Below, in pieces: positions 1-64,000 of a stretch of 64,000 nt of DNA. This DNA is from Rhizobium sp. NZLR1 (GTDB taxonomy: Bacteria > Pseudomonadota > Alphaproteobacteria > Rhizobiales > Rhizobiaceae). Both the position numbers and the translations under genes were made by a program. Below the pieces are notes generated by a model. That model saw nothing but the letters and a program-made list of their open reading frames with translations, made no database searches and had not been told where the DNA came from. The stretch lies in NCBI RefSeq assembly GCF_017357385.1, contig NZ_CP071632.1, positions 997,501 to 1,061,500 on the forward strand. The letters run 5' to 3'. Every line of letters starts with the position of its first letter. Position 1 is the stretch's first letter.

Positions 1-747
1 GAGCCGAACCAGCGCATCCTGGAGATCGGCTCCGGCTGGGGCGGTATGGGCATGTATCTGACGGAAGCGACCGAAGGAGCCGATTTCACCGGCATCACGC
101 TGAGCGAAGAGCAGCTCAAGGTCTCACGCGGCCGCGCCGAAAAGCGCGGTCTGTCCGAGCGTGTGCGTTTCGAGCTGCAGGACTACCGCACCATGACGGG
201 CAGGAAATTCGACCGCATCGTTTCGGTCGGCATGTTCGAACATGTCGGTATCGGCAATTACGGCAATTTCTTTCGCAAGGTATCGGACCTGCTCGACGAC
301 AACGGCGTCATGGTGCTGCATTCGATCGGCCGTCCGAAGCCGAGCTTCGGCACCAATGCCTTCATCGAGCGCTACATCTTCCCGGGCGGCTATATCCCTT
401 CCGTCGGCGAAGTCGTGCCGCCGCTCGAAAAGGCCGGGCTGCTGGTCAAGGATGTCGAAATCCTGCCGATGCATTATGCCTATACGCTGCGCCATTGGCG
501 CGAGCGTTTCGTGGCGCGCAAGGCCGAAGCGGTGGCGCTTTACGACGAGCAGTTCTTCCGCATGTGGGAATTCTATCTGGCCGGTTCCGAAATCGGTTTC
601 CGCTGGGACGAACTCTTCATCCTGCAGATCCAGATCGCCAAGAACCAATTCGCCGTTCCCGACAACCGCAATTACATCGCGCGGAACGAGGCCAAGCTGA
701 AGGAATTCGAGGCAAGGCGCGCACCGCTGGAAAAGGTGGCGTTCTGA
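1..747 (+). CDS. cfa: Cyclopropane-fatty-acyl-phospholipid synthase, 3' part
   Basis: The reading frame is open from the first base, so the gene begins before the window; 248 residues are visible. Codons 7-15 carry the class I SAM-binding glycine loop (LEIGSGWGG), followed by LQDYR and the MFEHVG segment typical of the CFA synthase family. These enzymes use S-adenosylmethionine to add a methylene bridge to unsaturated acyl chains of membrane phospholipids. The family is usually about 380-420 residues, so roughly the N-terminal third is missing only because of the window edge. The C-terminus has the normal acidic/aromatic pattern and ends in KVAF. The next gene starts 55 bases later on the same strand and may be cotranscribed. 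The exact paralogue is uncertain because rhizobia often carry two cfa genes. Confidence 0.88.
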   Translation, partial: EPNQRILEIGSGWGGMGMYLTEATEGADFTGITLSEEQLKVSRGRAEKRGLSERVRFELQDYRTMTGRKFDRIVSVGMFEHVGIGNYGNFFRKVSDLLDDNGVMVLHSIGRPKPSFGTNAFIERYIFPGGYIPSVGEVVPPLEKAGLLVKDVEILPMHYAYTLRHWRERFVARKAEAVALYDEQFFRMWEFYLAGSEIGFRWDELFILQIQIAKNQFAVPDNRNYIARNEAKLKEFEARRAPLEKVAF

Positions 748-802
748 GCGGCAGCACTTGTGCCGGTCACAATGAAAGCCGGCCACAATGAAAGGACTGC
801 GG

Positions 803-1384
803 ATGAGCAGTGCGTTTCCCGAAATCTATCTCGTCCGCCATGGCGAAACCGAATGGAGCCTGTCCGGGCGCCATACCGGACGCAGCGATATTCCGCTGAC
901 GGCGAACGGCGAGGACGCCGCCGGCAAACTTGCCGAACGGCTCGCCGGTCACGCCTTCTCCGCCGTCTGGTCGAGCCCGTCGGCGCGGGCCCGCAAGACC
1001 TGCGTGCTTGCCGGTTTCGGGCCGGGCGCAGTGATCAAGGAGGATCTCGCCGAATGGGATTACGGTGCTTATGAAGGCATCACCACCAAGGCGATCCTGG
1101 CTGAGCGCCCCGGCTGGCAGCTCTTTCGCGACGGCTGCCCGAATGGAGAGTTCGCCACCGATGTCGGCGCCCGCGCCGACGCAATCATCCATGCGCTTCG
1201 CCAAGCGGCTGGCACCATCCTGATCTTCTCCAGCTCGCATTTCCTGCGCGTGCTCGCCGCCCGCTGGCTCGGCCTGCCGCCGGAAGGCGGCGCCCATTTC
1301 GTGCTCGATACGGCTTCTATCAGCGTGCTCGGTTATGAACACGATCTGACGGAGCCGGCCATCCGCCGGTGGAACCAGAGATAG
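803..1384 (+). CDS. Histidine phosphatase family protein
   Basis: This 193-residue protein belongs to the phosphoglycerate mutase-like histidine phosphatases. The phospho-accepting motif RHGETEW lies near residues 12-18, with His13 as the catalytic residue; a second conserved His is at about 146 (SSSHFLRV). An acidic residue between them (EWDYGAYEG) matches the usual proton donor region. I start it at the ATG at 803 because AAAGGA sits six bases upstream; an in-frame ATG at 788 would add five residues. The substrate cannot be read from the sequence: alpha-ribazole phosphatase, GpmB-like and broad phosphatases share this layout. It is followed by a RIME repeat, then an accessory island. Confidence 0.85.
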   Translation: MSSAFPEIYLVRHGETEWSLSGRHTGRSDIPLTANGEDAAGKLAERLAGHAFSAVWSSPSARARKTCVLAGFGPGAVIKEDLAEWDYGAYEGITTKAILAERPGWQLFRDGCPNGEFATDVGARADAIIHALRQAAGTILIFSSSHFLRVLAARWLGLPPEGGAHFVLDTASISVLGYEHDLTEPAIRRWNQR

Positions 1385-1428
1385 GGAACTGTGGGGCGGA
1401 TTTGCGCCTGGTTGGGACCCAAGATTTG

Positions 1429-1598
1429 CCCCTCACTCTAACCAAACCGGGGTCGAGCCGCTGGTCTCGACCCGTCCTTCGGACTCCCTCAAAAACGGGA
1501 AGAGGGGATGTGCCCAGCGAGAGGTTAGTGGGACGGAGAGGTCGTTGCATACCCCTTCTCCCCGCAGGCGGGGAGAAGTTGCCGGCAGGCGGTTGAGC
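1429..1598. repeat. RIME-like intergenic mosaic element
   Basis: The stretch contains inverted arms typical of Rhizobium intergenic mosaic elements: a CCCCTC start, an AAAAACGGGAAGAGGGGA block, a GGGACGGAGAGG block and the pair TTCTCCCC/GGGGAGAA followed by GCCGGCAGGCGG. The same blocks recur at 19.8, 20.4, 32.3 and 49.7 kb in this window. Its right end abuts an IS630 fragment. Confidence 0.75.
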
Positions 1599-1758
1599 GC
1601 CGCCGCGCCGACATTGCCCGGCGCAGAGCATGCTGGAAGGCCCGGCAAGGTCGCGTCGATCCCAAACGGCTGGTCTTCATCGATGAAACTTGGATCCGTA
1701 CCAACATGGCGCCGTTGCGCGGTTGGGGGCCGAAAGGCAAAAGGCTGCGCGGCTTTTC
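1595..1758 (+). mobile_element. IS630-family transposase remnant
   Basis: An open stretch without a start encodes about 55 residues that match the catalytic core of IS630-type transposases: basic residues, then a VFIDETWIRTNMAP segment containing the first catalytic Asp of the DDE triad, then RGWGPKGKRLRG. The frame loses similarity after about 1758, and neither the N-terminal helix-turn-helix nor the final catalytic residues are present. It is a decayed fragment, useful as a marker that mobile DNA once inserted beside the downstream repeat-protein locus. No terminal inverted repeats or TA duplication could be identified. Confidence 0.75.
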
Positions 1759-2184
1759 AATTGACCCATTTTGCTACTTTAACGAGCGCCAAACTCTTTC
1801 TGAAATCCGCGAAGAAAGCCAGTCGACTATATGGAGGTCGCCGGAGTAGGCTGATATCGCGATGTGGTTAGTTCCTCACCAAAATCAAATGACTATCGAT
1901 TTCAGCTGGTTGCTGCTCCCATGTTTCAATAATAAATTGTCAGAGCATTGAAGAAGTGTGACGTTGACGGCTGACCTATAGTTCGCTGACGCGATTGTAT
2001 TATCTGGTAACCACTTTTGTCGGTAATACTTCCCTAAAATCAGTGAAAGTGTAGCCTCGCGCTACCTCGAGTTCGAGGGATACAGCATCTAAAGTTCTCG
2101 TTGATATAGGCCCGGACGCGACCCGTCTGGTCACGCGACCGCATATCCCATGGGCATGCAGACATGCACTTCGAGGTGTTGCCA
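1759..2184. other. Gene-poor, AT-richer leader region before the repeat-protein gene
   Basis: No convincing gene is visible. The stretch is clearly more AT-rich than the flanks between about 1860 and 2110, consistent with foreign DNA and with promoter sequence. It must hold the promoter of the downstream operon, but I could not pick a convincing -35/-10 pair. GAGGTG at 2172-2177 is a reasonable ribosome binding site for the ATG at 2185. Confidence 0.5.
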
Positions 2185-4029
2185 ATGCCGACAGGTCGAT
2201 TTCAAAACCCAAATATCGTCGGCGCTTCGCTGCGTGACCAGATACAATTAGAGATTGATGCCGAGCGTGCCCTTACGGCCGCCAGCCACGATCAGACCCA
2301 TAGCAGCGACGGGACCGGTACCTGTCACCACTACGCGACACCGAAAGCCTTCCCTAGCGCCGAGGAACTTCGCTTCGCGCTGCGAAACGTTCGGGAACTC
2401 GTCGCGCCACAATCCACGCAAAGGAGAAATTCGATGACAACGACGACAGTGCGTTGGAGCGTTGAACGCGACGCCGATATCCTTGAATCCGCGACTACTT
2501 ACAACGACGGCGAAGTTTCTGTGGAGACGATCCTATCCGGTTTACGCGATGCGCTGAGTGGCGGCTCGGGGCAGGGCGGAAGTGTAGCAACTCAGGCGAC
2601 GAGCGCGCGTGCCACCCCACGACAAGCTGCTATCCGTGCTTCGGCTTCCGGTATGGCGAGCTTCAGTCAACCTGCCGCGAGCGCGAGCGGTGACGATATG
2701 CATCACCAAACCCACTCCGAAGGCGCCGACGTCCAGTCAGGACTTGCCAGCCGGCTAACGCGGGGTCTTGAGGATTCGATGCACGGCCAGACGCATAGCA
2801 GCGGCGGCGGTGGAGGCGGAAGCCTCGGCGACTTGGCTCGTGGTGGACAGATCGCAGCGGGCCCCCAGGCGGCTGGGCGATTGGCCGGACAAGGGCTCGC
2901 CTCTATTGCAGAGGACGTAATGCATGATCAGACGCATTCCGAGGGCGGAGGACATATGCAGGAGCTCTCCCGCCAGCGTGTCCAGACAATTGCGTCCGGT
3001 CTCGATGATGCGATGCACGATCAAACCCATTCGGAAGGCGGTGGCAGCGCGGTCGAAGCCCAAAGGGGTATTGCCAGCCGGCTAACGCGGGGTCTTGAGG
3101 ATTCGATGCACGGCCAGACGCATAGCAGTGGCGGTGGTGGAGGCGGAAGCCTCGGCGGCTTGGCTCGTGGTGGACAGATCGCAGCGGGCCCCCAGGCGGC
3201 TGGGCGATTGGCCGGACAAGGGCTCGCCTCTATTGCAGAGGACGTAATGCATGATCAGACGCATTCCGAGGGCGGAGGACATATGCAGGAGCTCTCCCGC
3301 CAGCGTGTCCAGACAATCGCGTCCGGTCTCGATGATGCGATGCACGATCAAACCCATTCGGAAGGCGGTGGCAGCGCGGTCGAAGCCCAAAGGGGTATTG
3401 CCAGCCGGCTAACGCGGGGTCTTGAGGATTCGATGCACGGCCAGACGCATAGCAGCGGCGGCGGTGGAGGCGGAAGCCTCGGCGGCTTGGCTCGTGGTGG
3501 ACAGATCGCAGCGGGGCCCCAGGCGGCTGGGCGATTGGCCGGACAAGGGCTCGCCTCTATTGCAGAGGACGTAATGCATGACCAGACGCATTCCGAGGGC
3601 GGAGGGCATATGCAGGAGCTCTCCCGCCAGCGTGTCCAGACAATTGCGTCCGGTCTCGATGATGCGATGCACGATCAAACCCATTCGGAAGGCGGTGGCA
3701 GCGCGGTCGAAGCCCAAAGGGGTATTGCCAGCCGGCTAACGCGGGGTCTTGAGGATTCGATGCACGGCCAGACGCATAGCAGTGGCGGTGGTGGAGGCGG
3801 AAGCCTCGGCGGCTTGGCTCGTGGTGGACAGATCGCAACGGGGCCCCAGGCGGCCAGCGGACGCGCACGCGGAGACGCTTTTGGCCGTGCCTTTCGAGAG
3901 GGGTCCCATTTGCAAAACCATAGCGAAGGCGGGGCTCATGCCGAGATGACGCGCAGCCGTGGGATACAAGAGCCGGTTTCGGAAGGACTGGGTCAAGCGG
4001 TCCAAGCGGAGTTGTCGCGCAGCAAATGA
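2185..4029 (+). CDS. Multi-core repeat protein, putative radical-SAM-modified precursor
   Basis: I do not recognise this 614-residue protein as a named family. It carries 13 copies of a short His motif, H-x-Q-T-H-S followed by acidic or Gly residues, starting at residues 35, 173, 200, 247, 278, 309, 356, 387, 418, 465, 496, 527 and, in the variant HLQNHS, 575. From residue 188 it is built of 109-residue units with three motifs each, spaced 47, 31 and 31 residues. Most motifs follow a small helix-like segment ending in an acidic residue and Met (for example GLEDSMH). Aromatic residues other than His are nearly absent around the motifs, so His is the likely modified side chain. It is followed by a radical SAM/SPASM enzyme, an HExxH hydroxylase-like protein and a protease, the expected order for a RiPP-like precursor. 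No signal peptide. ATG 2185 has GAGGTG upstream; an internal ATG at 2434 has a better site. Confidence 0.8.
   Translation: MPTGRFQNPNIVGASLRDQIQLEIDAERALTAASHDQTHSSDGTGTCHHYATPKAFPSAEELRFALRNVRELVAPQSTQRRNSMTTTTVRWSVERDADILESATTYNDGEVSVETILSGLRDALSGGSGQGGSVATQATSARATPRQAAIRASASGMASFSQPAASASGDDMHHQTHSEGADVQSGLASRLTRGLEDSMHGQTHSSGGGGGGSLGDLARGGQIAAGPQAAGRLAGQGLASIAEDVMHDQTHSEGGGHMQELSRQRVQTIASGLDDAMHDQTHSEGGGSAVEAQRGIASRLTRGLEDSMHGQTHSSGGGGGGSLGGLARGGQIAAGPQAAGRLAGQGLASIAEDVMHDQTHSEGGGHMQELSRQRVQTIASGLDDAMHDQTHSEGGGSAVEAQRGIASRLTRGLEDSMHGQTHSSGGGGGGSLGGLARGGQIAAGPQAAGRLAGQGLASIAEDVMHDQTHSEGGGHMQELSRQRVQTIASGLDDAMHDQTHSEGGGSAVEAQRGIASRLTRGLEDSMHGQTHSSGGGGGGSLGGLARGGQIATGPQAASGRARGDAFGRAFREGSHLQNHSEGGAHAEMTRSRGIQEPVSEGLGQAVQAELSRSK
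2421..2436 (+). promoter_or_regulatory. Strong internal ribosome binding site and ATG
   Basis: AAGGAG at 2421-2426 lies seven bases before the ATG at 2434, in frame with the long repeat protein. It is the best Shine-Dalgarno match in the locus, so a shorter 531-residue form, lacking the first HDQTHS copy, may be the main or a second product. Confidence 0.6.
2746..3855 (+). repeat. Tandem 327-bp coding repeat, about 3.4 copies
   Basis: Units start at 2746, 3073, 3400 and 3727, each exactly 327 bp (109 codons). The fourth is broken off near 3855. They are nearly identical at the DNA level, including silent positions, so the expansion is recent or homogenised by recombination. Silent differences in the Gly-coding tract alternate: copies 1 and 3 match each other, and copies 2 and 4 match each other. 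Confidence 0.95.
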
Positions 4030-4087
4030 GACTCGGATGGGCGACCACGGTTCGTGCGCCGCCTCCATCGCTTCAAACGGAGCCGCC

Positions 4088-5311
4088 ATGAACGCGCTGA
4101 CGCCAAGTTTCGATCCTCAGATTATACAGCCGCTGACGCTTATCATCACCAAGCTTACCGCGCGCTGCAATTTGGATTGTCCCTATTGCTACGAGTTCAA
4201 TCTCAAAGATACGACATGGAAGGACAGCCCCAAAAAAATGTCTGACGACGTTTTCGACGCACTGCTACTGCGCGTCGGCAACCACGCGCGTCTTGCTGGG
4301 CAGCAACGCGTCCACTTTTCTTTTCACGGCGGCGAACCGACGATGGTCGGCATCAAACGCTTCGAAGAGCTGGCGGATAAAGCCCGGCGCGCACTCGATG
4401 ACCTGGATGTGCGCATCAGCATCCAGACCAATGGAGCCTTGCTCAATGGCGATTGGGCACGCACGCTCAGGCGCCTCAACGTCAACGTCGGCGTTAGCCT
4501 CGATGGCCCGAAGCACGTGCACGACCGGATGCGTATTGATCATCGGGGGCGCGGCTCCTACGAAAGTGTGCGACGCGGCATCGAGGCGCTGCAGGATGCA
4601 GATGTTCGCTTCGGCATCCTTACGGTAATCACACTAGGTGCTGATCCGCTGGAGATCCACCATCATCTGCTTGAACTCGGCTGCACCAGCCTGTCCTATC
4701 TTCTTCCCGACCTTACCCACGATACGATCGGCACCGTCCGCGAACAGTTCGGACCGACCCCTTGCGCGGATTTCCTTATTCCAATTTTCGACGACTGGTG
4801 GTTCAACTCGACCTTGGATGTCCGGATCCGTAATTTCTGGGATATCGCCCGCGCCATTATGGGCGGTCCAAGTCATGTCGACGCGCTGGGCAACCGACCG
4901 TTGCGCTACCTCGTCGTATCGTGTGGCGGCGACATTGAAGGTTTGGACGTCCTCAAGGCTTGTGAGGACGGAATGGTGAAGACGGGCATGAATGTCCTCT
5001 CCGACGAGTTCAGCGCACTGCCACAAAAGAGTCCCTTGCACGCAGAAATGGTGTTCGGGCGCATGCCGCTGTCGAAACAGTGCCAGAGTTGCGTCGAGCG
5101 CGACACTTGCGGAGGGGGGTACCATCCGCACCGCTATTCCCGCGCCAACGGATTCGACAACCCAAGCGTGTGGTGCGCCGATCTGATGCGGCTTTTCACC
5201 CATATCCGCGCGCGAATGGAGATCGATCACTCTGAGACAAATCGGCGCCGCTCGAGATTGATGGGCACTGCCCCTATCGCTGCACCGGTGGAAGATGAGG
5301 CTCCGGCATGA
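4088..5311 (+). CDS. FxsB-like radical SAM/SPASM peptide maturase
   Basis: This 407-residue protein has the radical SAM CX3CX2C cluster at Cys27, Cys31 and Cys34 (ARCNLDCPYCY), the GGEP-type SAM-binding loop (FSFHGGEPTM), and a C-terminal SPASM domain with candidate cluster ligands Cys279, 292, 332, 335, 341 and 363. The segment CGGGY..HRY...GFDNPS.WCADL is typical of FxsB-like peptide maturases. Such enzymes install carbon-carbon or ether crosslinks (cyclophanes) in ribosomal peptides in the cytoplasm. The ATG at 4088 is chosen because GGAG lies just upstream and the protein then starts shortly before the core fold. It begins 58 bases after the repeat protein and overlaps the next gene by four bases, so the three are likely one operon. 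The inferred substrate is the His-motif repeat protein; the chemistry on His is a guess. Confidence 0.9.
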   Translation: MNALTPSFDPQIIQPLTLIITKLTARCNLDCPYCYEFNLKDTTWKDSPKKMSDDVFDALLLRVGNHARLAGQQRVHFSFHGGEPTMVGIKRFEELADKARRALDDLDVRISIQTNGALLNGDWARTLRRLNVNVGVSLDGPKHVHDRMRIDHRGRGSYESVRRGIEALQDADVRFGILTVITLGADPLEIHHHLLELGCTSLSYLLPDLTHDTIGTVREQFGPTPCADFLIPIFDDWWFNSTLDVRIRNFWDIARAIMGGPSHVDALGNRPLRYLVVSCGGDIEGLDVLKACEDGMVKTGMNVLSDEFSALPQKSPLHAEMVFGRMPLSKQCQSCVERDTCGGGYHPHRYSRANGFDNPSVWCADLMRLFTHIRARMEIDHSETNRRRSRLMGTAPIAAPVEDEAPA

Positions 5312-6390
5312 ACCACCACGTCCGGCCGAAGCAGGCGGAAGGAACGCTCGATATTGTCGGTTTCCTTCAATTGGAGCCAAGCTCCGTTACCCAGGCACGC
5401 ATATTAAGCTTTCGCCATTTCTGTCTGCGCGAGGCGCAGCTGAAATTGGCCTGCCGGCGCTGCGGTATTGCCGTCTGGCTCGACCGCTTGCCGGCGGCAT
5501 CGATATCTAGGATAGCCGAGGCGCCGGTATTCAGTGAACTCCTGTCCAGCGGCGATACGGCATCGGACGCGGCGCGCGAACTGCTACTCGGCTGGATAGA
5601 TGCGGAATCGTGCTTGGTCGGAGAACGACCGTCAGGCCATTTCGAGTGGACGGCGCTCGGAGACTATCGCTTCGCTCAGTCGGGCAGGCTCGCGTATGTC
5701 GCACCGCGGATGCATGGGCTGGTACTAGACAGCGGTAGTCCATGCGTTCTGGCCCCGCCTCTTCTGCCGCCGGAGAAACGCGTTAGAACGAGACCTCTCA
5801 CGGATTTTGGGCCTGCTCGCGCAAAGCTTGGCGAAGCGCTTGCACTCATTGATCTTGCTGCTCCGATCGGGGTGGAAATGGTCCTTGGCACGTTGCGTGT
5901 AATTCATCTCTATGCGGAGGATCGCCCAGGCTTTTCGAGCGGTTCGCCGCGGCGTTACCCCGGCATCACTTCGCTTGGCAACGCGCATAGCCCTTCCACA
6001 TCCCCGCATCAGGTGGCCGACGCGCTTCTCCATGAAGCGACACACAGCGTCCTATATCTTGCAGAAGTCGACACGCCCTTTTTCCGAACAGCAGAAATCG
6101 AAACGCCGCGGGTGATCTCGCCTTGGACCGGCGCCAATTTGGCCATGCATAGTTTCGCCCACGCATGCTGCGTCTGGTACGAATTGGCCAATTTCTGGGC
6201 GCGAATGCTGGAGACCGGCGATCGCCATCCAGAAACTCTGCACTTGTTGCGGCGTTCAGCCTCGGGGTTCCTCAAGCAAGAATACGAGGACGCGCTGATG
6301 CTCATCGCCGGCGGGATCACGCCGTTCTGTCGCGAGCTGCTGGAGGGCCTTGCCGTCGATGTGAGGTCACAATGGGGAGGGACAGCATGA
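5308..6390 (+). CDS. HExxH protein, putative alpha-ketoglutarate-dependent peptide beta-hydroxylase
   Basis: The 360-residue protein has an HEATH metal-binding motif at residues 242-246 and, about 35 residues later, SPWTG...HSFAH (His281, His285) before an aromatic ELANFW helix. This is the layout of the HExxH domain found fused to or beside FxsB-type radical SAM enzymes, some members of which are alpha-ketoglutarate-dependent peptide beta-hydroxylases rather than proteases. Its start overlaps the radical SAM stop by four bases (ATGA), implying translational coupling. The first roughly 230 residues are the less conserved N-terminal part seen in this family. There is no signal peptide, so it should act in the cytoplasm on the same substrate. 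A protease role cannot be excluded from the motif alone. Confidence 0.78.
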   Translation: MNHHVRPKQAEGTLDIVGFLQLEPSSVTQARILSFRHFCLREAQLKLACRRCGIAVWLDRLPAASISRIAEAPVFSELLSSGDTASDAARELLLGWIDAESCLVGERPSGHFEWTALGDYRFAQSGRLAYVAPRMHGLVLDSGSPCVLAPPLLPPEKRVRTRPLTDFGPARAKLGEALALIDLAAPIGVEMVLGTLRVIHLYAEDRPGFSSGSPRRYPGITSLGNAHSPSTSPHQVADALLHEATHSVLYLAEVDTPFFRTAEIETPRVISPWTGANLAMHSFAHACCVWYELANFWARMLETGDRHPETLHLLRRSASGFLKQEYEDALMLIAGGITPFCRELLEGLAVDVRSQWGGTA

Positions 6391-6610
6391 TATCTTCAGC
6401 CGGCCCCAGCGGACGTATCGGCGCGAGCGGCGTTACCTCCACCTCCAGCCCCATAAAGGTCGTTGGCAGCGGGGTGTTTGTCCCGCTTTCGACAGTGACC
6501 GCCAGCCGAGCGGTGCCGCTGTCGTTGGCGACCAGTCCGACAGATATGATGCCCGGCAGGGGCAACCATTGACGCGATGCAAGCTGTTTTACGCGTTCCG
6601 CGGGGACCAT
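6317..6610 (-). CDS. Small protein resembling the N-terminal domain of trypsin-like peptidases
   Basis: This 97-residue frame runs opposite to the operon and overlaps the HExxH gene's 3' end. Its middle (PGIISVGL, a short acidic/Gly turn, LAVTVESG, PLP, GLEVEV, PIRPLG) resembles the beta-strand prodomain that precedes trypsin-like domains of bacterial peptidases, including the one encoded 34 bases away on the other strand. It may be a truncated, inverted relative of that domain, or a spurious frame. Third codon positions coincide with those of the opposite plus-strand frame, so GC3 cannot decide between them. The last 30 residues look non-conserved. Only one of this and the 6387-6572 frame is likely real. 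Confidence 0.35.
   Translation of the reverse strand: MVPAERVKQLASRQWLPLPGIISVGLVANDSGTARLAVTVESGTNTPLPTTFMGLEVEVTPLAPIRPLGPAEDIMLSLPIVTSHRRQGPPAARDRTA
6387..6572 (+). CDS. Candidate 61-residue protein coupled to the HExxH gene
   Basis: An ATG at 6387 overlaps the HExxH stop codon in the arrangement ATGA, the same coupling seen between the two preceding genes. The product is Ser/Thr/Val/Pro-rich with no Cys and no recognisable domain. Its position would suit an extra precursor peptide or accessory protein. However, the opposite strand (6317-6610) reads as a more protein-like sequence, and this frame may be its mirror image. Treat the two as alternatives. Confidence 0.25.
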   Translation: MISSAGPSGRIGASGVTSTSSPIKVVGSGVFVPLSTVTASRAVPLSLATSPTDMMPGRGNH

Positions 6611-6643
6611 GCCTTTTTCAACTCCATCGCAAAGGTCTAAGAT

Positions 6644-7633
6644 ATGCCCGGTCGAAACGATCTATCACATCTCGCCGAGGCGAAGACAGCTGTTTCGCAA
6701 CGGTTTCTTTCGCCCGAGGCCGGCGTTGTCAGAGCGTTAGCAGTTCGGCGCGTCGTGTCGCCCACTCCAAATGTCAACCTCCAAGGCGTGGGTATCGGCT
6801 TCAAAATCGTGTCGGGTCGGACAACCTCTGAACCTGCCCTGAAATTTTATGTCCGGCGAAAACGGCCCAAGTCTGAGATCGGTACCGACGATCTTCTGCC
6901 CGAGCAGGTTGACGGGATTGCAACCGACGTGGAAGAAATTGGGTTCCTGCAGCCGCTGGCAAACCCCCGTGCGCATCGGCCAGCACAGCCCGGCTGCTCG
7001 ATGGGCTTTGCGGATCCCGATCCACTCAATTTGCTCGCCGGCACTTTCGGTGCGCTGGTGGAAGACAGTCAGGGGCGCTACGTGCTGTCCAACAATCACG
7101 TCCTTGCGGACCAAAATCGGCAGGCTTTCGGAACGGCCATATTTGAGCCTAGCCCATTCGATGGGGGCGATACGGAGAAGGATAAGATCGCCGAGCTGGA
7201 GGGTTATGTCCCGCTCGACGTATCTCAAGCAAACTACGTGGATGGCGCTATCGCCCGACTGCTTCAGCCGAACCTCGCAGTCGCTGATATTTTGGGAATT
7301 GGGCCCCCTGCCGGCGCCAAGTCGGCAGCTCTTAATACGATCGTAGAAAAGTTTGGGCGCACGTCCGGCTACACAAGGGGTTATATCGAAAGTATCAGCA
7401 CTGACCTTAAGGTGCCGTATGACATCGGTACGATCTTGTTCCACGATCAGATCGCTATCAGGTCGATCGACGCCCTTCCGTTTAGTGAGCAGGGAGATTC
7501 CGGTGCGCTCGTCCTTGAGCAGACGACGGGCATAGCCATTGGATTGCTGTTCGCGGGAAGTCCAACTGTTTCCTTTGCCAATCACATCTCTGATGTCCTC
7601 GATTCGTTCGGGGTCAACCTCGTGACGTCCTGA
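6644..7633 (+). CDS. Trypsin-like serine protease of the repeat-protein locus
   Basis: The 329-residue protein has a chymotrypsin-fold triad in order: His152 in LSNNHVLAD, Asp200 in YVDGAIARL, and Ser286 in EQGDSGAL. The N-terminal 110 residues form the strand-rich region (GVGIGFKI, LKFYVRRK, LPEQVDGI.TDV) usual for bacterial relatives of this peptidase type. There is no signal peptide or membrane segment, so it is predicted to be cytoplasmic. The start at 6644 has AAGGT about nine bases upstream. It follows the radical SAM and HExxH genes on the same strand and is the natural candidate for cutting the multi-core repeat protein into modified units, between motifs or after the linkers. That role is inferred from context only. 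Confidence 0.85.
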   Translation: MPGRNDLSHLAEAKTAVSQRFLSPEAGVVRALAVRRVVSPTPNVNLQGVGIGFKIVSGRTTSEPALKFYVRRKRPKSEIGTDDLLPEQVDGIATDVEEIGFLQPLANPRAHRPAQPGCSMGFADPDPLNLLAGTFGALVEDSQGRYVLSNNHVLADQNRQAFGTAIFEPSPFDGGDTEKDKIAELEGYVPLDVSQANYVDGAIARLLQPNLAVADILGIGPPAGAKSAALNTIVEKFGRTSGYTRGYIESISTDLKVPYDIGTILFHDQIAIRSIDALPFSEQGDSGALVLEQTTGIAIGLLFAGSPTVSFANHISDVLDSFGVNLVTS

Positions 7634-7952
7634 GCAAACGATCTTGGGACAGGATTTTTGAACCACCTGTTTTTAATTCAGCTCTCACTGAGAAACTGTG
7701 TACCCTGGCGGGCCGACGCAAGGTGGCCGGCGTGGGCCTCAAGCTCTTGAGATCGATATCGATGAAGACATCCAAATTGTCGGACGAAATGTCGTCGGTC
7801 GAAAACGTCAATCCCGTGAGAAGTGCTCCCTAGCTAAGTCTGAATGCCGCGCGATCTCATTGCCGTGGTTAACATTGGGGTAACGACCTCGCGATAAATG
7901 TAGCGAGCGCCGCCCTCCGCGGCTTTGTTTTTGCGTTTTCTGGAGTGCGGAC
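7634..7952. other. Right border gap of the accessory island
   Basis: About 320 bases lie between the protease and mipA-like genes. Apart from the weak hairpin I see no gene. The last roughly 80 bases must include the promoter of the next gene; CTGGAG at 7941-7946 is its ribosome binding site. No IS end or attachment-site duplicate could be recognised that would define the island's right edge. Confidence 0.5.
7649..7676 (+). terminator. Weak hairpin plus U-tract after the protease gene
   Basis: ACAGG at 7649-7653 pairs with CCTGT at 7666-7670, followed by TTTTAATT. The stem is short with a 12-base loop, so this is only a possible end of the operon. Confidence 0.35.
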
Positions 7953-8765
7953 GTGTCTCATCGGTCAGTCGTATCGATCTCTTTGGCTATTGGCCTTTTT
8001 TCCTTTGGTTCGGCGGCGGCGCAGGAAAGCGGCCAGCATTTCTGGTCCGGCGACTGGTATCTGAGCGTCGGTGTCGCAGGCTTCTCCGCCCCGAAATTCG
8101 AGGGCTCGTCGCATAATGAATTCAAGTTCAGCCCGCTGATCTCGGTCGGCCGCCAAGGCGCCGGCCCGCGTTTTTCCTCGCGCAACGACAATCCGTCCTT
8201 CGCCCTCATCGACAAGGGCGCCTTCCGCGCTGGTATCGTCGGCAGGTTCGTGCCGTCGCGCGATGACGGCGACGGCCATGAGCTGAAGGGCTTGAAGAAG
8301 GTCAAGTGGGGTGCCGAAGCCGGTGGTTTCGTCGAAGTCTATCCGACCGATTTCTTGCGCGCCCGTGCCGAAGTCCGTCAGGGCATCCGCTCATACGACG
8401 GCGTCGTCGCCGATCTCGCGGTCGATGCCTTCACCGATATCGCGCCCGACCTGCAGCTGTCAGGCGGCCCGCGCGCGACATTTGCGACAAGCGGCTATTA
8501 CGACGCCTATTACGGCGTCAGCGCCAAGCACGCCGCCGCAAGCGGCCTTGATCCCTACAAGCCATCGTCGGGCATCCAGTCCTATGGCGCGGGTGCCGCC
8601 CTGACCTGGAAGGCGACCGAAAACCTCTCGGCAAGCTCCTTCCTCGAATATAAGCGGCTGGCAGGTCCCGCCGCCGACAGCAGCCTGGTGCGAGACCGCG
8701 GTTCGAAGAACCAGGTCCTGATCGGCGTCTCGGCGACCTACAAGTTCAATTTCTCCCTGCAGTGA
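7953..8765 (+). CDS. MipA/OmpV family outer membrane protein
   Basis: A GTG start with GGAG seven bases upstream opens a 270-residue protein with a signal peptide (about residues 1-23, ending GSAAA). The mature part has alternating strand patterns, starting with WYLSVGVAG.SAPKFEG, and ends in an aromatic-poor beta strand (YKFNFSLQ), as in MipA/OmpV beta-barrel proteins. Family members are outer membrane scaffolds or pores; MipA itself was named for binding a murein transglycosylase, but the function in rhizobia is not established. A palindromic repeat begins eight bases after its stop. Confidence 0.85.
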   Translation: MSHRSVVSISLAIGLFSFGSAAAQESGQHFWSGDWYLSVGVAGFSAPKFEGSSHNEFKFSPLISVGRQGAGPRFSSRNDNPSFALIDKGAFRAGIVGRFVPSRDDGDGHELKGLKKVKWGAEAGGFVEVYPTDFLRARAEVRQGIRSYDGVVADLAVDAFTDIAPDLQLSGGPRATFATSGYYDAYYGVSAKHAAASGLDPYKPSSGIQSYGAGAALTWKATENLSASSFLEYKRLAGPAADSSLVRDRGSKNQVLIGVSATYKFNFSLQ

Positions 8766-8882
8766 TCCAATGCATGTCGCCCGGAAGTGTGTAGCGGTTC
8801 CGGGATAACGACATCCATTAAACATCCAACGCATGTCGCCCGGAAGTGTGCAGCGGTTCCGGGATAACGACATGCATGAGAC
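8765..8882 (+). repeat. Tandem pair of the 40-bp palindromic repeat
   Basis: Two copies of an approximately 59-bp unit lie head to tail. Each contains ATGTCGCCCGGAA, a short loop region and TTCCGGGATAACGACAT; cores at 8774-8814 and 8833-8873. CCCGGAA pairs with TTCCGGG to form a stem. The copies differ at three or so positions. Further copies are at 19012 and, inverted, at 40113. The second copy supplies upstream in-frame ATGs for ubiA that are probably not used. Confidence 0.9.
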
Positions 8883-8931
8883 AAAGAGATCGCTTCTTGA
8901 CCGGATCGCCGGCCGGTCGCTAGATGGCGGC

Positions 8932-9891
8932 ATGCAAGATACCGGCGACTTCAACGATCGCGTTTCCGACGCACCTTCCGACAACTGGGTCTATCGGATC
9001 CTGCCGCAGTGGCTCTGGCCTTATGCCCAGCTTGCGCGGTGGGATCGCCCGATCGGCTGGCAGTTGTTGATGTGGCCGTGTTTCTGGTCGGCAACCCTTG
9101 CCGCCAATGCGGCGATCGGCGAGGGCCTCTATTCCGGCAGTCTGCTGGTGTCTCACCTTTTGCTCTATTTCATCGGCGCGGTCGCCATGCGCGGCGCCGG
9201 CTGCACCTATAACGATCTCGTCGATCACGAAATCGACATGGAAGTGGCGCGCACCCGTTCGCGTCCGCTCCCCTCGGGCCGCGTTACGCGCGCCCACGCG
9301 AAGATCTTCATCGGCCTGCAGGCGCTGGTCGGCCTCGTCGTGCTCTTGCAGTTCAACTGGCTGACCGTTTTCCTCGGCGTGCTTTCGCTCGGGATCGTAG
9401 CGTTTTATCCCTTCGCCAAACGGTTTACCGACTGGCCGCAATTCTATCTGGGGCTTGCCTTCTCCTGGGGCGCGCTGATGGGCTGGGCCGGCATTTTGGG
9501 CGGCCTCTCCTTTGCCGCCATCCTGCTCTACGCCGCCTCCGTCGCCTGGACGATCGGTTACGACACGATTTACGCCCATCAGGACAAGGAGGACGACGAA
9601 CTGATCGGCGTCCGCTCCACCGCGCGGCTGTTCGGCGACAGGACGAGGCAATGGCTGATCGGCCTTTATGGACTGACGCTGGCGCTGATGTTTATCGCTT
9701 TCGTTCTTGCCGGCGCCAATATCATCGCGTTCCTGGCGCTGCTCGGGGCCGCCGGCATGTTCGCCTGGCAGATCGTCCGGCTCGATATCGATGATGCCGG
9801 CCAATGCCTGGCGCTCTTCAAGTCGAACAATCGCGTCGGCCTGATCATCTTTTTCGGCTTGTTCATCTCGCTGCTCTTCGCCATTCCCTGA
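8932..9891 (+). CDS. ubiA: 4-hydroxybenzoate polyprenyltransferase
   Basis: UbiA attaches the polyprenyl tail to 4-hydroxybenzoate in ubiquinone synthesis at the inner membrane. The protein shows the two Asp-rich prenyl-diphosphate sites, NDLVD at about residues 94-98 with RTRSRPLPSG after it, and YAHQDKEDD at about 215-222, separated by multiple hydrophobic helices. I start at the ATG at 8932, giving 319 residues, because the in-frame ATGs at 8833 and 8872 fall inside a dispersed repeat; no start has a strong ribosome site. A perfect 10-bp terminator stem follows the gene. No other ubi gene is adjacent. Confidence 0.92.
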   Translation: MQDTGDFNDRVSDAPSDNWVYRILPQWLWPYAQLARWDRPIGWQLLMWPCFWSATLAANAAIGEGLYSGSLLVSHLLLYFIGAVAMRGAGCTYNDLVDHEIDMEVARTRSRPLPSGRVTRAHAKIFIGLQALVGLVVLLQFNWLTVFLGVLSLGIVAFYPFAKRFTDWPQFYLGLAFSWGALMGWAGILGGLSFAAILLYAASVAWTIGYDTIYAHQDKEDDELIGVRSTARLFGDRTRQWLIGLYGLTLALMFIAFVLAGANIIAFLALLGAAGMFAWQIVRLDIDDAGQCLALFKSNNRVGLIIFFGLFISLLFAIP

Positions 9892-9925
9892 ATGGGGCGA
9901 TGACTTCAGCGATGCATGAAACGAT

Positions 9926-9949
9926 AAACCCGGCGCGGGCGCCGGGTTT
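9926..9949. terminator. Bidirectional rho-independent terminator
   Basis: AAACCCGGCG pairs perfectly with CGCCGGGTTT around a CGGG loop, with A and T tracts on both sides. It sits between the convergent ubiA gene and the DUF6101-like gene and can serve both strands. Confidence 0.88.
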
Positions 9950-9984
9950 CAAAATGCTTGCCAAACGGAGTGTCGCTATTTCGC

Positions 9985-10551
9985 TCAATTGCGGGCGATG
10001 ATTTCCTTGCCCTCGATCTTCATGGCGACACCCAGCCGACCGGTGGTGCGGCGCACGAGGAAGCGCGGGCGCCGGTTGGCGAAGTAGGAATGACTGCGGC
10101 GCGGCTTGAGATCGCTGGTGCGCAAGGCACCAATATGGTCTTCGAGCGGACGGGCGACGCCGTCGGCCTCGACCATCAGCATCGGAATGCGGAAGGCTTC
10201 CGACCAGCTGCGCCAGTCGGCGGCGATATCGCTGAGGTCATGGGCGACGAGCAGCGGAATGCAGAGCTCCGGATCGGCGTGGTGAAGCTCGAGAGTGACG
10301 GTGACTTCGCCGTCGCCATGGTCGATGGCGCGGGCAGCGACGCCCTTGAAGACGCGCTTCGGCAGGGCAATCGAGAGCGGCAGGCCGCTGGAAGGGAGGA
10401 CCTTGCGCAGCACAGCGCCGCGTTCGTCTATGGTAATGTTGACGTCATCCGAACAATCATGGATGGCGTAGCTGACCTGCTGGGGAAAGCGGGCCGGATC
10501 GAGGCGTAACGTCGTGCCAGCCCAGGCGGGCTTCATTGCGGGATTGTTCAT
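9985..10551 (-). CDS. DUF6101-like conserved rhizobial protein
   Basis: This 188-residue protein has no signal peptide, membrane helix or known catalytic motif. It looks like the rhizobial DUF6101 family, with an N-terminal LRLDPARFP segment, a predicted strand-rich middle and a basic C-terminus (RRPRFLVRR). It is convergent with ubiA and divergent from the large DUF1217 gene. The function is unknown; the domain assignment is from memory of the family and should be treated as likely, while the reading frame is well supported by codon bias against the overlapping plus-strand frame. Confidence 0.75.
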   Translation of the reverse strand: MNNPAMKPAWAGTTLRLDPARFPQQVSYAIHDCSDDVNITIDERGAVLRKVLPSSGLPLSIALPKRVFKGVAARAIDHGDGEVTVTLELHHADPELCIPLLVAHDLSDIAADWRSWSEAFRIPMLMVEADGVARPLEDHIGALRTSDLKPRRSHSYFANRRPRFLVRRTTGRLGVAMKIEGKEIIARN

Positions 10552-10757
10552 GTCATTCTACCCTTGTCTTACCTGAGAGCCGATTTCCGGTCTTCTCCTT
10601 GGGACTTTTCGTCCTCTATGGCCGACAATAGGGGCCTGCCGTTCCGTACAGCTTAAAAATTGCGGTTAAGAAAACTTTGCCTCCTATGATGGTTATCAAA
10701 ACCGAATCCGGCAGGGTTTCCGGAAGGTGAACGGTGTGGTGTGCTGAAATGATGCAT

Positions 10758-10775
10758 CCTGAGGTAAGCCTCAGG
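10758..10775. promoter_or_regulatory. Perfect 7-bp inverted repeat upstream of the DUF1217 gene
   Basis: CCTGAGG and CCTCAGG flank TAAG, about 75 bases before the chosen start at 10849. AGGTAAGC is also directly repeated here. It could be an operator or an mRNA leader hairpin. Confidence 0.4.
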
Positions 10776-10848
10776 TAAGCTTTCCGTGGCAAAATATGCT
10801 TACCAGCAGTTCGTTCTTTTAGAGAGTTTGCCGAAAAGGGCGCTTTTA

Positions 10849-13800
10849 ATGATCACGGCTTCCCTCGCTTACACGATCCTGTCGAAGGATATGACGTCGA
10901 GCCTCAACAAGGTTGCGTCGCAGGCGACGGTCAAAAAGGACGCTCAGTACTACGCCGACCATATCAACAAGGTCACATCGGTCGACGACTTTCTCGGTGA
11001 TTACAAGCTCTACAGCTATGCGATGAAGGCCTATGGTCTGGAGGATATGACCTACGCTAAGGCCTTCATGAAGAAGGTGCTCGAAAGCGATCTCACCGAC
11101 GCCAACAGCTACGCCAACAAGCTTTCTGATACGCGTTATCGCGAATTTGCCTCCGCCTTCAATTTCAATGCGCCTGCCAAGGATGTGCAGACGGACGCGC
11201 AGGAGGACGATCTCATCGGCCTCTACAAGCAGTCCTTCGTCGATGCCGACAAGGCGGCGAGCACCGAGAGCACCTATTACAGCAACAATATCGATAGCGT
11301 GCAGACCGTCGACGATCTGGTCAACAACACCCGGCTGCGCACCTATGTACTGACGACTTTCAAAATCGATCCCACCTATGCGTCGAAGGATTTTCTGCGC
11401 CAGGTGCTGACGAGCGATCTCAGCGACCCCACGAGCGTCGTCAACACGCAAGGTGGCGACAAGTACAAGGCGCTTGCCGCCCAGTTCAGCTTCAACGCCG
11501 ACGGTACAGTCACCGGCACGGCGCAGACGGCGGCGCAGAAGGCGTCGGTCGTCGAGACCTACACGCTGAATTCCCAATCGGTGATCATCGACAATTCGGT
11601 CGGCTCCGACGTCTACTATGTCGGCAAGACGGCGGCTGACTACAACAAGGCCTATTATACCGCCAAGATCGGCACGATCACCAATGTCGACGATCTGGTC
11701 GCCGACAAACGCCTGACCTCCTACATCACGACGGCCTACAGCATGGGCGCCGACTTTACCGCGGCAGCGTTGCGCACGGTGCTGACCGACCCCGGTTATG
11801 CCCAGCTGATGGGCTTTACCAATGTCTACAACGCCTTCAACTTCAAGGCGGACGGGTCGACCTTGAGCACGGCGCGCGTCCAGACGGTTGATCAGGCGAA
11901 CAAGCTGTCATCGGCAGCGTCGAGCACCGCCAACTATTATAATGTGACCTCGCAATCGAGCGGCATCACCAATGTCGACGACCTGCTCGCCGACAATGTG
12001 CTGGCGCGTTCCATCAAGGATGCCTATGGGCTTGGCACCAATTTCAGCAATGCCGACCTGAAGAATATCCTGACGGATTCGGCCTATGCCGCGGCCCAGG
12101 GCCATGCCGGTCTCAATGCCGACTTCAATTTCCAGGCGGATGGTTCGATCAATGGTTCGGTGATCCAGACCGCGGCGCAGCGGAAATCGACGACCGACAA
12201 GTTGGCGGCGAACGCAGCGCATTTCAACAGCATGATCGGCAATGTCACCAATGTCGATGACATCATGTCCGATACTGTCGCAGTCAGCTATCTCAGAAAC
12301 AGCATGCAGATCGCCGACAGCGTCTCCGATGCGACGTTGAGGACGTTCCTCGTCGACCCTGCGGCTGCCAGCACCCAGGGTTACAGCGACGTTAACGACC
12401 TCTTCAATTTCAAGGCCGACGGTTCGGTCGCGACGCTTTACGCCTCGCAGAGCGCAACCCAAAGCGCCAGCACTGCCAGCAAGGCCAATGATGCGGCCGT
12501 CTATTACCAGGCGACCATCGCCGGCATCTCAAACGTCGATCAGTTGCTGTCGGATCAGAAGCTGAACAATTTCGTGCGCAACGCCTTCGGCATCCCCTCC
12601 ACCGTCACCGACGTCGCTCTTCGCAATATTCTGACCGATCAGAGCGGCACCGGCACCTATGCCGATGTTGCCGCCGCCTTCAACTTCAAGGCGGATGGCA
12701 CGCTCGAGGACGGCATGCAGGCGCAGACGGCGGCACAGATTACCAACACGAAAATTGCCGCCGGAGCCCGCACCGACGATTATTCCGCCCGGATGGCGAC
12801 AATCGGTAATGTCGACGATCTCATCGCCGATGACGCCATCACCAATTTCCTGAAGAGCACCTACAATCTGCCATCGGCTACCTCGAACGCTGATCTGAAG
12901 AGCATTTTGACCGATGCGACTGCGGCAGCCGCAGCCGGCCACGCCGATCTCAATGCCGACTTCAACTTCGCCGCCGACGGATCGCTCCCGGTCGTCAGCT
13001 CGGTCCAGACGGCCGATCAGGCGCAAACCACCAATGACAATTATATGGCTCGCTATGACGACGAGCGCGACGAGGCGATCGACGAAGTCACCTCCAATTA
13101 CACGAGCATGATGGCCGATAGCACCAGCCTGCTCGATTTCTCCGAGATCAAGAGCGTCAACGATTTCCTGCGCAGCAATTCCTCGGCCGATTTCAAGAAA
13201 AGCAACGACAAGCTGCCGGATCCCTACCATGTGGCGCTGCAGGCTTTCGGTCTGACCGACCAGGAGGTGCCGCGCTCGATGATGCGCAAGATCCTGACGA
13301 GCGATGCATACGACCCGAAAGGCTATATCGCCTCGCTGAAGGACGAACGCATCACCAACCTTGCCCGCGCCTTCAACTTCGGCCCCGACGGCAAGGCGGC
13401 GTCACCCTTCCAGGCGCTTCCCGATGCGACGTTGGCCAAATACGCCACCGATTATAAGGCGCATGTCACCATGCTGTTGAAGGCCGGCCCGTTAAAGGAC
13501 AAGGCATCGAAGGACGCGACGACCGAGGTGGATTACTTCGCCAAGGGCATGGCGAAGGTGAAGTCGCTCGACGATTTCCTCGACGACAGCCGCCTGACGA
13601 ATCTGGTGCTGAAAGCCAACAACCTCGACCCGAAGGATTACGACAAGGCGACACTGAAGAAGATCTTCACCTCCGATCCCGACGACAAGAAGAGTTATCT
13701 GAACACCAAGGCCGATGCGCGCTTCAAGGATATCGTCGCCGCTTTCAACTTCGACAAGGACGGCAATCTCACCCGCGCCAAGGTAGGCACTATCCAGAAC

Positions 13801-14184
13801 AAGGCTGCCGAAGACCACACCCAGAAGCTTTTCGTCCAGCAGACGATGGAAGCCCAGCAGGGCGAAAGCAATGACGGCGTCCGCCTGGCGCTCTATTTCA
13901 GCCGCAAGGCCCCGAACATCACCTCGATCTATTCGATCCTCGGCGACAAGGCGCTCTATCAGGTGATCACCACCGCCTACAGCTTGCCTTCGCAGATCTC
14001 GGGCATGGATGTCGCCAAGCAGGCCGACCTCATCAACCGCTTCGTCAAGCTCGAGGATCTCCAGGATCCGAAGAAGGTCGACAAGCTGCTGCGGCGCTTC
14101 ACCGCCATGTACGACGTCAAGAACAGCACGCAGCAGTCGCCGGCGCTGCAGATCCTGACCGGCGGCGGCACGCAGCAATCCTGA
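10849..14184 (+). CDS. Giant DUF1217 repeat protein
   Basis: The product is about 1,111 residues. It is made of roughly ten divergent repeats of 95-130 residues, each reading YY...I..V.(N/S)VDDL, a variable helix pair, L..(I/V)LTD, and ending (A/S)FNF.ADG. This is the DUF1217 unit, known in rhizobia both near flagellar genes and in stand-alone proteins. I start at the ATG at 10849 because family members begin just before the (L/A)Y....KDM segment; a GTG at 10786 would add 21 residues. There is no signal peptide or membrane segment. The last two units diverge, and the tail is Gln/Ser/Gly-rich, which can suit type I secretion or surface assembly, though that is speculative. No flagellar genes are in the window. 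Confidence 0.85.
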   Translation: MITASLAYTILSKDMTSSLNKVASQATVKKDAQYYADHINKVTSVDDFLGDYKLYSYAMKAYGLEDMTYAKAFMKKVLESDLTDANSYANKLSDTRYREFASAFNFNAPAKDVQTDAQEDDLIGLYKQSFVDADKAASTESTYYSNNIDSVQTVDDLVNNTRLRTYVLTTFKIDPTYASKDFLRQVLTSDLSDPTSVVNTQGGDKYKALAAQFSFNADGTVTGTAQTAAQKASVVETYTLNSQSVIIDNSVGSDVYYVGKTAADYNKAYYTAKIGTITNVDDLVADKRLTSYITTAYSMGADFTAAALRTVLTDPGYAQLMGFTNVYNAFNFKADGSTLSTARVQTVDQANKLSSAASSTANYYNVTSQSSGITNVDDLLADNVLARSIKDAYGLGTNFSNADLKNILTDSAYAAAQGHAGLNADFNFQADGSINGSVIQTAAQRKSTTDKLAANAAHFNSMIGNVTNVDDIMSDTVAVSYLRNSMQIADSVSDATLRTFLVDPAAASTQGYSDVNDLFNFKADGSVATLYASQSATQSASTASKANDAAVYYQATIAGISNVDQLLSDQKLNNFVRNAFGIPSTVTDVALRNILTDQSGTGTYADVAAAFNFKADGTLEDGMQAQTAAQITNTKIAAGARTDDYSARMATIGNVDDLIADDAITNFLKSTYNLPSATSNADLKSILTDATAAAAAGHADLNADFNFAADGSLPVVSSVQTADQAQTTNDNYMARYDDERDEAIDEVTSNYTSMMADSTSLLDFSEIKSVNDFLRSNSSADFKKSNDKLPDPYHVALQAFGLTDQEVPRSMMRKILTSDAYDPKGYIASLKDERITNLARAFNFGPDGKAASPFQALPDATLAKYATDYKAHVTMLLKAGPLKDKASKDATTEVDYFAKGMAKVKSLDDFLDDSRLTNLVLKANNLDPKDYDKATLKKIFTSDPDDKKSYLNTKADARFKDIVAAFNFDKDGNLTRAKVGTIQNKAAEDHTQKLFVQQTMEAQQGESNDGVRLALYFSRKAPNITSIYSILGDKALYQVITTAYSLPSQISGMDVAKQADLINRFVKLEDLQDPKKVDKLLRRFTAMYDVKNSTQQSPALQILTGGGTQQS

Positions 14185-14193
14185 CCGTCGGTC

Positions 14194-15630
14194 TCACACG
14201 TCGAGACTGACGACCTTTCCAGGGTTCATGATGTTGGCGGGGTCGAAGGCGCGTTTGATGCGGCGCATCAGCTCGATTTCGATTGCCGGGCGGATGGCAG
14301 CCAGTTCGTCGCGCTTCAGCTGTCCGATGCCGTGCTCGGCCGAGATCGAGCCGCCGTGAGCAATTACCAGCCCATGAACGATGTGGTTCATCTCGTGCCA
14401 GCGGGCGATGAAGGCGTCCTTGTCGGCACCGACCGGCTGGGAAATATTGTAATGGATATTGCCGTCGCCCATATGGCCGAAAGCGCAGATGCGGGCTCCG
14501 GGCATTGCCGCCATCACCGCTTCTTCGGCCTCGGCCATGAAATGCGGAACCTTCGACACCGGCACGGAAACATCGTGCTTGATCGACCCGCCTTCCGGCT
14601 TCTGGGCATCCGACATGCTTTCGCGCATGTGCCAGATGGCCTTCTGCTGGGCGACCGATGAAGCGATCGCCGCATCGAGCACAAGCCCGGCCTCGAAGCC
14701 TTGTTCCAGGACGCCGTTCATCATCCGCTCCGCCGTCTCGGCCGAGTCCGACGTGGAGATGTCGATCAGCACATACCAGGGATAGGGCGCTTCCAGCGGA
14801 TCGCGCACGCCGTCGATGTGGCGCGTGGTGATGTTGACGCCGAAACGCGGCATCAGCTCGAAACCGGTGAGCGAGGCGCCGCAGAGGCTGGAGGCGAGAT
14901 CGAACAGACCAAGCGCATCCTCCACCGAATTCAGACCGGCGAATGCCACCTGATGGCCGAGCGGCTGGGGAAACAGCTTCAGCACCGCGCCGGTGATGAT
15001 GCCGAGCGTGCCTTCGGCGCCGATGAAAAGGTCGCGCAGGTCGTAGCCGGTATTGTCCTTCTTCAGGCGGCGTAAGCCGTCCCAGATCTCGCCGGTCGGC
15101 AGCACCACTTCGAGGCCGAGGCAGAGCTGGCGCATATTGCCGTAGGCAAGCACGGCCGTGCCGCCGGCATTGGTGGAAAGATTGCCGCCGATGCGGCAGG
15201 AGCCCTCCGAGCCGAGCGACAGCGGAAACAGCCGCCCATGCGCCTCGGCCGCCTGCTGCACTTCGGCCAGGATGGCGCCGCCGTCGGCCACCAGCACGTT
15301 CGCCACCGGATCGATATCGCGGATCTTGTTCATGCGTTCGAGCGACAGGATGATATCGGACTTGCCCTCACGCGGCGTCTGGCCGCCGACCAGGCCGGTA
15401 TTGCCGGTCTGTGGCACGATCGCCGCTCCGGTCTCCGTCGCAAGTTTCATGATTGCCGAGACTTCTTCGACAGAGCCGGGCTTCAGGAGGAGAGGGGAGG
15501 AACCGTGATAGAGCCCGCGGTTCTCGATCAGATGCGGCGCCAGATCGGCCTCGCTGGCAAGCGCGTATTTGTCGCCGACGATGGCGGCGAAGCGGTCGAG
15601 AAGTTCGGCGGAAATGCTGGGGCTGCTCAT
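14194..15630 (-). CDS. FAD-binding oxidoreductase, GlcD / D-2-hydroxyacid dehydrogenase type
   Basis: The 478-residue protein has an N-terminal PCMH-type FAD-binding domain (PQTGNTGLVGGQTP for the pyrophosphate loop, then GSEGSCRIGGNLSTNAGG) and a C-terminal FAD-linked oxidase domain with FGHMGDGNIHYN and SAEHGIG. These are hallmarks of the glycolate oxidase GlcD, D-lactate and D-2-hydroxyglutarate dehydrogenase group. The length and absence of glcE/glcF neighbours favour a single-subunit D-2-hydroxyacid dehydrogenase, perhaps recycling D-2-hydroxyglutarate from the serine pathway. The exact substrate cannot be read. It lies 19 bases upstream of the tsaC-type gene's stop, so the two minus-strand genes may be cotranscribed, with tsaC first. 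Confidence 0.88.
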   Translation of the reverse strand: MSSPSISAELLDRFAAIVGDKYALASEADLAPHLIENRGLYHGSSPLLLKPGSVEEVSAIMKLATETGAAIVPQTGNTGLVGGQTPREGKSDIILSLERMNKIRDIDPVANVLVADGGAILAEVQQAAEAHGRLFPLSLGSEGSCRIGGNLSTNAGGTAVLAYGNMRQLCLGLEVVLPTGEIWDGLRRLKKDNTGYDLRDLFIGAEGTLGIITGAVLKLFPQPLGHQVAFAGLNSVEDALGLFDLASSLCGASLTGFELMPRFGVNITTRHIDGVRDPLEAPYPWYVLIDISTSDSAETAERMMNGVLEQGFEAGLVLDAAIASSVAQQKAIWHMRESMSDAQKPEGGSIKHDVSVPVSKVPHFMAEAEEAVMAAMPGARICAFGHMGDGNIHYNISQPVGADKDAFIARWHEMNHIVHGLVIAHGGSISAEHGIGQLKRDELAAIRPAIEIELMRRIKRAFDPANIMNPGKVVSLDV

Positions 15631-15649
15631 CGGGTTCGATCCTCCGTCA

Positions 15650-16630
15650 TTATTTCAAGTCGCGGGGTGCAGCTGCCCGCTGCAGGCGGTCGTTGATCGC
15701 TTCGCCCAACCCCTCCTCGGGGATGGCCGAAAAGGCAATGCTCGAAGCCCCGCTGGCATCGGCCCGCTTCATGTAGTCGAAAAGATTGGCCGCCGCCTCG
15801 GCAAGGTCGCCCTGCGGGCTGAGATCGAGGACGATCCGGGCGCCGTTTGCGCCGGAGACCGCCGCGCCGCCGAAGGCGATCAGCGCTTCGCCGGGTTCGA
15901 CCGTCGTCGCATTGAGGCGCACCGACGCGCCTGGCGCGTAGTGCGAGGCGAGCATGCCAGGCGCCTCGATCGCCGCCGATGCCGTTTTCGCCCGCAGCAG
16001 CGGCCGGCCTGCGACGCGCTCGATCTCGCGTGCCGCCAGACCGCCGGGGCGAAGCAGCCTTACCCGGTCGCCCTCCACCTTGACGATCGTCGATTCGACG
16101 CCGACAGCGCTTGGGCCCGCATCGAGGATCAACGGGATCTTCGCCCCAAGATCGGCCTCGACATGGGCGGCACTCGTTGCGCTGATCGCGCCTGACGTAT
16201 TGGCGCTGGGGGCTGCGAGCGGCCGCCCGAAGGCGCCGATCACCGCGCCTGCAAAACCCTTCGGCACGCGGATGCCAACGCTGTCGAGCCCGGCGGTCGC
16301 CAGCGAATGGATCGGGCTTTCGGTCTTCAGCGGCAGCACGAGGGTCAGCGGGCCGGGCCAGAAGGCGGCGGCGAGAGCCCTCGACACCGGATCGAATTCG
16401 GCGTGCTCTTCGGCCATGGCGAGATCGGCCATATGGCAGATCAGCGGGTTGAAGCGCGGCCGTCCCTTTGTCTCATAGATGCGGGTGATCGCCGCCGGAT
16501 TGGTGGCGTCGGCGGCAAGGCCGTAGACCGTCTCGGTCGGAATGGCGATGGCAAAGCCGTCGGCAAGAGCGGCGCAGGCCGCCTCAAGCGCTGCCTGCCT
16601 GTCTGCCTCAATGTCGATCGTGCGTGCCAT
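15650..16630 (-). CDS. tsaC: L-threonylcarbamoyladenylate synthase (Sua5 type)
   Basis: The protein makes threonylcarbamoyl-AMP from threonine, bicarbonate and ATP for the t6A37 modification of tRNAs. At 326 residues it is the long Sua5 form: an N-terminal YrdC domain with PTETVYGLAADATN and KGRPRFNPL, and a C-terminal Sua5 domain. The conserved SPSANTSG-like segment appears as APSANTSG. It is upstream of, and close to, the FAD oxidoreductase gene on the same strand. No odd features; an essential housekeeping gene in most bacteria. Confidence 0.93.
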   Translation of the reverse strand: MARTIDIEADRQAALEAACAALADGFAIAIPTETVYGLAADATNPAAITRIYETKGRPRFNPLICHMADLAMAEEHAEFDPVSRALAAAFWPGPLTLVLPLKTESPIHSLATAGLDSVGIRVPKGFAGAVIGAFGRPLAAPSANTSGAISATSAAHVEADLGAKIPLILDAGPSAVGVESTIVKVEGDRVRLLRPGGLAAREIERVAGRPLLRAKTASAAIEAPGMLASHYAPGASVRLNATTVEPGEALIAFGGAAVSGANGARIVLDLSPQGDLAEAAANLFDYMKRADASGASSIAFSAIPEEGLGEAINDRLQRAAAPRDLK

Positions 16631-16723
16631 GTGCTGCCTGGTGCTTCAGTTCCGGCAGTCATTAGGCTTTCCGCTCTTCGCGATCAATCGCGTTGTTGGC
16701 CTCACGCTTCGATGCGATGCGCT

Positions 16724-17332
16724 TTATAGCTGGCGGATGATTTCGCGCAGCTGTTCGTTGCGGGCGCCGAGCAGCAGGATGTTGCGGATCGCTGCCTGCG
16801 GATCATGGGTGCGGAAGAGCAGGCCGTTGCCGCGCACTGACCGGTCGATGCTCATTTTTTCCTGGGAGTGCTCGCCGGGTTTGATCGCGACGGCGAAATA
16901 CATGCGGGAATAGCCGACATCGATGCGTTCGAAGAAATTGTCGTTCTGGCCGATGTCGGAATAGAAATTGGCGATGTAGAAGGCCCAACTCACGTCTTCG
17001 TAATGCGCGAACTTCGTCCGCGCAGCGGTGACGTGGCAATAACCGAGATGCGGGCTGTCCTCCAGCGTCCGGTGAAAGATCATCTTCGGAAACTGGATCG
17101 AGTGGTGAAAGCCGTTGATGTGCTGATGCGTCTTTTCGCCGGCCACCTGCAGCTTGCGGCCAGTCTTTTCGGCGACCTCATCATGGGTGAAATAGCGCTT
17201 TTCCTCGGCCAGCCAGTGCCGCCGCTCGCGCGGTATCCGGCCGGTGCGCAGGAATTCGGAATGCGCGGCAATCGGCTGCCGCTCTTGCAATCTGCTTGCA
17301 TCTTTCGCGTCGAAATAACGGAGTCTGGCCAT
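16724..17332 (-). CDS. Conserved hypothetical rhizobial protein (possibly DUF6656)
   Basis: About 202 residues from the ATG at 17332 (MARLRYFDAK); an in-frame start at 17362 would add ten. I do not recognise a catalytic motif. It has no signal peptide or membrane helix, is rich in His and aromatic residues in the middle (HQHINGFHHSIQFPKM), and resembles a Rhizobiales-restricted domain of unknown function. It stands alone between the tsaC gene and a divergent Rieske oxygenase. The reading frame is supported by GC3 pattern and a clean stop; the function is unknown. Confidence 0.65.
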   Translation of the reverse strand: MARLRYFDAKDASRLQERQPIAAHSEFLRTGRIPRERRHWLAEEKRYFTHDEVAEKTGRKLQVAGEKTHQHINGFHHSIQFPKMIFHRTLEDSPHLGYCHVTAARTKFAHYEDVSWAFYIANFYSDIGQNDNFFERIDVGYSRMYFAVAIKPGEHSQEKMSIDRSVRGNGLLFRTHDPQAAIRNILLLGARNEQLREIIRQL

Positions 17333-17638
17333 GGTTCGCGTTCTTCGCTCGGTCTGAATCAACGGCAGGATAGGGTGGCATGCTTAAGGCGATGTTAAAA
17401 TCGCCCGGCGGCCGGCCGGCCAGAGACCTAAATGCCGGCAGCTGTCGCAAACGCGATGGACGCCGATATCACCCAGCGAACCTCGTTGCGCAACGGCCCT
17501 TTACGCCATGTCGCAATTGACGATAATCGCCTGGAGAGTCGGACGAATGTCAGCGACTGGGATCAGTAGCTTTTGGCTTGCCGCACCCTGTCGTCAATTT
17601 CGAAGCCGATGTCGCATTACAACCAAGCGGCAGGGATG

Positions 17639-17674
17639 CCAGGTGATTAAATGGGCCCAGGTGATTAAATGGCG
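17639..17674 (+). repeat. Two 18-bp direct repeats upstream of the Rieske oxygenase gene
   Basis: CCAGGTGATTAAATGG occurs twice with an 18-bp period, at 17639 and 17657, in an otherwise gene-free gap (17333-17766). The spacing is less than two helical turns, so it may be a regulator site or a simple duplication. Nothing else is visible in the gap. Confidence 0.55.
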
Positions 17675-17766
17675 CCATGAACAATTCTCCCGAAGGAGAA
17701 GGAAGCGGGCGCGCTTCCGCCGGCCTTCTGCTCGAGGGTGGCAACCGGGTGCACGAGGACATGAAG

Positions 17767-19011
17767 ATGGATATTCGCAGCAACGTTTTGCGTCAGCTCA
17801 AGGGCCGTCGTGAGGGCTTCAGCCTCGAACGGCCGTTTTATATCGACGAGGATTATTTCCAGCTCGACATGGAGATGATCTATTATCGCGACTGGCTGTT
17901 CATCGGCCATGATTGCGAATTGCCGAAGCCCGGCGCCTATTTCACCGTCCAGATCGGCAGCTATCCGGTCGTCGTCGTCCGTGGCCGCGACAATGTCATC
18001 CGCGCCTTCCACAACAGCTGTCGTCATCGCGGCTCGCGCGTCTGCACCAAGGAGCACGGCTCTTCCGTGCGTCTCGTCTGCCCCTACCATCAGTGGACCT
18101 ATGATCTTGAAGGCAAGCTCGCCTTCGCCCGCCACATGGGCGATGATTTCGATAAGACCGGCTTCAACCTGAAGCCCGTCCATTGCGAAATCGTCGCGGG
18201 CTATGTCTTCATCTGCCTTGCCGATACCGCCCCGGACTTCCAGCCGGTGCGCGACAAGATCGAGCCCTATGTCGCGCCGCACCGGATCAGCGAGAGCAAG
18301 GTCGCCTTCCAGAGCACGATCATCGAGAAGGGCAACTGGAAGCTTGTCTGGGAAAATAATCGCGAGTGTTATCACTGCGCCGCCAATCACCCCGAGCTTT
18401 GCCGCACCTATCCCGAAGCCCCGAGTGTCACCGGCACGGATGGCGGCGCCGACGATCCCGAGATCGCCGGCCATTGGGCGCGCTGCGAGGCCGCCGGCCT
18501 GCCGAGCAAGTTCCAGATGTCGCCGGACGGTCAGTTCCGCACCGCCCGCATGCCGCTGATCGAGGACGCCGAGAGCTACACCATGTCGGGCAAGAGCGCC
18601 GTCAAGCGTCCGCTCGCCGACGATATTTCGATCAGCCATATCGGCACCATGCTGCTCTTCCACTACCCAACGACGTGGAACCACCTATTGGGCGACCACG
18701 CCATCTCCTTCCGGGTGCTGCCGCTCAGCGCCAATGAGACGGCGGTGACCACAAAGTGGCTGGTCCACAAGGACGCGGTCGAAGGCGTGGATTACAATCT
18801 CGAGGAACTGACCCACGTCTGGACCGAGACCAACGACCAAGATCGCCGCATCGTAGAAGAGAACGCCTTCGGCATCCACTCGCCTGCCTATGAACCAGGC
18901 CCCTATTCCTCCCTGCACGAGGGCGGTGTCATGCAGTTCCTCGAATGGTATTCCAACTTCATGGTGAACCGCCTGCAGGGCGACCAGGCGAAAATCTCCG
19001 CCGTGGCGTAA
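17767..19011 (+). CDS. Rieske non-heme iron oxygenase alpha subunit, GbcA-like
   Basis: The 414-residue protein has the Rieske [2Fe-2S] ligands C85-R-H87 and C105-x-x-H108, and the mononuclear iron site in NRECYHCAANH (His203, His208). The overall sequence and the N-terminal MDIRSNVLRQLKGR segment resemble glycine betaine monooxygenase GbcA and related aromatic-ring-hydroxylating subunits. If so, it would demethylate glycine betaine or a related quaternary amine with a separate reductase, but no reductase gene is adjacent. I start at 17767 because GAGG lies eight bases upstream; in-frame ATGs at 17761 and 17677 fit less well. Two 18-bp direct repeats precede it, and a dispersed palindrome begins right after its stop. 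Confidence 0.85.
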   Translation: MDIRSNVLRQLKGRREGFSLERPFYIDEDYFQLDMEMIYYRDWLFIGHDCELPKPGAYFTVQIGSYPVVVVRGRDNVIRAFHNSCRHRGSRVCTKEHGSSVRLVCPYHQWTYDLEGKLAFARHMGDDFDKTGFNLKPVHCEIVAGYVFICLADTAPDFQPVRDKIEPYVAPHRISESKVAFQSTIIEKGNWKLVWENNRECYHCAANHPELCRTYPEAPSVTGTDGGADDPEIAGHWARCEAAGLPSKFQMSPDGQFRTARMPLIEDAESYTMSGKSAVKRPLADDISISHIGTMLLFHYPTTWNHLLGDHAISFRVLPLSANETAVTTKWLVHKDAVEGVDYNLEELTHVWTETNDQDRRIVEENAFGIHSPAYEPGPYSSLHEGGVMQFLEWYSNFMVNRLQGDQAKISAVA

Positions 19012-19056
19012 CATTTCGCCCGGAACTGTGCAGCGGTTCCGGGATAACGACATACA
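19012..19056 (+). repeat. Third copy of the 40-bp palindromic repeat
   Basis: The copy starts at the base after the Rieske gene's TAA and reads TTCGCCCGGAACTGTG then TTCCGGGATAACGACAT. It has one mismatch in the left arm compared with the pair at 8774 and 8833. Confidence 0.88.
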
Positions 19057-19250
19057 TAAGACAAAGGACTAAAGCGCGTCCCGGCCGCAATTCCGGGCGC
19101 CGTTATCGAGGGCGGCCTCGCGGTTAATGCCCGGTTCAGATCGATTTCTTTAAAGATACGAAAGCAGCCGGCCCCCGGCCGCTTTCGGAACCATTCGGGC
19201 ACGAAAGCGTTGCTAAACAGGCGGTTATCGCTGTTGAATGGGAGAGAAGA

Positions 19251-19757
19251 ATGTTCGGTTTGAGTAACAAGATCGCGACCGCAGTTCTGGCTGCCGCCGT
19301 CGTTCTGACAGGCTTCGTGCCGTCGCAGGCAGTCCAGATGCCAACCGCCCCGCAGGTGGAAAAATCCTCCGCCGTCGAGAACGTCCAATACCGCCGCTAC
19401 TATCGTCCCGGTTATGGGTCGGGCGGCTACTACCGTCCCGGCTATCGGCCGGGCGCCTATTATCGGCCGGGCTACGGCGGCGGCTACCGCCCCGGTTATT
19501 ACGGTGGCTATCGCGGATACAGCTATTACCGTCCGGGCTATCGCCACTACAACGGCTACTGGTATCCGCTCGCCGCCTTCGGCGCCGGCGCGGTCATCGG
19601 CGGCGCCATTGTCGCGCAACCGCGTTACGTCGAGCCTGCGCCCAGCATGGGTTCAGGCCATGTCGCCTGGTGCGCCAACCGATATCGGTCCTATCGCGCC
19701 TACGACAACACGTTCCAACCCTATAACGGCCCGCGTCAGCAGTGCTATTCGCCGTAA
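19251..19757 (+). CDS. BA14K family protein
   Basis: A 168-residue secreted protein with a signal peptide of about 27 residues (ending VPSQA). The mature part begins with a low-complexity tract of Tyr-Arg-Pro-Gly-Tyr repeats, followed by a short hydrophobic [11 protein letters not shown] segment and the C-terminal BA14K motif ([19 protein letters not shown], with Cys near the end). BA14K proteins were described in Brucella as immunoreactive, lectin-like surface proteins; in rhizobia they are common and of unclear function. An ATG preceded by GGGAGAGAAG gives a good start. Confidence 0.9.
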
Positions 19758-19783
19758 TGAGGCCGGAATAGGAAGTGGGCATT

Positions 19784-19840
19784 GCCCTCACGCTAACCCT
19801 CTCCCCGTAAAAAACGGAGAGAGGGGACGTGGCAAACGTG
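19784..19840. repeat. Partial RIME-like element
   Basis: CCCTCACGCTAACCCTCTCC followed by AAAAAACGGAGAGAGGGGACGTGG matches blocks of the RIME elements at 1429 and 20374. The rest of this gap (to 20001) holds no convincing gene. Confidence 0.65.
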
Positions 19841-20001
19841 GCGTCGCGCGGCCGTCCATTCGGCTTTCTCGGCAAGGTTGACCAAGCCGAGTCCCCACGC
19901 CGGCCCGTACCAGCCGCCGCGCAGGGACCTGCCCATGCAGCGGAACGAGAGGGCGGTGGCGTGAAGAAACCGTGAACTCATTTCATCATCGGCTGCGAAA
20001 C

Positions 20002-20265
20002 TCAGTGGACGACGGTGATCACCGAAATGCCAGCTTCGTCGGCGGCACGGATAAGCGCTGCTCGCGCGTCCTGAGCCGGAATCTCCCCGTGTATTGCATC
20101 CCGGCAAGCCATAATCGCCACGAGGTATTCTTCTCCATCGTCGATCGGCCAGCCAACGGTCAGCATCTCGGCAGCCTGCACGAGAGTTGCGACGAGCTTG
20201 TATTTTTCCGGCCCACTCACCACGAGCATCAGAGGGACGAACTCTCCGGATGTGCACCATTTCAT
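20002..20265 (-). CDS. DUF982 domain protein
   Basis: An 87-residue protein from the ATG at 20265, with GGAG about ten bases upstream; a GTG at 20283 would add six residues. It has the short DUF982 pattern: an early strand, WPIDDGEEYLVA, a Cys-containing ACRDAI helix, and a C-terminal AALIRAADEAGI helix. DUF982 proteins are numerous in rhizobia, often plasmid-borne, with no known activity. It is flanked by RIME elements on both sides, consistent with an accessory gene. Confidence 0.75.
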   Translation of the reverse strand: MKWCTSGEFVPLMLVVSGPEKYKLVATLVQAAEMLTVGWPIDDGEEYLVAIMACRDAIHGEIPAQDARAALIRAADEAGISVITVVH

Positions 20266-20373
20266 GACATTAGGTCTCCCCACGGTAAATACATTAGTAA
20301 CCGTGCAAGAACCGTTCCGAGCGAGGTGGTGGCATGAACCAACGGATTACCCGAGCGTCGATCGCTGAGATTG

Positions 20374-20487
20374 TAAAAAACGGGGAGAGGGGACGTGCCC
20401 TTAGGGGACGTTAGCGAGGGACGGAGACGTTGCGGCATATCCCCTTCGCCCCGTTTACGGGGAGAAGGGGCCGGCAGGCGGATGGGC
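20374..20487. repeat. RIME-like intergenic mosaic element
   Basis: It runs from AAAAAACGGGGAGAGGGGAC through GAGGGACGGAGACGTTGCGG to CCCCGTTTACGGGGAGAAGG and GCCGGCAGGCGG. The arms form large hairpins. It occupies most of the gap between the DUF982 and CorA-like genes. Confidence 0.78.
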
Positions 20488-20513
20488 AGCAGCGCCCACC
20501 CCACCTCTCAGAT

Positions 20514-21509
20514 TCAAAGAATATCCACTCGCCGCAGCAGCCACCAGGCAAAGGCAATCGAGGCGACGATGAGGGCGACGGCGTATTCGGTGCCGTAATC
20601 GCCGACGGCGAAGGGCAGGTTTGCGGTGTTCATGCCGAAGAAGCCCGTCACCAGGGTCGGCGGCAGCAGGAAGGCCGTCATGATCGACAGCAGATAGAGG
20701 TGGCGGTTGGTCTCGGAGGATTGTTTGGAATCGATTTCTTCGTGCAGCAGGCGCGCCCGGTCCTGCAGCGCGTAAATATCGTGGTCGACCGTTTCCAGCC
20801 GGCTTGTCAGCCGCCGCGCCACATCATCGAAGCCGAATGGCATCTCGTCGTCGTCGGCCGCCGCCGCACGGCGCATCAGCGCCAGCACCGTGCGCAGATG
20901 GCGATGCAGCCGGACGACGGTGCGCCGGACCGGCGCCAGCCGCCGGCGTTCGTCGCGCGGCGCATTGTCGTAGACAAAATCCTCGATCAGGTTCAGCTCT
21001 TCGGTGAGTTCCATGACGATCGCGATCAGCGTGCGCTGAAACTCGATCACCAGCAGTTCGAACAGATCGACCGGCCGTGAAAATTTTCCCGGATTTTTTT
21101 CGATCAGCGCCCGCGCCCGCTCGACGCTGCGCAGCGGCTGCAGCCTCGTGGTGATGATGAAACGGTCGGACATGGCAAAATGCAGCCAGCCGAGATTGTT
21201 GGTATCCTGGGCGAAATCGCGCTGGCAGTCGACGAGCGTGCCGTAGAGCATCTGCTCGTCGACGGTGATGGTCGCGTGCGTGTCACGCGTCGTCAGCGCC
21301 GATTTCGCGTCCTCCGTCAGTCCGGCGAGCGTTTCGAGCAATGCCGGCACGCGGGCGTCAACAAGGTTGAGGTGCAGCCAGTAGAAACAATTGTCGGCGA
21401 TGAGGTCCGCCACCGTCGCACTGTTGTTCAGACGCACCGCTGTCTTTTCATCCGGCGAGAAGCGATAGGCCCAGACGAAACCGGGTATGTTGACGGGCAA
21501 TGTATCCAT
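20514..21509 (-). CDS. CorA/ZntB-family divalent cation transporter
   Basis: A 331-residue protein with a long cytoplasmic N-terminal domain and two C-terminal transmembrane helices. The signature GMN tripeptide is at about residues 292-294 (TGFFGMNTANLPF), directly after the first helix, as in CorA magnesium channels and ZntB zinc transporters. The acidic loop after GMN is weak, which fits ZntB-like members as well as CorA, so the ion is uncertain. It is a monocistronic gene flanked by a RIME element and the acyl-CoA dehydrogenase. Confidence 0.88.
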   Translation of the reverse strand: MDTLPVNIPGFVWAYRFSPDEKTAVRLNNSATVADLIADNCFYWLHLNLVDARVPALLETLAGLTEDAKSALTTRDTHATITVDEQMLYGTLVDCQRDFAQDTNNLGWLHFAMSDRFIITTRLQPLRSVERARALIEKNPGKFSRPVDLFELLVIEFQRTLIAIVMELTEELNLIEDFVYDNAPRDERRRLAPVRRTVVRLHRHLRTVLALMRRAAAADDDEMPFGFDDVARRLTSRLETVDHDIYALQDRARLLHEEIDSKQSSETNRHLYLLSIMTAFLLPPTLVTGFFGMNTANLPFAVGDYGTEYAVALIVASIAFAWWLLRRVDIL

Positions 21510-21723
21510 TGGTCGCCGATCCCTTGCGAAGGCGATGTCCTTACAGCCTCTTCATGACGTTCATTTGTGCAAGAGTGCAAGAGCCGGGCTGTGATGTCGG
21601 GCAAACTATTGCACGACAGTCAATGGAATCGAAATTGACGTTTACGTAAAAATCAATTAGCCCTTTGCCTCGGAGGGGCTTTGCCCAAATACAGGAAGTG
21701 CAGGCCGTCTGCGGAGGAAAACC

Positions 21724-23502
21724 ATGTACAAGGCGCCCGTCGAGGAAATCGCGTTCACGTTGAAGCATGTCGCCGGCATGGGCGAGGCGATTTCAGCAGG
21801 CTTGCTCCGCGATCTCGGCGAAGATCTGGTCGATGCGATCCTGGCCGAGGCGGGACGTTTTGCCACAGAGGAAGTGGCGCCTCTCGCAGACATCGGCGAC
21901 CGGCAGGGCGCCCGTTTGATCGATGGTGAGGTCCGGCTGCCGGATGGCTGGCGCGATCTCTATCGCAACTGGATCGCCGGCGGCTGGAACGGCCTGACGG
22001 CACCCGAAGCTTTCGGCGGCCAGGCCCTGCCGCATATGCTGAATGTCGCAGCGCTGGAAATGTGGAATTCCGGTTCCATGGCCTTTGCGCTTGCCCCGAC
22101 GCTGACGATGGGCGCCATCGAGGCGGTCAGCACCCATGGCAGTGCTGCGCTGAAGCAGAAATACCTGGCAAAGATGGTGTCCGGCGAATGGACCGGCACC
22201 ATGAACCTGACCGAGCCGCATGCCGGTTCCGATCTCGGCGTGCTCAAGGCCCGCGCCGAGCGCCGCGCCGACGGCAGCTACCGCATATCAGGCCAGAAGA
22301 TCTTCATTACCTGGGGCGACCACGACGCGGCCGACAATATCATTCATCTGGTGCTGGCCCGCCTGCCGGATGCGCCGGCCGGCACCCGCGGCATCTCGCT
22401 CTTCCTGGTGCCGAAATTCCTGGTGAACGATGACGGCTCGCTCGGTGCCCGCAACGATCTGTTCTGCCACTCGCTGGAGCACAAGCTTGGCATCCACGGC
22501 TCGCCGACCTGCACGATGATCTATGGCGACGGCCGGTTCGGCGACGAAAAGGGTGCCGTGGGATGGCTGGTCGGCGAGGAGAACAAGGGGCTCGCCTGCA
22601 TGTTCACGATGATGAACAATGCCCGTCTGGCCGTCGGCATTCAGGGCGTGGCGATCGCCGAGGCCGCTACCCAGAAGGCGCTCGCCTATGCCAAGGAACG
22701 CACCCAGGGCAGGGCGCCCGGCTGGAGCGGCGCCGGCATGAGCCCGATCGTCGACCATCCCGATGTTGCCCGCATGCTGCTGACGATGAAGGCGCTGACG
22801 CAGGGGTCACGCGCCATTTCCTATGCCTGCGCCCATGCGATCGACATGTCCCACCGGGCGGGCGATGACAGCCGTCACTGGCAGGAGCGTGCCGCGCTGC
22901 TGACGCCGATTGCTAAATCCTTTTCGACCGATGCCGGCGTCGAGGTTGCCTCGCTCGGCATTCAGGTGCATGGCGGCATGGGCTTCATCGAGGAGACGGG
23001 GGCAGCGCGGTACTTGCGTGATGCCCGCATCGCGCCGATCTACGAGGGCACCAACGGCATCCAGGCGATCGACCTCGTCACCCGCAAGCTGCCGCTCTCC
23101 GGCGGCGATCAGGTCAAGGGCTTCATCGCCGAGCTGAAGGAGATCGCCGACAATGTCCGCCGCTCCAATCTCGGTGGTCTTGGCGAAACCGCCGCCAGGC
23201 TCGACACAGCGATCGCCGATCTCGAAACGGCGACCGGCTGGCTCATCAAGATCCTGACCGATGGCAAGGCCACCGAGGCGCTCTCAGGTGCAACACCCTA
23301 TCAGCGCCTGTTCGGCCTCGTGCTCACCGGCTGTTACCTCGCCAAGGGGGCTCTTGCCGAAAGCGGCGATGGCAGAGGCGAGGGCCGCATCGCGCTCTGC
23401 CGCTTCGCCGCCGAAAATCTGATGGCCGAGACCACAGCCCTTTGTGACCGGGTGGTGAATGGCGCTGCAAGCCTCGCCGCCGCCCGCATTCTGCTTGCTT
23501 GA
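21724..23502 (+). CDS. Acyl-CoA dehydrogenase
   Basis: The 592-residue length and the order of motifs fit the larger acyl-CoA dehydrogenases (DmdC/AidB-like clade). The FAD- and substrate-binding segments include NLTEPHAGSDLG, GQKIFITWGDHD and QVHGGMGFIEETGAARYLRDARI; the catalytic base region is PIYEGTNGIQA. It oxidises acyl-CoA to enoyl-CoA, passing electrons to ETF. GAGGAAAACC sits before the ATG. The enoyl-CoA hydratase gene starts 11 bases after its stop, so the two form a beta-oxidation pair. Chain-length preference cannot be read. Confidence 0.92.
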   Translation: MYKAPVEEIAFTLKHVAGMGEAISAGLLRDLGEDLVDAILAEAGRFATEEVAPLADIGDRQGARLIDGEVRLPDGWRDLYRNWIAGGWNGLTAPEAFGGQALPHMLNVAALEMWNSGSMAFALAPTLTMGAIEAVSTHGSAALKQKYLAKMVSGEWTGTMNLTEPHAGSDLGVLKARAERRADGSYRISGQKIFITWGDHDAADNIIHLVLARLPDAPAGTRGISLFLVPKFLVNDDGSLGARNDLFCHSLEHKLGIHGSPTCTMIYGDGRFGDEKGAVGWLVGEENKGLACMFTMMNNARLAVGIQGVAIAEAATQKALAYAKERTQGRAPGWSGAGMSPIVDHPDVARMLLTMKALTQGSRAISYACAHAIDMSHRAGDDSRHWQERAALLTPIAKSFSTDAGVEVASLGIQVHGGMGFIEETGAARYLRDARIAPIYEGTNGIQAIDLVTRKLPLSGGDQVKGFIAELKEIADNVRRSNLGGLGETAARLDTAIADLETATGWLIKILTDGKATEALSGATPYQRLFGLVLTGCYLAKGALAESGDGRGEGRIALCRFAAENLMAETTALCDRVVNGAASLAAARILLA

Positions 23503-23513
23503 GGACATTTCCA

Positions 23514-24269
23514 ATGACCGATCATATCATCGTCGAGCAGCCTTCCGCCCACCCTGGCGTCCAGCTCATCCGCTTCAACCGGCCGGAGAAGAAGAACGCC
23601 ATCACCCGCGCCATGTACCGGACAATGGCCGATGCGCTGAAGGCGGCCGATGCCGATCCCGCCATCCGCGCCACCGCCTTTCTTGGTACCCAGGGCTGCT
23701 TTTCCGCCGGCAATGATCTAAACGACTTCCTTGTCGCCGCAGTCGGTGGCAGCGGCCTGGAGCAGGAGATCCTAGATTTCCTCTATGCGCTGGTGAAGGC
23801 CGAAAAACCCGTGGTCTCGGGCGTCGACGGACTGGCGATCGGCATCGGCACGACGATCCATCTCCATTGCGACCTGACCATCGCTTCCAGCCGCAGCCAG
23901 TTCCGTACTCCCTTCGTCGACCTGGCTCTGGTGCCGGAAGCGGGTTCCAGCCTCGTTGCGCCACGCCTGATGGGCCACCAGCGCGCCTTCGCCCTGCTGG
24001 CCGCCGGCGAAGCCTTCTCGGCCGCCGAGGCGAAGGACGCCGGTCTCATCTGGAAGGTGGTTGAACCCGGCGAGGTCGATGGGCTGACGCTGGCGACCGC
24101 AGCTCGGCTCGCCGCCAAACCGCCGGAGGCGCTGCGCATCGCCCGTAATCTCATCCGCAGCGACAGCGGCGAGATCATCGCCCGCATCGACGAGGAGGCC
24201 CGCCATTTCTCCGCCCGTCTGAAAAGTGCCGAGGCCCGGGCCGCCTTCGAAGCCTTCATGCGCCGCTAA
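23514..24269 (+). CDS. Enoyl-CoA hydratase
   Basis: A 251-residue crotonase-fold protein. The oxyanion-hole segments GCFSAGNDL and GLAIGIGTTI are present, and the NRPEKKNAIT N-terminal pattern is typical. It hydrates the double bond made by the preceding dehydrogenase. I start at the ATG at 23514; GAGG at 23501-23504 overlaps the upstream stop, so translation is likely coupled. The residues matching the two catalytic Glu of mitochondrial-type hydratases are not both clear, so an isomerase or related crotonase activity is possible. Confidence 0.88.
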   Translation: MTDHIIVEQPSAHPGVQLIRFNRPEKKNAITRAMYRTMADALKAADADPAIRATAFLGTQGCFSAGNDLNDFLVAAVGGSGLEQEILDFLYALVKAEKPVVSGVDGLAIGIGTTIHLHCDLTIASSRSQFRTPFVDLALVPEAGSSLVAPRLMGHQRAFALLAAGEAFSAAEAKDAGLIWKVVEPGEVDGLTLATAARLAAKPPEALRIARNLIRSDSGEIIARIDEEARHFSARLKSAEARAAFEAFMRR

Positions 24270-24305
24270 ACCGTATCAGATGAAGCAAGTTTGACGCGAC
24301 GCGCT

Positions 24306-25310
24306 TTAGAGCTTGGGCACATCGAAGACCTCGCCCGCCCTGAGCGCCCGGAATCGTTCCGGGGGAATATCATGTTCGCTCATAGCGTTTTGCAGCGCTC
24401 TTGTCGGCGCGTCGACCGCCTCGTCTGTCAGTTGGAACGTCGCGAAGTGATGCCCCGCCACATAGGCCGCATTTGCCAACTTCATCCCGATGACCGCTTC
24501 CTGCGGATTCTGGTGCTGGCCTTTCATGAACCATCGCGGCTCATAGGCGCCGAAGGGTAAAATCGCCAAGCGAAAGCCACCATGCTTCTGCTGTGCCGCC
24601 TTGTAATTGATGCCGCGGTGAAAGCCCGTATCGCCGACGTGATAGATTTTTCCGGCGGGAGTCGATAAGGCGAACGACGCCCAGAGCGCCATTCGGCGAT
24701 CGGCGCCGCCGCGGGCGGACCAATGATGTGCCGGCTCCGCATCAATGCTGATGCCGGCGTGCGAGATGCGCTCGCCCCAGTCCATCGATGTCATCTCTAT
24801 ATCGGGCACGGCGCGGCGGATGATCGTGTCATTGCCGAGTGGTGTCACCACACGCGGCCGATGCTTGGCGCTCAAGCGCCTGAGTGTCGCGATATCGAGA
24901 TGATCATAATGATTGTGCGATACCAGCACGAGATCGATTGGCGGCAGATCATCGAACGCGATGCCCGGTTGGACGACGCGTTTGGGTCCAGCAAAAGTAA
25001 AGGGGCTTACGCGCTCCGACCACACCGGGTCGGTAAGGATATTGAGCCCAGCGACCTGTACGAGCACTGTTGCATGGCCAACCATGGTCACCCGTAGATC
25101 CTCGCCGTCGACACGTGGATCCGGCTTGGCCGCCGCATATGGACTTGGCACCGACCGCGGCCAACGCTCACGGCCACCGCCGAATTGCCACCGCAGCAAA
25201 TCGCGGAAACCAAGGGGCTCGATACCTTCGGGATTGAAGAAATGCGTGCCGTCGAAGTGATCGGACACCGGGCCGTTATAATAGGGATTGCGTCTTTTGG
25301 TCTTGCGCAT
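24306..25310 (-). CDS. MBL-fold metallo-hydrolase, NAPE-PLD/UlaG-like
   Basis: A 334-residue metallo-beta-lactamase-fold protein with the zinc motif SHNHYDHLD, an upstream VGHATVLVQ strand and LTDPVWSER, and a downstream GDTGFH segment. The long N-terminus (HFFNPEGIEPL...R) matches bacterial relatives of N-acyl-phosphatidylethanolamine phospholipase D. The substrate is unknown; a phosphodiesterase acting on lipids or a lactonase are both possible. It follows the SDR gene on the minus strand but is separated by a hairpin repeat, so cotranscription is doubtful. Confidence 0.85.
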   Translation of the reverse strand: MRKTKRRNPYYNGPVSDHFDGTHFFNPEGIEPLGFRDLLRWQFGGGRERWPRSVPSPYAAAKPDPRVDGEDLRVTMVGHATVLVQVAGLNILTDPVWSERVSPFTFAGPKRVVQPGIAFDDLPPIDLVLVSHNHYDHLDIATLRRLSAKHRPRVVTPLGNDTIIRRAVPDIEMTSMDWGERISHAGISIDAEPAHHWSARGGADRRMALWASFALSTPAGKIYHVGDTGFHRGINYKAAQQKHGGFRLAILPFGAYEPRWFMKGQHQNPQEAVIGMKLANAAYVAGHHFATFQLTDEAVDAPTRALQNAMSEHDIPPERFRALRAGEVFDVPKL

Positions 25311-25399
25311 TTGAAATCGGTCTCGTTTGCTTACAGCGCCGCGCGTCTTTTCAGACGCGTAAACGACGCTGTAACACTTTGAATCGCCGCATATGCAGT

Positions 25400-25448
25400 A
25401 GAACAGGATGATTTTAAGCGTGTCGGCTCAAAATCTGAATCCTGTTCT
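25400..25448. repeat. Long imperfect hairpin between the SDR and MBL genes
   Basis: AGAACAGGAT at 25400-25409 pairs with ATCCTGTTCT at 25439-25448; inside, GATTTT pairs with AAAATC. It could end SDR transcription on the minus strand or be a dispersed rhizobial palindrome. Confidence 0.65.
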
Positions 25449-25459
25449 AAAATAGAGAG

Positions 25460-26278
25460 TCAGATTGATGCAGGAAGCTCGTTGACCTTGCGCAGCAGGC
25501 TGTCGACCAGACGCTCCGGCAGGTAGCGGCGAAGCGAGCGGACCTGACGCGACTGCTTGCCGGCGGAATAGCGCAGCTTCGGCTTCTTGGCGGTTGCGGC
25601 TTTGACGACCATATCGGCGACGACCTGCGGCGCGTCGCCCGCCGCTACCCACTTGCGCATCAGAGCCTCGCTCCGGGCCCGCTCCGAGTCGTAGACCGGA
25701 AGCGGTTGATCTGCGCGTGTCAGGTTCTCCTCGAAGGATGTTTTGGTGACGCCGGGTTGGACGAGAACGACACGGATACCGAAGTTGCGCACTTCATGAT
25801 CGAGCGATTCCGAATAGCCTTCGATTGCATGTTTGGTTGAGGCATAGAAGGCGTTGTAGGGGGATGGGATCAGTCCGAGGATCGAGCTCATGTTGACGAT
25901 CCGGCCGATCTTCTGCTTGCGCATGACCGGCAGCACGGCATTGACGACACGGGCGACGCCGAAAAGGTTGACGTCGAAAAGCCGCTGGGCCTGGTCGATC
26001 GATGATTCTTCCGCGCCTCCAAGCAGGCCGACCCCGGCATTGTTGACGACAAGATCGATCCGGCCGGCCTGTTGCAGGATCTCGGCAATCACAGCCTCCA
26101 CCGAGGCCTTATCCGTCACGTCGCAGATCAGCATGGTGATGCCAGGCTTGTCAGCAACCTGTTTGCGGCTGGTCCCATAGACGCGATAGCCGGCTTTCGC
26201 CAGCGATTGGGCTGTGACAAGGCCAATGCCGGAGGAAGCGCCGGTAACCAGGGCAATGTTTTTGGTTCTGTCGATCAT
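25460..26278 (-). CDS. SDR family oxidoreductase
   Basis: A 272-residue short-chain dehydrogenase: GASSGIG at the N-terminus for the nucleotide, NNAG in the middle, and the catalytic Ser plus YASTK pair (Tyr and Lys). The C-terminal extension is basic. The ATG at 26278 gives the usual distance to the Gly motif; an ATG at 26308 is also in frame. It is divergent from an HxlR-type regulator, with a 13-bp inverted repeat between them, so HxlR probably controls it in response to an aldehyde, quinone or similar stress signal. The substrate is unknown. Confidence 0.88.
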   Translation of the reverse strand: MIDRTKNIALVTGASSGIGLVTAQSLAKAGYRVYGTSRKQVADKPGITMLICDVTDKASVEAVIAEILQQAGRIDLVVNNAGVGLLGGAEESSIDQAQRLFDVNLFGVARVVNAVLPVMRKQKIGRIVNMSSILGLIPSPYNAFYASTKHAIEGYSESLDHEVRNFGIRVVLVQPGVTKTSFEENLTRADQPLPVYDSERARSEALMRKWVAAGDAPQVVADMVVKAATAKKPKLRYSAGKQSRQVRSLRRYLPERLVDSLLRKVNELPASI

Positions 26279-26326
26279 GCTGTCAGCTTTCACTAGGGTG
26301 TGGATCATTGGCTGACGCTGTGTTAC

Positions 26327-26361
26327 TATCTTTTCGATATCGTGTCACTATCGAAAAGATA
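26327..26361. promoter_or_regulatory. Perfect 13-bp inverted repeat, probable HxlR operator
   Basis: TATCTTTTCGATA (26327-26339) and TATCGAAAAGATA (26349-26361) are exact reverse complements with a nine-base spacer. The right arm ends four bases before the regulator's ATG. The site lies between the divergent SDR and HxlR genes, the classic place for an autoregulated operator. Confidence 0.75.
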
Positions 26362-26365
26362 CTCA

Positions 26366-26824
26366 ATGAAAAATAATTCAATTCTCCAGTGCCCGGTGGC
26401 CCGCGGCCTTAACTCTGTGGGTGATGCGTGGAGCATTCTGGTCCTGCGGGATGCACATACCGGCCTTACCCGGTTCGACCAGTTCAGGAAGAGCCTCGGC
26501 ATTGTGCCGACCATGCTCACCAAGCGCCTTAAAGCGCTGACCGACGACGGTCTGCTGGAAAAGCGCCTCTACTCAGAGCGACCGCCCCGCGAGGAATACT
26601 TGCTGACCGAAGCAGGCCGGGATTTCCTGCCGGTGCTGATGATGATCGGGGCTTGGGCGCACCGCCACTGCGATGGCGAACTCGCCCGCTATGTCGATGT
26701 CGAAACGGGCTCAGAGATCGAGCCCATCGCAATCGATGCGGTTACGGGTGCAAAGCTCGGAACGCGGGCAATGCGGCTGAGTGCTGGCCAGGAACGGAAT
26801 TCGGCAACCCATAAAGATGCTTGA
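26366..26824 (+). CDS. HxlR family transcriptional regulator
   Basis: A 152-residue winged-helix regulator. The N-terminal CPVARGLNSVGDAWSILVLR matches the HxlR signature, including the single Cys that in several members senses electrophiles or oxidants; the wing follows at RPPREEYLLTEAGRDF. The C-terminus extends longer than the typical 110 residues. I start at the ATG at 26366; an upstream ATG at 26300 would read through the inverted-repeat operator. It likely binds that operator and regulates the divergent SDR gene. Confidence 0.9.
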   Translation: MKNNSILQCPVARGLNSVGDAWSILVLRDAHTGLTRFDQFRKSLGIVPTMLTKRLKALTDDGLLEKRLYSERPPREEYLLTEAGRDFLPVLMMIGAWAHRHCDGELARYVDVETGSEIEPIAIDAVTGAKLGTRAMRLSAGQERNSATHKDA

Positions 26825-26876
26825 GGGCATAGCGCCCTCGGCACTGACGGAAGGGGTGAGCCGACGGGCGGCCCGC

Positions 26877-28127
26877 CTATTTCTCCAGCGTCGCCACCAC
26901 CTCGACATGCGAGGTCCAGAGGAACTGGTCGATCGGCGTCACCCCGGTGATCCGGTAGCCGCCCTCGACGAGGATCGCCAGGTCGCGCGCCAGCGTCAGC
27001 GGATTGCAGCTGACGGCCACGATCCTCTTCACCGCTGAGCGGGCAAGCTCCTTGCACTGGAATTCGGCACCGGCCCGCGGCGGATCGAAGACGACGGCGT
27101 CATAGGGCTTGAACTCCTGCGTCATCAACGGGCGGCGGAAGAGATCACGCTTCTCGATGGTCACCGGCTTCAATCCAGGAGTGTTGCGGGCGGCATGATC
27201 GAGGGCGGCGAGCGCCTTTGCCTCGGCTTCGACGGCATGCACGCGGCCGATCCGCGCCAGCCGCAGCGAGAACGTGCCGGAGCCGGCAAAGAGATCGGCG
27301 ATCCGCTTCGCCTTGCCGGCATGGGCAAGCACCAGCTCGGCCATCGCTTCTTCCGCCGGCTTGGTCGCCTGGGTGAAGCCGCCCGGCGGCGGTGAAACCT
27401 GAATGCTGCCGAAATCGACGAGCGGCTTCGACGGCTCGATGAGGATTTCGCCGTTCAGCGAAACACGGGCGATGCCGCGCAGGCCGAGCACGGTCTCAAC
27501 CGCCTTGCGCCGCTGCGGATCGGACAGTTTCTTCACCTCGTCGACCGCAATGTCGAGGCCGGAAAGCGTTTCGAGCACGGAGACGCGAAAGGGTTCGGCA
27601 TTGGTCGCCAGCGCGGCGGCAATGGCCCGGATCGCCGGTAGCCGGGCGATGATCCCTGCCGACGAGATCGGACATTCCTCGATGGCGACGATATGATGGC
27701 TTTCGGCCTGGTTGAAACCAACAAGCATGTCCTTCTCGGTCTTGCGCGCCGCAAACACCACGCGCCGGCGCTCACCCGGCCGGGCCGGAACGATCTCGCC
27801 AACCTCAGGCGTCAGCCCCTTCGATTTCAGCGCATCGATGACCAGCTGGCGCTTGAAGGCGCGGTATGGCGCATCTGCCATATGCTGCAGCGTGCAGCCG
27901 CCGCAGGTGCCGTTGACGCCATCCAGGCCGAAATGTCGACAGGGCGGCTCCTGCCGGTCGGGCGAGGGCGTCGTGATCGACATGATCGTGCCCTGGCTTT
28001 TGACGCGGGCGATCGCCACCGTTTCCCCCGGCAGAGAAAACGGCACATAGACAGGGCCGCCGGCATTGCTGGCGATACCGTCGCCCTGGGCGCCGAGCTT
28101 CTCGATCGTGACGGTTTCGGTGCTCAC
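26877..28127 (-). CDS. RumA/TrmA-type RNA (uracil-5-)methyltransferase
   Basis: A 416-residue class I SAM methyltransferase with an N-terminal TRAM-like domain, a Cys-rich [4Fe-4S] region (CRHFG...CGGCTLQH plus a later ECPIS Cys), the SAM loop DLFAGSGTFSL and the catalytic Cys in VSCNPLTLARD. These fit the family that makes 5-methyluridine in 23S rRNA or tRNA. The start overlaps the tlyA stop by four bases (ATGA), so the two RNA methyltransferases are translationally coupled. Which uridine is modified cannot be told from the sequence. Confidence 0.92.
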   Translation of the reverse strand: MSTETVTIEKLGAQGDGIASNAGGPVYVPFSLPGETVAIARVKSQGTIMSITTPSPDRQEPPCRHFGLDGVNGTCGGCTLQHMADAPYRAFKRQLVIDALKSKGLTPEVGEIVPARPGERRRVVFAARKTEKDMLVGFNQAESHHIVAIEECPISSAGIIARLPAIRAIAAALATNAEPFRVSVLETLSGLDIAVDEVKKLSDPQRRKAVETVLGLRGIARVSLNGEILIEPSKPLVDFGSIQVSPPPGGFTQATKPAEEAMAELVLAHAGKAKRIADLFAGSGTFSLRLARIGRVHAVEAEAKALAALDHAARNTPGLKPVTIEKRDLFRRPLMTQEFKPYDAVVFDPPRAGAEFQCKELARSAVKRIVAVSCNPLTLARDLAILVEGGYRITGVTPIDQFLWTSHVEVVATLEK

Positions 28128-28870
28128 GGTTTCAATCCTGCCAGAAGAAATTCCTGATTGCCGTCGCCGCCGGAAATCGGGGAGGGGATGAGGCCGAGGC
28201 TGTTCCAGCCCATGTCCTCGGTGAACCAGCGCGCAAGCTCCGCAGCGACGGCGGGAGCCGACGCGGGATCCTTCAACAGTCCGCCCTTGCCGATCGCTTC
28301 GCGCCCGGCCTCGAACTGCGGCTTGACCAGCAGCACGGCGACAGTACCCGGCTCGGCGATCTCGAGAGCCGGCGCCAGTGCCAGCTTCAGCGAGATGAAA
28401 GAGACATCGGAAACGATGAACGTGGCGGGATCACCGATATCCTCTGCCGTCAGATTGCGGGCATTGAGGCCTTCTTTGTTCGTGACACGCGGATCGCCTG
28501 AAATGCGCGGGTGCATCTGCCCATGGCCGACATCGATCGCGGTGACATGCACGGCACCGCGTTGCAGCAGCACCTCGGTGAAGCCGCCGGTGGACGCGCC
28601 GACATCCAGACAGTGATGGCCGGCGGGATCGAGCTGGAAATGATCGAGGGCTGCGGCAAGCTTCAGCGCGGCGCGCGAGACATAGTCCTGCGCCGGGTCG
28701 TCGATCTCGATCTCAGCGTCGTCGCCGAAGACCGCCCCGGCTTTCGTTATGACCTGGCCGGCGATCCTGACGGTGCCGCGTTGCACGGCGTCGCGAGCCC
28801 GCGAGCGGCTGGCGAAAAGGCCGCGGGAGACGAGAAGTTGGTCGAGGCGTTGGCTGTTTTGATCGGACAT
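28124..28870 (-). CDS. tlyA: TlyA family rRNA 2'-O-methyltransferase
   Basis: A 248-residue protein with an N-terminal S4 RNA-binding domain (RLDQLLVSRGLFASRSRARD) and a FtsJ-like methyltransferase domain (CLDVGASTGGFTEVLLQRGA, then SFISL). In mycobacteria TlyA methylates 16S and 23S rRNA cytidines; the name hemolysin A is historical. I start at the ATG at 28870; an in-frame ATG at 28909 adds 13 residues of non-conserved sequence. It is upstream of, and overlaps, the RumA-type gene. In many Rhizobiales it lies just after dxs, but here other genes separate them. Confidence 0.92.
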   Translation of the reverse strand: MSDQNSQRLDQLLVSRGLFASRSRARDAVQRGTVRIAGQVITKAGAVFGDDAEIEIDDPAQDYVSRAALKLAAALDHFQLDPAGHHCLDVGASTGGFTEVLLQRGAVHVTAIDVGHGQMHPRISGDPRVTNKEGLNARNLTAEDIGDPATFIVSDVSFISLKLALAPALEIAEPGTVAVLLVKPQFEAGREAIGKGGLLKDPASAPAVAAELARWFTEDMGWNSLGLIPSPISGGDGNQEFLLAGLKP

Positions 28871-29001
28871 CGGCTGTGAATGACCGGCAAAGCCGCCGGT
28901 TGCAAGCATTTTGTTCCAGACAGCGTCATTGACCCTCGAAAGCTTTCGGCGATAATCCTGCCGCGGCGATCACGGGGCGGCCGCAGACACGGGGGTGTTT
29001 T

Positions 29002-29994
29002 ATGCTGAAGCTCTTCACTCTTCTCGTCGCGGCGGGGATCGCAGCCCCCGCGCTGGCGAACGACACCATGGCCGAGGTCAAGACCGGCGGGCTGATTTTT
29101 GCCCAGTCCGACGATGTCAGCATGGCGGAGGAAAATCTCTTCATCTCCGCTTCGCAAGTGCGTGTCGACTACGTGTTCGAGAATACGTCCGACAAGGATG
29201 TCGAAAGCCTGGTCGCCTTCCCGATGCCCGATATATCAGGCCAGGTGGACAACAACTCCGCCATCTCCGACTACGACAGCGACAATTTCCTGCATTTCTC
29301 CACCGTGCAGGATGGTAGGCCGATCACCGCCAAGCTGCAGCAGCGCGTCGTCTCGCTCGGCATCGACGTCACCGACGAGCTGGCCAAAAACGGCATTCCC
29401 GTCCTGCCTTACAGCCAGAAGACCCGCGACGCGCTCGCCAAGCTTCCCGAAACCGTCCGGAAGGACTGGATCGCCCGCGGCCTGATTTATCCCATGACCG
29501 ACGCCGATGTCGTGCCGCTCTGGACGCTCCGCTCGACCTATTGGTGGCGCACCACCTTTCCGGCCAAAAAGAAGGTCAGCGTCGAGCATCGCTACCAGCC
29601 GGCCGTCGGCGGCACCGTCGCCATCAGCTTTCTCGAAAACGGCGAGCCGAAGGGCGAACGCTTCGAGGAATATTCCCGCAAATACTGCCTCGACGCAGAT
29701 TTCGTCCGGGTTGCCCAGCAGCATGTCCGGGAAGCCGAGGCCGGCGGCGCCAACTATACCGAAAGCTGGATCTCCTATGTGCTGTCGACCGGCGCCAACT
29801 GGGCGGGACCGATCCGGCGCTTCCAGCTGACGATCGACAAGGGCAAGCCCGGCAGTCTCATCAGCTTCTGCGGCAGCAACGTCGAGAAAATCGGCCCGAC
29901 GACCTTCCGGATGACCGCCGAGGATTTCGATCCCGGCAAGGACTTCGACATCCTCGTCCTCAATCCGCCGGAAGCGGAACCGAAGCAGCCTTGA
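29002..29994 (+). CDS. DUF4424 domain secreted protein
   Basis: A 330-residue protein with a signal peptide (LKLFTLLVAAGIAAPALA, cleavage near residue 19) and a single DUF4424 domain, starting NDTMAEVKTGGL and containing VDYVFENTSDKDV and FPMPDI. Members are periplasmic or surface proteins of unknown function in Alphaproteobacteria. Two Cys (KYCLD and SFCGS) could form a disulfide. It stands alone, divergent from tlyA and upstream of a chemoreceptor gene from which it is separated by a palindrome. Confidence 0.85.
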   Translation: MLKLFTLLVAAGIAAPALANDTMAEVKTGGLIFAQSDDVSMAEENLFISASQVRVDYVFENTSDKDVESLVAFPMPDISGQVDNNSAISDYDSDNFLHFSTVQDGRPITAKLQQRVVSLGIDVTDELAKNGIPVLPYSQKTRDALAKLPETVRKDWIARGLIYPMTDADVVPLWTLRSTYWWRTTFPAKKKVSVEHRYQPAVGGTVAISFLENGEPKGERFEEYSRKYCLDADFVRVAQQHVREAEAGGANYTESWISYVLSTGANWAGPIRRFQLTIDKGKPGSLISFCGSNVEKIGPTTFRMTAEDFDPGKDFDILVLNPPEAEPKQP

Positions 29995-30085
29995 TTTAAG
30001 CATTTTAATCACGGCCCTGATCTTTGTTGCGGCGCGCAATTTAAACAAATTTAAAGCCCGCCCGCATAGGTTCGGTTCGATTGCG

Positions 30086-30103
30086 GCGGTTCATTTGAAC
30101 CGC
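30086..30103. promoter_or_regulatory. 8-bp palindrome between DUF4424 and the chemoreceptor gene
   Basis: GCGGTTCA and TGAACCGC flank TT. There is no U-tract, so an operator site is at least as likely as a terminator. Confidence 0.4.
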
Positions 30104-30229
30104 TTCGTGCCATGAAGGCAAAGGCGTCTGCACGCCGATCATGTTCCCAATTCAAAAAAGGCCTTGCGGTTGCGACTCGCGCGCGACCGGCCTTTCGCCG
30201 CGTCGACTGTCGTCAGGAGAAATTCACCG

Positions 30230-32176
30230 ATGTCCGCCAAAAACATATCCTTGAACGGGAAGCTTGCGGCCACGTTCGCAGCCCTCATTCTGATTTTCGT
30301 CGCTGTCTCCGCCTTCGTTTATTCCAAGGCGACGGCGTCGGCGTCAGCGTCAGCCGAGCAGGAAAAGTCCGAGCTGCTCGTCAACCAGATCGACGATGCG
30401 CTGCAGGCGATGCTCGAGCAGGCCGTCAACCTGCGCGGCTTTATCCTGTTCCGCAGCGACAGCACCTATGGCGATGTCTTCGCCAATCGCGAGCGCATGC
30501 TGAAGGCGATTGCCGCCGCCAGGCAGACGGCGGGAGCCGAGCCGCAGCTGGTCGAGATGATCGACGGCATGCAGAAGGCCGCCGACCTCTATTTCCATGA
30601 ACTTGCCGAGCCGCAGACCAAGGCGCGCAAGGAAACCGACATGCCGATCGAAGAGATCATCAAGATCGGCGTCAACGCCACCAAGGGCCAGCTCGACGGC
30701 TTCCGCCAGGCCTCGGCCAAGATCAAGGCCAGCGCCCGCGAAAAGTCCGATGCGCTGGCTGAAATCCGCGCCGATGCCAACAGCGATCTGAAGACGACGC
30801 TGCTTGCCGGCGGTATCGTCGCCTCGCTCGCCGCCGCCGTGCTCGCCTGGTTGATGTCGCGCACCATCGTCCGCCCGATCGTCGGCATGACCGGAGCCAT
30901 GGATCGCCTCGCCGGCGGTGAGCACGATATCGAGGTCCCGGCGACCGACCGCGGCGACGAAGTCGGCCGCATGGCCCAGTCGGTGCTGGTCTTCAAGCAG
31001 GCGGCGATCGAGAAGCTGCGCCTTGCCGGCGAGACCGACCGCATGCGTGATGACGCCGAACGCCAGCGCCGGGCAGGCGACGAGCAGAAGGCCCGCGAGG
31101 AAGGCGAGATCCGCCATGCCATCGACGCTCTGGCGGGCGGCCTTGCCGAGCTTGCCAATGGCGATATGGCCGGCCGTCTCCAGACGCCGTTTGCGCCGCA
31201 ATATGACAGCCTGCGCAATGACTTCAACCATGCCGTCGAAAAGCTGCAGGCAGCCCTGCAATCAGTCGGCCGCAACGCCTCGGCGATCAATGCCGGCGCC
31301 GGCGAAATCCGCTCGGCCGCCGACGATCTCGCCCACCGCACCGAACAGCAGGCTGCCGCCGTCGAACAGACCGCCGCAGCGCTCGAGCAGGTGACGACGA
31401 CCGTCCGCGACAGCGCCAAGCGCGCCGAGGATGCCGGCAATCTCGTCGAGCGCACCCGCCTCGGCGCCGAAAAATCCGGCGAAGTCGTCCGCAAGGCGGT
31501 CTCCGCCATGCAGCAGATCGAAAAGTCCTCGGGCGAAATCTCCAACATCATCGGCGTCATCGATGACATCGCCTTCCAGACCAACCTTTTGGCTCTGAAC
31601 GCCGGCGTCGAAGCCGCCCGCGCCGGCGATGCCGGCAAGGGCTTTGCCGTCGTCGCTCAGGAAGTGCGCGAGCTTGCTCAGCGCTCGGCCAAGGCGGCCA
31701 AGGAGATCAAGGCGCTGATCACCACCTCGGGCGAACAGGTCGTTGCCGGCGTCTCCCTCGTCGGCGAGACCGGCAAGGCGCTGGAAGCGATCGTCGCCGA
31801 AGTGCAGGAGATCAACCGTAACGTCAGCGCCATCGTCACCGCCACCCGCGAACAGTCAATCGGCCTGCAGGAGATCAACACCGCCGTCAACAACATGGAC
31901 CAGGGCACCCAGCAGAATGCCGCCATGGTCGAGGAGCAGACCGCGGCAAGCCATGCGCTCGCTCAAGAAGCAAGTGCGCTGGATGAATTGCTGCGCCAGT
32001 TTAAGCTCGGCCAGACGAGGCCGGATGCCGCAGCATCGCGCGCCACCGTCGCCGCCCCCAACGCCCGCCCGGTCGCCTCGCCAGCCCGCGCCCTGACCCG
32101 CACGGTGGCCAAGGCCTTTGGCGGCAGGCAGGCAACGGCCGCAGCTGCGGTGCAGGAGGACTGGACGGAGTTCTGA
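30230..32176 (+). CDS. Methyl-accepting chemotaxis protein
   Basis: A 648-residue chemoreceptor. A first membrane helix (about residues 12-35) is followed by a roughly 150-residue periplasmic helical sensor, a second helix ([19 protein letters not shown]), HAMP regions, and the conserved cytoplasmic hairpin tip ([20 protein letters not shown]). The C-terminus ends in DWTEF, the xWxxF tether that binds CheR/CheB. AGGAG precedes the ATG at 30230; an in-frame ATG at 30164 is less likely. The ligand is unknown. The Ala-rich linker before the tail is usual for rhizobial Mcp proteins. Confidence 0.94.
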
Positions 32177-32213
32177 GAGGGCGCTCTTCTTCGAAAGAGG
32201 ACGTCAAATGCAG

Positions 32214-32245
32214 AGGGCGGTGCAGTGGATGCGCCGCCCTTTTTC
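32214..32245 (+). terminator. Rho-independent terminator of the chemoreceptor gene
   Basis: AGGGCGG (32214-32220) pairs with CCGCCCT (32234-32240), with further GC pairing inside, followed by five T. Confidence 0.8.
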
Positions 32246-32273
32246 ATGGTGATATGGCCATTGTGGAGCTCGC

Positions 32274-32392
32274 GGCCCCTCATCCGCCCTACGGGCACCT
32301 TCACCCCAAGGGGAGAAGGGGGAATCGCGACGTTGCCGCAAATCTCTTCTCCCCTCGGGGAGAAGGTGCCGGCAGGCGGACGAGGGGGGCGG
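32274..32392. repeat. RIME-like intergenic mosaic element
   Basis: It starts CCCCTCATCCGCCCTACGGG and ends GGCAGGCGGACGAGGGGGGC, so the two ends are inverted. CCAAGGGGAGAAGGGGG and TTCTCCCCTCGGGGAGAAGG lie inside. It sits between the convergent chemoreceptor and dxs genes. Confidence 0.8.
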
Positions 32393-32442
32393 AACGGCAC
32401 GCCGTCAAAGAGGGCCGACAAAGCAAGCCCCCATCCAAATCA

Positions 32443-34359
32443 CTACCCCGCAACCCCAACCGCAACGCCGCGCCCCAGCGCCTTGAACACCGTCGAAACG
32501 ATGCCGGCGCGGTCGAGGCCGGCATGGGCGATCATTGCTTCGGGTTTGGCCTGTTCCATCCAGATATCGGGCATGACAAGCGAGCGGATCTTCAGCCCGT
32601 TGTCGAGCAGGCCTTCGCTCGAAAGATACTGCATCACCTGGCTGCCGAAGCCGCCGATGGAGCCTTCCTCGACGGTGATCACCATCTCGTGGTGGCGGGC
32701 AAGCTGGCGGATCAGATCATGGTCGAGCGGCTTGGCGAAGCGCGCATCGGCAACCGTCGTCGAAAGCCCGGCGGCATCGAGATCTTCGGCGGCCAGCAGA
32801 CAATCGGCAAGCCGTGAGCCAAAGGAGAGCAGCGCCACCTTGGTGCCTTCCTTGACGATGCGGCCCTTGCCGATCGGCAGGATTTCGCCGCGCGCCGGCA
32901 TGTCGACGCCGACACCTTCGCCGCGCGGATAGCGGAACGAGATCGGCCCGGCATCATAGGCGACAGCCGTGCGCACCATATGCTTGAGTTCGGCCTCGTC
33001 GGCCGCCGCCATCACCACGAAGCCGGGCAGGGTGGTGAGGAAGGCGGTGTCGAAGGAGCCGGCATGGGTCGGCCCATCGGCGCCGACGAAGCCGGCGCGG
33101 TCGATCGGAAAACGTACCGGCAGTCCCTGGATCGCCACGTCGTGCACGACCTGGTCGTAGGCGCGCTGCAGGAAGGTGGAATAGAGCGCTGCGAACGGTT
33201 TGTAGCCTTCGGCCGCAAGGCCGGCGGCAAAGGTCACGGCATGCTGTTCGGCGATGCCGACATCGAAACAGCGCGACGGAAAGGCGTCGGCAAGCTTATC
33301 GAGGCCGGTACCGTTCGGCATGGCGGCGGTGATGCCGACGATCTTGTCGTCGAGAGTTGCTTCCTGCACAAGCGCTTCGGCAAAGACGCTGGTATAGCTG
33401 GGCGCATTCGGCTTGACCCTGGCCTGGGCGCCGGTGATGACGTCGAACTTGTTGACGCCGTGATATTTGTCGGCTGCGGCTTCCGCCGGCGGATAGCCCT
33501 TGCCCTTCTGGGTGACGACATGGATCAGCACCGGTCCGCGGCCATTGTCGCGCACGTTGCGCAGCACCGGCAGCAGATGGTCGAAGGAATGCCCGTCGAT
33601 CGGCCCGATATGATAGAAGCCCATCTCCTCGAACATCGTGCCGCCGGTGACATAGCCGCGCGCATGCTCGACGGCGCGGGTGATCGCCCGATCGATATTC
33701 TTGCCGAGATAGGCCGTCAGCTTCTTGCCGAGATCACGGAAGCCCATATAGGTGCGGCCTGAGGCGAGGCGAGCGAGATAGGCGCTCATTGCGCCTGTCG
33801 GCGGCGCGATCGACATGTCGTTGTCGTTAAGGATGACGATGAGGCGCGCATCGAGCGCGCCGGCATTGTTCAGCGCCTCATAAGCCATGCCGGCCGACAT
33901 CGCCCCGTCGCCGATGACGGCGATGACGCGCCGGTCTGCTTTATCGAGATCGGCGGCGATCGCCATGCCGAGGCCGGCCGATATCGACGTCGAGGAATGC
34001 GCCGCCCCGAAGGGATCATATTCGCTCTCGGCCCGGCGGGTGAAGCCGGAAAGTCCGTCTTCCTGGCGCAGTGTGCGGATGCGGTCGCGCCGGCCGGTGA
34101 GGATTTTGTGCGGATAACATTGATGGCCGACATCGAAGATCAGCCGATCGTCAGGCGTGTTGAAGACGTTGTGGATGGCGATCGTCAATTCGACGACGCC
34201 GAGACCGGCGCCAAGATGGCCGCCGGTGCGCGACACCGCATCGATCATTTCGTCCCGGACTTCGCGGGCAAGCTGCGGCAGCTCGCGATCCTCGAGCTTG
34301 CGCAGGTCGGCGGGGTAGATGACCTGGTCGAGCAGGGGGGTCTTCGGCAGTTGTGTCAC
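32443..34359 (-). CDS. dxs: 1-deoxy-D-xylulose-5-phosphate synthase
   Basis: Dxs condenses pyruvate and glyceraldehyde 3-phosphate, the first step of the MEP isoprenoid pathway, which feeds carotenoid, hopanoid and ubiquinone synthesis. The 638-residue length is standard. It has [14 protein letters not shown] near the substrate, the TPP motif [18 protein letters not shown], the pyrimidine domain, and the C-terminal [12 protein letters not shown]. Rhizobial dxs often sits with xseB upstream and tlyA downstream; here both are displaced by accessory genes on the same or opposite strand. Confidence 0.97.
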
Positions 34360-34645
34360 GGGCGGGCGCTCTTTCTTGCTTTTCCTTGTTTCGCTTTATT
34401 CGATTAGATTGCGGCAAAACAAGTGCATTTCAGGAACCGAAGATTTTCACCTTAGAGCATGGCGGAAAAAAGTGTGAGCGGTTTCGGGAGATATCACGTT
34501 CTATTTCCGTGAGTTGCACTCGCCTGATCTTGCCGGGTCCCGCCCAGTTTTCCAGCCCGACCGATCGAACAGGCGAGGGCTCGCTAGCAGCTTGAATATG
34601 ACACGGAATGGTAGCAATGTTGCCGCGCTGACTGGGGGACGGGTC

Positions 34646-36622
34646 ATGGGAACGATTGTTGCAGCGCATGCCTATGTGAACAACGAGGTCGCCTATCTCG
34701 CCTGGGACATCGACGCCAAGATCGACGGATGCCTCGGGTTCGAAGTCGTCCGCGTCTATCTCGACGAGCAGGGCAGCGTGTCGAATAGACCCGATGGCAG
34801 CGAGGACCGCGTGACCTGCGCGGCATGGGTCGCCTTCAAGGGACAGCGCAATCCTCACTGGCTGCCCCAAACGACGTCGCTCTGGCCGGTGCAGAAGCTC
34901 TCCTGGCGCGACCTGACGCTGCGCAAACGGCGCAACGAAATGAAAAGGCGGCCGGACGAGGTTCGCGTACGTTACGAAATCCGTCCGCTTGGCGATCTGA
35001 AGCCGGGCATGCAGGCCGCACCCGATCCGACGCCTGAGCTCGTCGAGATCAACAAGCAGGACCAAAACGGCAAGCCGATCAAGAAAAATGACGGCACCTA
35101 TGAGAAGATCGCGGTCAAGGCCTATGACGGTCCTCCGCGGCCGCTCGGTTATCTCGGGCCGGCCATCTCCACCAACCCGGTCCATGTGACGCGCAAGCGC
35201 GGCCAGTTCGAATCCACCTTCACCAATGGCATTCTCGCTGCCCAATGGTTGCGAAACGTCCTGCTGGAAGACGGCGTAAAGCAGCCGAACGAGCTGATCG
35301 AGATGATTTCCAATCCGGCGAATGGCATCCGCAAATATCTTGCCGGCGATGTCATTCCGATGCTCAAGGAATTCATGAATGCATCAGGCGCCTTCCTTGT
35401 CGCCCTCTACGAGTTGGAGGATGAGGAACTGCTGGCCCTGCTGCTTGCCAACAAGGACAGGCTACGCGTCATCCTCGCCAATACCGGAAAGGTCGGGGAC
35501 GCCTGGGATGTGCGCAATGCGCATGCACGCCAGGCGCTGATCGATGCAGGCGTCGAGATTCACCACCGGATGTTCAACAATTCGAGCCAGATCGGCCACA
35601 ATAAATTCGTCGTGCACATACCGCCGGATGGCGCTCCGCGCAGCGTGTTCACCGGCAGCACCAACTGGACGGCCACGGGGCTTGCCGGCCAATCCAACAA
35701 TGCGTTGATCGTCAGAAACGATGCGGTGGCCGCAGCCTATGTCGCCTATTGGGGGCGGATGCTGGAAGACAATGCGACGCTGGAAGCTCCCATCGAATTC
35801 GACGACGGCATGCCCGACAACCAGCAGAGCAAGGAATTCCGGCGCTCGAACGAAACGCCTTCTCTCGTCCCGTCCGACGATGGAGCTTCGGTCGAAGCGT
35901 GGTTCTCGCCGAACATGCAGAGCCGCAAAAAGGGCAAGGCAACGCCGCCCGATCTTCGTGAAGTCTACCGTCTGATGCGCCGTGCCGAGCACGCTGTGCT
36001 GTTTCTTGCCTTCTATCCCGGTCAGTCGGGCAGGGATTGCATCGTTGGCGAGGCGATCGATATCGCCCTCAAGGATCAGAAGCTGATCGTTACCGGCGCA
36101 GTTTCAAGCGCCCAGGCCATGCCCAATTACGTCGCCGGCAAGGAGAACGACCCCGACGATCCCGACGACGATGAAGAGGCTGTCTCGCCCCACACTTTCG
36201 ACGAGGCCAATGTCTCGATCGTCCGGGCGTCGCGCATCGATGACCGCCAGCTGTTGGCGGATTTCGGCGCCGAGGAACTGACCGCCAAGAAGGTGGGCGC
36301 CATCATTCACGACAAGGTGCTGGTGATCGATCCTCTGTCGGACGAGTGCGTCGTCGTCCTCGGCAGCCACAATCTCGGCTTCAAAGCCTCTTATGCCAAT
36401 GACGAAAACATGCTGATCGTCAAAGGCGACCGCGCGCTCGCCGAGGCCTATGCCGTCCACATCCTCGATGTCTATGATCACTATCGCTTCCGCGCCGTCG
36501 AGGCGGAATTGAAGCGCCAGGGCAAGAAGGGCCGGTCGGGTTTTCTCAACGTCGACGACAGCTGGCAGGATGGCTACGTGAACCGCACCAAGGGAGCGCT
36601 GACCCGATATTTCGCGGGTTGA
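34646..36622 (+). CDS. Phospholipase D-like domain protein
   Basis: A 658-residue protein with two PLD-type half-sites. The second, IIHDKVLVID followed by GSHNLGFKAS, is a complete HxKx4D motif. The first reads HNKFVVHI and then GSTNWT: His and Lys are present but the Asp position is Ile. PLD enzymes need both His-Lys pairs, so activity is plausible. No signal peptide is seen; the N-terminal 200 residues are a strand-rich domain I do not recognise. It may be a nuclease or phospholipase, perhaps in a defence or effector role. I start at the ATG at 34646, after a G-rich site; in-frame starts exist at 34514 and 34598. Confidence 0.78.
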   Translation: MGTIVAAHAYVNNEVAYLAWDIDAKIDGCLGFEVVRVYLDEQGSVSNRPDGSEDRVTCAAWVAFKGQRNPHWLPQTTSLWPVQKLSWRDLTLRKRRNEMKRRPDEVRVRYEIRPLGDLKPGMQAAPDPTPELVEINKQDQNGKPIKKNDGTYEKIAVKAYDGPPRPLGYLGPAISTNPVHVTRKRGQFESTFTNGILAAQWLRNVLLEDGVKQPNELIEMISNPANGIRKYLAGDVIPMLKEFMNASGAFLVALYELEDEELLALLLANKDRLRVILANTGKVGDAWDVRNAHARQALIDAGVEIHHRMFNNSSQIGHNKFVVHIPPDGAPRSVFTGSTNWTATGLAGQSNNALIVRNDAVAAAYVAYWGRMLEDNATLEAPIEFDDGMPDNQQSKEFRRSNETPSLVPSDDGASVEAWFSPNMQSRKKGKATPPDLREVYRLMRRAEHAVLFLAFYPGQSGRDCIVGEAIDIALKDQKLIVTGAVSSAQAMPNYVAGKENDPDDPDDDEEAVSPHTFDEANVSIVRASRIDDRQLLADFGAEELTAKKVGAIIHDKVLVIDPLSDECVVVLGSHNLGFKASYANDENMLIVKGDRALAEAYAVHILDVYDHYRFRAVEAELKRQGKKGRSGFLNVDDSWQDGYVNRTKGALTRYFAG

Positions 36623-36666
36623 AATTCAGGTGGCAGGTCAACGGCGGTGGCGCATCGCGGCTGCCG

Positions 36667-37590
36667 TCACCTCTCCGGCAAAGGCACGAATTCCTCCTCG
36701 TCACCCGGAACGATATCGAAGCGGCCGGTCCGCCATTCCTCCTTGGCCTTTTCGATCCGCTCCTTCGAGGAGGAAACGAAATTCCACCAGATATAGCGTT
36801 TCGAATTGAGCGCCGCACCGCCGAACAGCATCAGGTGGCAGCCATCGCTGCCGGCTTCGAGCGTGATTGGATCGCCGGGCCTGAAGACCAGCAGCTGGTC
36901 GGCGGCGAAACGGTCGCCCGAGATGACGACCTCGCCCGAGAGCACGTAGACGGCGCGCTCTTCATGCGCCGCGCCGAAGGGAAATGTCGCGCCCGGCTGC
37001 AGGCTGAGATCGACATAGAGCGTGTCGGAGAAAACTCCGACCGGCGATGTCATGCCTTCGAACGAGCCGATGACCACGCGCCCACGCACGCCTGGAGTCT
37101 CGATCAGCGGCATGTCAGACTTTTCCGTATGAGCGAAGGCGGGATCGATCTCCTCCTTGTCGTCGGGCAGCGCCAGCCAGGTCTGCAGCCCCGACATCAG
37201 CAGCGGATGGCCGCGCAGATTGTCGGGCGTGCGCTCCGAATGCACGATGCCGCGGCCTGCCGTCATCAGGTTGATATCGCCGGGACGAATGACCTTTTCG
37301 GTGCCGAGGCTGTCGCGATGGCGGATCTCGCCGTCGAAGAGATAGGTGACCGTCGACAGGCCGATATGCGGATGCGGCTTCACATCAAGCGCCTCGTCCG
37401 GCTTCAGGATCGCCGGCCCCATGCGGTCGAAGAAGATGAACGGCCCGACCAGCCGCCGCTGCCGGGTGGGCAGCGCCCGCCGCACCTGGAACCCGCCGAT
37501 ATCGCTGGTGCGCGGAATGATCAGGTTCTCGATCGCATCGCAGGCGAAGGCATCGCCGGGCAGGGGATCTTTACCGGGAAAGAAGGACAT
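36667..37590 (-). CDS. Pirin family protein
   Basis: A 307-residue double cupin. The N-terminal iron-site residues are visible: HPHIGLSTVTYLFDG and HRDS, then GRGIVHSER. The C-terminal cupin covers the GATFPFGAAHEERAVYVLSG region. Bacterial pirins include quercetin 2,3-dioxygenases and redox regulators, so the activity is not predictable. It is preceded by the PhzF gene on the same strand, with about 100 bases between. No odd features. Confidence 0.93.
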   Translation of the reverse strand: MSFFPGKDPLPGDAFACDAIENLIIPRTSDIGGFQVRRALPTRQRRLVGPFIFFDRMGPAILKPDEALDVKPHPHIGLSTVTYLFDGEIRHRDSLGTEKVIRPGDINLMTAGRGIVHSERTPDNLRGHPLLMSGLQTWLALPDDKEEIDPAFAHTEKSDMPLIETPGVRGRVVIGSFEGMTSPVGVFSDTLYVDLSLQPGATFPFGAAHEERAVYVLSGEVVISGDRFAADQLLVFRPGDPITLEAGSDGCHLMLFGGAALNSKRYIWWNFVSSSKERIEKAKEEWRTGRFDIVPGDEEEFVPLPER

Positions 37591-37689
37591 GACGGATCTC
37601 CGATCGCTAGCGTATCGACCACAAATAGTGCCTAAAACGCCGCGCGTCCAACATCGCCGCCTTTCAAGCCATCGATGTCGAGCGCAAGC

Positions 37690-38538
37690 CTAAAGGATGG
37701 CGGTGCCTTCGATGCAGCTTGTCACAGCCCCGCCAATCCAGATTTCGCCACCAACCTGTTCCACATGGACGCGGCCTGCTCGCCCTAGAACCGTGCCTTG
37801 ACTGGCCACATAGGCGCGGGGCGCGATGCCGCTTCCGATCAGCCATCGGGCGAGACCGGCATTCAGGCTGCCGGTGACGGGGTCTTCAAAACCAGCAGCG
37901 GTAAAGGCACGGACTTCGAAATCGGCGTCACGCCCGTCTTCCGCAGCATGCCAAGGCGCGACGACACCGACCCGCAATCCGGATATGACACCGAAATCCG
38001 GGCGCAAGGCCAGGAGGTCCTCTCGCGAATGCAGCAGCACCGCCATCCAGCCCGGTCCGCTGTCCACCCAGTTCGCATCGACGATCGCGTCTTCCGCCAA
38101 ACGCAATCCCTTGACGATCCGCGCCAGCATCTCTGGCTCGACCGGTCCGCAGCGGTTCAGACGCGGGGCGGCGAAGGAAAGCCGATCACCGTCTCGACGA
38201 ATACGGATAAGACCTGCTTCGCACTCCTGCACGATCTCGCTTCCTTTCGATTTGCCGCCGGACGCCAACCATACATGACAGCTCCCCAAGGTGGGGTGCC
38301 CTGCGAATGGAAGCTCGCGGGCCGGCGTAAAAATGCGGACGCGATAGTCGGCATCCCCCGTCGTCGGTTGGAGAAGAAACGTCGTCTCGCTGAGGTTCGT
38401 CCAATTGGCGAAAGAGGCCATCTGGCGGTCTGTCAATGCGTCTGCGCCAACGACGACGGCGAGAGGGTTACCCTTCAAGGGCTGGGAGGAGAAGACATCG
38501 ACCTGTTGGAATACATATTTTGAAATGTTGTGCTGCAC
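37690..38538 (-). CDS. PhzF family isomerase/epimerase-like protein
   Basis: A 282-residue protein of the PhzF fold (diaminopimelate epimerase-like). It has the family start VFQQVDVFSS.PLKGNPLAVV, the catalytic-Glu segment LSETTFLL, and the GHPTLGS motif. PhzF isomerises an intermediate in phenazine synthesis, but stand-alone rhizobial homologues have no known role, and no other phz gene is present. The start is a GTG at 38538 with GAGG nine bases upstream; there is no ATG close to the conserved N-terminus. Confidence 0.88.
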   Translation of the reverse strand: MQHNISKYVFQQVDVFSSQPLKGNPLAVVVGADALTDRQMASFANWTNLSETTFLLQPTTGDADYRVRIFTPARELPFAGHPTLGSCHVWLASGGKSKGSEIVQECEAGLIRIRRDGDRLSFAAPRLNRCGPVEPEMLARIVKGLRLAEDAIVDANWVDSGPGWMAVLLHSREDLLALRPDFGVISGLRVGVVAPWHAAEDGRDADFEVRAFTAAGFEDPVTGSLNAGLARWLIGSGIAPRAYVASQGTVLGRAGRVHVEQVGGEIWIGGAVTSCIEGTAIL

Positions 38539-38668
38539 CCGTAGTTGCCTCGCTGATCGACCTGTCATTTGCGCAACGGAGTTCGCCAGTGTTGATTTGC
38601 GTGAGTCAGAATATTCCCGTTTATATTACGTAAACCTGGTGACATCGTCGAATCTTCACGAGGCGGGA

Positions 38669-39211
38669 ATGGAATTTGGCAGTGCATCGGCAGCCTTCGA
38701 ACGCGTTTTCATCATGGGAAACGGTGGGACCGGCAAGACGTGGCTCGCCCATCGCATTGGCGAGCGGCTCCTTCGTCCCATTATTCATCTTGACGATATT
38801 CATTGGGAGCCGGGTGGCTATGGCATCGCTCGCGATAGGACGCGTAGAGACACGATGGTCAAGGCGGCGGCCGAAACGGATCGCTGGGTTATGGAAGGGG
38901 TCTATGGCGAATTGGTGAACATGGCCCTCGACCGCGTGACCGCATTGATCTGGATCGATCTGCCCGACGAGGTGTGCATCGCCAATATCAAGGAAAGGGG
39001 CATTCAGGGCGGGGGGACCCAGACGCAGTTTGTCGACCTTCTCAAGTGGGTGGCGGAGTACCGAATCCGAGCAAACAACTGGAATTCCTTCGACGCGCAT
39101 GCGCGATTGTTTTCAGCATTCCCCGGTCCGAAGTGGTTGCTGTCGGATCGTGAGGCAGTGACGCGTTTGGCCGGCAGTCTGCCTGTGGACATCGAGGTTG
39201 CCAGTAGGTGA
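38669..39211 (+). CDS. P-loop kinase-like protein (topology-modulation type)
   Basis: A 180-residue protein with a Walker A motif (MGNGGTGKTWLA, about residues 16-27), an LDDIHW segment with two Asp where Walker B or substrate binding would be, and an arginine-rich lid. It resembles small adenylate-kinase-like ATPases often annotated as topology modulation proteins. The substrate is unknown. GAGG six bases upstream supports the ATG at 38669. It diverges from the PhzF gene. Confidence 0.78.
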   Translation: MEFGSASAAFERVFIMGNGGTGKTWLAHRIGERLLRPIIHLDDIHWEPGGYGIARDRTRRDTMVKAAAETDRWVMEGVYGELVNMALDRVTALIWIDLPDEVCIANIKERGIQGGGTQTQFVDLLKWVAEYRIRANNWNSFDAHARLFSAFPGPKWLLSDREAVTRLAGSLPVDIEVASR

Positions 39212-39246
39212 GGCAGACTTTCCGGCCACCTGTCGCGGAGCCGGTT

Positions 39247-40014
39247 TCAGATCGCCGTAAACCCGTTGTCGACGAACAGGTGGGCGCCGTTGACGAAGTT
39301 CGATTCGTCGCTGGCGAGATAAAGTGCCGCTCTCGCGACATCCTCTGGCTCGCCGATCCGCCCCTGCTGCGCGGCGATGGCGGCATCGGAAACATCGACC
39401 CCGAGCGCCTGGAGGTCGGCCACCTCGCGCAGGCCGTGCGGCGTGCGGATGAAGCCGGGGCAGACGGCGTTGCAGCGGATATTGCGGTCGCGGAATTCTA
39501 CCGCAATCGCCCGGGCAAACATATGCACGGCGCCCTTGGTCGTGTCGTAGAGCACTTCCATCGGCGTGGCGGCGACCGCCGAGATCGACGAGGTGCAGAC
39601 GATCGATCCGCCACCACTCGCAATCATCTTCGGCAGCACCGCCTTGGTCATCAGGAACATCGAGCGCACATTGACGGCGTGCAGCCAGTCCCATTCCTGA
39701 AGCGTCGTTTCCAGGAAGGGTTTGATGACGATCGTGCCGGCGTGATTGAAAAGCACGGTCACCGCGCCGTAGCGTTCCTCCACGCCTGAGACGGCGGCAT
39801 TGACGGCGGTTTCATCAGAGACATCGGCCGTCCAGCATTCGGCCTCGCCGCCGGCATCACGGATCTGCTTGACGGTCTCATCAGCCGCTTCCCCGTTGCG
39901 GTCGATGATCGCGACACGCGCGCCTTCGGCCGCAAAGAGCTTCGAGGCGGCACCGCCCATGCCGGTCGCGCCGCCCGAGATAATGGCGACCTTGCCCTTC
40001 AATCTGTCCGTCAT
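39247..40014 (-). CDS. SDR family oxidoreductase
   Basis: A 255-residue classical short-chain dehydrogenase with GGATGMGG for NAD(P), an FNHAG variant of NNAG, catalytic Ser in TSSISAV and YDTTK. The AC..PGFIRTP segment is usual. It may act on a sugar or hydroxyacyl substrate. It is followed by no obvious partner. A dispersed palindrome lies upstream between it and xseB. Confidence 0.9.
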   Translation of the reverse strand: MTDRLKGKVAIISGGATGMGGAASKLFAAEGARVAIIDRNGEAADETVKQIRDAGGEAECWTADVSDETAVNAAVSGVEERYGAVTVLFNHAGTIVIKPFLETTLQEWDWLHAVNVRSMFLMTKAVLPKMIASGGGSIVCTSSISAVAATPMEVLYDTTKGAVHMFARAIAVEFRDRNIRCNAVCPGFIRTPHGLREVADLQALGVDVSDAAIAAQQGRIGEPEDVARAALYLASDESNFVNGAHLFVDNGFTAI

Positions 40015-40112
40015 TTTTCTGTCCCCTCATGGTTCTCGAAGGGGATCATAGATCGATCGCAAGCCGATCGCCAAGCGCCTTCAAAAGGGGCTTTTGCTAC
40101 TTGTTTTCGTGC

Positions 40113-40156
40113 ATGTCGTATCCCGGAACCGCGGCACACTTCCGGGCGACATACAT
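40113..40156 (-). repeat. Fourth copy of the 40-bp palindromic repeat, inverted
   Basis: On the minus strand it reads ATGTCGCCCGGAAGTGTG then TTCCGGGATACGACAT, beginning six bases after the xseB stop. So, relative to the upstream gene, it has the same orientation as the copies after the MipA and Rieske genes. Confidence 0.88.
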
Positions 40157-40162
40157 CAGGCC

Positions 40163-40420
40163 TCAGGCCCCGTCGAGAGGCTCGACGGCCTGCGGCTTGC
40201 CGGCGCGGTCGAGCCTGATCTTCTCGATGCGGTTCTCGGCGGCCGAAAGCAGCGTCTCGCAATGTTTCTTCAGCGCTTCGCCGCGCTCATAGATCTCGAT
40301 GGATTCATCCAGCGCCACGTCGCCGCGTTCCAGCCGGGCGACGATGCTTTCGAGTTCGGCGACCGCCTTTTCGAAGGAAAGGCCGGATACCTCCGGCTTG
40401 GCGCTGTCAGTCATTCTCAA
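40163..40420 (-). CDS. xseB: Exodeoxyribonuclease VII small subunit
   Basis: An 85-residue coiled-coil protein with the XseB signature ([36 protein letters not shown] split over two helices). It binds the XseA subunit to form exonuclease VII, which degrades single-stranded DNA. Its start overlaps the deacetylase stop by four bases. xseA is not in the window, which is normal. Confidence 0.95.
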
Positions 40421-41352
40421 CCCTTCATCATTCGCAGAATATGCATGCCCGCCGATTCGGCGAGGCCTTCCAAATCATAACCGCCTTCGAGCAGGCTGAC
40501 GACCCGGTTCTTCGCGTGCCGGTCGGCGAGTTCGAGCACGCGCCCGGTCGCCCAGTCGAAATCCTCGCCGGTCAGGTTGATCTGCGCCAGCGGATCGCGG
40601 TGATGGGCGTCGAAGCCGGCCGAAATGATGATGAGATCCGGCCGGAAATCGTCAAGCGCCGGCAGCACGCGCGATTTGAACGCCTCGCGAAAATGGTCGC
40701 TGCCGACATTCGGCGAAAGCGGCGCATTGACGATGGTGTTGTGCTTGCCCTTCTCGTCCTTGGCGCCGGTGCCGGGATAGAGCGGCATCTGATGCGTCGA
40801 GCAGAACAGCACCGAGGCGTCGTCCCAGAAGATATCCTGCGTGCCATTGCCGTGGTGCACGTCCCAATCGACGATGGCGATGCGCTCGGCGCCATGCGTC
40901 TTCTGGGCATGGCGGGCGGCGATCGCCGCATTGTTGAAGAAGCAGAAGCCCATCGCCGTCATCTTCTCGGCATGGTGCCCCGGCGGGCGGGCGGCGACGA
41001 AGACATTGTCGGCCCGGCCGGAAAAGACGTCGTCCACCGCTGCCATCGCTCCGCCGATGCCGGTCAGCGCCGCCTGCAGGCTTTTGGGACTGGCATAGGT
41101 ATCGGCTTCCAGCTGATTGATCTCACCCTCTTCCTCGGGAATCTCCCGCATCACGGCGGCAAGATGTTCCTCCGGATGCGCAAGCAGCACCGCATCTTCA
41201 CTCGCCTGCGGCGCCTGCCGGCGCTCCAGCCGCTCGAAATTCGGATGTTCCAGCGCGACATTGATGGCGCGGATCCTGTCCGATCGCTCCGGATGACCGG
41301 CGGGCGTCACATGTTCCAGGAAGATCGGGTGTTCATAAAGACGGGTGCTCAT
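40417..41352 (-). CDS. Histone deacetylase family protein
   Basis: A 311-residue class II-type deacetylase homologue. The zinc and catalytic residues are present: [20 protein letters not shown], and [11 protein letters not shown]. Bacterial members include acetoin-utilisation AcuC-like and acetylpolyamine amidohydrolase enzymes, so the substrate may be an acetylated amine or protein. It is translationally coupled to xseB, an arrangement common in Rhizobiales. Confidence 0.93.
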
Positions 41353-41541
41353 GAAGACACTCTATCGGTCGCTTACGTCATGTTCCACAGCAGATGGGGC
41401 ATCGCCCGATGATTTCAACAAGCGCTGTCTTCGCGCCGTCCGACCGTCCGCCGCCTTGCAATTCCTGTCATATGCGGCGTTTACTTCGCCGAACCCCGTC
41501 GCTACTGTCGCTGATGGGGAATTCTGTAGGCAGAGTTGTTG

Positions 41542-41943
41542 ATGAGTCAGTTGAAACGCCCTGGTGTGGCGGAAATACATGTGCCGTTTCGCGATGTCGA
41601 TATGACCGGCCAGATGTTTCTGGCCTCCTATATTTCCTACGCCGAGTCCGTCATTGCGAGCTTCTGGTCGTCGCGTCCCGATATCGACGACGAACCGATC
41701 TACAGCGCCACCAAGATTTCCTGCATTCTCCACCGTCCGCTGCACTATGACGAGCCGGCAATCTTCACGGCCGCCGTCGACAAGATCGGCGTCCGCTCCA
41801 TCGGCTTCATCGTTTCGATCGACACCGGCGAGGAGCGCGCCGCCGAGGTGGAGATTATCTGGCAGGCCCGCGCCCAAGAGGATCAGCAGCCGGTGTCTCT
41901 GCCGGAGGAAACGCGGGATTGGCTTTATCGATTTTTGGACTAA
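41542..41943 (+). CDS. Hotdog-fold acyl-CoA thioesterase
   Basis: A 133-residue single-hotdog protein of the 4-hydroxybenzoyl-CoA thioesterase type. The HVPFRDVDMTGQMFLASYISYAE region matches the usual active-site helix with Asp (FRDVDM), followed by the strands IGVRSIGFIVSI and AAEVEIIWQA. It hydrolyses acyl- or aryl-CoA. It lies alone, divergent from the deacetylase gene. Confidence 0.82.
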   Translation: MSQLKRPGVAEIHVPFRDVDMTGQMFLASYISYAESVIASFWSSRPDIDDEPIYSATKISCILHRPLHYDEPAIFTAAVDKIGVRSIGFIVSIDTGEERAAEVEIIWQARAQEDQQPVSLPEETRDWLYRFLD

Positions 41944-41989
41944 CGTCCGTCATCAGTGCGTGTGCGGCCGTTTCATCTAAGATTACCAT

Positions 41990-42094
41990 GTGAATTCCGT
42001 TGCATTTGGGACGGTCAGAACCCATCTGAGAAACATCTATTCCAAGCTTGGGGTCAACTCCCGGACCGGCCTGGTGTCGCTGTTGATGCGTTGA
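41990..42094 (+). pseudogene. C-terminal remnant of a LuxR-type regulator
   Basis: The 34 codons before the TGA at 42092 encode the end of a LuxR helix-turn-helix: TVRTHLRNIYSKLGVNSRT, then GLVSLLMR. The recognition helix is intact, but nothing resembling the rest of the protein lies upstream, since the thioesterase gene ends just before it. It is a broken gene left by a deletion or insertion. Confidence 0.8.
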
Positions 42095-42132
42095 ATGGCG
42101 CCAAAGCAGAGCTGTTCAACCAGCCGGAGTGA

Positions 42133-42747
42133 CTATTCCGCGGCTGTGCCCCGGAGGAGCGGTTCGCTGAGTATATTGATCTCGACATTTGGATAAACGC
42201 GCTCTTCCAGCAATGTAACGGATCCAACCCGCATTTCCTTGGGCAAAGAACCGGCGTCGAAGTTGACCGCCGGCACCGGCTCTTCGGCAAAAAACCTGAA
42301 CAGTGTTATATGCGCTATGCGGGGCGGGGTTGGACGCCACTGTTCGAAGCCGATGGCCTGTGAAATGGCCGAGCGAAGCCTGCGCAATTCCGCCGGCTCC
42401 TCCGCTTTGACGAAAACAGCAGCTTGCGAAGCCGCCACCTCGTGAAAATGAATGTCAAATGGTGGGGTCTCTTCGACCAGCCTCTCGACGATCTCCGTCC
42501 AGCTTTCCCCGTTCCGCTTCCAGACCTCATCGTTTGGAATACTGAATTGGGCCGCGGCGTTGACCAGGGTGACGACCGTCATGTGCAGGCTTGTTGCCGG
42601 AACGCGTGAGAGCGGCGCGGCGCTGTCTCGCTTGATACTGTCTTGCAAGTCGCAGAGCTTTGACCGCGTCTCGCGGTCGGGAAGAAACTGCAAGTGAAAC
42701 GCGCAGCAGCGCTTGAACCACAGCGTATCGATCTTCGTGTGGATCAC
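42133..42747 (-). CDS. 2H phosphoesterase (2'-5' RNA ligase-like) protein
   Basis: A 204-residue protein with two HxT motifs, SLHMTVVTL at about residue 60 and IAHITLFRF near residue 150, the signature of the 2H phosphoesterase superfamily (LigT-like cyclic phosphodiesterases). These act on 2',3'-cyclic phosphates or 2'-5' linkages in RNA. It starts at a GTG at 42747 with GGAGAGG six bases upstream; a GTG at 42774 is less likely. The RNA target is unknown. Neighbours give no hint. Confidence 0.78.
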   Translation of the reverse strand: MIHTKIDTLWFKRCCAFHLQFLPDRETRSKLCDLQDSIKRDSAAPLSRVPATSLHMTVVTLVNAAAQFSIPNDEVWKRNGESWTEIVERLVEETPPFDIHFHEVAASQAAVFVKAEEPAELRRLRSAISQAIGFEQWRPTPPRIAHITLFRFFAEEPVPAVNFDAGSLPKEMRVGSVTLLEERVYPNVEINILSEPLLRGTAAE

Positions 42748-42908
42748 GGCAGGCCTCTCCACCCAACACGCCACGCCGCGCTGGGAGCGTGCATCCCGAT
42801 ACTTGCTATCACATCGCCAAACGGTTCGCCAAGGTGACAGGCATCTGCCGGAGATCGACGATGATGTGAAGTCTTGAAACCGATCAAGAAGATTGCAGCG
42901 CCCTCCTG

Positions 42909-42950
42909 CCGGGTCGCCTGGCCCGGGTCGCCTGGCCCGGGTCGCCTGGC
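42909..42950. repeat. Three tandem 14-bp repeats
   Basis: CCGGGTCGCCTGGC occurs three times without a gap, ending at the base before the ectC stop codon on the minus strand. It contains inverted parts, so slippage or a 3'-end structure is plausible. Confidence 0.9.
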
Positions 42951-43337
42951 TCAGTATTCGGAACCGCTTCCGTTGTTCAGATCGTGACGTTCCGTCCCTT
43001 TCAGGGGCGGGTTGAAGATGCTGACGAGAATAAGGTCCTTGTCCTTGCCGCCCCGCAAATAGTGACGGTCATGTTGATCGAGGACGTAGATGTCGCCGAC
43101 GCGGATCGGAAAGACGTACCCGTCCATATCCTCGACCTCGCCTTCGCCCTGGATGCAATAGCAGGCCTCCAGGTGGTTGCGGTACTGCAGCAGGGCTTGC
43201 GTGTTGGCGCGGACGACAGTGTGGCAGACCGTAAATCCCATCCCGTCATCGTTGGTCAGCAGGCGATGGCTTGTGCCATTGCCCCAATCGACGAAGCGCT
43301 CGGTCTGCTCCACTTGTTTCAGGCTTCTCACAAACAT
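42951..43337 (-). CDS. ectC: L-ectoine synthase, orphan
   Basis: A 128-residue cupin close to EctC length (about 130). It starts [25 protein letters not shown] and has the metal/substrate region [16 protein letters not shown] and [16 protein letters not shown], both well conserved in ectoine synthases, which cyclise N-gamma-acetyl-diaminobutyrate to the compatible solute ectoine. No ectA or ectB is nearby, so it may use imported or side-pathway substrate, or have another activity. A LysR-type gene diverges from it. I start at the ATG at 43337; AGGA is about ten bases upstream. Confidence 0.9.
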
Positions 43338-43554
43338 GTTCTCTTTCCTCTCGCGAATGACGGAGATGTTTCTGATCTCCATGATCCATTAGGCACTGGA
43401 ATCCATGCTTGCTTCAAATGATCAAAATTGAGAAATCTGTTAGAATAAATTACATGTCATGTTTGAATTCGACGCATCGCGAACAAGATCTGGATGGGCT
43501 TTTACATTTCCAGAGGATGATGAATCCTGTCTGTCATGTGAGGAATTTGAACAT

Positions 43555-44448
43555 ATGCAGCTGCCGCCCCTGAATGCCTTGAGAGCCTTCGAAGCGACCG
43601 CCCGGCTCATGAGTCTGTCAAAGGCCGGAGACGAACTGCATGTGACCCATGCGGCGATCAGTCATCAGCTCAAACATCTGGAGGCGTGGTTGGGACGCAA
43701 GCTGCTGCAAAAATCCGGGCGCGGCGTTGCGCTGACCCCGGCGGGCAGCGAATATTATCTGGCCATCTCGGGCTCATTGACAGCCATCGCTCATGCAACG
43801 GGCAACATGCGCAGAGACCACAATATGCGTTCGATCACCGTCGGATGCATTCCTTCGATCGCGTCGCGCTGGCTGGTTCCGGCGCTTCCGTCTTTCCGGG
43901 ACAGCGATCCCGACCTCGACGTCAGGATCGTCTATGCAAAAGCGGAAGAGCGCTTCGATGACGAAAGCCTGGATGTTCTGATTGCCATGGGAGAAGACCT
44001 GTCGGGCGGGCGTGAGAGCCGCCTGCTTTTCTCCCGCCGCAACCAGCCGGTGGCGAGCGTTCATTATCTGGCCAAGCGGAATTGGGCTGTCGGCGGCGTT
44101 CCCTTTGCAGCGGCCGACCTGCTGCACGACGAATCCGCTGATGGCTGGAGAGAATGGTTTCGAAAGACTGATATAAAGGCGCCCGTGCCGGTTCGGGGGC
44201 CGATATTTCAGGACTTCAACATTCTAGCGACGGCGGTGATCGCCGGGCATGGGGTGGCATTATGCCCGGTCGAAGTGTTTCGGCGAGAGATCGATCGCGG
44301 CGACCTCGTCGTGCTTTCTGATATCGCGACGGCAGAGACCCAGGGATATTACCTGATCACCAGTTCGTGGGCGAAAAAGCCGGTGCGTCGTTTTACCGAG
44401 TGGTTCATGCAGGAATGCCGATCCGCTGGTCCGCCGATCATTGAATAA
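43555..44448 (+). CDS. LysR family regulator (GcvA-like)
   Basis: A 297-residue LysR regulator. The N-terminal winged helix-turn-helix (PPLNALRAFEATARLMSL, then HVTHAAISHQLKHLE) is of the GcvA type; the effector domain follows from about residue 90. I start at the ATG at 43555, with GAGG roughly eleven bases upstream; 32 extra in-frame residues are possible from 43459. It is divergent from ectC, and a short ACATG-T-CATGT palindrome (43452-43462) lies in the gap, so it may control ectC. Confidence 0.92.
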   Translation: MQLPPLNALRAFEATARLMSLSKAGDELHVTHAAISHQLKHLEAWLGRKLLQKSGRGVALTPAGSEYYLAISGSLTAIAHATGNMRRDHNMRSITVGCIPSIASRWLVPALPSFRDSDPDLDVRIVYAKAEERFDDESLDVLIAMGEDLSGGRESRLLFSRRNQPVASVHYLAKRNWAVGGVPFAAADLLHDESADGWREWFRKTDIKAPVPVRGPIFQDFNILATAVIAGHGVALCPVEVFRREIDRGDLVVLSDIATAETQGYYLITSSWAKKPVRRFTEWFMQECRSAGPPIIE

Positions 44449-44580
44449 GTGACGACAGCAGTCCGAGACAAAATACTCTGCGCTGTAACTCGGCGCCGCA
44501 GAGCGAGAGACTGTTTGAGGGGAGAGGGAGGTATTCCAGCCTGTCATGAAAGTTTCATATTGGAGCCCTTGCCGCGATCG

Positions 44581-44622
44581 AAATAGTAATCTACTATTTT
44601 AGTCAGGAAACAAGATTTCCTG
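44581..44622. promoter_or_regulatory. Two adjacent palindromes upstream of the small Gly-rich gene
   Basis: AAATAGTA/TACTATTT with a three-base centre (44581-44599) and CAGGAAA/TTTCCTG with a five-base centre (44604-44622). Both are perfect, and lie 20-60 bases before the TTG start at 44644. They could be operators or leader hairpins. Confidence 0.6.
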
Positions 44623-44643
44623 AAACGAACGAAAGGATACTGA

Positions 44644-44844
44644 TTGGAAACACTGTTCTCGAATGGCCTGCTCATCATCTACTTCATTCTGTTTTGTGTC
44701 GGAATCTCTGCCAATAGCCACAAGCCGGGTAGTTCTGGCGACGGCGGTGGAGATGGGGGCGACTTTTCACATGGCGGCGACTGCCACGGTGGCGCCTGTG
44801 ACGATGGTGACGGAGGAGGGGGAGATGGTGGAGGTGGAGACTAG
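44644..44844 (+). CDS. Small Gly/Asp-rich single-pass membrane protein
   Basis: A 66-residue protein of no family I recognise. Residues 8-23 form one membrane helix (GLLIIYFILFCVGISA); the rest is a Gly/Asp-rich tail with two Cys and two His (DFSHGGDCHGGACDD) ending in a run of Gly and Asp. The acidic, Cys/His-bearing tail could bind metal. The start is a TTG with AAAGGA eight bases upstream. A strong terminator follows, and two palindromes precede it, so it is a complete single-gene unit. Confidence 0.65.
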   Translation: METLFSNGLLIIYFILFCVGISANSHKPGSSGDGGGDGGDFSHGGDCHGGACDDGDGGGGDGGGGD

Positions 44845-44870
44845 CTGAACTGAAATCGATAGTATGCCCG

Positions 44871-44893
44871 ACCGCCTCAAGGCGGTTTTTTTG
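44871..44893 (+). terminator. Rho-independent terminator after the Gly-rich small gene
   Basis: ACCGCC pairs with GGCGGT around TCAA, followed by seven T. It is about 26 bases after the stop codon. Confidence 0.93.
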
Positions 44894-45242
44894 TTGCCGA
44901 TTTTCCAAGCCGTAAGAGGCCGGCAATGGACCGGAACGCCAGACGTTCCGACAGCGTGGAGACGGTTTTCCGTTGGAAATTCCTCATGCGCGACGCGCGC
45001 TCTCCACATTTCGATGCCAATACCGCTTCGTGAACCGCGCCCCAATGGGCGTATGCGATACCCCGCTTGACGATCTCGCCGGGGAAGAACGGGAGGCTGT
45101 GGCCGCTCGTCTTGATGATCTCTGACCGAGAAAGCTGACGAACTGATCCATCACGCAATCGTCGATTGCCGCGCGTTCTGCGCGTGCCTTGCATCAATAT
45201 CCCAGCCAGGGTAGTACTGCCTCAGATATTGGGAGAACAGAT
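44894..45242. other. Gap before the acyltransferase gene
   Basis: Frames here on either strand show no recognisable domain or codon bias. The end of the gap holds GGGAGA before the acyltransferase ATG. Confidence 0.4.
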
Positions 45243-46490
45243 ATGTCGAAATCCGACACTGCCAGCCCGTATATTTACGGTATCGACGCACTCAGATTTG
45301 TGTGCGCGCTCATGGTAACGGTGTTTCATCTCGGATTTGCTTCCTGGGCGTCGCCCTTATATCTGAGACCCTACAAAATGCCCGCGATCGAGAATGTTGC
45401 CCAACCGGGATGGGTTGGCGTCGAACTGTTCTTCGTCATATCCGGGCTCGTGATCATCAACTCCGCCGCCTCGGCCACCGCCATGTCGTTCCTGAAGGGA
45501 CGGGTCCTGCGGCTGTATCCGGCGGTGTGGATCTGCGCGTCACTGACGCTGATCTTCATCGCGACGCAGGATATCAACAGGCGCGTCATCAAGAACTATC
45601 TGCGGTCGATCACGCTCTATCCGGGCGGTCCATGGATCGATGGTCAATATTGGACACTGGCCTGCGAGATATGTTTCTATGCCCTTGTCTTCATCCTGTG
45701 TGCGACCGGTCGTAGGGCGAGGATGCCTGCGCTGGCGCTCGGCCTGTCGTTGGCAAGTACCGCTTTCATCGCTCTGTTAAACGCATTTCCCGATTCTGAG
45801 ATCCTGGCCATATTCACCGACACCGCCTGGCGGGCCGTTCCCTTTTATTACGGCTGCCAGTTTGCCATCGGCATCTACATCTACATCTGGCTTTTGTCTC
45901 GAACGCGGATGAGCCCAATTTCCTGGGTGGGTTTGATCTGCGCGCTGGTGACCGGGGCTACTCAGATTTACATGGCAGCCGGCAGCACCAGCGATCGCAC
46001 GCTCGCCGTGGCGGGTCATTCATTCTCGCCGCTTCCGGCAATCTTGATCTGGGCGGCGGGGCTGGTCTTCATCGCGGCCAGCGTCGGCTATAGCCGGCAG
46101 ATCAGTCGTCTCCCGAAAGCCTTGCTCCAATCGGTCAAAACCCTCGGCTTGATGACCTACCCGCTCTATCTCCTGCATTTCGCCATCGGCATCCAGCTTC
46201 TCGATTGGCTGACCGATCTGGGCATGACACCCCTGCCGGCACTCGGTTTGGCCGTCGCGATCGTCTGTGCAATGTCGCTCGTCGTATGCAAATGGGGAGA
46301 GCCGCCCATCCGCAGAGTTCTGCGCATGGTTTTTGATAGGCTTGCTCACCGGTCGCTGGATTTGGCCAATAATTCAATCGATGTTGAAAGCAGCCGTCAA
46401 CAAGCGACAGCCGCCTTCGAGCCGAAGGCGGCTGTCGGTGCAGGTGATAGCGTGCCTACGCCTTACGCGCGCAGCGGCAGCAGGGGATAG
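45243..46490 (+). CDS. AT3-type membrane acyltransferase
   Basis: A 415-residue integral membrane protein with about ten hydrophobic helices. The N-terminus (GIDALRFVCALMVTVFHLGF, with the conserved His) and GWVGVELFFVISGLVI are the acyltransferase-3 signature; relatives modify exopolysaccharide, O-antigen or Nod factor with acetyl or other acyl groups. It is not next to a polysaccharide cluster, so the acceptor is unknown. GGGAGA eight bases upstream supports the ATG at 45243. Its last 28 bases overlap the 3' end of the convergent bioY gene, and the C-terminal tail looks unconserved. Confidence 0.88.
   Translation: MSKSDTASPYIYGIDALRFVCALMVTVFHLGFASWASPLYLRPYKMPAIENVAQPGWVGVELFFVISGLVIINSAASATAMSFLKGRVLRLYPAVWICASLTLIFIATQDINRRVIKNYLRSITLYPGGPWIDGQYWTLACEICFYALVFILCATGRRARMPALALGLSLASTAFIALLNAFPDSEILAIFTDTAWRAVPFYYGCQFAIGIYIYIWLLSRTRMSPISWVGLICALVTGATQIYMAAGSTSDRTLAVAGHSFSPLPAILIWAAGLVFIAASVGYSRQISRLPKALLQSVKTLGLMTYPLYLLHFAIGIQLLDWLTDLGMTPLPALGLAVAIVCAMSLVVCKWGEPPIRRVLRMVFDRLAHRSLDLANNSIDVESSRQQATAAFEPKAAVGAGDSVPTPYARSGSRG
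46406..46436 (-). terminator. 14-bp hairpin downstream of bioY
   Basis: GACAGCCGCCTTCG pairs perfectly with CGAAGGCGGCTGTC around AGC. It is 26 bases past the bioY stop but inside the last codons of the convergent acyltransferase gene. There is no long U-tract on the minus strand. Confidence 0.6.
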
Positions 46491-47029
46491 CCGACCATGA
46501 CGGCGCGGCCGAGGAGGGCTGCGACGAAGGCCTTGACCACATCGCCGGGAACGAAAGCCATCGAGCCGATGAAAGCCTTCGTGAAGCCGAGACCAGCCAC
46601 CGTCGCGAGATAGGTGATGCCGAAGGCGTAGAGCACGACGACGCCGCCGGCCACGGCGGTGAGGAAGAAGCTCACCGTCTGCACCAGGCCGGACTGCCGG
46701 TCATTGACCAGCCGCTCGCTGAGATAGCCGGTGACGAAGGCGGCAAAGATCCAGCCGATCAGGAAGCCGGCGGTCGGCGAGGCGAAGATCGCCAGGCCGC
46801 CGCGGCCGCCGGAAAGCACCGGCAGGCCGATGGCGACGAGCAGGAGCACGATCATCACGGCAATGGCGCCGCGCCGGGCGCCGAGCACGACGCCGGCCAT
46901 CATCACGCCGAGCGATTGCGCGGTGATCGGTACCGGAATGAAGCCGAGCGGGATCGGCGGCAGCAGGCCGAGCGCCACGATGATTGCGGCAAAGAGGGCG
47001 GTGAGAACGAGGTCGCGGGTGCTCATCAT
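46463..47029 (-). CDS. bioY: Biotin transporter S-component BioY
   Basis: A 188-residue membrane protein with six hydrophobic segments. The PIPLGFIPVPITAQSLGV N-terminus and the LPVLSGG..G segment are typical of BioY, the biotin-binding S component of an energy-coupling factor (ECF) importer. With bioN and bioM immediately upstream on the same strand it forms the tripartite BioMNY system; bioMNY has been studied in Rhizobium for biotin uptake. I saw no clear BioR-type TTAT-ATAA box before bioM. Confidence 0.95.
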   Translation of the reverse strand: MMSTRDLVLTALFAAIIVALGLLPPIPLGFIPVPITAQSLGVMMAGVVLGARRGAIAVMIVLLLVAIGLPVLSGGRGGLAIFASPTAGFLIGWIFAAFVTGYLSERLVNDRQSGLVQTVSFFLTAVAGGVVVLYAFGITYLATVAGLGFTKAFIGSMAFVPGDVVKAFVAALLGRAVMVGYPLLPLRA

Positions 47030-47050
47030 GAATTCCGTGGTTAAAATTGG

Positions 47051-47659
47051 TTAACTTCCATGCCGCCGAATGCCGCGCGCGTCAATCGCCGAGGCGATAT
47101 TATCCGCATCCTTGAGCGTCAGAATGATCAGTGGCGCAAGCAGGCTCGCCGGCCGGGCCTTCAGCCCACGCGCCCTGTGCGCCTCGCGGATCGCCTGATA
47201 ACGCGTGACGATCTCGGGCACGAAGCGCAGCACCAGCCCAAGCGCCAGGCCGATATCGTCGGCCTGTACCCAGCCGGTGCGCTCCAGCGGGCGGGCAAGC
47301 GCCGTCACCTCGTCGATAAATTCGGTGATCGACGTCGTCGCCGTCACGGTGGCGGCGAAAAGCATCAGCGCCGTCAGCCGCAGCAGCGGCACGAGCGCCT
47401 CGTGCCAGGGATTGAAGATCAGGTTGAAGAGCGCGACGACGGCGATCGTCAGGAAGATCGGCCGCAGCCGCCTGAGCGCATCCGCAAACGGCAGGCCGAC
47501 CATGCGGTAGAAAACCGCCGTCAGCAGCACGGCGGTGGAAAGCACGGCGAGATTGTCGGTAATGAACAGCACGACGCTCAAGGCCGCAAGCGACAGCAGC
47601 TTTAGCCGCGGCGAAAGCCGGTGCATCACGCTGTTGCCTTCGACATAGAGCGATTGCAT
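47051..47659 (-). CDS. bioN: ECF transporter transmembrane subunit BioN
   Basis: A 202-residue membrane protein with about five helices and the two coupling-helix Ala-Arg-Gly-type motifs (EAHRARGLKA and DARGIRR near the end) that dock on the ATPase. It starts where bioM stops, sharing one base, and is 21 bases upstream of bioY. Its role is to transmit ATP hydrolysis by BioM to the BioY substrate subunit. Confidence 0.93.
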   Translation of the reverse strand: MQSLYVEGNSVMHRLSPRLKLLSLAALSVVLFITDNLAVLSTAVLLTAVFYRMVGLPFADALRRLRPIFLTIAVVALFNLIFNPWHEALVPLLRLTALMLFAATVTATTSITEFIDEVTALARPLERTGWVQADDIGLALGLVLRFVPEIVTRYQAIREAHRARGLKARPASLLAPLIILTLKDADNIASAIDARGIRRHGS

Positions 47660-48351
47660 CAGGCGGCGATCTCCCTGTAGCGCGCGATCGCCTCAATGGC
47701 CGGCGCATCCGCGGCAAGCCGCCCTTCATGAAACAGCAGCACTCGCTCGAAATCGGCGATCAATTCCAGGTCATGGGTGATGACGATGGCGCTTTCCGGC
47801 AGCCCGGCGATAATCCCTTCGACCAGCGCCCGGTTCTTCAGGTCGAGCTGGTTGGTCGGCTCGTCGAGGATGAGAATGCCCGGTCCCGTCGCCAGCACCG
47901 AGCAGAGAGCGGCCACCTGCAGCTCGCCGCCGGAAAGCTCGTGCGCTCGGCGACCGGCGAGCGCCTCGGCGCCGAAGCGGGCAAGCACGGCTTCGACCTT
48001 CGCCTCGATCTCCGCCTTGGTGAAACCGCGCCGCTTCAGCCCGAAGGCGATGTCGTCCCTGACGATCGGCAGGATGATCTGGTTCTGCGGCGACTGGAAG
48101 ATGAAGCCGACATCGGCCACAGCCGTCTTCTCGTCGGCCGTATCGCGGCCGTTGACGGTGACGCGGCCGACCGTCGGCTTGCTCAGCCCGTTGATCAGCC
48201 GCGCGAAAGTGGTCTTGCCTGAACCGTTCAGCCCGATGACGCCGATACGTTTCCCAGAAATGCCGAGCGTCAGCGGCTCCAGCGCCACCCGCGCCCCGAA
48301 ACTGACCCCGGCACCTTCGAAAACAATATCCAAACCAGCCCTCACCTCCAT
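47659..48351 (-). CDS. bioM: ECF transporter ATPase BioM
   Basis: A 230-residue ABC ATPase with Walker A (GLNGSGKTTF), Q-loop (FQSPQNQ), signature (LSGGELQ), Walker B (ILILDEPTNQLD) and the switch His (ITHDLEL). It is the first gene of bioMNY. I start at the ATG at 48351; longer in-frame sequence upstream is non-conserved and overlaps the divergent glycosylase gene. Confidence 0.94.
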   Translation of the reverse strand: MEVRAGLDIVFEGAGVSFGARVALEPLTLGISGKRIGVIGLNGSGKTTFARLINGLSKPTVGRVTVNGRDTADEKTAVADVGFIFQSPQNQIILPIVRDDIAFGLKRRGFTKAEIEAKVEAVLARFGAEALAGRRAHELSGGELQVAALCSVLATGPGILILDEPTNQLDLKNRALVEGIIAGLPESAIVITHDLELIADFERVLLFHEGRLAADAPAIEAIARYREIAA

Positions 48352-48474
48352 GTGATGCCGCTTTCTATACGGAGAATCCGGGGTGATGAAAGAGCAAATC
48401 TCGCTTTCGATAGCGGGGCGAATATAGGGTGAATATCGGGTGGCTAGGAAGATTTTCCGGATTATGATGTCGCC

Positions 48475-49665
48475 ATGACGAATCTGCTTTCCAATTCCGA
48501 CGCCCGCCGTGTCTTTCTTGCCAAGCAGGGCCTCAGCGCCCCGCCGAACCGCGCCTTGACCAAAGACGGCCTGTTGCAGCTCATCCGCGAGCTGGGTTTT
48601 GTCCAGGTGGACAGCATCCAGACGGTGGAGCGTGCACATCATCAGATCCTGTTTTCCCGCAACCAGACCTACCGGCGCGAGCACCTGACTGCGCTGCTCG
48701 AAAAGGACGGCGCGCTGTTCGAGCACTGGACACATGACGCCTCCATCCTGCCGAGCACCTTCTTCGTTTATTGGAAACACAAGTTCCGCCATCAGGAAAA
48801 GGTCATCATCGAACGCTGGCGCAAATGGCGCGGCGAGGGTTTCGAGACGGCTTTCGAGGAGACCTATGAGCGCGTCGAGCGCGACGGCGCGATCCTCGCC
48901 CGCGACATCAAGGCCGACGGCCATGTCTCCGGCGGCTGGTGGAACTGGCATCCGAACAAGACCGCGCTCGAATATTTCTGGCACACCGGCAAGTTCGCCA
49001 TCGCCGGCCGGTCGAACTTCCAGAAGATCTATGACCTGACGGAGCGTGTCATCCCGGCCGAATTCCGCGAGCCGGAGGTAAGCCGCGAGGAATTTATCGA
49101 CTGGGCCTGCCGCAGCGCGCTCGCCCGCCTCGGATTTGCCACCCATGGCGAGATCTCAGCCTTCTGGAACCTCGTCTCGCCCGATGAAGCCAAGGCCTGG
49201 GTATCAGCCCATCGCGATGAGCTGATCGAAGTGCTGATCGAACCGGCGCTCGGCGCCAAGCCGCGCCCCTCCTGGGCTTTCGCCGATTTCCTCTCGACGC
49301 TCGACAATTACCCCGGCGCTCCGCCGCGCATCCGCGTGCTCAGCCCCTTCGACCCGATGATCCGCGACCGCAACCGCACCGAACGCCTGTTCGGCTTTTT
49401 CTACCGCATCGAGATTTTCGTGCCCGAACCGAAGCGCGAATATGGCTATTACGTCTTCCCGCTGCTCGAAGGCGACCGGCTGATCGGCCGCATCGACATG
49501 AAGGCCGATCGGAAGAAATCGACGCTCGATGTCCGGCGGCTTTGGCTGGAGCCCGGTGTGAAGGCTTCGGCGGGGCGGCTGGAGAGGCTGGAGGCGGAGC
49601 TGGACCGGGTGGCCAGGTTTGCGGGGGTGGAGAGGGTTGTTTTGCTCGACGGGTGGAGGGGGTAA
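48475..49665 (+). CDS. AlkZ/YcaQ-like winged-helix DNA glycosylase
   Basis: A 396-residue HTH_42-type protein. The Q-V-D triplet at residues 44-46 (GFVQVDSIQTVERAHH) matches the catalytic Q-hydrophobic-D motif of Escherichia coli YcaQ, a glycosylase that unhooks interstrand crosslinks and removes alkylated bases. The FDPMIRDRNRTERLFGF segment is also conserved in the family. It is divergent from bioM and has no repair-gene partner nearby. Confidence 0.87.
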   Translation: MTNLLSNSDARRVFLAKQGLSAPPNRALTKDGLLQLIRELGFVQVDSIQTVERAHHQILFSRNQTYRREHLTALLEKDGALFEHWTHDASILPSTFFVYWKHKFRHQEKVIIERWRKWRGEGFETAFEETYERVERDGAILARDIKADGHVSGGWWNWHPNKTALEYFWHTGKFAIAGRSNFQKIYDLTERVIPAEFREPEVSREEFIDWACRSALARLGFATHGEISAFWNLVSPDEAKAWVSAHRDELIEVLIEPALGAKPRPSWAFADFLSTLDNYPGAPPRIRVLSPFDPMIRDRNRTERLFGFFYRIEIFVPEPKREYGYYVFPLLEGDRLIGRIDMKADRKKSTLDVRRLWLEPGVKASAGRLERLEAELDRVARFAGVERVVLLDGWRG

Positions 49666-49666
49666 T

Positions 49667-49833
49667 CTCTTCTCCCCACCGGGGAGAAGGTGGCGGCAGC
49701 CGGATGAGGGGGCTTCACAGCACGCCGCTCATTATTGCCCTTCGCTCGCGCTCAGTGCATTCGCTCCTAGCGTCGCTCACCCCCTCATCTGTCCTTCGGA
49801 CATCTTCTCCCCGCTGGGGAGAAGGGGGAAACC
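49667..49833. repeat. Pair of facing RIME-like arms
   Basis: TCTTCTCCCCACCGGGGAGAAGG with GGATGAGGGGG at 49667-49713, and the mirror CCCCTCATCTGTCCTTCGG, CTTCTCCCC and GGGGAGAAGGGGG at 49778-49833, with about 65 bases between. It lies between the convergent glycosylase and ribB genes. Confidence 0.75.
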
Positions 49834-50937
49834 TCAGCAGATTTCCGTCTTGCTGATCTTGATGCCGAAACCTTCCAGGCCGACATAGTGGCGCTCGCGG
49901 CTGGTCAGCAGCTTGATCGAGCTGACGCCAAGGTCCTTGAGGATCTGGGCGCCGAGGCCGATTTCCAGCCATTCGCTGTCGCGCGTCTGGGCTTCGGCAT
50001 GGGCCTCGCGGCCCTGGTTGCGGGCCTTGCGGCCATTGTCGTGGTGGCCGACGCCGACCGAGCCTTCGCGCAGATAGACGATGACGCCGCGGCCTTCCTC
50101 GGAAATCTTCTGCATGTAGAAATCGACCGGGCTGTTCTTGCCGAACAGATCCTCGGCGACATTTTCCGGATGCAGGCGCACCGGGATATCGACGCCGTCG
50201 CGAATATCGCCGAAGACGACGGCGAGATGCTGCATCGGGTCCCAGGGCAGGGAATAGGTATGGGCCTTGGCCTTGCCGAACGGCGTGTCGACATCGAAAC
50301 TGGTGCCGAGTTCGATCAGCGTTTCCTTGCGCTGGCGATAGGCGATGAGATCGGCGACGGAGACGAGCTTCAGCCCGTGCTGCTCGGCGAAATCGACCAC
50401 CTGCGGGCCGCGCGTGACGGTGCCGTCATCGTTGACGAGTTCGGAGATGACGCCGATCGGCGGCAGGCCGGCGAGCTTGCAGAGGTCGACGGCAGCTTCC
50501 GTATGGCCGGAGCGCATCAGCACGCCGCCCTCGCGGGAAACCAGCGGGAAGATGTGGCCTGGACGGACGAAATCGGCAGCGCCGACATTCGGGTTGGCAA
50601 GGTTGCGCACCGTCAGCGTCCGGTCGTCGGCGGAGATGCCGGTCGTCGTGCCATGCTTGAAATCGACCGAGACGGTGAAGGCCGTCGTATGGGCCGAATC
50701 GTTTTCCGCCACCATGGCGTTGAGGTTGAGGCGCCTGGCCTCCTCCTTCGGCATCGGCGCGCAGACGATGCCTGAAGTGTGGCGCACGATGAAGGCCATC
50801 TTCTCCGGCGTGGTATGGACGGCGGCAACGATCAGGTCACCTTCGTTCTCGCGGTCATTGTCGTCCATGACGACGACGATCTCGCCGGCCTCGAAGGCCC
50901 TGATGGCGTCGACGACGCGCTTCTGGTCATAAGACAT
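49834..50937 (-). CDS. ribB: 3,4-dihydroxy-2-butanone-4-phosphate synthase with degenerate RibA domain
   Basis: A 367-residue protein. The N-terminal 200 residues form a complete RibB (MDDNDRENEGDL, HTSGIVCAPM, RPGHIFPL, GHTEAAVDL), which makes the four-carbon unit of riboflavin from ribulose 5-phosphate. The C-terminal 165 residues align with GTP cyclohydrolase II, but the zinc-binding Cys region reads RLHPENVAEDLFG, with the usual Cys residues missing, so that half is probably inactive. This inactive-tail form is common in rhizobia. It is downstream of aroC on the same strand, 12 bases apart. Confidence 0.93.
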   Translation of the reverse strand: MSYDQKRVVDAIRAFEAGEIVVVMDDNDRENEGDLIVAAVHTTPEKMAFIVRHTSGIVCAPMPKEEARRLNLNAMVAENDSAHTTAFTVSVDFKHGTTTGISADDRTLTVRNLANPNVGAADFVRPGHIFPLVSREGGVLMRSGHTEAAVDLCKLAGLPPIGVISELVNDDGTVTRGPQVVDFAEQHGLKLVSVADLIAYRQRKETLIELGTSFDVDTPFGKAKAHTYSLPWDPMQHLAVVFGDIRDGVDIPVRLHPENVAEDLFGKNSPVDFYMQKISEEGRGVIVYLREGSVGVGHHDNGRKARNQGREAHAEAQTRDSEWLEIGLGAQILKDLGVSSIKLLTSRERHYVGLEGFGIKISKTEIC

Positions 50938-50949
50938 GAGCGAGCACTC

Positions 50950-52047
50950 CTATTTCAGGCGGCCGGTCTGGCCGCGGTCGCGAAGATAATGGTCGGCGAC
51001 GGCGCAGGCGACCATCGCCTCGCCGATCGGCACGGCCCGGATGCCGACGCAGGGGTCGTGCCGGCCCTTGGTGCGGATATCGACATTGTTGCCGCTGGCA
51101 TCGATCGACTGGCGTTCTGTCAGGATCGAGGAGGTCGGCTTGACGGCGAAACGCGCCACCACCGGCTGTCCGGTCGAGATGCCGCCGAGAATACCGCCGG
51201 CATTGTTGGAAAGAAAGATCGGCACACCGTCATTGCCCATGCGCATTTCGTCGGCATTGTCTTCGCCGCTGGTCTCGGCAGCGGCAAAACCATTGCCGAT
51301 CTCGACGCCCTTGACGGCGTTGATCGACATCAGCAGCGAAGCGATATCTTGGTCGAGCTTGGCGTAGATCGGCGCGCCGAGACCGGCCGGCACACCTTCG
51401 GCGATCACTTCGACGACCGCGCCGATCGACGAGCCGTTCTTGCGGATGCCGTCGAGATATTCCTCCCAGACCGGCACGATGGCCGCATCGGGGGAGAAGA
51501 ACGGGTTCTGCCCGACTTGGTCCCAATCCCAGTTGCGGCGGTCGATCTTGTGTTTGCCGATCTGCACCAGCGCGCCGCGCACGGTGACGCCAGGCACGAC
51601 GAGACGGGCGATGCCGCCGGCGGCAACCCGCGCCGCGGTCTCGCGCGCCGAGGAACGGCCGCCGCCGCGATAATCGCGAATGCCGTATTTGAGGTCATAG
51701 GTATAATCCGCATGGCCGGGGCGGTATTGCCTGGCGATCTCGCCGTAATCCTTGGAGCGCTGGTCGGTGTTTTCGATCAGCATCGAAATCGGCGTGCCGG
51801 TTGATGTCATCGTCTCGCCATCGGCATCGAGCATGACGCCGGATAGTACCTTGACCAGATCGTCCTCGCGCCGCTGCGTGACGAAGCGGGATTGCCCGGG
51901 CTTGCGCTTGTCGAGCCAGACCTGCAGATCCGCGAGCGTGAAGCGCAGCCCCGGAGGGCAGCCGTCGACGACGCAGCCGAGCGCCGGACCATGGCTTTCG
52001 CCCCAGGTGGTTACGCGGAAGAGGTGACCGAATGTATTGTGCGACAT
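50950..52047 (-). CDS. aroC: Chorismate synthase
   Basis: A 365-residue AroC, the last step of the shikimate pathway: elimination of phosphate from EPSP using reduced FMN. The N-terminus [20 protein letters not shown] and the [28 protein letters not shown] segment are signature regions, and the internal GRHDPCVG region near the C-terminus is present. I start at the ATG at 52047; 23 upstream in-frame residues are not conserved. It is probably cotranscribed with ribB. Confidence 0.96.
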
Positions 52048-52256
52048 GTGTTCCCACGGTGGCGCGCCAAAGCCGGTCGCGCCATTGCTTGAAAAGGCGC
52101 GACACTCATAGGCCAAAAAACCGTCGAGGCAAAAGCCTTTCTTTGCGCCAAACCGGCAGTCGCGGGAATGCTGTTCCGGATGGAGCGCGCATCGTTACGC
52201 CACCTTCACTCCGCCAGCCGAAAGAGCCGAGGACGAGGGCGATCAGCGGACGTCGA

Positions 52257-55200
52257 TCACGACGCCAGCCGCCATCCCGTTCCTGTCGCCTCGTTGGTGA
52301 AATCATCGAAGGAGAGCGGCCGGGAGAAGGCAAAGCCCTGCAGGATATCGCAGCCGAGATCGCGCAGCAGTTCGGCATGCGCCGCCGTCTCCACCCCTTC
52401 GGCCACTGTCTCGACGCCGAGCGAGCGGGCGATCTCGATGATCGAGCGGACCAGCGCCCGCTCCTGCGAGGCATTGACGATCGGCTGCACCAGCTGGCGG
52501 TCGATCTTCAGCCGCTTCGGCTTCAGCTTCAACAGGCTGACGATCGAGGTATGGCCGGTGCCGAAATCGTCGATCTCGATATCGATGCCGAGCGCCTTGA
52601 TGCGCTCGAGGTTGTGCGAGACCACATCCTCGCTCTCGTCGAGGAAGATCGATTCCACCAGTTCGAAGGAGATCTCGCCGGGGCGGATCTGCAGATCTGT
52701 AAGCGATTCCAGCAGGCTGCCGTCATGCAGCCGCCGCGCCGAGACATTGACCGAGACCTTGGGCACGGCAATCCCCAGCGCCGTCCAGCGCATCTTGTCG
52801 CGCAACGCCGTTTCGAGCACGATCCGGTCGAGCATCTGCACCACATTGATCTCGTCGGCAATGCGCAGGAACTTGTCGGGCGCGAGCAGACCTTTGACCG
52901 GATGGTTCCAGCGCACCAGCGCCTCCACACCCGTCAGCTCCATCGTCCGGGCGCAGAATTGCGGCTGATACCAGGCGGTGAATTCGCCATTGTCGATGCC
53001 GGCGAGGATCTCGTCGGCGGTGCGCTTGGTGTTGATGATATCGGCCTGGAGATTGTGGTTGAAGAATTCGAAGCGGTTGCGGCCCATGCTCTTGGCGCGG
53101 TAGAGCGCGATATCGGCATTGATCAGCACCTTGCGTGCGTCGACATGAATGCCGTTGGCGAGCGCCACGCCGATCGACACGCCGCAGCGGCAGGAAAAAC
53201 CCTGGAAATCGATCGGCTGGCGCATCTCCTCGATGATCCTGGTCGAAAGCTGCGCCATCTCCTTGTCGCCGACCTCAAGCGCGAGGATGACGAATTCGTC
53301 GCCGCCGATGCGCGCCACGATGTCGCTGCCGCGGACATTTTTGGCGAGCACCTTCGAGGCGTGCACGAGCATGGCATCGCCGGCGGCATGGCCAAGCGTG
53401 TCGTTGATGTCCTTGAAGCGGTCGAGGTCGATGTGCAGGATCGAGAATTTCTGCCGTTGCCGGCGGCCGTCATTGGTCAGTTCTTCAAGCGCGATGTCGA
53501 GCTTGCGGCGATTGGCGAGTGCGGTCAGCGGGTCGTGCAGCGAATTGTGCTCGATCCTGTTCTTGGCAAGCTCGAGCTCGATATTCTTGGCGACCGCCTC
53601 GTCCTTGGCCGCCTTCAGCCGGATCGTCATCAGCACGTCTTCGGTGGCGTCGAAGGCGATGCCCATGATCTTCATCTCGCCGGTCCCCGTCTGGTGGACC
53701 TTGCCGACCGAGCGCACGTAACGCACTGAGCCGTCGTCGACGATCACCCGGCAGACGAGGGTGTGCGTATCGCCGTTCTGCTTGAAGTGGCGTGCGCTTT
53801 CGAGCGCCAGAGCCCGATCCTCGGGATGGATGCGCGAAAGCCAGGTCTCCTCGGTCATGAAGCCGTTGCGCGGCCCAAGCCCATAGAGTTCGTGCATCCG
53901 CTCGTTCCAGATCGAGCCGCCTCGGTGGGGCCGCGCTTCCCATATGCCGCATTGATAGGAATTGAGCGCCAGGTCGAGCCGGCTCGACAGCTCGGCGAGC
54001 TGCCCCTCGCGGCTGGAAAGCTCTTCAAGCGCCAGCTCCAGCTCGGCATTCTTGACCTCGCTTGTATCCTTGGCCTTGCGCAGCATGTCGGTGGTCACCG
54101 CATCGGCGGTCACGTCCCAGACGATGCCGATCGTCTTGCTGACGCCGCCGGCATCCGTATAGAAGGCCCCGACCGAGCGCAGGTGCCGGATGCCGCCATC
54201 GGCAAGCAGGATGCGGTACTGCGCCGTGCAGGCAGTACCGGCGATGCTGCAGCTGAAGAAATGCACTTCGGCGATGTCTCGGTCCTCCGGCAGGATCGCC
54301 GCCAGCCATTCGTCGAGCGCCCGGCTTCCTTCCTGCGCCGGCTTGCCGTGCAGTGCTGCGGCGCGCGCATCCCAGAGCAGGCTGCTCGTATGATCCTGCA
54401 GCTCCCAGATGCCGATATTCGAGGATTTCAGCGCCAGATTCAGCCGCTGCGACAGTTCCTTGAGTTTCGCCTCGCGCGTCTCCAGCTCGGTGATGTTGCG
54501 ATTGCGCTCGCCGAGCAGGAGTGTGGCGAAGAAGATCGGGATGATGATAATGCAGCCGGCGGCAGCGACGATCAGGCGCAACTCGGTTCGGTTTTCCGGT
54601 ATCGCGTCCCAGCCGCTGTTCGGGACGACGGAGAGTTCCCACTTGCCGCCGGCAAAGCCGATCTTCTGGCGCATCGGATCCTTGTCGTCGATATCGGAAG
54701 ACCCGAAGAAGGGCGCGGCTGTCACGGCCCTCGCCGGCGAGCCAATATCCCGGATGGCGATCGAAAGATGGTCGAGATGCGGATAACGTTCCCGGTTCTC
54801 GCGGTCGCGCGCCGGCATCAGCCCGGTCGCCTCGTAGAACATCTGCTGGTCGATGATGAGTTCAACCGCTCCCCAGATCCGCCGCTGGCCGTTCTCCTTG
54901 ATGAAAACCGGGAAGAATATGGCAAAGGCGTCGCGGCCCTCGGCGCTGATCGGGCCATAGAAGCGGGCCGACTGATCGCCGGCTGCAGGCGTCATCGCCT
55001 GGCGTGAAAAAAGCGCTTCGCGCACGTCGCGGCCGATTCGCGGATTGCCCGATTGCGGTGGATAGACGTTGCTGACGATGAAATCGGGGGCGACGGCGAT
55101 ATGAATGAAGGATGGGTTCTGAATCAGCAGCCAATTGATCTGCCGCTCCATCTCCTCTCCGTTTGCTGCGCTGACGGAGATCAGATTGGTCAGGTCGCGG

Positions 55201-55430
55201 ACGATGCTGAGGTCCATGTGGATCTCCGCCATGACCCGGGCGCGGATGAGGTTAGCCTCGCTTTCGGTGCGGATATGAAGTTCGCGCTCATAAGATGCCG
55301 TATTCGCGCGGTCGAGGCCGAAGCCGACCATGATGACGACAAGGGCGGCAAACGATGAAACCAGGAACGAGACGCGGGTATTCCTCAACACGCGCCGCAA
55401 CTGCTTGTTGTCGCTCAGCCTGGATAGCAA
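52257..55430 (-). CDS. CHASE-PAS-GGDEF-EAL cyclic-di-GMP protein
   Basis: About 1,057 residues. Two membrane helices (near residues 20-40 and about 290-310) flank a CHASE-like periplasmic sensor; two PAS/PAC units follow, then a GGDEF domain with the intact motif IGGDEF and an EAL domain with EALVRW, the DDFGTG metal site, KIDR and AEGVET...QG, all intact. The protein could therefore both make and break cyclic-di-GMP. The sensor ligand is unknown. The start is a TTG at 55430 after GGGGG; a longer TTG at 55502 is possible. Confidence 0.9.
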   Translation of the reverse strand: MLSRLSDNKQLRRVLRNTRVSFLVSSFAALVVIMVGFGLDRANTASYERELHIRTESEANLIRARVMAEIHMDLSIVRDLTNLISVSAANGEEMERQINWLLIQNPSFIHIAVAPDFIVSNVYPPQSGNPRIGRDVREALFSRQAMTPAAGDQSARFYGPISAEGRDAFAIFFPVFIKENGQRRIWGAVELIIDQQMFYEATGLMPARDRENRERYPHLDHLSIAIRDIGSPARAVTAAPFFGSSDIDDKDPMRQKIGFAGGKWELSVVPNSGWDAIPENRTELRLIVAAAGCIIIIPIFFATLLLGERNRNITELETREAKLKELSQRLNLALKSSNIGIWELQDHTSSLLWDARAAALHGKPAQEGSRALDEWLAAILPEDRDIAEVHFFSCSIAGTACTAQYRILLADGGIRHLRSVGAFYTDAGGVSKTIGIVWDVTADAVTTDMLRKAKDTSEVKNAELELALEELSSREGQLAELSSRLDLALNSYQCGIWEARPHRGGSIWNERMHELYGLGPRNGFMTEETWLSRIHPEDRALALESARHFKQNGDTHTLVCRVIVDDGSVRYVRSVGKVHQTGTGEMKIMGIAFDATEDVLMTIRLKAAKDEAVAKNIELELAKNRIEHNSLHDPLTALANRRKLDIALEELTNDGRRQRQKFSILHIDLDRFKDINDTLGHAAGDAMLVHASKVLAKNVRGSDIVARIGGDEFVILALEVGDKEMAQLSTRIIEEMRQPIDFQGFSCRCGVSIGVALANGIHVDARKVLINADIALYRAKSMGRNRFEFFNHNLQADIINTKRTADEILAGIDNGEFTAWYQPQFCARTMELTGVEALVRWNHPVKGLLAPDKFLRIADEINVVQMLDRIVLETALRDKMRWTALGIAVPKVSVNVSARRLHDGSLLESLTDLQIRPGEISFELVESIFLDESEDVVSHNLERIKALGIDIEIDDFGTGHTSIVSLLKLKPKRLKIDRQLVQPIVNASQERALVRSIIEIARSLGVETVAEGVETAAHAELLRDLGCDILQGFAFSRPLSFDDFTNEATGTGWRLAS

Positions 55431-55670
55431 AATGAAACCCCCATCGTCCGGGCAACTGTAGGGGGCGGGGGTTAATTTACGATTGCCCGCAGGCGATGCC
55501 AAAAATCATGGGAAGGGAAAACCGCGGTTAACGCGGCACCTTGATTATATTTAAAATCCTATTCATCAATTAGGCGGGAAAAGACATTCTTACGGGCAAT
55601 TTTCGCCATATTCAGGAGGCTATGTGTGGCCAGTCATGTTCTCGTGCAGCGTTTGAAAAGGATTGTCGCC

Positions 55671-55931
55671 ATGCGTTTCGTCGTCGCCACGCTTTTGGCA
55701 ACAGCAAGTTTCCTGTCGCCGATGAGCGGTTTTGCCGAGAGCGCCGATGTCGAGGCGACGATCAAGAAGGTCGACACCGCCAATCTCGTGCTGACGCTCG
55801 ATGACGGCAAAACCTATCAGGCGCCCGAGGAATTCAATTTCGATGGCCTGGAAGCCGGCGTGAAGGTGATCGTCTTCTATACCGAAGTCGACGGCAAGCG
55901 CGTCATCAACGATCTCGATATCGTCAAGTAG
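55671..55931 (+). CDS. DUF1344 secreted protein
   Basis: An 86-residue protein with a signal peptide (MRFVVATLLATASFLSPMSGFA) and a small mature domain (ADVEATIKKVDTANLVLTLDDGK) matching DUF1344. Such proteins are frequent in rhizobia, periplasmic and uncharacterised. AAGGA eight bases upstream supports the ATG at 55671. Confidence 0.85.
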   Translation: MRFVVATLLATASFLSPMSGFAESADVEATIKKVDTANLVLTLDDGKTYQAPEEFNFDGLEAGVKVIVFYTEVDGKRVINDLDIVK

Positions 55932-55989
55932 GAAGCCTAACCGTCGAGAGCGGCTATAAATTCCTCTTCATTCAGCTACTACATACACT

Positions 55990-56217
55990 ATGACACGCCG
56001 GCCAATCCGACCTACTGAGCGCATGGCCGGCTATCTACGTGAACTCAAAGAGCTACTGTTGAAAGCCGGCTGCGAATATGTGCGACCGGGAAAGGGTGAT
56101 CACGAAATCTGGTAAAGCCCGATTTCCAACCGCCATTTCACGGTCGATCATGGGGTAAAATCACGCCATACAGCCAATGAAATGCTGAAACAGGCGGGAC
56201 TTCCGAAAGCATTTTGA
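55990..56217 (+). pseudogene. HicA-like toxin gene with an in-frame stop
   Basis: Reading from the ATG at 55990, the frame encodes a HicA-type small RNA-interferase fold: ELKELLLKAGCEYVRPGKGDHEIW, then a TAA at 56113-56115, then NRHFTVDHGVKSRHTANEMLKQAGLPKAF to the stop at 56217. The sequences on both sides of the TAA match the family in the same frame, with no frameshift. So the gene is a nonsense pseudogene or, less likely, is read through. No hicB antitoxin gene is adjacent. Confidence 0.75.
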
Positions 56218-56231
56218 TTCAGATGCAATGC

Positions 56232-56822
56232 CTACAGCCAGACGATCGTCCGCTCGGCGGTGTCGATCCTGGCGATCTGGTCCTGCGGGATTGCGCCTTC
56301 GGCAGCGCTGCTCTTCGGCAGGTTGGAAATCGCCTGGAACAGCGTGCGGATGACGCCGCCGTGGGTGACGCAGACCGTCGGGCGATCGACGGATTGCAGC
56401 CATGAGCCGGTGCGCCAGGAGAGGATCTCGTAGCTCTCCGCGTCATTGCCGGGCGGGATGAAATCCCATTTCGAGGCGTTGCGTTCGGCCACCCGCTCGC
56501 GCTGCGTCGCCTTCAATTCCTTGATCGTCGAGCCCTCCCAGTCGCCGAAGGAAATCTCGACCAGCCTCGGATCGGTGCGATAGGCAAGCGGCGGCAGGCC
56601 CATGGCGGTGCGCATGATTTCCATCGTCGCGCGGGTGCGGCCGAGCGGGCTCGCGACGAAATCGAATTCATCGACGGTGTCGCCGAGAATCCCGGCAAGC
56701 GCGATGCCGTTCTGCCGGGCCTGTTCCAGGCCCGTGGCATTCATCGGAACGTCCTTCTGACCCTGCAGGCGGCGCTCGGCATTCCAGGCAGTCTGGCCGT
56801 GTCTGATCACGTAGATAAGCAC
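56232..56822 (-). CDS. Histidine phosphatase (phosphoglycerate mutase-like)
   Basis: A 196-residue phosphatase with VIRHGQTAWN at residues 5-14 (His8), and a late VTHGGVIR motif carrying the second His. It resembles GpmB and other cofactor-independent-looking homologues. It lies 21 bases after the fabI stop on the same strand, suggesting cotranscription. The substrate is unclear. Confidence 0.87.
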   Translation of the reverse strand: MLIYVIRHGQTAWNAERRLQGQKDVPMNATGLEQARQNGIALAGILGDTVDEFDFVASPLGRTRATMEIMRTAMGLPPLAYRTDPRLVEISFGDWEGSTIKELKATQRERVAERNASKWDFIPPGNDAESYEILSWRTGSWLQSVDRPTVCVTHGGVIRTLFQAISNLPKSSAAEGAIPQDQIARIDTAERTIVWL

Positions 56823-56843
56823 GGTCTCGGCTCCGGAAATGCT

Positions 56844-57662
56844 TTAGTCCTTGATGACGGAAATGTCGGGCGCGTCGACCGCCTTCATGCCGATGACATG
56901 ATAGCCGCTGTCGGCATGGTGCACTTCGCCGGTGACGGAGCGCGACAGGTCCGACAGGAGATAGAGGCCGACATCGCCGACTTCCTCGATGGTGACGGTC
57001 CGGCGCAGCGGCGCGTTGTATTCGTTCCACTTCAGAATGTAGCGGAAATCGCCGATGCCGGAGGCGGCAAGCGTCTTGATCGGCCCGGCCGAGACGGCGT
57101 TGACGCGAATGTTCTGCGGCCCGAGGTCGACGGCCAGATATTTGACGCTCGCTTCGAGCGCGGCCTTGGCGACGCCCATGACGTTATAATTCGGCATCAC
57201 CTTTTCGGCGCCGTAATAGGTCAGCGTCAGCATGGCGCCGCCATCCGTCATCAGCTTCTCGGCGCGGCGTGCGACCGAGGTGAAGGAATAGACGGAGATC
57301 TGCATCGTCTTGGCGAAATTGTCGGCCGAGGTGTCGACGTAACGGCCGGTCAGCTCGTCCTTGTCGGAGAAGCCGATCGCATGCACGAGGAAATCGATCT
57401 TGCCCCAGAGCTTTTCGACGTTTTCGAAAACGGCGTCGATCGTGGCTTCGTCGGCAACGTCACAGTGGCCGACCAGCGTCGCGCCGATTTCGGCGGCGAG
57501 CGGCTCGACGCGCTTCTTCAGCGCATCGCCCTGGTAGGTCAGCGCGACTTCTCCGCCCTGCGCATGAATGGCCTTGGCAATACCCCACGCAATCGAACGA
57601 TTGTTGGCGACACCCATGATGACGCCGCGTTTGCCTGCCATGAGGCCGGATGCTTGAGCCAT
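56844..57662 (-). CDS. fabI: Enoyl-ACP reductase (NADH)
   Basis: FabI reduces the enoyl-ACP in the last step of fatty acid elongation. The 272-residue protein has the characteristic NADH loop (GVANNRSIAWGIAKAI) and a Tyr-x6-Lys pair (YNVMGVAKAALE). Many rhizobia have two fabI genes; this is the one near dnaJ-like and pdxH genes. Confidence 0.95.
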   Translation of the reverse strand: MAQASGLMAGKRGVIMGVANNRSIAWGIAKAIHAQGGEVALTYQGDALKKRVEPLAAEIGATLVGHCDVADEATIDAVFENVEKLWGKIDFLVHAIGFSDKDELTGRYVDTSADNFAKTMQISVYSFTSVARRAEKLMTDGGAMLTLTYYGAEKVMPNYNVMGVAKAALEASVKYLAVDLGPQNIRVNAVSAGPIKTLAASGIGDFRYILKWNEYNAPLRRTVTIEEVGDVGLYLLSDLSRSVTGEVHHADSGYHVIGMKAVDAPDISVIKD

Positions 57663-57784
57663 ATTTCGCTCCCTAGGAATTCTGATTGATCCTGCCTATG
57701 GCATAGGCCGCTAATCGGTTCAAGCTTGGCCTGGATCATCAACTGTTAGGTATCGTAACAAAGGGTGCGAAAGTCATAAATATT

Positions 57785-58975
57785 TCACAGGAACAGGCCT
57801 TCGCGCATGCTCCGCATCAGATCGGTGACTTTGTCGTCGGGTTTTTCCCACAGGATAATGCGCAATTCGACGACTAGATCGCCTCTGCCGCCCTCTTCGC
57901 GGGGCAATCCCTGGCCGGGGATGCTGATCGTCTTGTCCGAGCCCGACCACGCGGGGACCGTGATGTTGAGCGGCCCGCTCGGTCCCTCGATGCGCGCCTC
58001 GGTGCCGAGAACGGCATTTTCGATGCTGAGCGGCAGCACGGCGTGCAGGTCGAAGCCGTCGACCGTGAAGCGCGGATCGGGCGCAATGCGGATATTGATG
58101 ACGGCATCGCCGCGTTGCATGCCCGGCAGCTTGAAGCCCTGTCCCTTGAGCCGCAGTTCGTGGCCATCCCTCGTGCCGGCCGGCAATGCGAAGCCGATCT
58201 CGCGACCCTCCGGCAGTGACGCGGTGATCCAGCCGCTCTTCAACACGTCGTCGATCGTCACCGTTGCCGTCGCCACCTCATCCGGTGCTTTTTCCAGGCC
58301 GGTATCCTTGGCGCCGGTGAAACGGCGCACCAGGGAGGTCAGGATGCTGAGCGGCAGCGGCAGGTTGGCGCCGGCATTTGGCCCAGCCTCGCCGGCCTCC
58401 TCGTCGACCTTGGTGTCGGCCTCCGCGGCGTCGCCGTCCACGCGCCTGCTGGCCTCGCCCGCCTGCTGATTCTGGGCCTGCTGGTTTTGGGCCTGCTGGT
58501 ATTGCGCCTGTTGCGCGCGGCCCTGCGCCTGGCCGCCGCCGGCAGCGCGTGCCTGGGCGCCGAAAATGCGCTCGACCATCTCGTCGGCGGGCTCAGCCGA
58601 TCCTGCCTGTTGTCTGGGGCCTTCGGCAGCCGCCTTCTGGGCGGCGCGCGCAAGCTCTTCCATCACCCGCTCGGCATTGGCCTGCGCCGCCTTGGCGCGC
58701 ACGGCAGCCTCGCGCGCGGCGTGCCGCTGCTGCATGATCGTCTGTTCGTTTTTCTTGGCTTCCGCCATCCGCACGGCATTGTCGAACAGACTGCGTTTGC
58801 GCGGGTCCTTCAGCGTTTCATAGGCGCGACCGATCTCGGCGAACCGGGCCGTCGCCGTCGGGTCGCTCTGATTGTGGTCGGGATGGGCAGATTTGGCCAT
58901 ATTGCGCCACGCCGCCTTAATCTCGTCTGCCGCCGCGTCGCGCCTGACGCCCAGAATTTTATAAGGATCGCGCAT
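57785..58975 (-). CDS. J-domain protein with DnaJ C-terminal domain
   Basis: A 396-residue co-chaperone of the CbpA type. The N-terminal J domain carries HPD at residues 31-33. The middle third is Ala/Gln-rich low complexity (AQYQQAQNQQ), and there is no zinc finger. The C-terminal DnaJ substrate-binding region follows (GQGFKLPGMQRGDAVINI, DLVVELRI). It would stimulate DnaK in the cytoplasm. It is upstream of fabI in the same direction, but a gap of 122 bases separates them. Confidence 0.9.
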   Translation of the reverse strand: MRDPYKILGVRRDAAADEIKAAWRNMAKSAHPDHNQSDPTATARFAEIGRAYETLKDPRKRSLFDNAVRMAEAKKNEQTIMQQRHAAREAAVRAKAAQANAERVMEELARAAQKAAAEGPRQQAGSAEPADEMVERIFGAQARAAGGGQAQGRAQQAQYQQAQNQQAQNQQAGEASRRVDGDAAEADTKVDEEAGEAGPNAGANLPLPLSILTSLVRRFTGAKDTGLEKAPDEVATATVTIDDVLKSGWITASLPEGREIGFALPAGTRDGHELRLKGQGFKLPGMQRGDAVINIRIAPDPRFTVDGFDLHAVLPLSIENAVLGTEARIEGPSGPLNITVPAWSGSDKTISIPGQGLPREEGGRGDLVVELRIILWEKPDDKVTDLMRSMREGLFL

Positions 58976-59258
58976 GTCAAACCGCCGGTGTTGCGATGCG
59001 GGAGGCCACGTCCTTGCCCGGCATCCCCAAATTTCAATAGTAAAAGCTCAATATCAACTCGGAACGCGCCATCCCGCCGCAAAGGCAGGGACAACCCCTC
59101 TCAACGCTGATCGTGCGTCGGAGTTGCTAATCACTTCTTATTTCTGTGGGGAGATGTGCGATGTTTTGCGTCGAATGGTTAGCTTTTTGCTAAGCATGCG
59201 GCGGAAAGCCCGCAGGCGTTAACCTGTCGGCGATGCCGGATCAGCTCGTTTTCCCGAA

Positions 59259-59717
59259 TTAACTTTCCGGCTGAAAGCTCAAAAGCTGCCAGTTGCCGCC
59301 ACCGACGAGGCAGGTCTTGCCGTAAAATTTGGCGATACCGACATAGGAATGCCGCGTGGTGCGGAACTGGCGGCAGATCTGGCCTGATTCGTTGTTCTCG
59401 ACGATCGTATCGATGACGCCGGCGCTGCCCGTCGATGCATTCGCCCAGGGAAGCGGCTGGCCCTCGAGCCTTTGCACATCGGCCGAGGTTACGGCATTGC
59501 GCACGGTCATCTCGTCGGAAAGCGTATCGGTGCTCGGCGGCGTCTGCGGCACGGTGCCGGTTGCCACCGACCGGTCGACCTTGGCTTCACTGAGAAAATC
59601 CATGCCGCCTGCAAGGCAGCCGGAAAGCGAAAGCATTGCAACGCCGATGACGAAGAACACGCTGCTGCGTCGCCGCAGGCCCTTTGTATGGCGATATGAC
59701 TTTGCTATGACTTCCAC
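59259..59717 (-). CDS. RT0821/Lpp0805-type surface lipoprotein
   Basis: A 152-residue protein from a GTG at 59717 with AGGA upstream. It has a hydrophobic signal segment and the lipobox LSLSGC, then a short acidic linker and a C-terminal domain (QPLPWANASTGSAG, GQICRQFRTTRHSY, GTCLVGGGNWQL-like, with two Cys) typical of the RT0821/Lpp0805 surface family. It is predicted to be lipid-anchored. Divergent from pdxH. Confidence 0.82.
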   Translation of the reverse strand: MEVIAKSYRHTKGLRRRSSVFFVIGVAMLSLSGCLAGGMDFLSEAKVDRSVATGTVPQTPPSTDTLSDEMTVRNAVTSADVQRLEGQPLPWANASTGSAGVIDTIVENNESGQICRQFRTTRHSYVGIAKFYGKTCLVGGGNWQLLSFQPES

Positions 59718-59782
59718 CCTGCATCCTGTCCAGTTATCGAAAGCTGGGCGAGTTTTGAATAATCCGGGGCATTTGAACCAAT

Positions 59783-60403
59783 ATGTCGGCAAACGAGTTA
59801 ACAAGCGGTGACTTTACCGAAAGTGGCGAACCCTTCAAGCTCTTTGCCGAATGGCTTGGAGAAGCGGAGGCTTCCGAACCCAACGACCCGAACGCCGTGG
59901 CACTGGCAACGGTCGATGAGGATGGTCTTCCCAATGTCCGCATGGTTCTCCTGAAGGGATTCGACGAAGACGGTTTCGTCTTCTACACCAATTTCGAGAG
60001 CCATAAGGGCCTTGAAATTCTGGGCCAGAAAAAGGCCGCTATGTGCTTTCACTGGAAAAGCCTGCGCCGCCAGGTAAGGCTGCGCGGCCCGGTCGAGATC
60101 GTCACCGATGCCGAAGCCGATGCCTATTTCAAGACGCGGGCGCGCGGCAGCCGCATCGGCGCCTGGGCTTCGAAACAATCCCGCCCGCTCGAAAGCCGTT
60201 TCGCACTTGAAAAGGCCGTGGCCGAATATACCGCGCGATATGCCATCGGCGATATTCCACGCCCCGCCCACTGGTCGGGCTTCCGCATCCGGCCGACCTC
60301 GATCGAATTCTGGAAAGATCAGAAATTCCGCCTGCATGACCGGGTCGAATTCCGCCGGCCCTCGCCGGAAGGCGCATGGGACAAGGTCAGGATGTATCCA
60401 TAA
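59783..60403 (+). CDS. pdxH: Pyridoxamine 5'-phosphate oxidase
   Basis: PdxH oxidises pyridoxine or pyridoxamine 5'-phosphate to pyridoxal phosphate, with FMN. The 206-residue length is standard. Conserved segments: [38 protein letters not shown], and the C-terminal DRVEFRRP. The start is the ATG at 59783, convergent with the polysaccharide deacetylase gene. Confidence 0.95.
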
Positions 60404-60409
60404 GCGGCG

Positions 60410-61447
60410 CTATTTGCCCATCAGCTTCAGCGGAATGCCGGAGGCAAGGGCGGAGACGTAGCGTCGCTTCTGGTAGAAGCCGTTCAGCGAAATGCGTGAG
60501 AGATAGGCGGTTTGCTTCGCCGCCGGCAGGCCCGGCTGGGTGGTGACGGCAGCCTGAAAGCCGAGATTGCGGGCAATCGCCGCCTCGCGCGCGGTCACAG
60601 CCTCCGGTGTGCCGTAGGGGTAGGCGATCGTCACGGGGCGGATGCCGGTCAGCGCCTCGACGTAATCGGCCGAAACCTGCATCTCGATCCGCGCTTCGGC
60701 TTCCGGCAGGCGGGCCAGCGCCCGATGGCTGATCGTATGGGCGCCGAGGGTTGCAAGCGGATGGGTCGCCAGCCATTGCAACTGGCCGGGCTGCATCACC
60801 AGTTCGCGGGTGATATCGGTCGGCTCGATGCCGTTTTCCCGGGCCAGCATGTCGATTGCGGCGACCGCCCGCGCCTCGTCGGAGCGGTGGATATAGGCGG
60901 CGAAGCGGTCGAAGGCACCCCATTGCTGCTGCGGATTGTTGAGCATCAGTCGTTCGCTGCCGCGGCCGAAATCGAAGCGGAGTTCGCTTTGCCGGCGCAA
61001 CAGGACGGCGAGCGTCTCCCACCAGATGCTGTGCGAGCCCTCGGCAAAACCCTTGGCGACGAACACCGTGAACGGCGCCCGATGCTGTTCGAACAGCGGC
61101 AGCGCATGCTCCAGATTGTTGATGTAGCCGTCGTCGAGCGTGAAGGCCGCGAAAGGCTTTCCGTCCTCGGGCTCGGCCAGCAGCGCCGGCACCTGATCGA
61201 GCGGCACGAAGCGATAGCCCTCCCGCCGCAGCCGCCGCAGCGCGGTATCGAGAAAACGCGGGGTGATTTCGAGATGCGCGTTCGGCTCGAAAGCCTCCGG
61301 CACGTGCGGGCGGACATGATGCAGCGTGAAGATGACGCCGCGCCCACGGGCTTCGCGCATCAGCCCGGCGGCGGCGAGAAGCCAGGAGAGCTCGAGCCCG
61401 GCGCCGATCGCTGCGCGTTTTGCCAGTCGCTTCAAATGTCCCGTCAT
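60410..61447 (-). CDS. Polysaccharide deacetylase family protein
   Basis: A 345-residue NodB-homology-domain protein. The metal-site residues are visible: FTLDDGYINN for the Asp pair and GAHTISHRAL (HxxxH). A long insertion region follows, and the ITIAYPYGTPEAVT segment matches the deacetylase fold. It could act on cell wall, exopolysaccharide or Nod-factor-like chitooligosaccharides. No signal peptide is obvious; the start at 61447 follows GGGGACAGG. It may be cytoplasmic or inner-membrane associated. Confidence 0.85.
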   Translation of the reverse strand: MTGHLKRLAKRAAIGAGLELSWLLAAAGLMREARGRGVIFTLHHVRPHVPEAFEPNAHLEITPRFLDTALRRLRREGYRFVPLDQVPALLAEPEDGKPFAAFTLDDGYINNLEHALPLFEQHRAPFTVFVAKGFAEGSHSIWWETLAVLLRRQSELRFDFGRGSERLMLNNPQQQWGAFDRFAAYIHRSDEARAVAAIDMLARENGIEPTDITRELVMQPGQLQWLATHPLATLGAHTISHRALARLPEAEARIEMQVSADYVEALTGIRPVTIAYPYGTPEAVTAREAAIARNLGFQAAVTTQPGLPAAKQTAYLSRISLNGFYQKRRYVSALASGIPLKLMGK

Positions 61448-61667
61448 CAGGCGCCTGTCCCCAACATTTGCGGGAAAATAGCAAGCGCGACTTAAGGCTT
61501 GCTGAATCCCGATTTTGCACAGGCCTCTCATTTCCTGTTAACCAAGACGATGAAAAGACTAGAAAAATGATAGGCGTTGCCTCAAAGTCGCGCCAAACTT
61601 ACGGCTTCTGTCACATTACGGCACAAAGGCCGATCCATTCGAGAGCCGACGCATCAAGGGGAACTGC

Positions 61668-62951
61668 ATGAGAACGCTTTTGGCGGCTGTTTTGACCGTA
61701 ACGCTTGCCGTTTCGGCGCCTCTTGCAGCCCTTGCCGGCAGCGCCTCGCTGGTCCTCGATGCCCGCACCGGCAAGGTTCTCGTCGCCGAAAACGCCGATA
61801 CGCTGAACCATCCGGCCTCGCTGACGAAGATGATGACGCTCTATCTCACCTTCGAAGCTCTGAAGCGCGGCAAGATCGCCTGGGATACGCCGATCAAGAT
61901 GTCGAAATACGCCGCTTCCCGGCCGCCGACCAAGCTTGGCGTCAAGGCTGGTGGTACGATCACCGTGCGCGAGGCGGTCTATGGCATGATCATCAAATCC
62001 GCCAATGATGCAGCCTCCGCCATGGGCGAAAAGCTCGGCGGCTCGGAAAGCGGTTTTGCCGGGATGATGACCGCCAAAGCCCGCCAGCTCGGTATGAGCC
62101 GCACCGTTTTCGTCAACGCCTCAGGCCTGCCGGACGGTCGTCAGGTCACCACGGCGCGTGACATGTCGACGCTCGCCATCGCGCTGATGAAGAATTATCC
62201 GAACGAATACCGGCTGTTTTCGACGGCGAGCTTCAATTTCCGCGGCCGGACCGTGCGCGGCCACAATAATCTCATGTATCGCTACCAGGGCATGGACGGC
62301 ATCAAGACCGGGTATACCAACGCCTCCGGCTTCAATCTCGTCAGCGCCGTCAGGGACGGCAACCGCCGGGTCGTCGGCGTCGTGCTCGGCGGCCGTACCG
62401 CCCGCAGCCGCGACGACAAGATGGCCGGTCTGCTCGATCGTTATCTCGGCCGTGCCTCGTCTTCCGGCGGTGCAAAGCTGGTGGCGAGCGTCGGCGCCAG
62501 CGAGCCTGTCGAAGTCGCGTCGGCCGCCGACGATTCCGATGTTCCGGTGCCGCTCAGCGCACCACGCCAGGCCGACGATCTCGCAGCCAAGAGCCTGGCC
62601 TATGCCGATGACACCGTCGTGCCGCTGGAGCGTCCGGTCGCGATGGACGAAATCCTGAACGCCGGCAAGGCGCCGAAGATGTCGGCAGAGAAGAGCGATG
62701 GCGACTGGCAGATCCAGATCTCGGCCGCTCCGAGCGCCGATGCGGCCCGGGCGCTTCTCGCCCAGGCGAAGTCTGAGGGCGGCGCGCCGCTCGTTTCCGC
62801 CTCGCCCTATACCGAGGCGGTCGGGAAGGGCGCCAACAAGATCTACCGCGCCCGCTTCGTCGGCTTCGCCAGCAAGGACGCCGCGGTCTCCGCCTGCGCT
62901 GCGCTGAAGCAGCGCTCCTATGACTGCATGCTGCTGCCAGAGCACGGCTGA
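61668..62951 (+). CDS. D-alanyl-D-alanine carboxypeptidase with C-terminal SPOR domain
   Basis: A 427-residue penicillin-binding protein of the DacA/DacC family, with a signal peptide (ending about residue 24, AALAGS). The catalytic motifs are SLTK (with the Ser acylated), SAN (KSANDAAS) and KTG (GIKTGYTNASGFN). It trims the terminal D-Ala of peptidoglycan stem peptides in the periplasm. The last 80 residues form a SPOR domain (WQIQISAAPSADAARALL), which targets denuded septal glycan, so a division-site role is likely. Confidence 0.93.
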   Translation: MRTLLAAVLTVTLAVSAPLAALAGSASLVLDARTGKVLVAENADTLNHPASLTKMMTLYLTFEALKRGKIAWDTPIKMSKYAASRPPTKLGVKAGGTITVREAVYGMIIKSANDAASAMGEKLGGSESGFAGMMTAKARQLGMSRTVFVNASGLPDGRQVTTARDMSTLAIALMKNYPNEYRLFSTASFNFRGRTVRGHNNLMYRYQGMDGIKTGYTNASGFNLVSAVRDGNRRVVGVVLGGRTARSRDDKMAGLLDRYLGRASSSGGAKLVASVGASEPVEVASAADDSDVPVPLSAPRQADDLAAKSLAYADDTVVPLERPVAMDEILNAGKAPKMSAEKSDGDWQIQISAAPSADAARALLAQAKSEGGAPLVSASPYTEAVGKGANKIYRARFVGFASKDAAVSACAALKQRSYDCMLLPEHG

Positions 62952-63034
62952 TCGTCAAATCACCCACTCGGGCAATCCCCTCTGGACACACATCGGGAAT
63001 CAGCGTCTCTTCCATAAACAAAAGGAGAACGCCG

Positions 63035-63352
63035 ATGTTGCGTCGTCTTGCCGACCAGTTCGAAATCTCTTCCTCGGCGCATGTCGCCGCCAACGGCATC
63101 GAACGCGACGCCGACTGGTTTCTGCTGAAACTGCAGGAGGAAATGGGCGAGCTGACCCAGGCATGGAACCGGCTGACCGGCCGCGGCCGTGCGAAAGGCC
63201 GCTCGCCTGAAGACATGCGGCGCGATCTGGCCGACGAGACGGCCGACCTTCTCGGCCACCTTCTGCTGTTTGCCCGCCGCAACGATATCGACCTTGCCGC
63301 GGCGATTGAACGGAAGTGGCTGTTTCAGCCGGCGGAGGTGCTGAAGGGCTGA
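63035..63352 (+). CDS. MazG-like nucleotide pyrophosphohydrolase
   Basis: A 105-residue all-helical protein with the ExxE...ExxD metal motif of MazG/all-alpha NTP pyrophosphohydrolases (KLQEEMGELTQAW, then DLADETADLLGHLLLF). It may hydrolyse aberrant NTPs or dNTPs. AAAGGAGAAC before the ATG is a good ribosome site. Confidence 0.85.
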   Translation: MLRRLADQFEISSSAHVAANGIERDADWFLLKLQEEMGELTQAWNRLTGRGRAKGRSPEDMRRDLADETADLLGHLLLFARRNDIDLAAAIERKWLFQPAEVLKG

Positions 63353-63371
63353 GGCATGCCGGCCGCTGGAG

Positions 63372-63863
63372 TCAGTCGACCTTATGTCGATAAAACTTAC
63401 TGTCCACCGCCATCAACGGAAACGAGCGGGGCAGGGCGCTCTTGGCGATCTCGGTAAAGCCGTTCTTCTCGTAGAAGCGGTGGGCGGCGACGAATTTGTC
63501 AGTCGTGCCGAGGAAGATTTCGGTGAGGCGGGCATCCCTGGCGTGGGAAAACATCCGGTCGAGGAGCCGCGCCGCCACCCCGTGTTCGCCACCGCGAACC
63601 GCGGCGGCGACGAACATCTTGCGCAGCGCCGCCTGATGATTGCCGATATCCTTGAGCCCGAGCGTGCCGACGATCGCGCCATCCTCGACCGCGACCCAGA
63701 ACTGCCCCTTGCCGGACTGATAGAAATCCGGGATCACCCGCAGATCCGGCTGCGCATCGGCTGATATATCGATGCCGAACTCCTGGCGCTGGATCGTCAG
63801 GATCACCGACAGCACGGCATCGGCGTCGTCTTCCGTGAAACGCCTGATCTCGACCTCCACCAT
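63372..63863 (-). CDS. GNAT family N-acetyltransferase
   Basis: A 163-residue acetyltransferase with the acetyl-CoA loop (KMFVAAAVRGGEHGVAARLL, a Q/RxxGxG/A variant) and a C-terminal FYEKNGF segment. Substrate unknown. I start at the ATG at 63863 with AGGAG upstream, 17 bases after the tldD stop, so cotranscription with tldD is likely. Confidence 0.87.
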   Translation of the reverse strand: MVEVEIRRFTEDDADAVLSVILTIQRQEFGIDISADAQPDLRVIPDFYQSGKGQFWVAVEDGAIVGTLGLKDIGNHQAALRKMFVAAAVRGGEHGVAARLLDRMFSHARDARLTEIFLGTTDKFVAAHRFYEKNGFTEIAKSALPRSFPLMAVDSKFYRHKVD

Positions 63864-63880
63864 CACAGGCTCCTTTCGCC

Positions 63881-64000
63881 TCAGGTCTGGGTGCCGCCGA
63901 CCGTCACCTGATCCATGCGCAGATGCGGCTGGCCGACGCCGACGGGAACCCATTGGCCGCCCTTGCCGCAATTGCCGATGCCGGTATCGAGTTTCATGTC
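63881..64000 (-). CDS. tldD: Metalloprotease TldD, C-terminal end
   Basis: Only the final 39 codons lie in the window. They read [20 protein letters not shown] and end VTVGG, the strongly conserved C-terminus of TldD, which with TldE (PmbA) forms a peptidase acting on unfolded peptides and on some RiPP precursors. The gene continues past 64000. Confidence 0.88.

Follow-up and report, generated by a model that had tools for sequence, protein, structure and literature searches.

Four adjacent genes in the 64,000-nucleotide stretch of Rhizobium DNA analysed here (the window, positions 997,501-1,061,500; genome size 6.86 Mb) raise the question of whether a long protein with many copies of one histidine-bearing motif is the substrate of the enzymes encoded behind it, and what its product would be. 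We consider that the genes probably form a horizontally transferred pathway to a multi-core triceptide-like (three-residue cyclophane) RiPP, a reading built on their content, order, co-inheritance and selection, on the enzyme families and on the constraint within the motif.

A four-gene cassette on the plus strand

The open reading frame list gives, in this order on the plus strand, a repeat protein, a radical SAM/SPASM enzyme (rSAM), an aKG-HExxH-type oxygenase and a NAL1-like serine protease (Table 1). The original prediction had reported this arrangement, headed by a 13-motif repeat protein, together with a four-base overlap of two genes; both are seen, the overlap being the ATGA at 5308-5311 common to the rSAM stop and the HExxH start. 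The repeat protein does lie on the plus strand, but its frame opens at 2164, and the position given earlier, 2185, is the second in-frame ATG. The rSAM frame opens at 3959 and runs to 5311 with ATG 4088 as the probable start, 58 bp behind the repeat gene and without overlap. An internal ATG at 2434 is preceded by a Shine-Dalgarno-like sequence, present too in R. ruizarguesonis and R. lusitanum, and a shorter, 12-motif form of the precursor may also be produced from it.

None of the four cassette proteins or the three scanned neighbours (a histidine phosphatase, a MipA protein and a DUF1217 protein) matches a transporter family, as predicted. This absence is not distinctive, because four of four YhhA loci lack an annotated transporter within 3 kb of their rSAM (from gene tables that are incomplete and include hypothetical proteins), and because excerpts of PMC9062424 describe a four-part cluster in which precursor and rSAM are accompanied by an aKG/Fe oxidase and a peptidase. 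No RNA families or tRNAs were reported within the 64-kb window.

Table 1. Coordinates of the cassette and its surroundings in the window
Feature	Position	Strand	Evidence
Repeat precursor protein, 621 aa, 13 HxQ(T/N)HS motifs	2164..4029	+	ORF, motif count, shuffles, homologues
First motif HDQTHS, inside the family-conserved unit [HF]DQxHxSDxxGT...H...P	2287..2304	+	motif scan
Possible shorter precursor, internal ATG behind AAAGGAGA	2434..4029	+	Shine-Dalgarno-like sequence, kept in R. ruizarguesonis and R. lusitanum
Tandem repeat of a 327-bp unit with three motifs, 3.4 copies	2744..3854	+	repeat search, 98% matches
Radical SAM/SPASM enzyme, putative three-residue cyclophane synthase	4088..5311	+	profiles, ChlB 9gm3 match, tree, Cys motifs
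aKG-HExxH-type oxygenase, putative peptide beta-hydroxylase	5308..6390	+	TIGR04267 score, fold
NAL1-like trypsin-fold serine protease, presumed triad His152/Asp200/Ser286	6644..7633	+	Pfam, alignment
Block in common with R. ruizarguesonis p4 (87.8% DNA identity): about 400 bp upstream and the four genes	1757..7646	+	
Stretch that five relatives lack at the corresponding site; variable borders	1407..7862	.	
Transposase-like fragment at the left edge (DDE_3 16.6 bits, cut-off 28.6)	1529..1846	+	

The motif and its constraint

A pattern scan finds H.Q[TN]HS exactly 13 times in the repeat protein of the window, whereas shuffling the residues 2,000 times produced 0.0005 motifs on average and never more than one, which rules out chance repeats. 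Of its 34 His residues, 27 lie within motifs; the protein further holds seven Phe, two Tyr, one Trp and one Cys. Protein searches, in which the best 8,000 candidates by shared words were scored (7,999 for the HExxH protein) and beyond which more relatives may exist, returned at least seven precursors including that of the window, and then P0019 and P0020; the homologues of the window precursor are P0002-P0007, P0019 and P0020. Across this family the repeat proteins are 283-632 residues long and carry six to 13 motifs each, and the length and repetition stressed in the original prediction remain unusual against described systems. P0020 (372 aa) bears one helix-HDQTHSSD unit at its end and has no match in Pfam, NCBIfam, PDB-sequence or plasmid searches; P0019 has no plasmid match.

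Residues were tallied over seven representatives (the window protein, P0003, P0004, P0005, P0007, P0019 and P0020), with P0002, P0006 and the two plasmid proteins omitted as near-copies of the window protein or P0004. The pattern x.QxH[SG], which itself fixes positions 3, 5 and 6, occurs 56 times, the motifs within one protein not being independent. Position 1 is H in 49 and F in seven (56 of 56 H or F), position 2 is D in 45, G in eight and H, L or S in one each, position 4 is T in 45, S in six, A in three and N in two, and position 7 is E in 28, S in 26 and A in two. Six of the seven Phe belong to P0019, in which all six motifs start with Phe; the original prediction had named His as the only aromatic of the motif. 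Such an H-to-F exchange is what an aromatic ring partner at position 1 would show, and it fits poorly with metal binding there, although P0019, like P0020, is known as a protein alone. In the window, where the precursor is adjacent to the enzymes, 13 of 13 motifs have His1.

A radical SAM enzyme related to cyclophane synthases

The rSAM scores 294.9 bits against the FxsB family TIGR04269 and 308.1 bits against the YhhB family NF041707, under the curated cut-offs of 370 and 445, respectively, and matches ChlB (9gm3) with an E value of 3.2e-55 (191 bits). The CxxxCxxC cysteines (Cys27/31/34) and the SPASM cysteines (Cys332/335/341/363) are common to all eight aligned rows. In the rSAM tree, the window enzyme groups with those of R. 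ruizarguesonis, R. lusitanum, Blastococcus and Solirubrobacteraceae (support 93/100, node not starred), apart from four annotated YhhB rows and the sampled FxsB/HaaB group. A cyclophane-type rSAM is supported; the earlier label "FxsB-like" needs correcting, as the enzyme lies below the FxsB cut-off and outside the sampled FxsB/HaaB and YhhB groups. Judged by sequence, its nearest rSAM families are three-residue cyclophane synthases.

The HxQ(T/N)HS motif is absent from the retrieved stretches of 14 of 14 rSAM loci in genome contigs, including two 50-54% relatives, and the genome of the Solirubrobacteraceae rSAM relative has no HExxH match. An HxsABCD system is ruled out by the score against the HxsB-type model (67.3 bits, cut-off 370). 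Among PADLOC models, the rSAM matches pVip through its rSAM domain (54 bits, E 4e-15) and the repeat protein matches AbiEii (E 0.0032), while the HExxH protein and the protease have no match; an antiphage role was set aside, as cyclophane families match the rSAM with much higher scores.

The oxygenase and the protease

The HExxH protein, correctly named at the outset, passes the TIGR04267 profile (57.8 bits, cut-off 40) and shows the ChlH/SjiH fold. His242, Glu243 and His246 are present in 11 of 11 aligned homologues, and the candidate third ligand that we infer, His285, in nine of 11. The protein is a putative Fe/aKG-dependent peptide beta-hydroxylase. This HExxH family alone is unspecific, with TIGR04267 matches in nine of 199 genomes of the bacterial family (seven above cut-off), and eight short HExxH stretches from other genomes of that family contain no HxQ(T/N)HS motif.

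As for the protease, called "trypsin-like" in the original prediction, the window copy stays sub-threshold in Pfam for both Trypsin_2 (E 0.021) and NAL1_N (22.6 bits, cut-off 27), but the R. lusitanum copy exceeds the NAL1_N cut-off (28.8 bits) and the presumed triad His152, Asp200 and Ser286 is invariant in six of six aligned proteins. NAL1-like proteases are found also without a cassette-type rSAM annotated nearby. Homology to a Blastococcus protease is unsupported (E 0.033). The cassette protease matches a PHROGs "protease" family (202 bits) and the rSAM a PHROGs family (120 bits), and given these matches a phage link of single genes stays conceivable; two precursors have no tblastn match in 50,697 phage records, and the rSAM pattern has none in viral contigs.

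The four genes are inherited as one unit

Plasmid p4 of R. ruizarguesonis and plasmid p_2 of R. lusitanum carry the four genes in the same order and with the same 4-bp overlap, their proteases being 90% and 62% identical to that of the window. The repeat protein and the rSAM gene, whose co-occurrence the original prediction had proposed to check, indeed go together. Among 148 genomes of the genus, the rSAM is matched at E <= 1e-40 in six and at 75% identity or more in two only (the window genome and G241), and the precursor profile hits the same two. In a sample of 397 genomes of the order, the precursor occurs in the window genome only; in 385 genomes of the class, the rSAM reaches E <= 1e-50 in five and is close in the window genome only. 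Of 72,556 plasmid records, two contain the precursor (query P0004); an rSAM match of any kind occurs in 155 records, and its identity exceeds 60% in those same two. The cassette family is sparse. Equal-sized contigs hold four of seven precursor/HExxH pairs (P0001/P0008, P0002/P0009, P0003/P0010 and P0006/P0011), which suggests the same neighbourhood; for P0004, P0005 and P0007, the best 7,999 candidates by shared words include no partner of this kind.

The DNA block common with R. ruizarguesonis stops 13 bp past the protease stop, and dN/dS between the two is 0.13 for the precursor, 0.06 for the rSAM, 0.16 for the HExxH gene and 0.14 for the protease. A search with MipA in 21 genomes gave nine matches outside the window genome, of which the five at 91-95% identity were inspected; in all five, the DNA matches on both sides and the four genes are wholly missing. 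The left match ends at 1385-1610 and the right one starts at 7834-7863, with 5-204 bp between the flanks in four relatives and, in the fifth, 1,457 bp with a 43-bp match to window positions 1446-1488. The 85-bp segments at the two cassette borders share no exact match reaching 7 bp; taken separately, the edges contain one 14-bp direct pair and lack inverted repeats.

Proposed maturation and its alternatives

The chemical steps and the cleavage of the proposed pathway are what we infer from these genes. The 531- or 621-residue repeat protein would be the substrate, and the rSAM very likely modifies its motifs. This enzyme would link the aromatic at position 1 (His; Phe in P0019) to the beta carbon of Gln3, a ring that we regard as likely; a second ring in each motif from His5 to Ser/Glu7, possibly made by the rSAM, is rather doubtful. 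The stand-alone aKG-HExxH enzyme would then beta-hydroxylate a motif residue, likeliest Asp2 or His/Gln, and motif hydroxylation of this kind appears probable. The NAL1-like protease would cut the glycine-rich linkers to yield many copies of a short ringed peptide, each motif being taken as a "core" that is modified and released; we hold such release to be slightly short of an even prospect, and no cleavage site in the precursor can be named. The RiPP-like pathway originally predicted is supported by its multi-motif substrate, cyclophane-type rSAM and HExxH oxygenase, with the chemistry presumed.

Excerpts of earlier work provide the models: YhhB bonds Arg C-beta to Tyr C3 and to His C2 (PMC11002830); hydroxylation by ChlBH falls on Asp and His and needs a preinstalled ring, and that by PflC/PosC falls on Gln (both PMC12636437). 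Annotated YhhA cores read SYDRMHHRHNRS and AYDRTHNRHNRGQ, an unannotated ORF preceding an rSAM gives the core FDRTHHRHNR, and SYDAMHHRHNRS closes the ChlA chain of 9gmc, an R3A mutant. When HDQTHSS/E is laid on YDRTHNR, His1-Gln3 and His5-Ser/Glu7 fall at ring positions by this pattern mapping, and by analogy Asp2, Gln3 and His5 would be on offer to the HExxH enzyme as candidate hydroxylation sites. When YhhA is aligned over its whole peptide with precursor ends, the scores are at best marginally above those of shuffles for two of five targets and no better for the rest (37, 722, 654, 52 and 799 of 1,000 shuffles reached the score), and a short candidate precursor from Blastococcus, ending HLKGSTHLKSS, gave 156, 58, 581, 171 and 224 of 1,000; homology of this candidate is unsupported, as is a leader homologous between the window precursor and those of Blastococcus or YhhA.

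The product might instead be the whole modified protein, a flexible chain of ringed or hydroxylated His motifs for metal binding, coating or adhesion, and the protease would serve turnover or maturation only. The 12-13 His-rich motifs on glycine-rich linkers would suit such a chain, as would four genes without a transporter family and a length far above the 47-84 aa of YhhA, XyeA and HaaA precursors. We nevertheless think it improbable: the protease lies within the stretch of DNA common to the window and R. ruizarguesonis and recurs at both plasmid loci, the variation from six to 13 motifs is explained more easily as core dosage, and Phe at position 1 in P0019 would be odd for metal binding. 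The boldest reading, which we hold to be rather unlikely, is that a whole 531-632-residue repeat protein becomes a poly-cyclophane, with two rings per motif and up to 26 rings plus hydroxylations on one chain, made by this distinct rSAM clade; the tag unit could then also sit on unrelated proteins, as in P0020.

A different bond is no more probable than the whole modified protein as product, be it His5-Ser6-Glu/Ser7 only, an ether or C-N link, or an action elsewhere on the repeat protein. The rSAM sits in its own clade, the bond itself is our reading, and the related rSAMs DarE and DynE make C-O or C-N links according to excerpts of PMC9055067 and PMC11002830; against this stand the restriction of position 1 to H or F and the three-residue cyclophane synthases as nearest families. 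That a repetitive protein merely lies beside an unrelated rSAM/HExxH/protease operon would fit the 58-bp gap without overlap and the 50-54% rSAM relatives that lack the motif, but it is largely refuted and very improbable, with both components in the same two of 148 genomes and the same two plasmid records, in the same order, and with four of seven pairs on equal-sized contigs.

Relation to described systems

Four-part logic, His rings and HExxH hydroxylation are already described; the enzyme clade, the motif and the 283-632-residue precursors appear to be new. In the literature searched we found neither a protein-scale precursor, the His/Phe-x-Gln motif and this rSAM clade nor the strings HDQTHS, DQTHSS and DQTHSE, although earlier triceptide, ChlB and ChlBH papers may describe them. 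If the preferred multi-core reading is true, the range of cyclophane RiPPs, so far peptides of some 50 residues, grows to include substrates of protein size with many motifs, which offer a ready test of whether rSAM/HExxH enzymes act processively along one chain. One small cassette, which could be expressed in E. coli, would then combine an rSAM clade and a ring motif that are both new (the motif pairing His or Phe with Gln), an HExxH partner that stands alone and a candidate protease inherited with the rest.

Repeat-bearing rSAM substrates have precedent in HxsA, with its His-Xaa-Ser repeats. TvgA, with TVGG repeats, is another (PMC9062424, in excerpt). Both systems use rSAM families other than that of the cassette (HxsB 67 bits against 370), and the four cassette genes, unlike these systems, include no second rSAM. 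The "Cluster 41" H(Y)NR BGC (Kostenko et al. 2022, PMC9062424), compared by its excerpted description alone, has a different motif. SjiH, a stand-alone aKG-HExxH protein, is 14% identical to the cassette enzyme. For HaaA/HaaB and ScaB (His-Ala-Ala), the ring is on His C2 (PMC11002830, in excerpt); HaaB sits in another part of the tree and uses Ala as partner, and HaaA has 63 aa against the long cassette precursor. With HaaB, ScaB and YhhB acting on His in the same source, and with ChlA/YhhA cores carrying His at ring positions, His as the motif aromatic does not set the cassette apart as had been supposed.

YhhA/YhhB(/YhhC) and ChlA/ChlBH resemble the cassette in belonging to the same rSAM superfamily branch, ChlA/ChlBH also in having an HExxH oxygenase of the ChlH fold, and the YhhA/ChlA core spacing Y/F-D-x-x-H-x-x resembles HDQTHSx. 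However, annotated YhhA precursors have 47-84 aa and a single C-terminal core, whereas the cassette precursor is long and multi-motif; R. etli YhhB is an rSAM-HExxH fusion, whereas the cassette has two separate genes and its rSAM falls outside the YhhB group and under the YhhB cut-off. The presumed ring partners are Gln and Glu/Ser in place of the Arg of YhhA/ChlA, and the co-inherited protease is a cassette feature unlike the YhhA/ChlA pathways.

Possible internal start of the precursor and conjugative setting of the R. ruizarguesonis cassette

In all three genomes compared (NZLR1, R. ruizarguesonis p4 and the R. lusitanum plasmid), a Shine-Dalgarno-like sequence precedes an in-frame internal ATG of the long ORF encoding the repeat precursor, and the amino acids encoded by this stretch partly differ among the three. 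In the R. lusitanum annotation, the internal ATG is itself taken as the precursor start. The precursor may thus be produced as two protein forms. The R. ruizarguesonis cassette is flanked by traC and TraC-family/traA genes, in a Ti-type conjugation region.

Coordinates of the features described
Feature	Location	Position
Internal ATG	window	2434
Internal ATG	R. ruizarguesonis p4 (L024)	7310
Internal ATG	R. lusitanum plasmid (L025)	7754
Cassette	R. ruizarguesonis p4 (L024)	7040-12550
Protease piece	Sinorhizobium chiapasense pA (L080)	8001-8364
Repeat ORF	L072, reverse complement numbering of fetched stretch	616-924
Short ORF	Blastococcus locus (L003)	7726-7947
DUF1217 protein	window	10786-14184
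Direct repeat	window	8765-8877

Candidate relatives and a possible remnant

P0020, a metagenome protein of 372 aa with no match in Pfam, NCBIfam or PDB-sequence searches, ends in one unit, VLRDAIEAALGQRSAESHDQTHSSDSYG..., for which 0 of 1000 shuffles reached the score in each of four comparisons; judged by sequence, this C-terminal tail is the first unit of the precursor. On S. chiapasense pA, a C-terminal protease piece lies in two frames (81-87% identity), and the other three cassette genes have no match in the 16-kb stretch; this appears to be a remnant of a former cassette copy.

Upstream of another rSAM gene, an ORF with a repeated GGNFVSAPAMSGAAVADDRLRT unit is possibly a multi-core Phe-x-Ser precursor from another alphaproteobacterium. 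The short ORF preceding the Blastococcus rSAM gene ends in HLKGSTHLKSS, making it a candidate His-x-Lys ring peptide.

Within the window, DUF1217 matches seven stretches of one 1132-aa protein, and a 59-bp direct repeat (1.9 copies) lies between the MipA gene, a neighbour of the cassette, and the next ORF.
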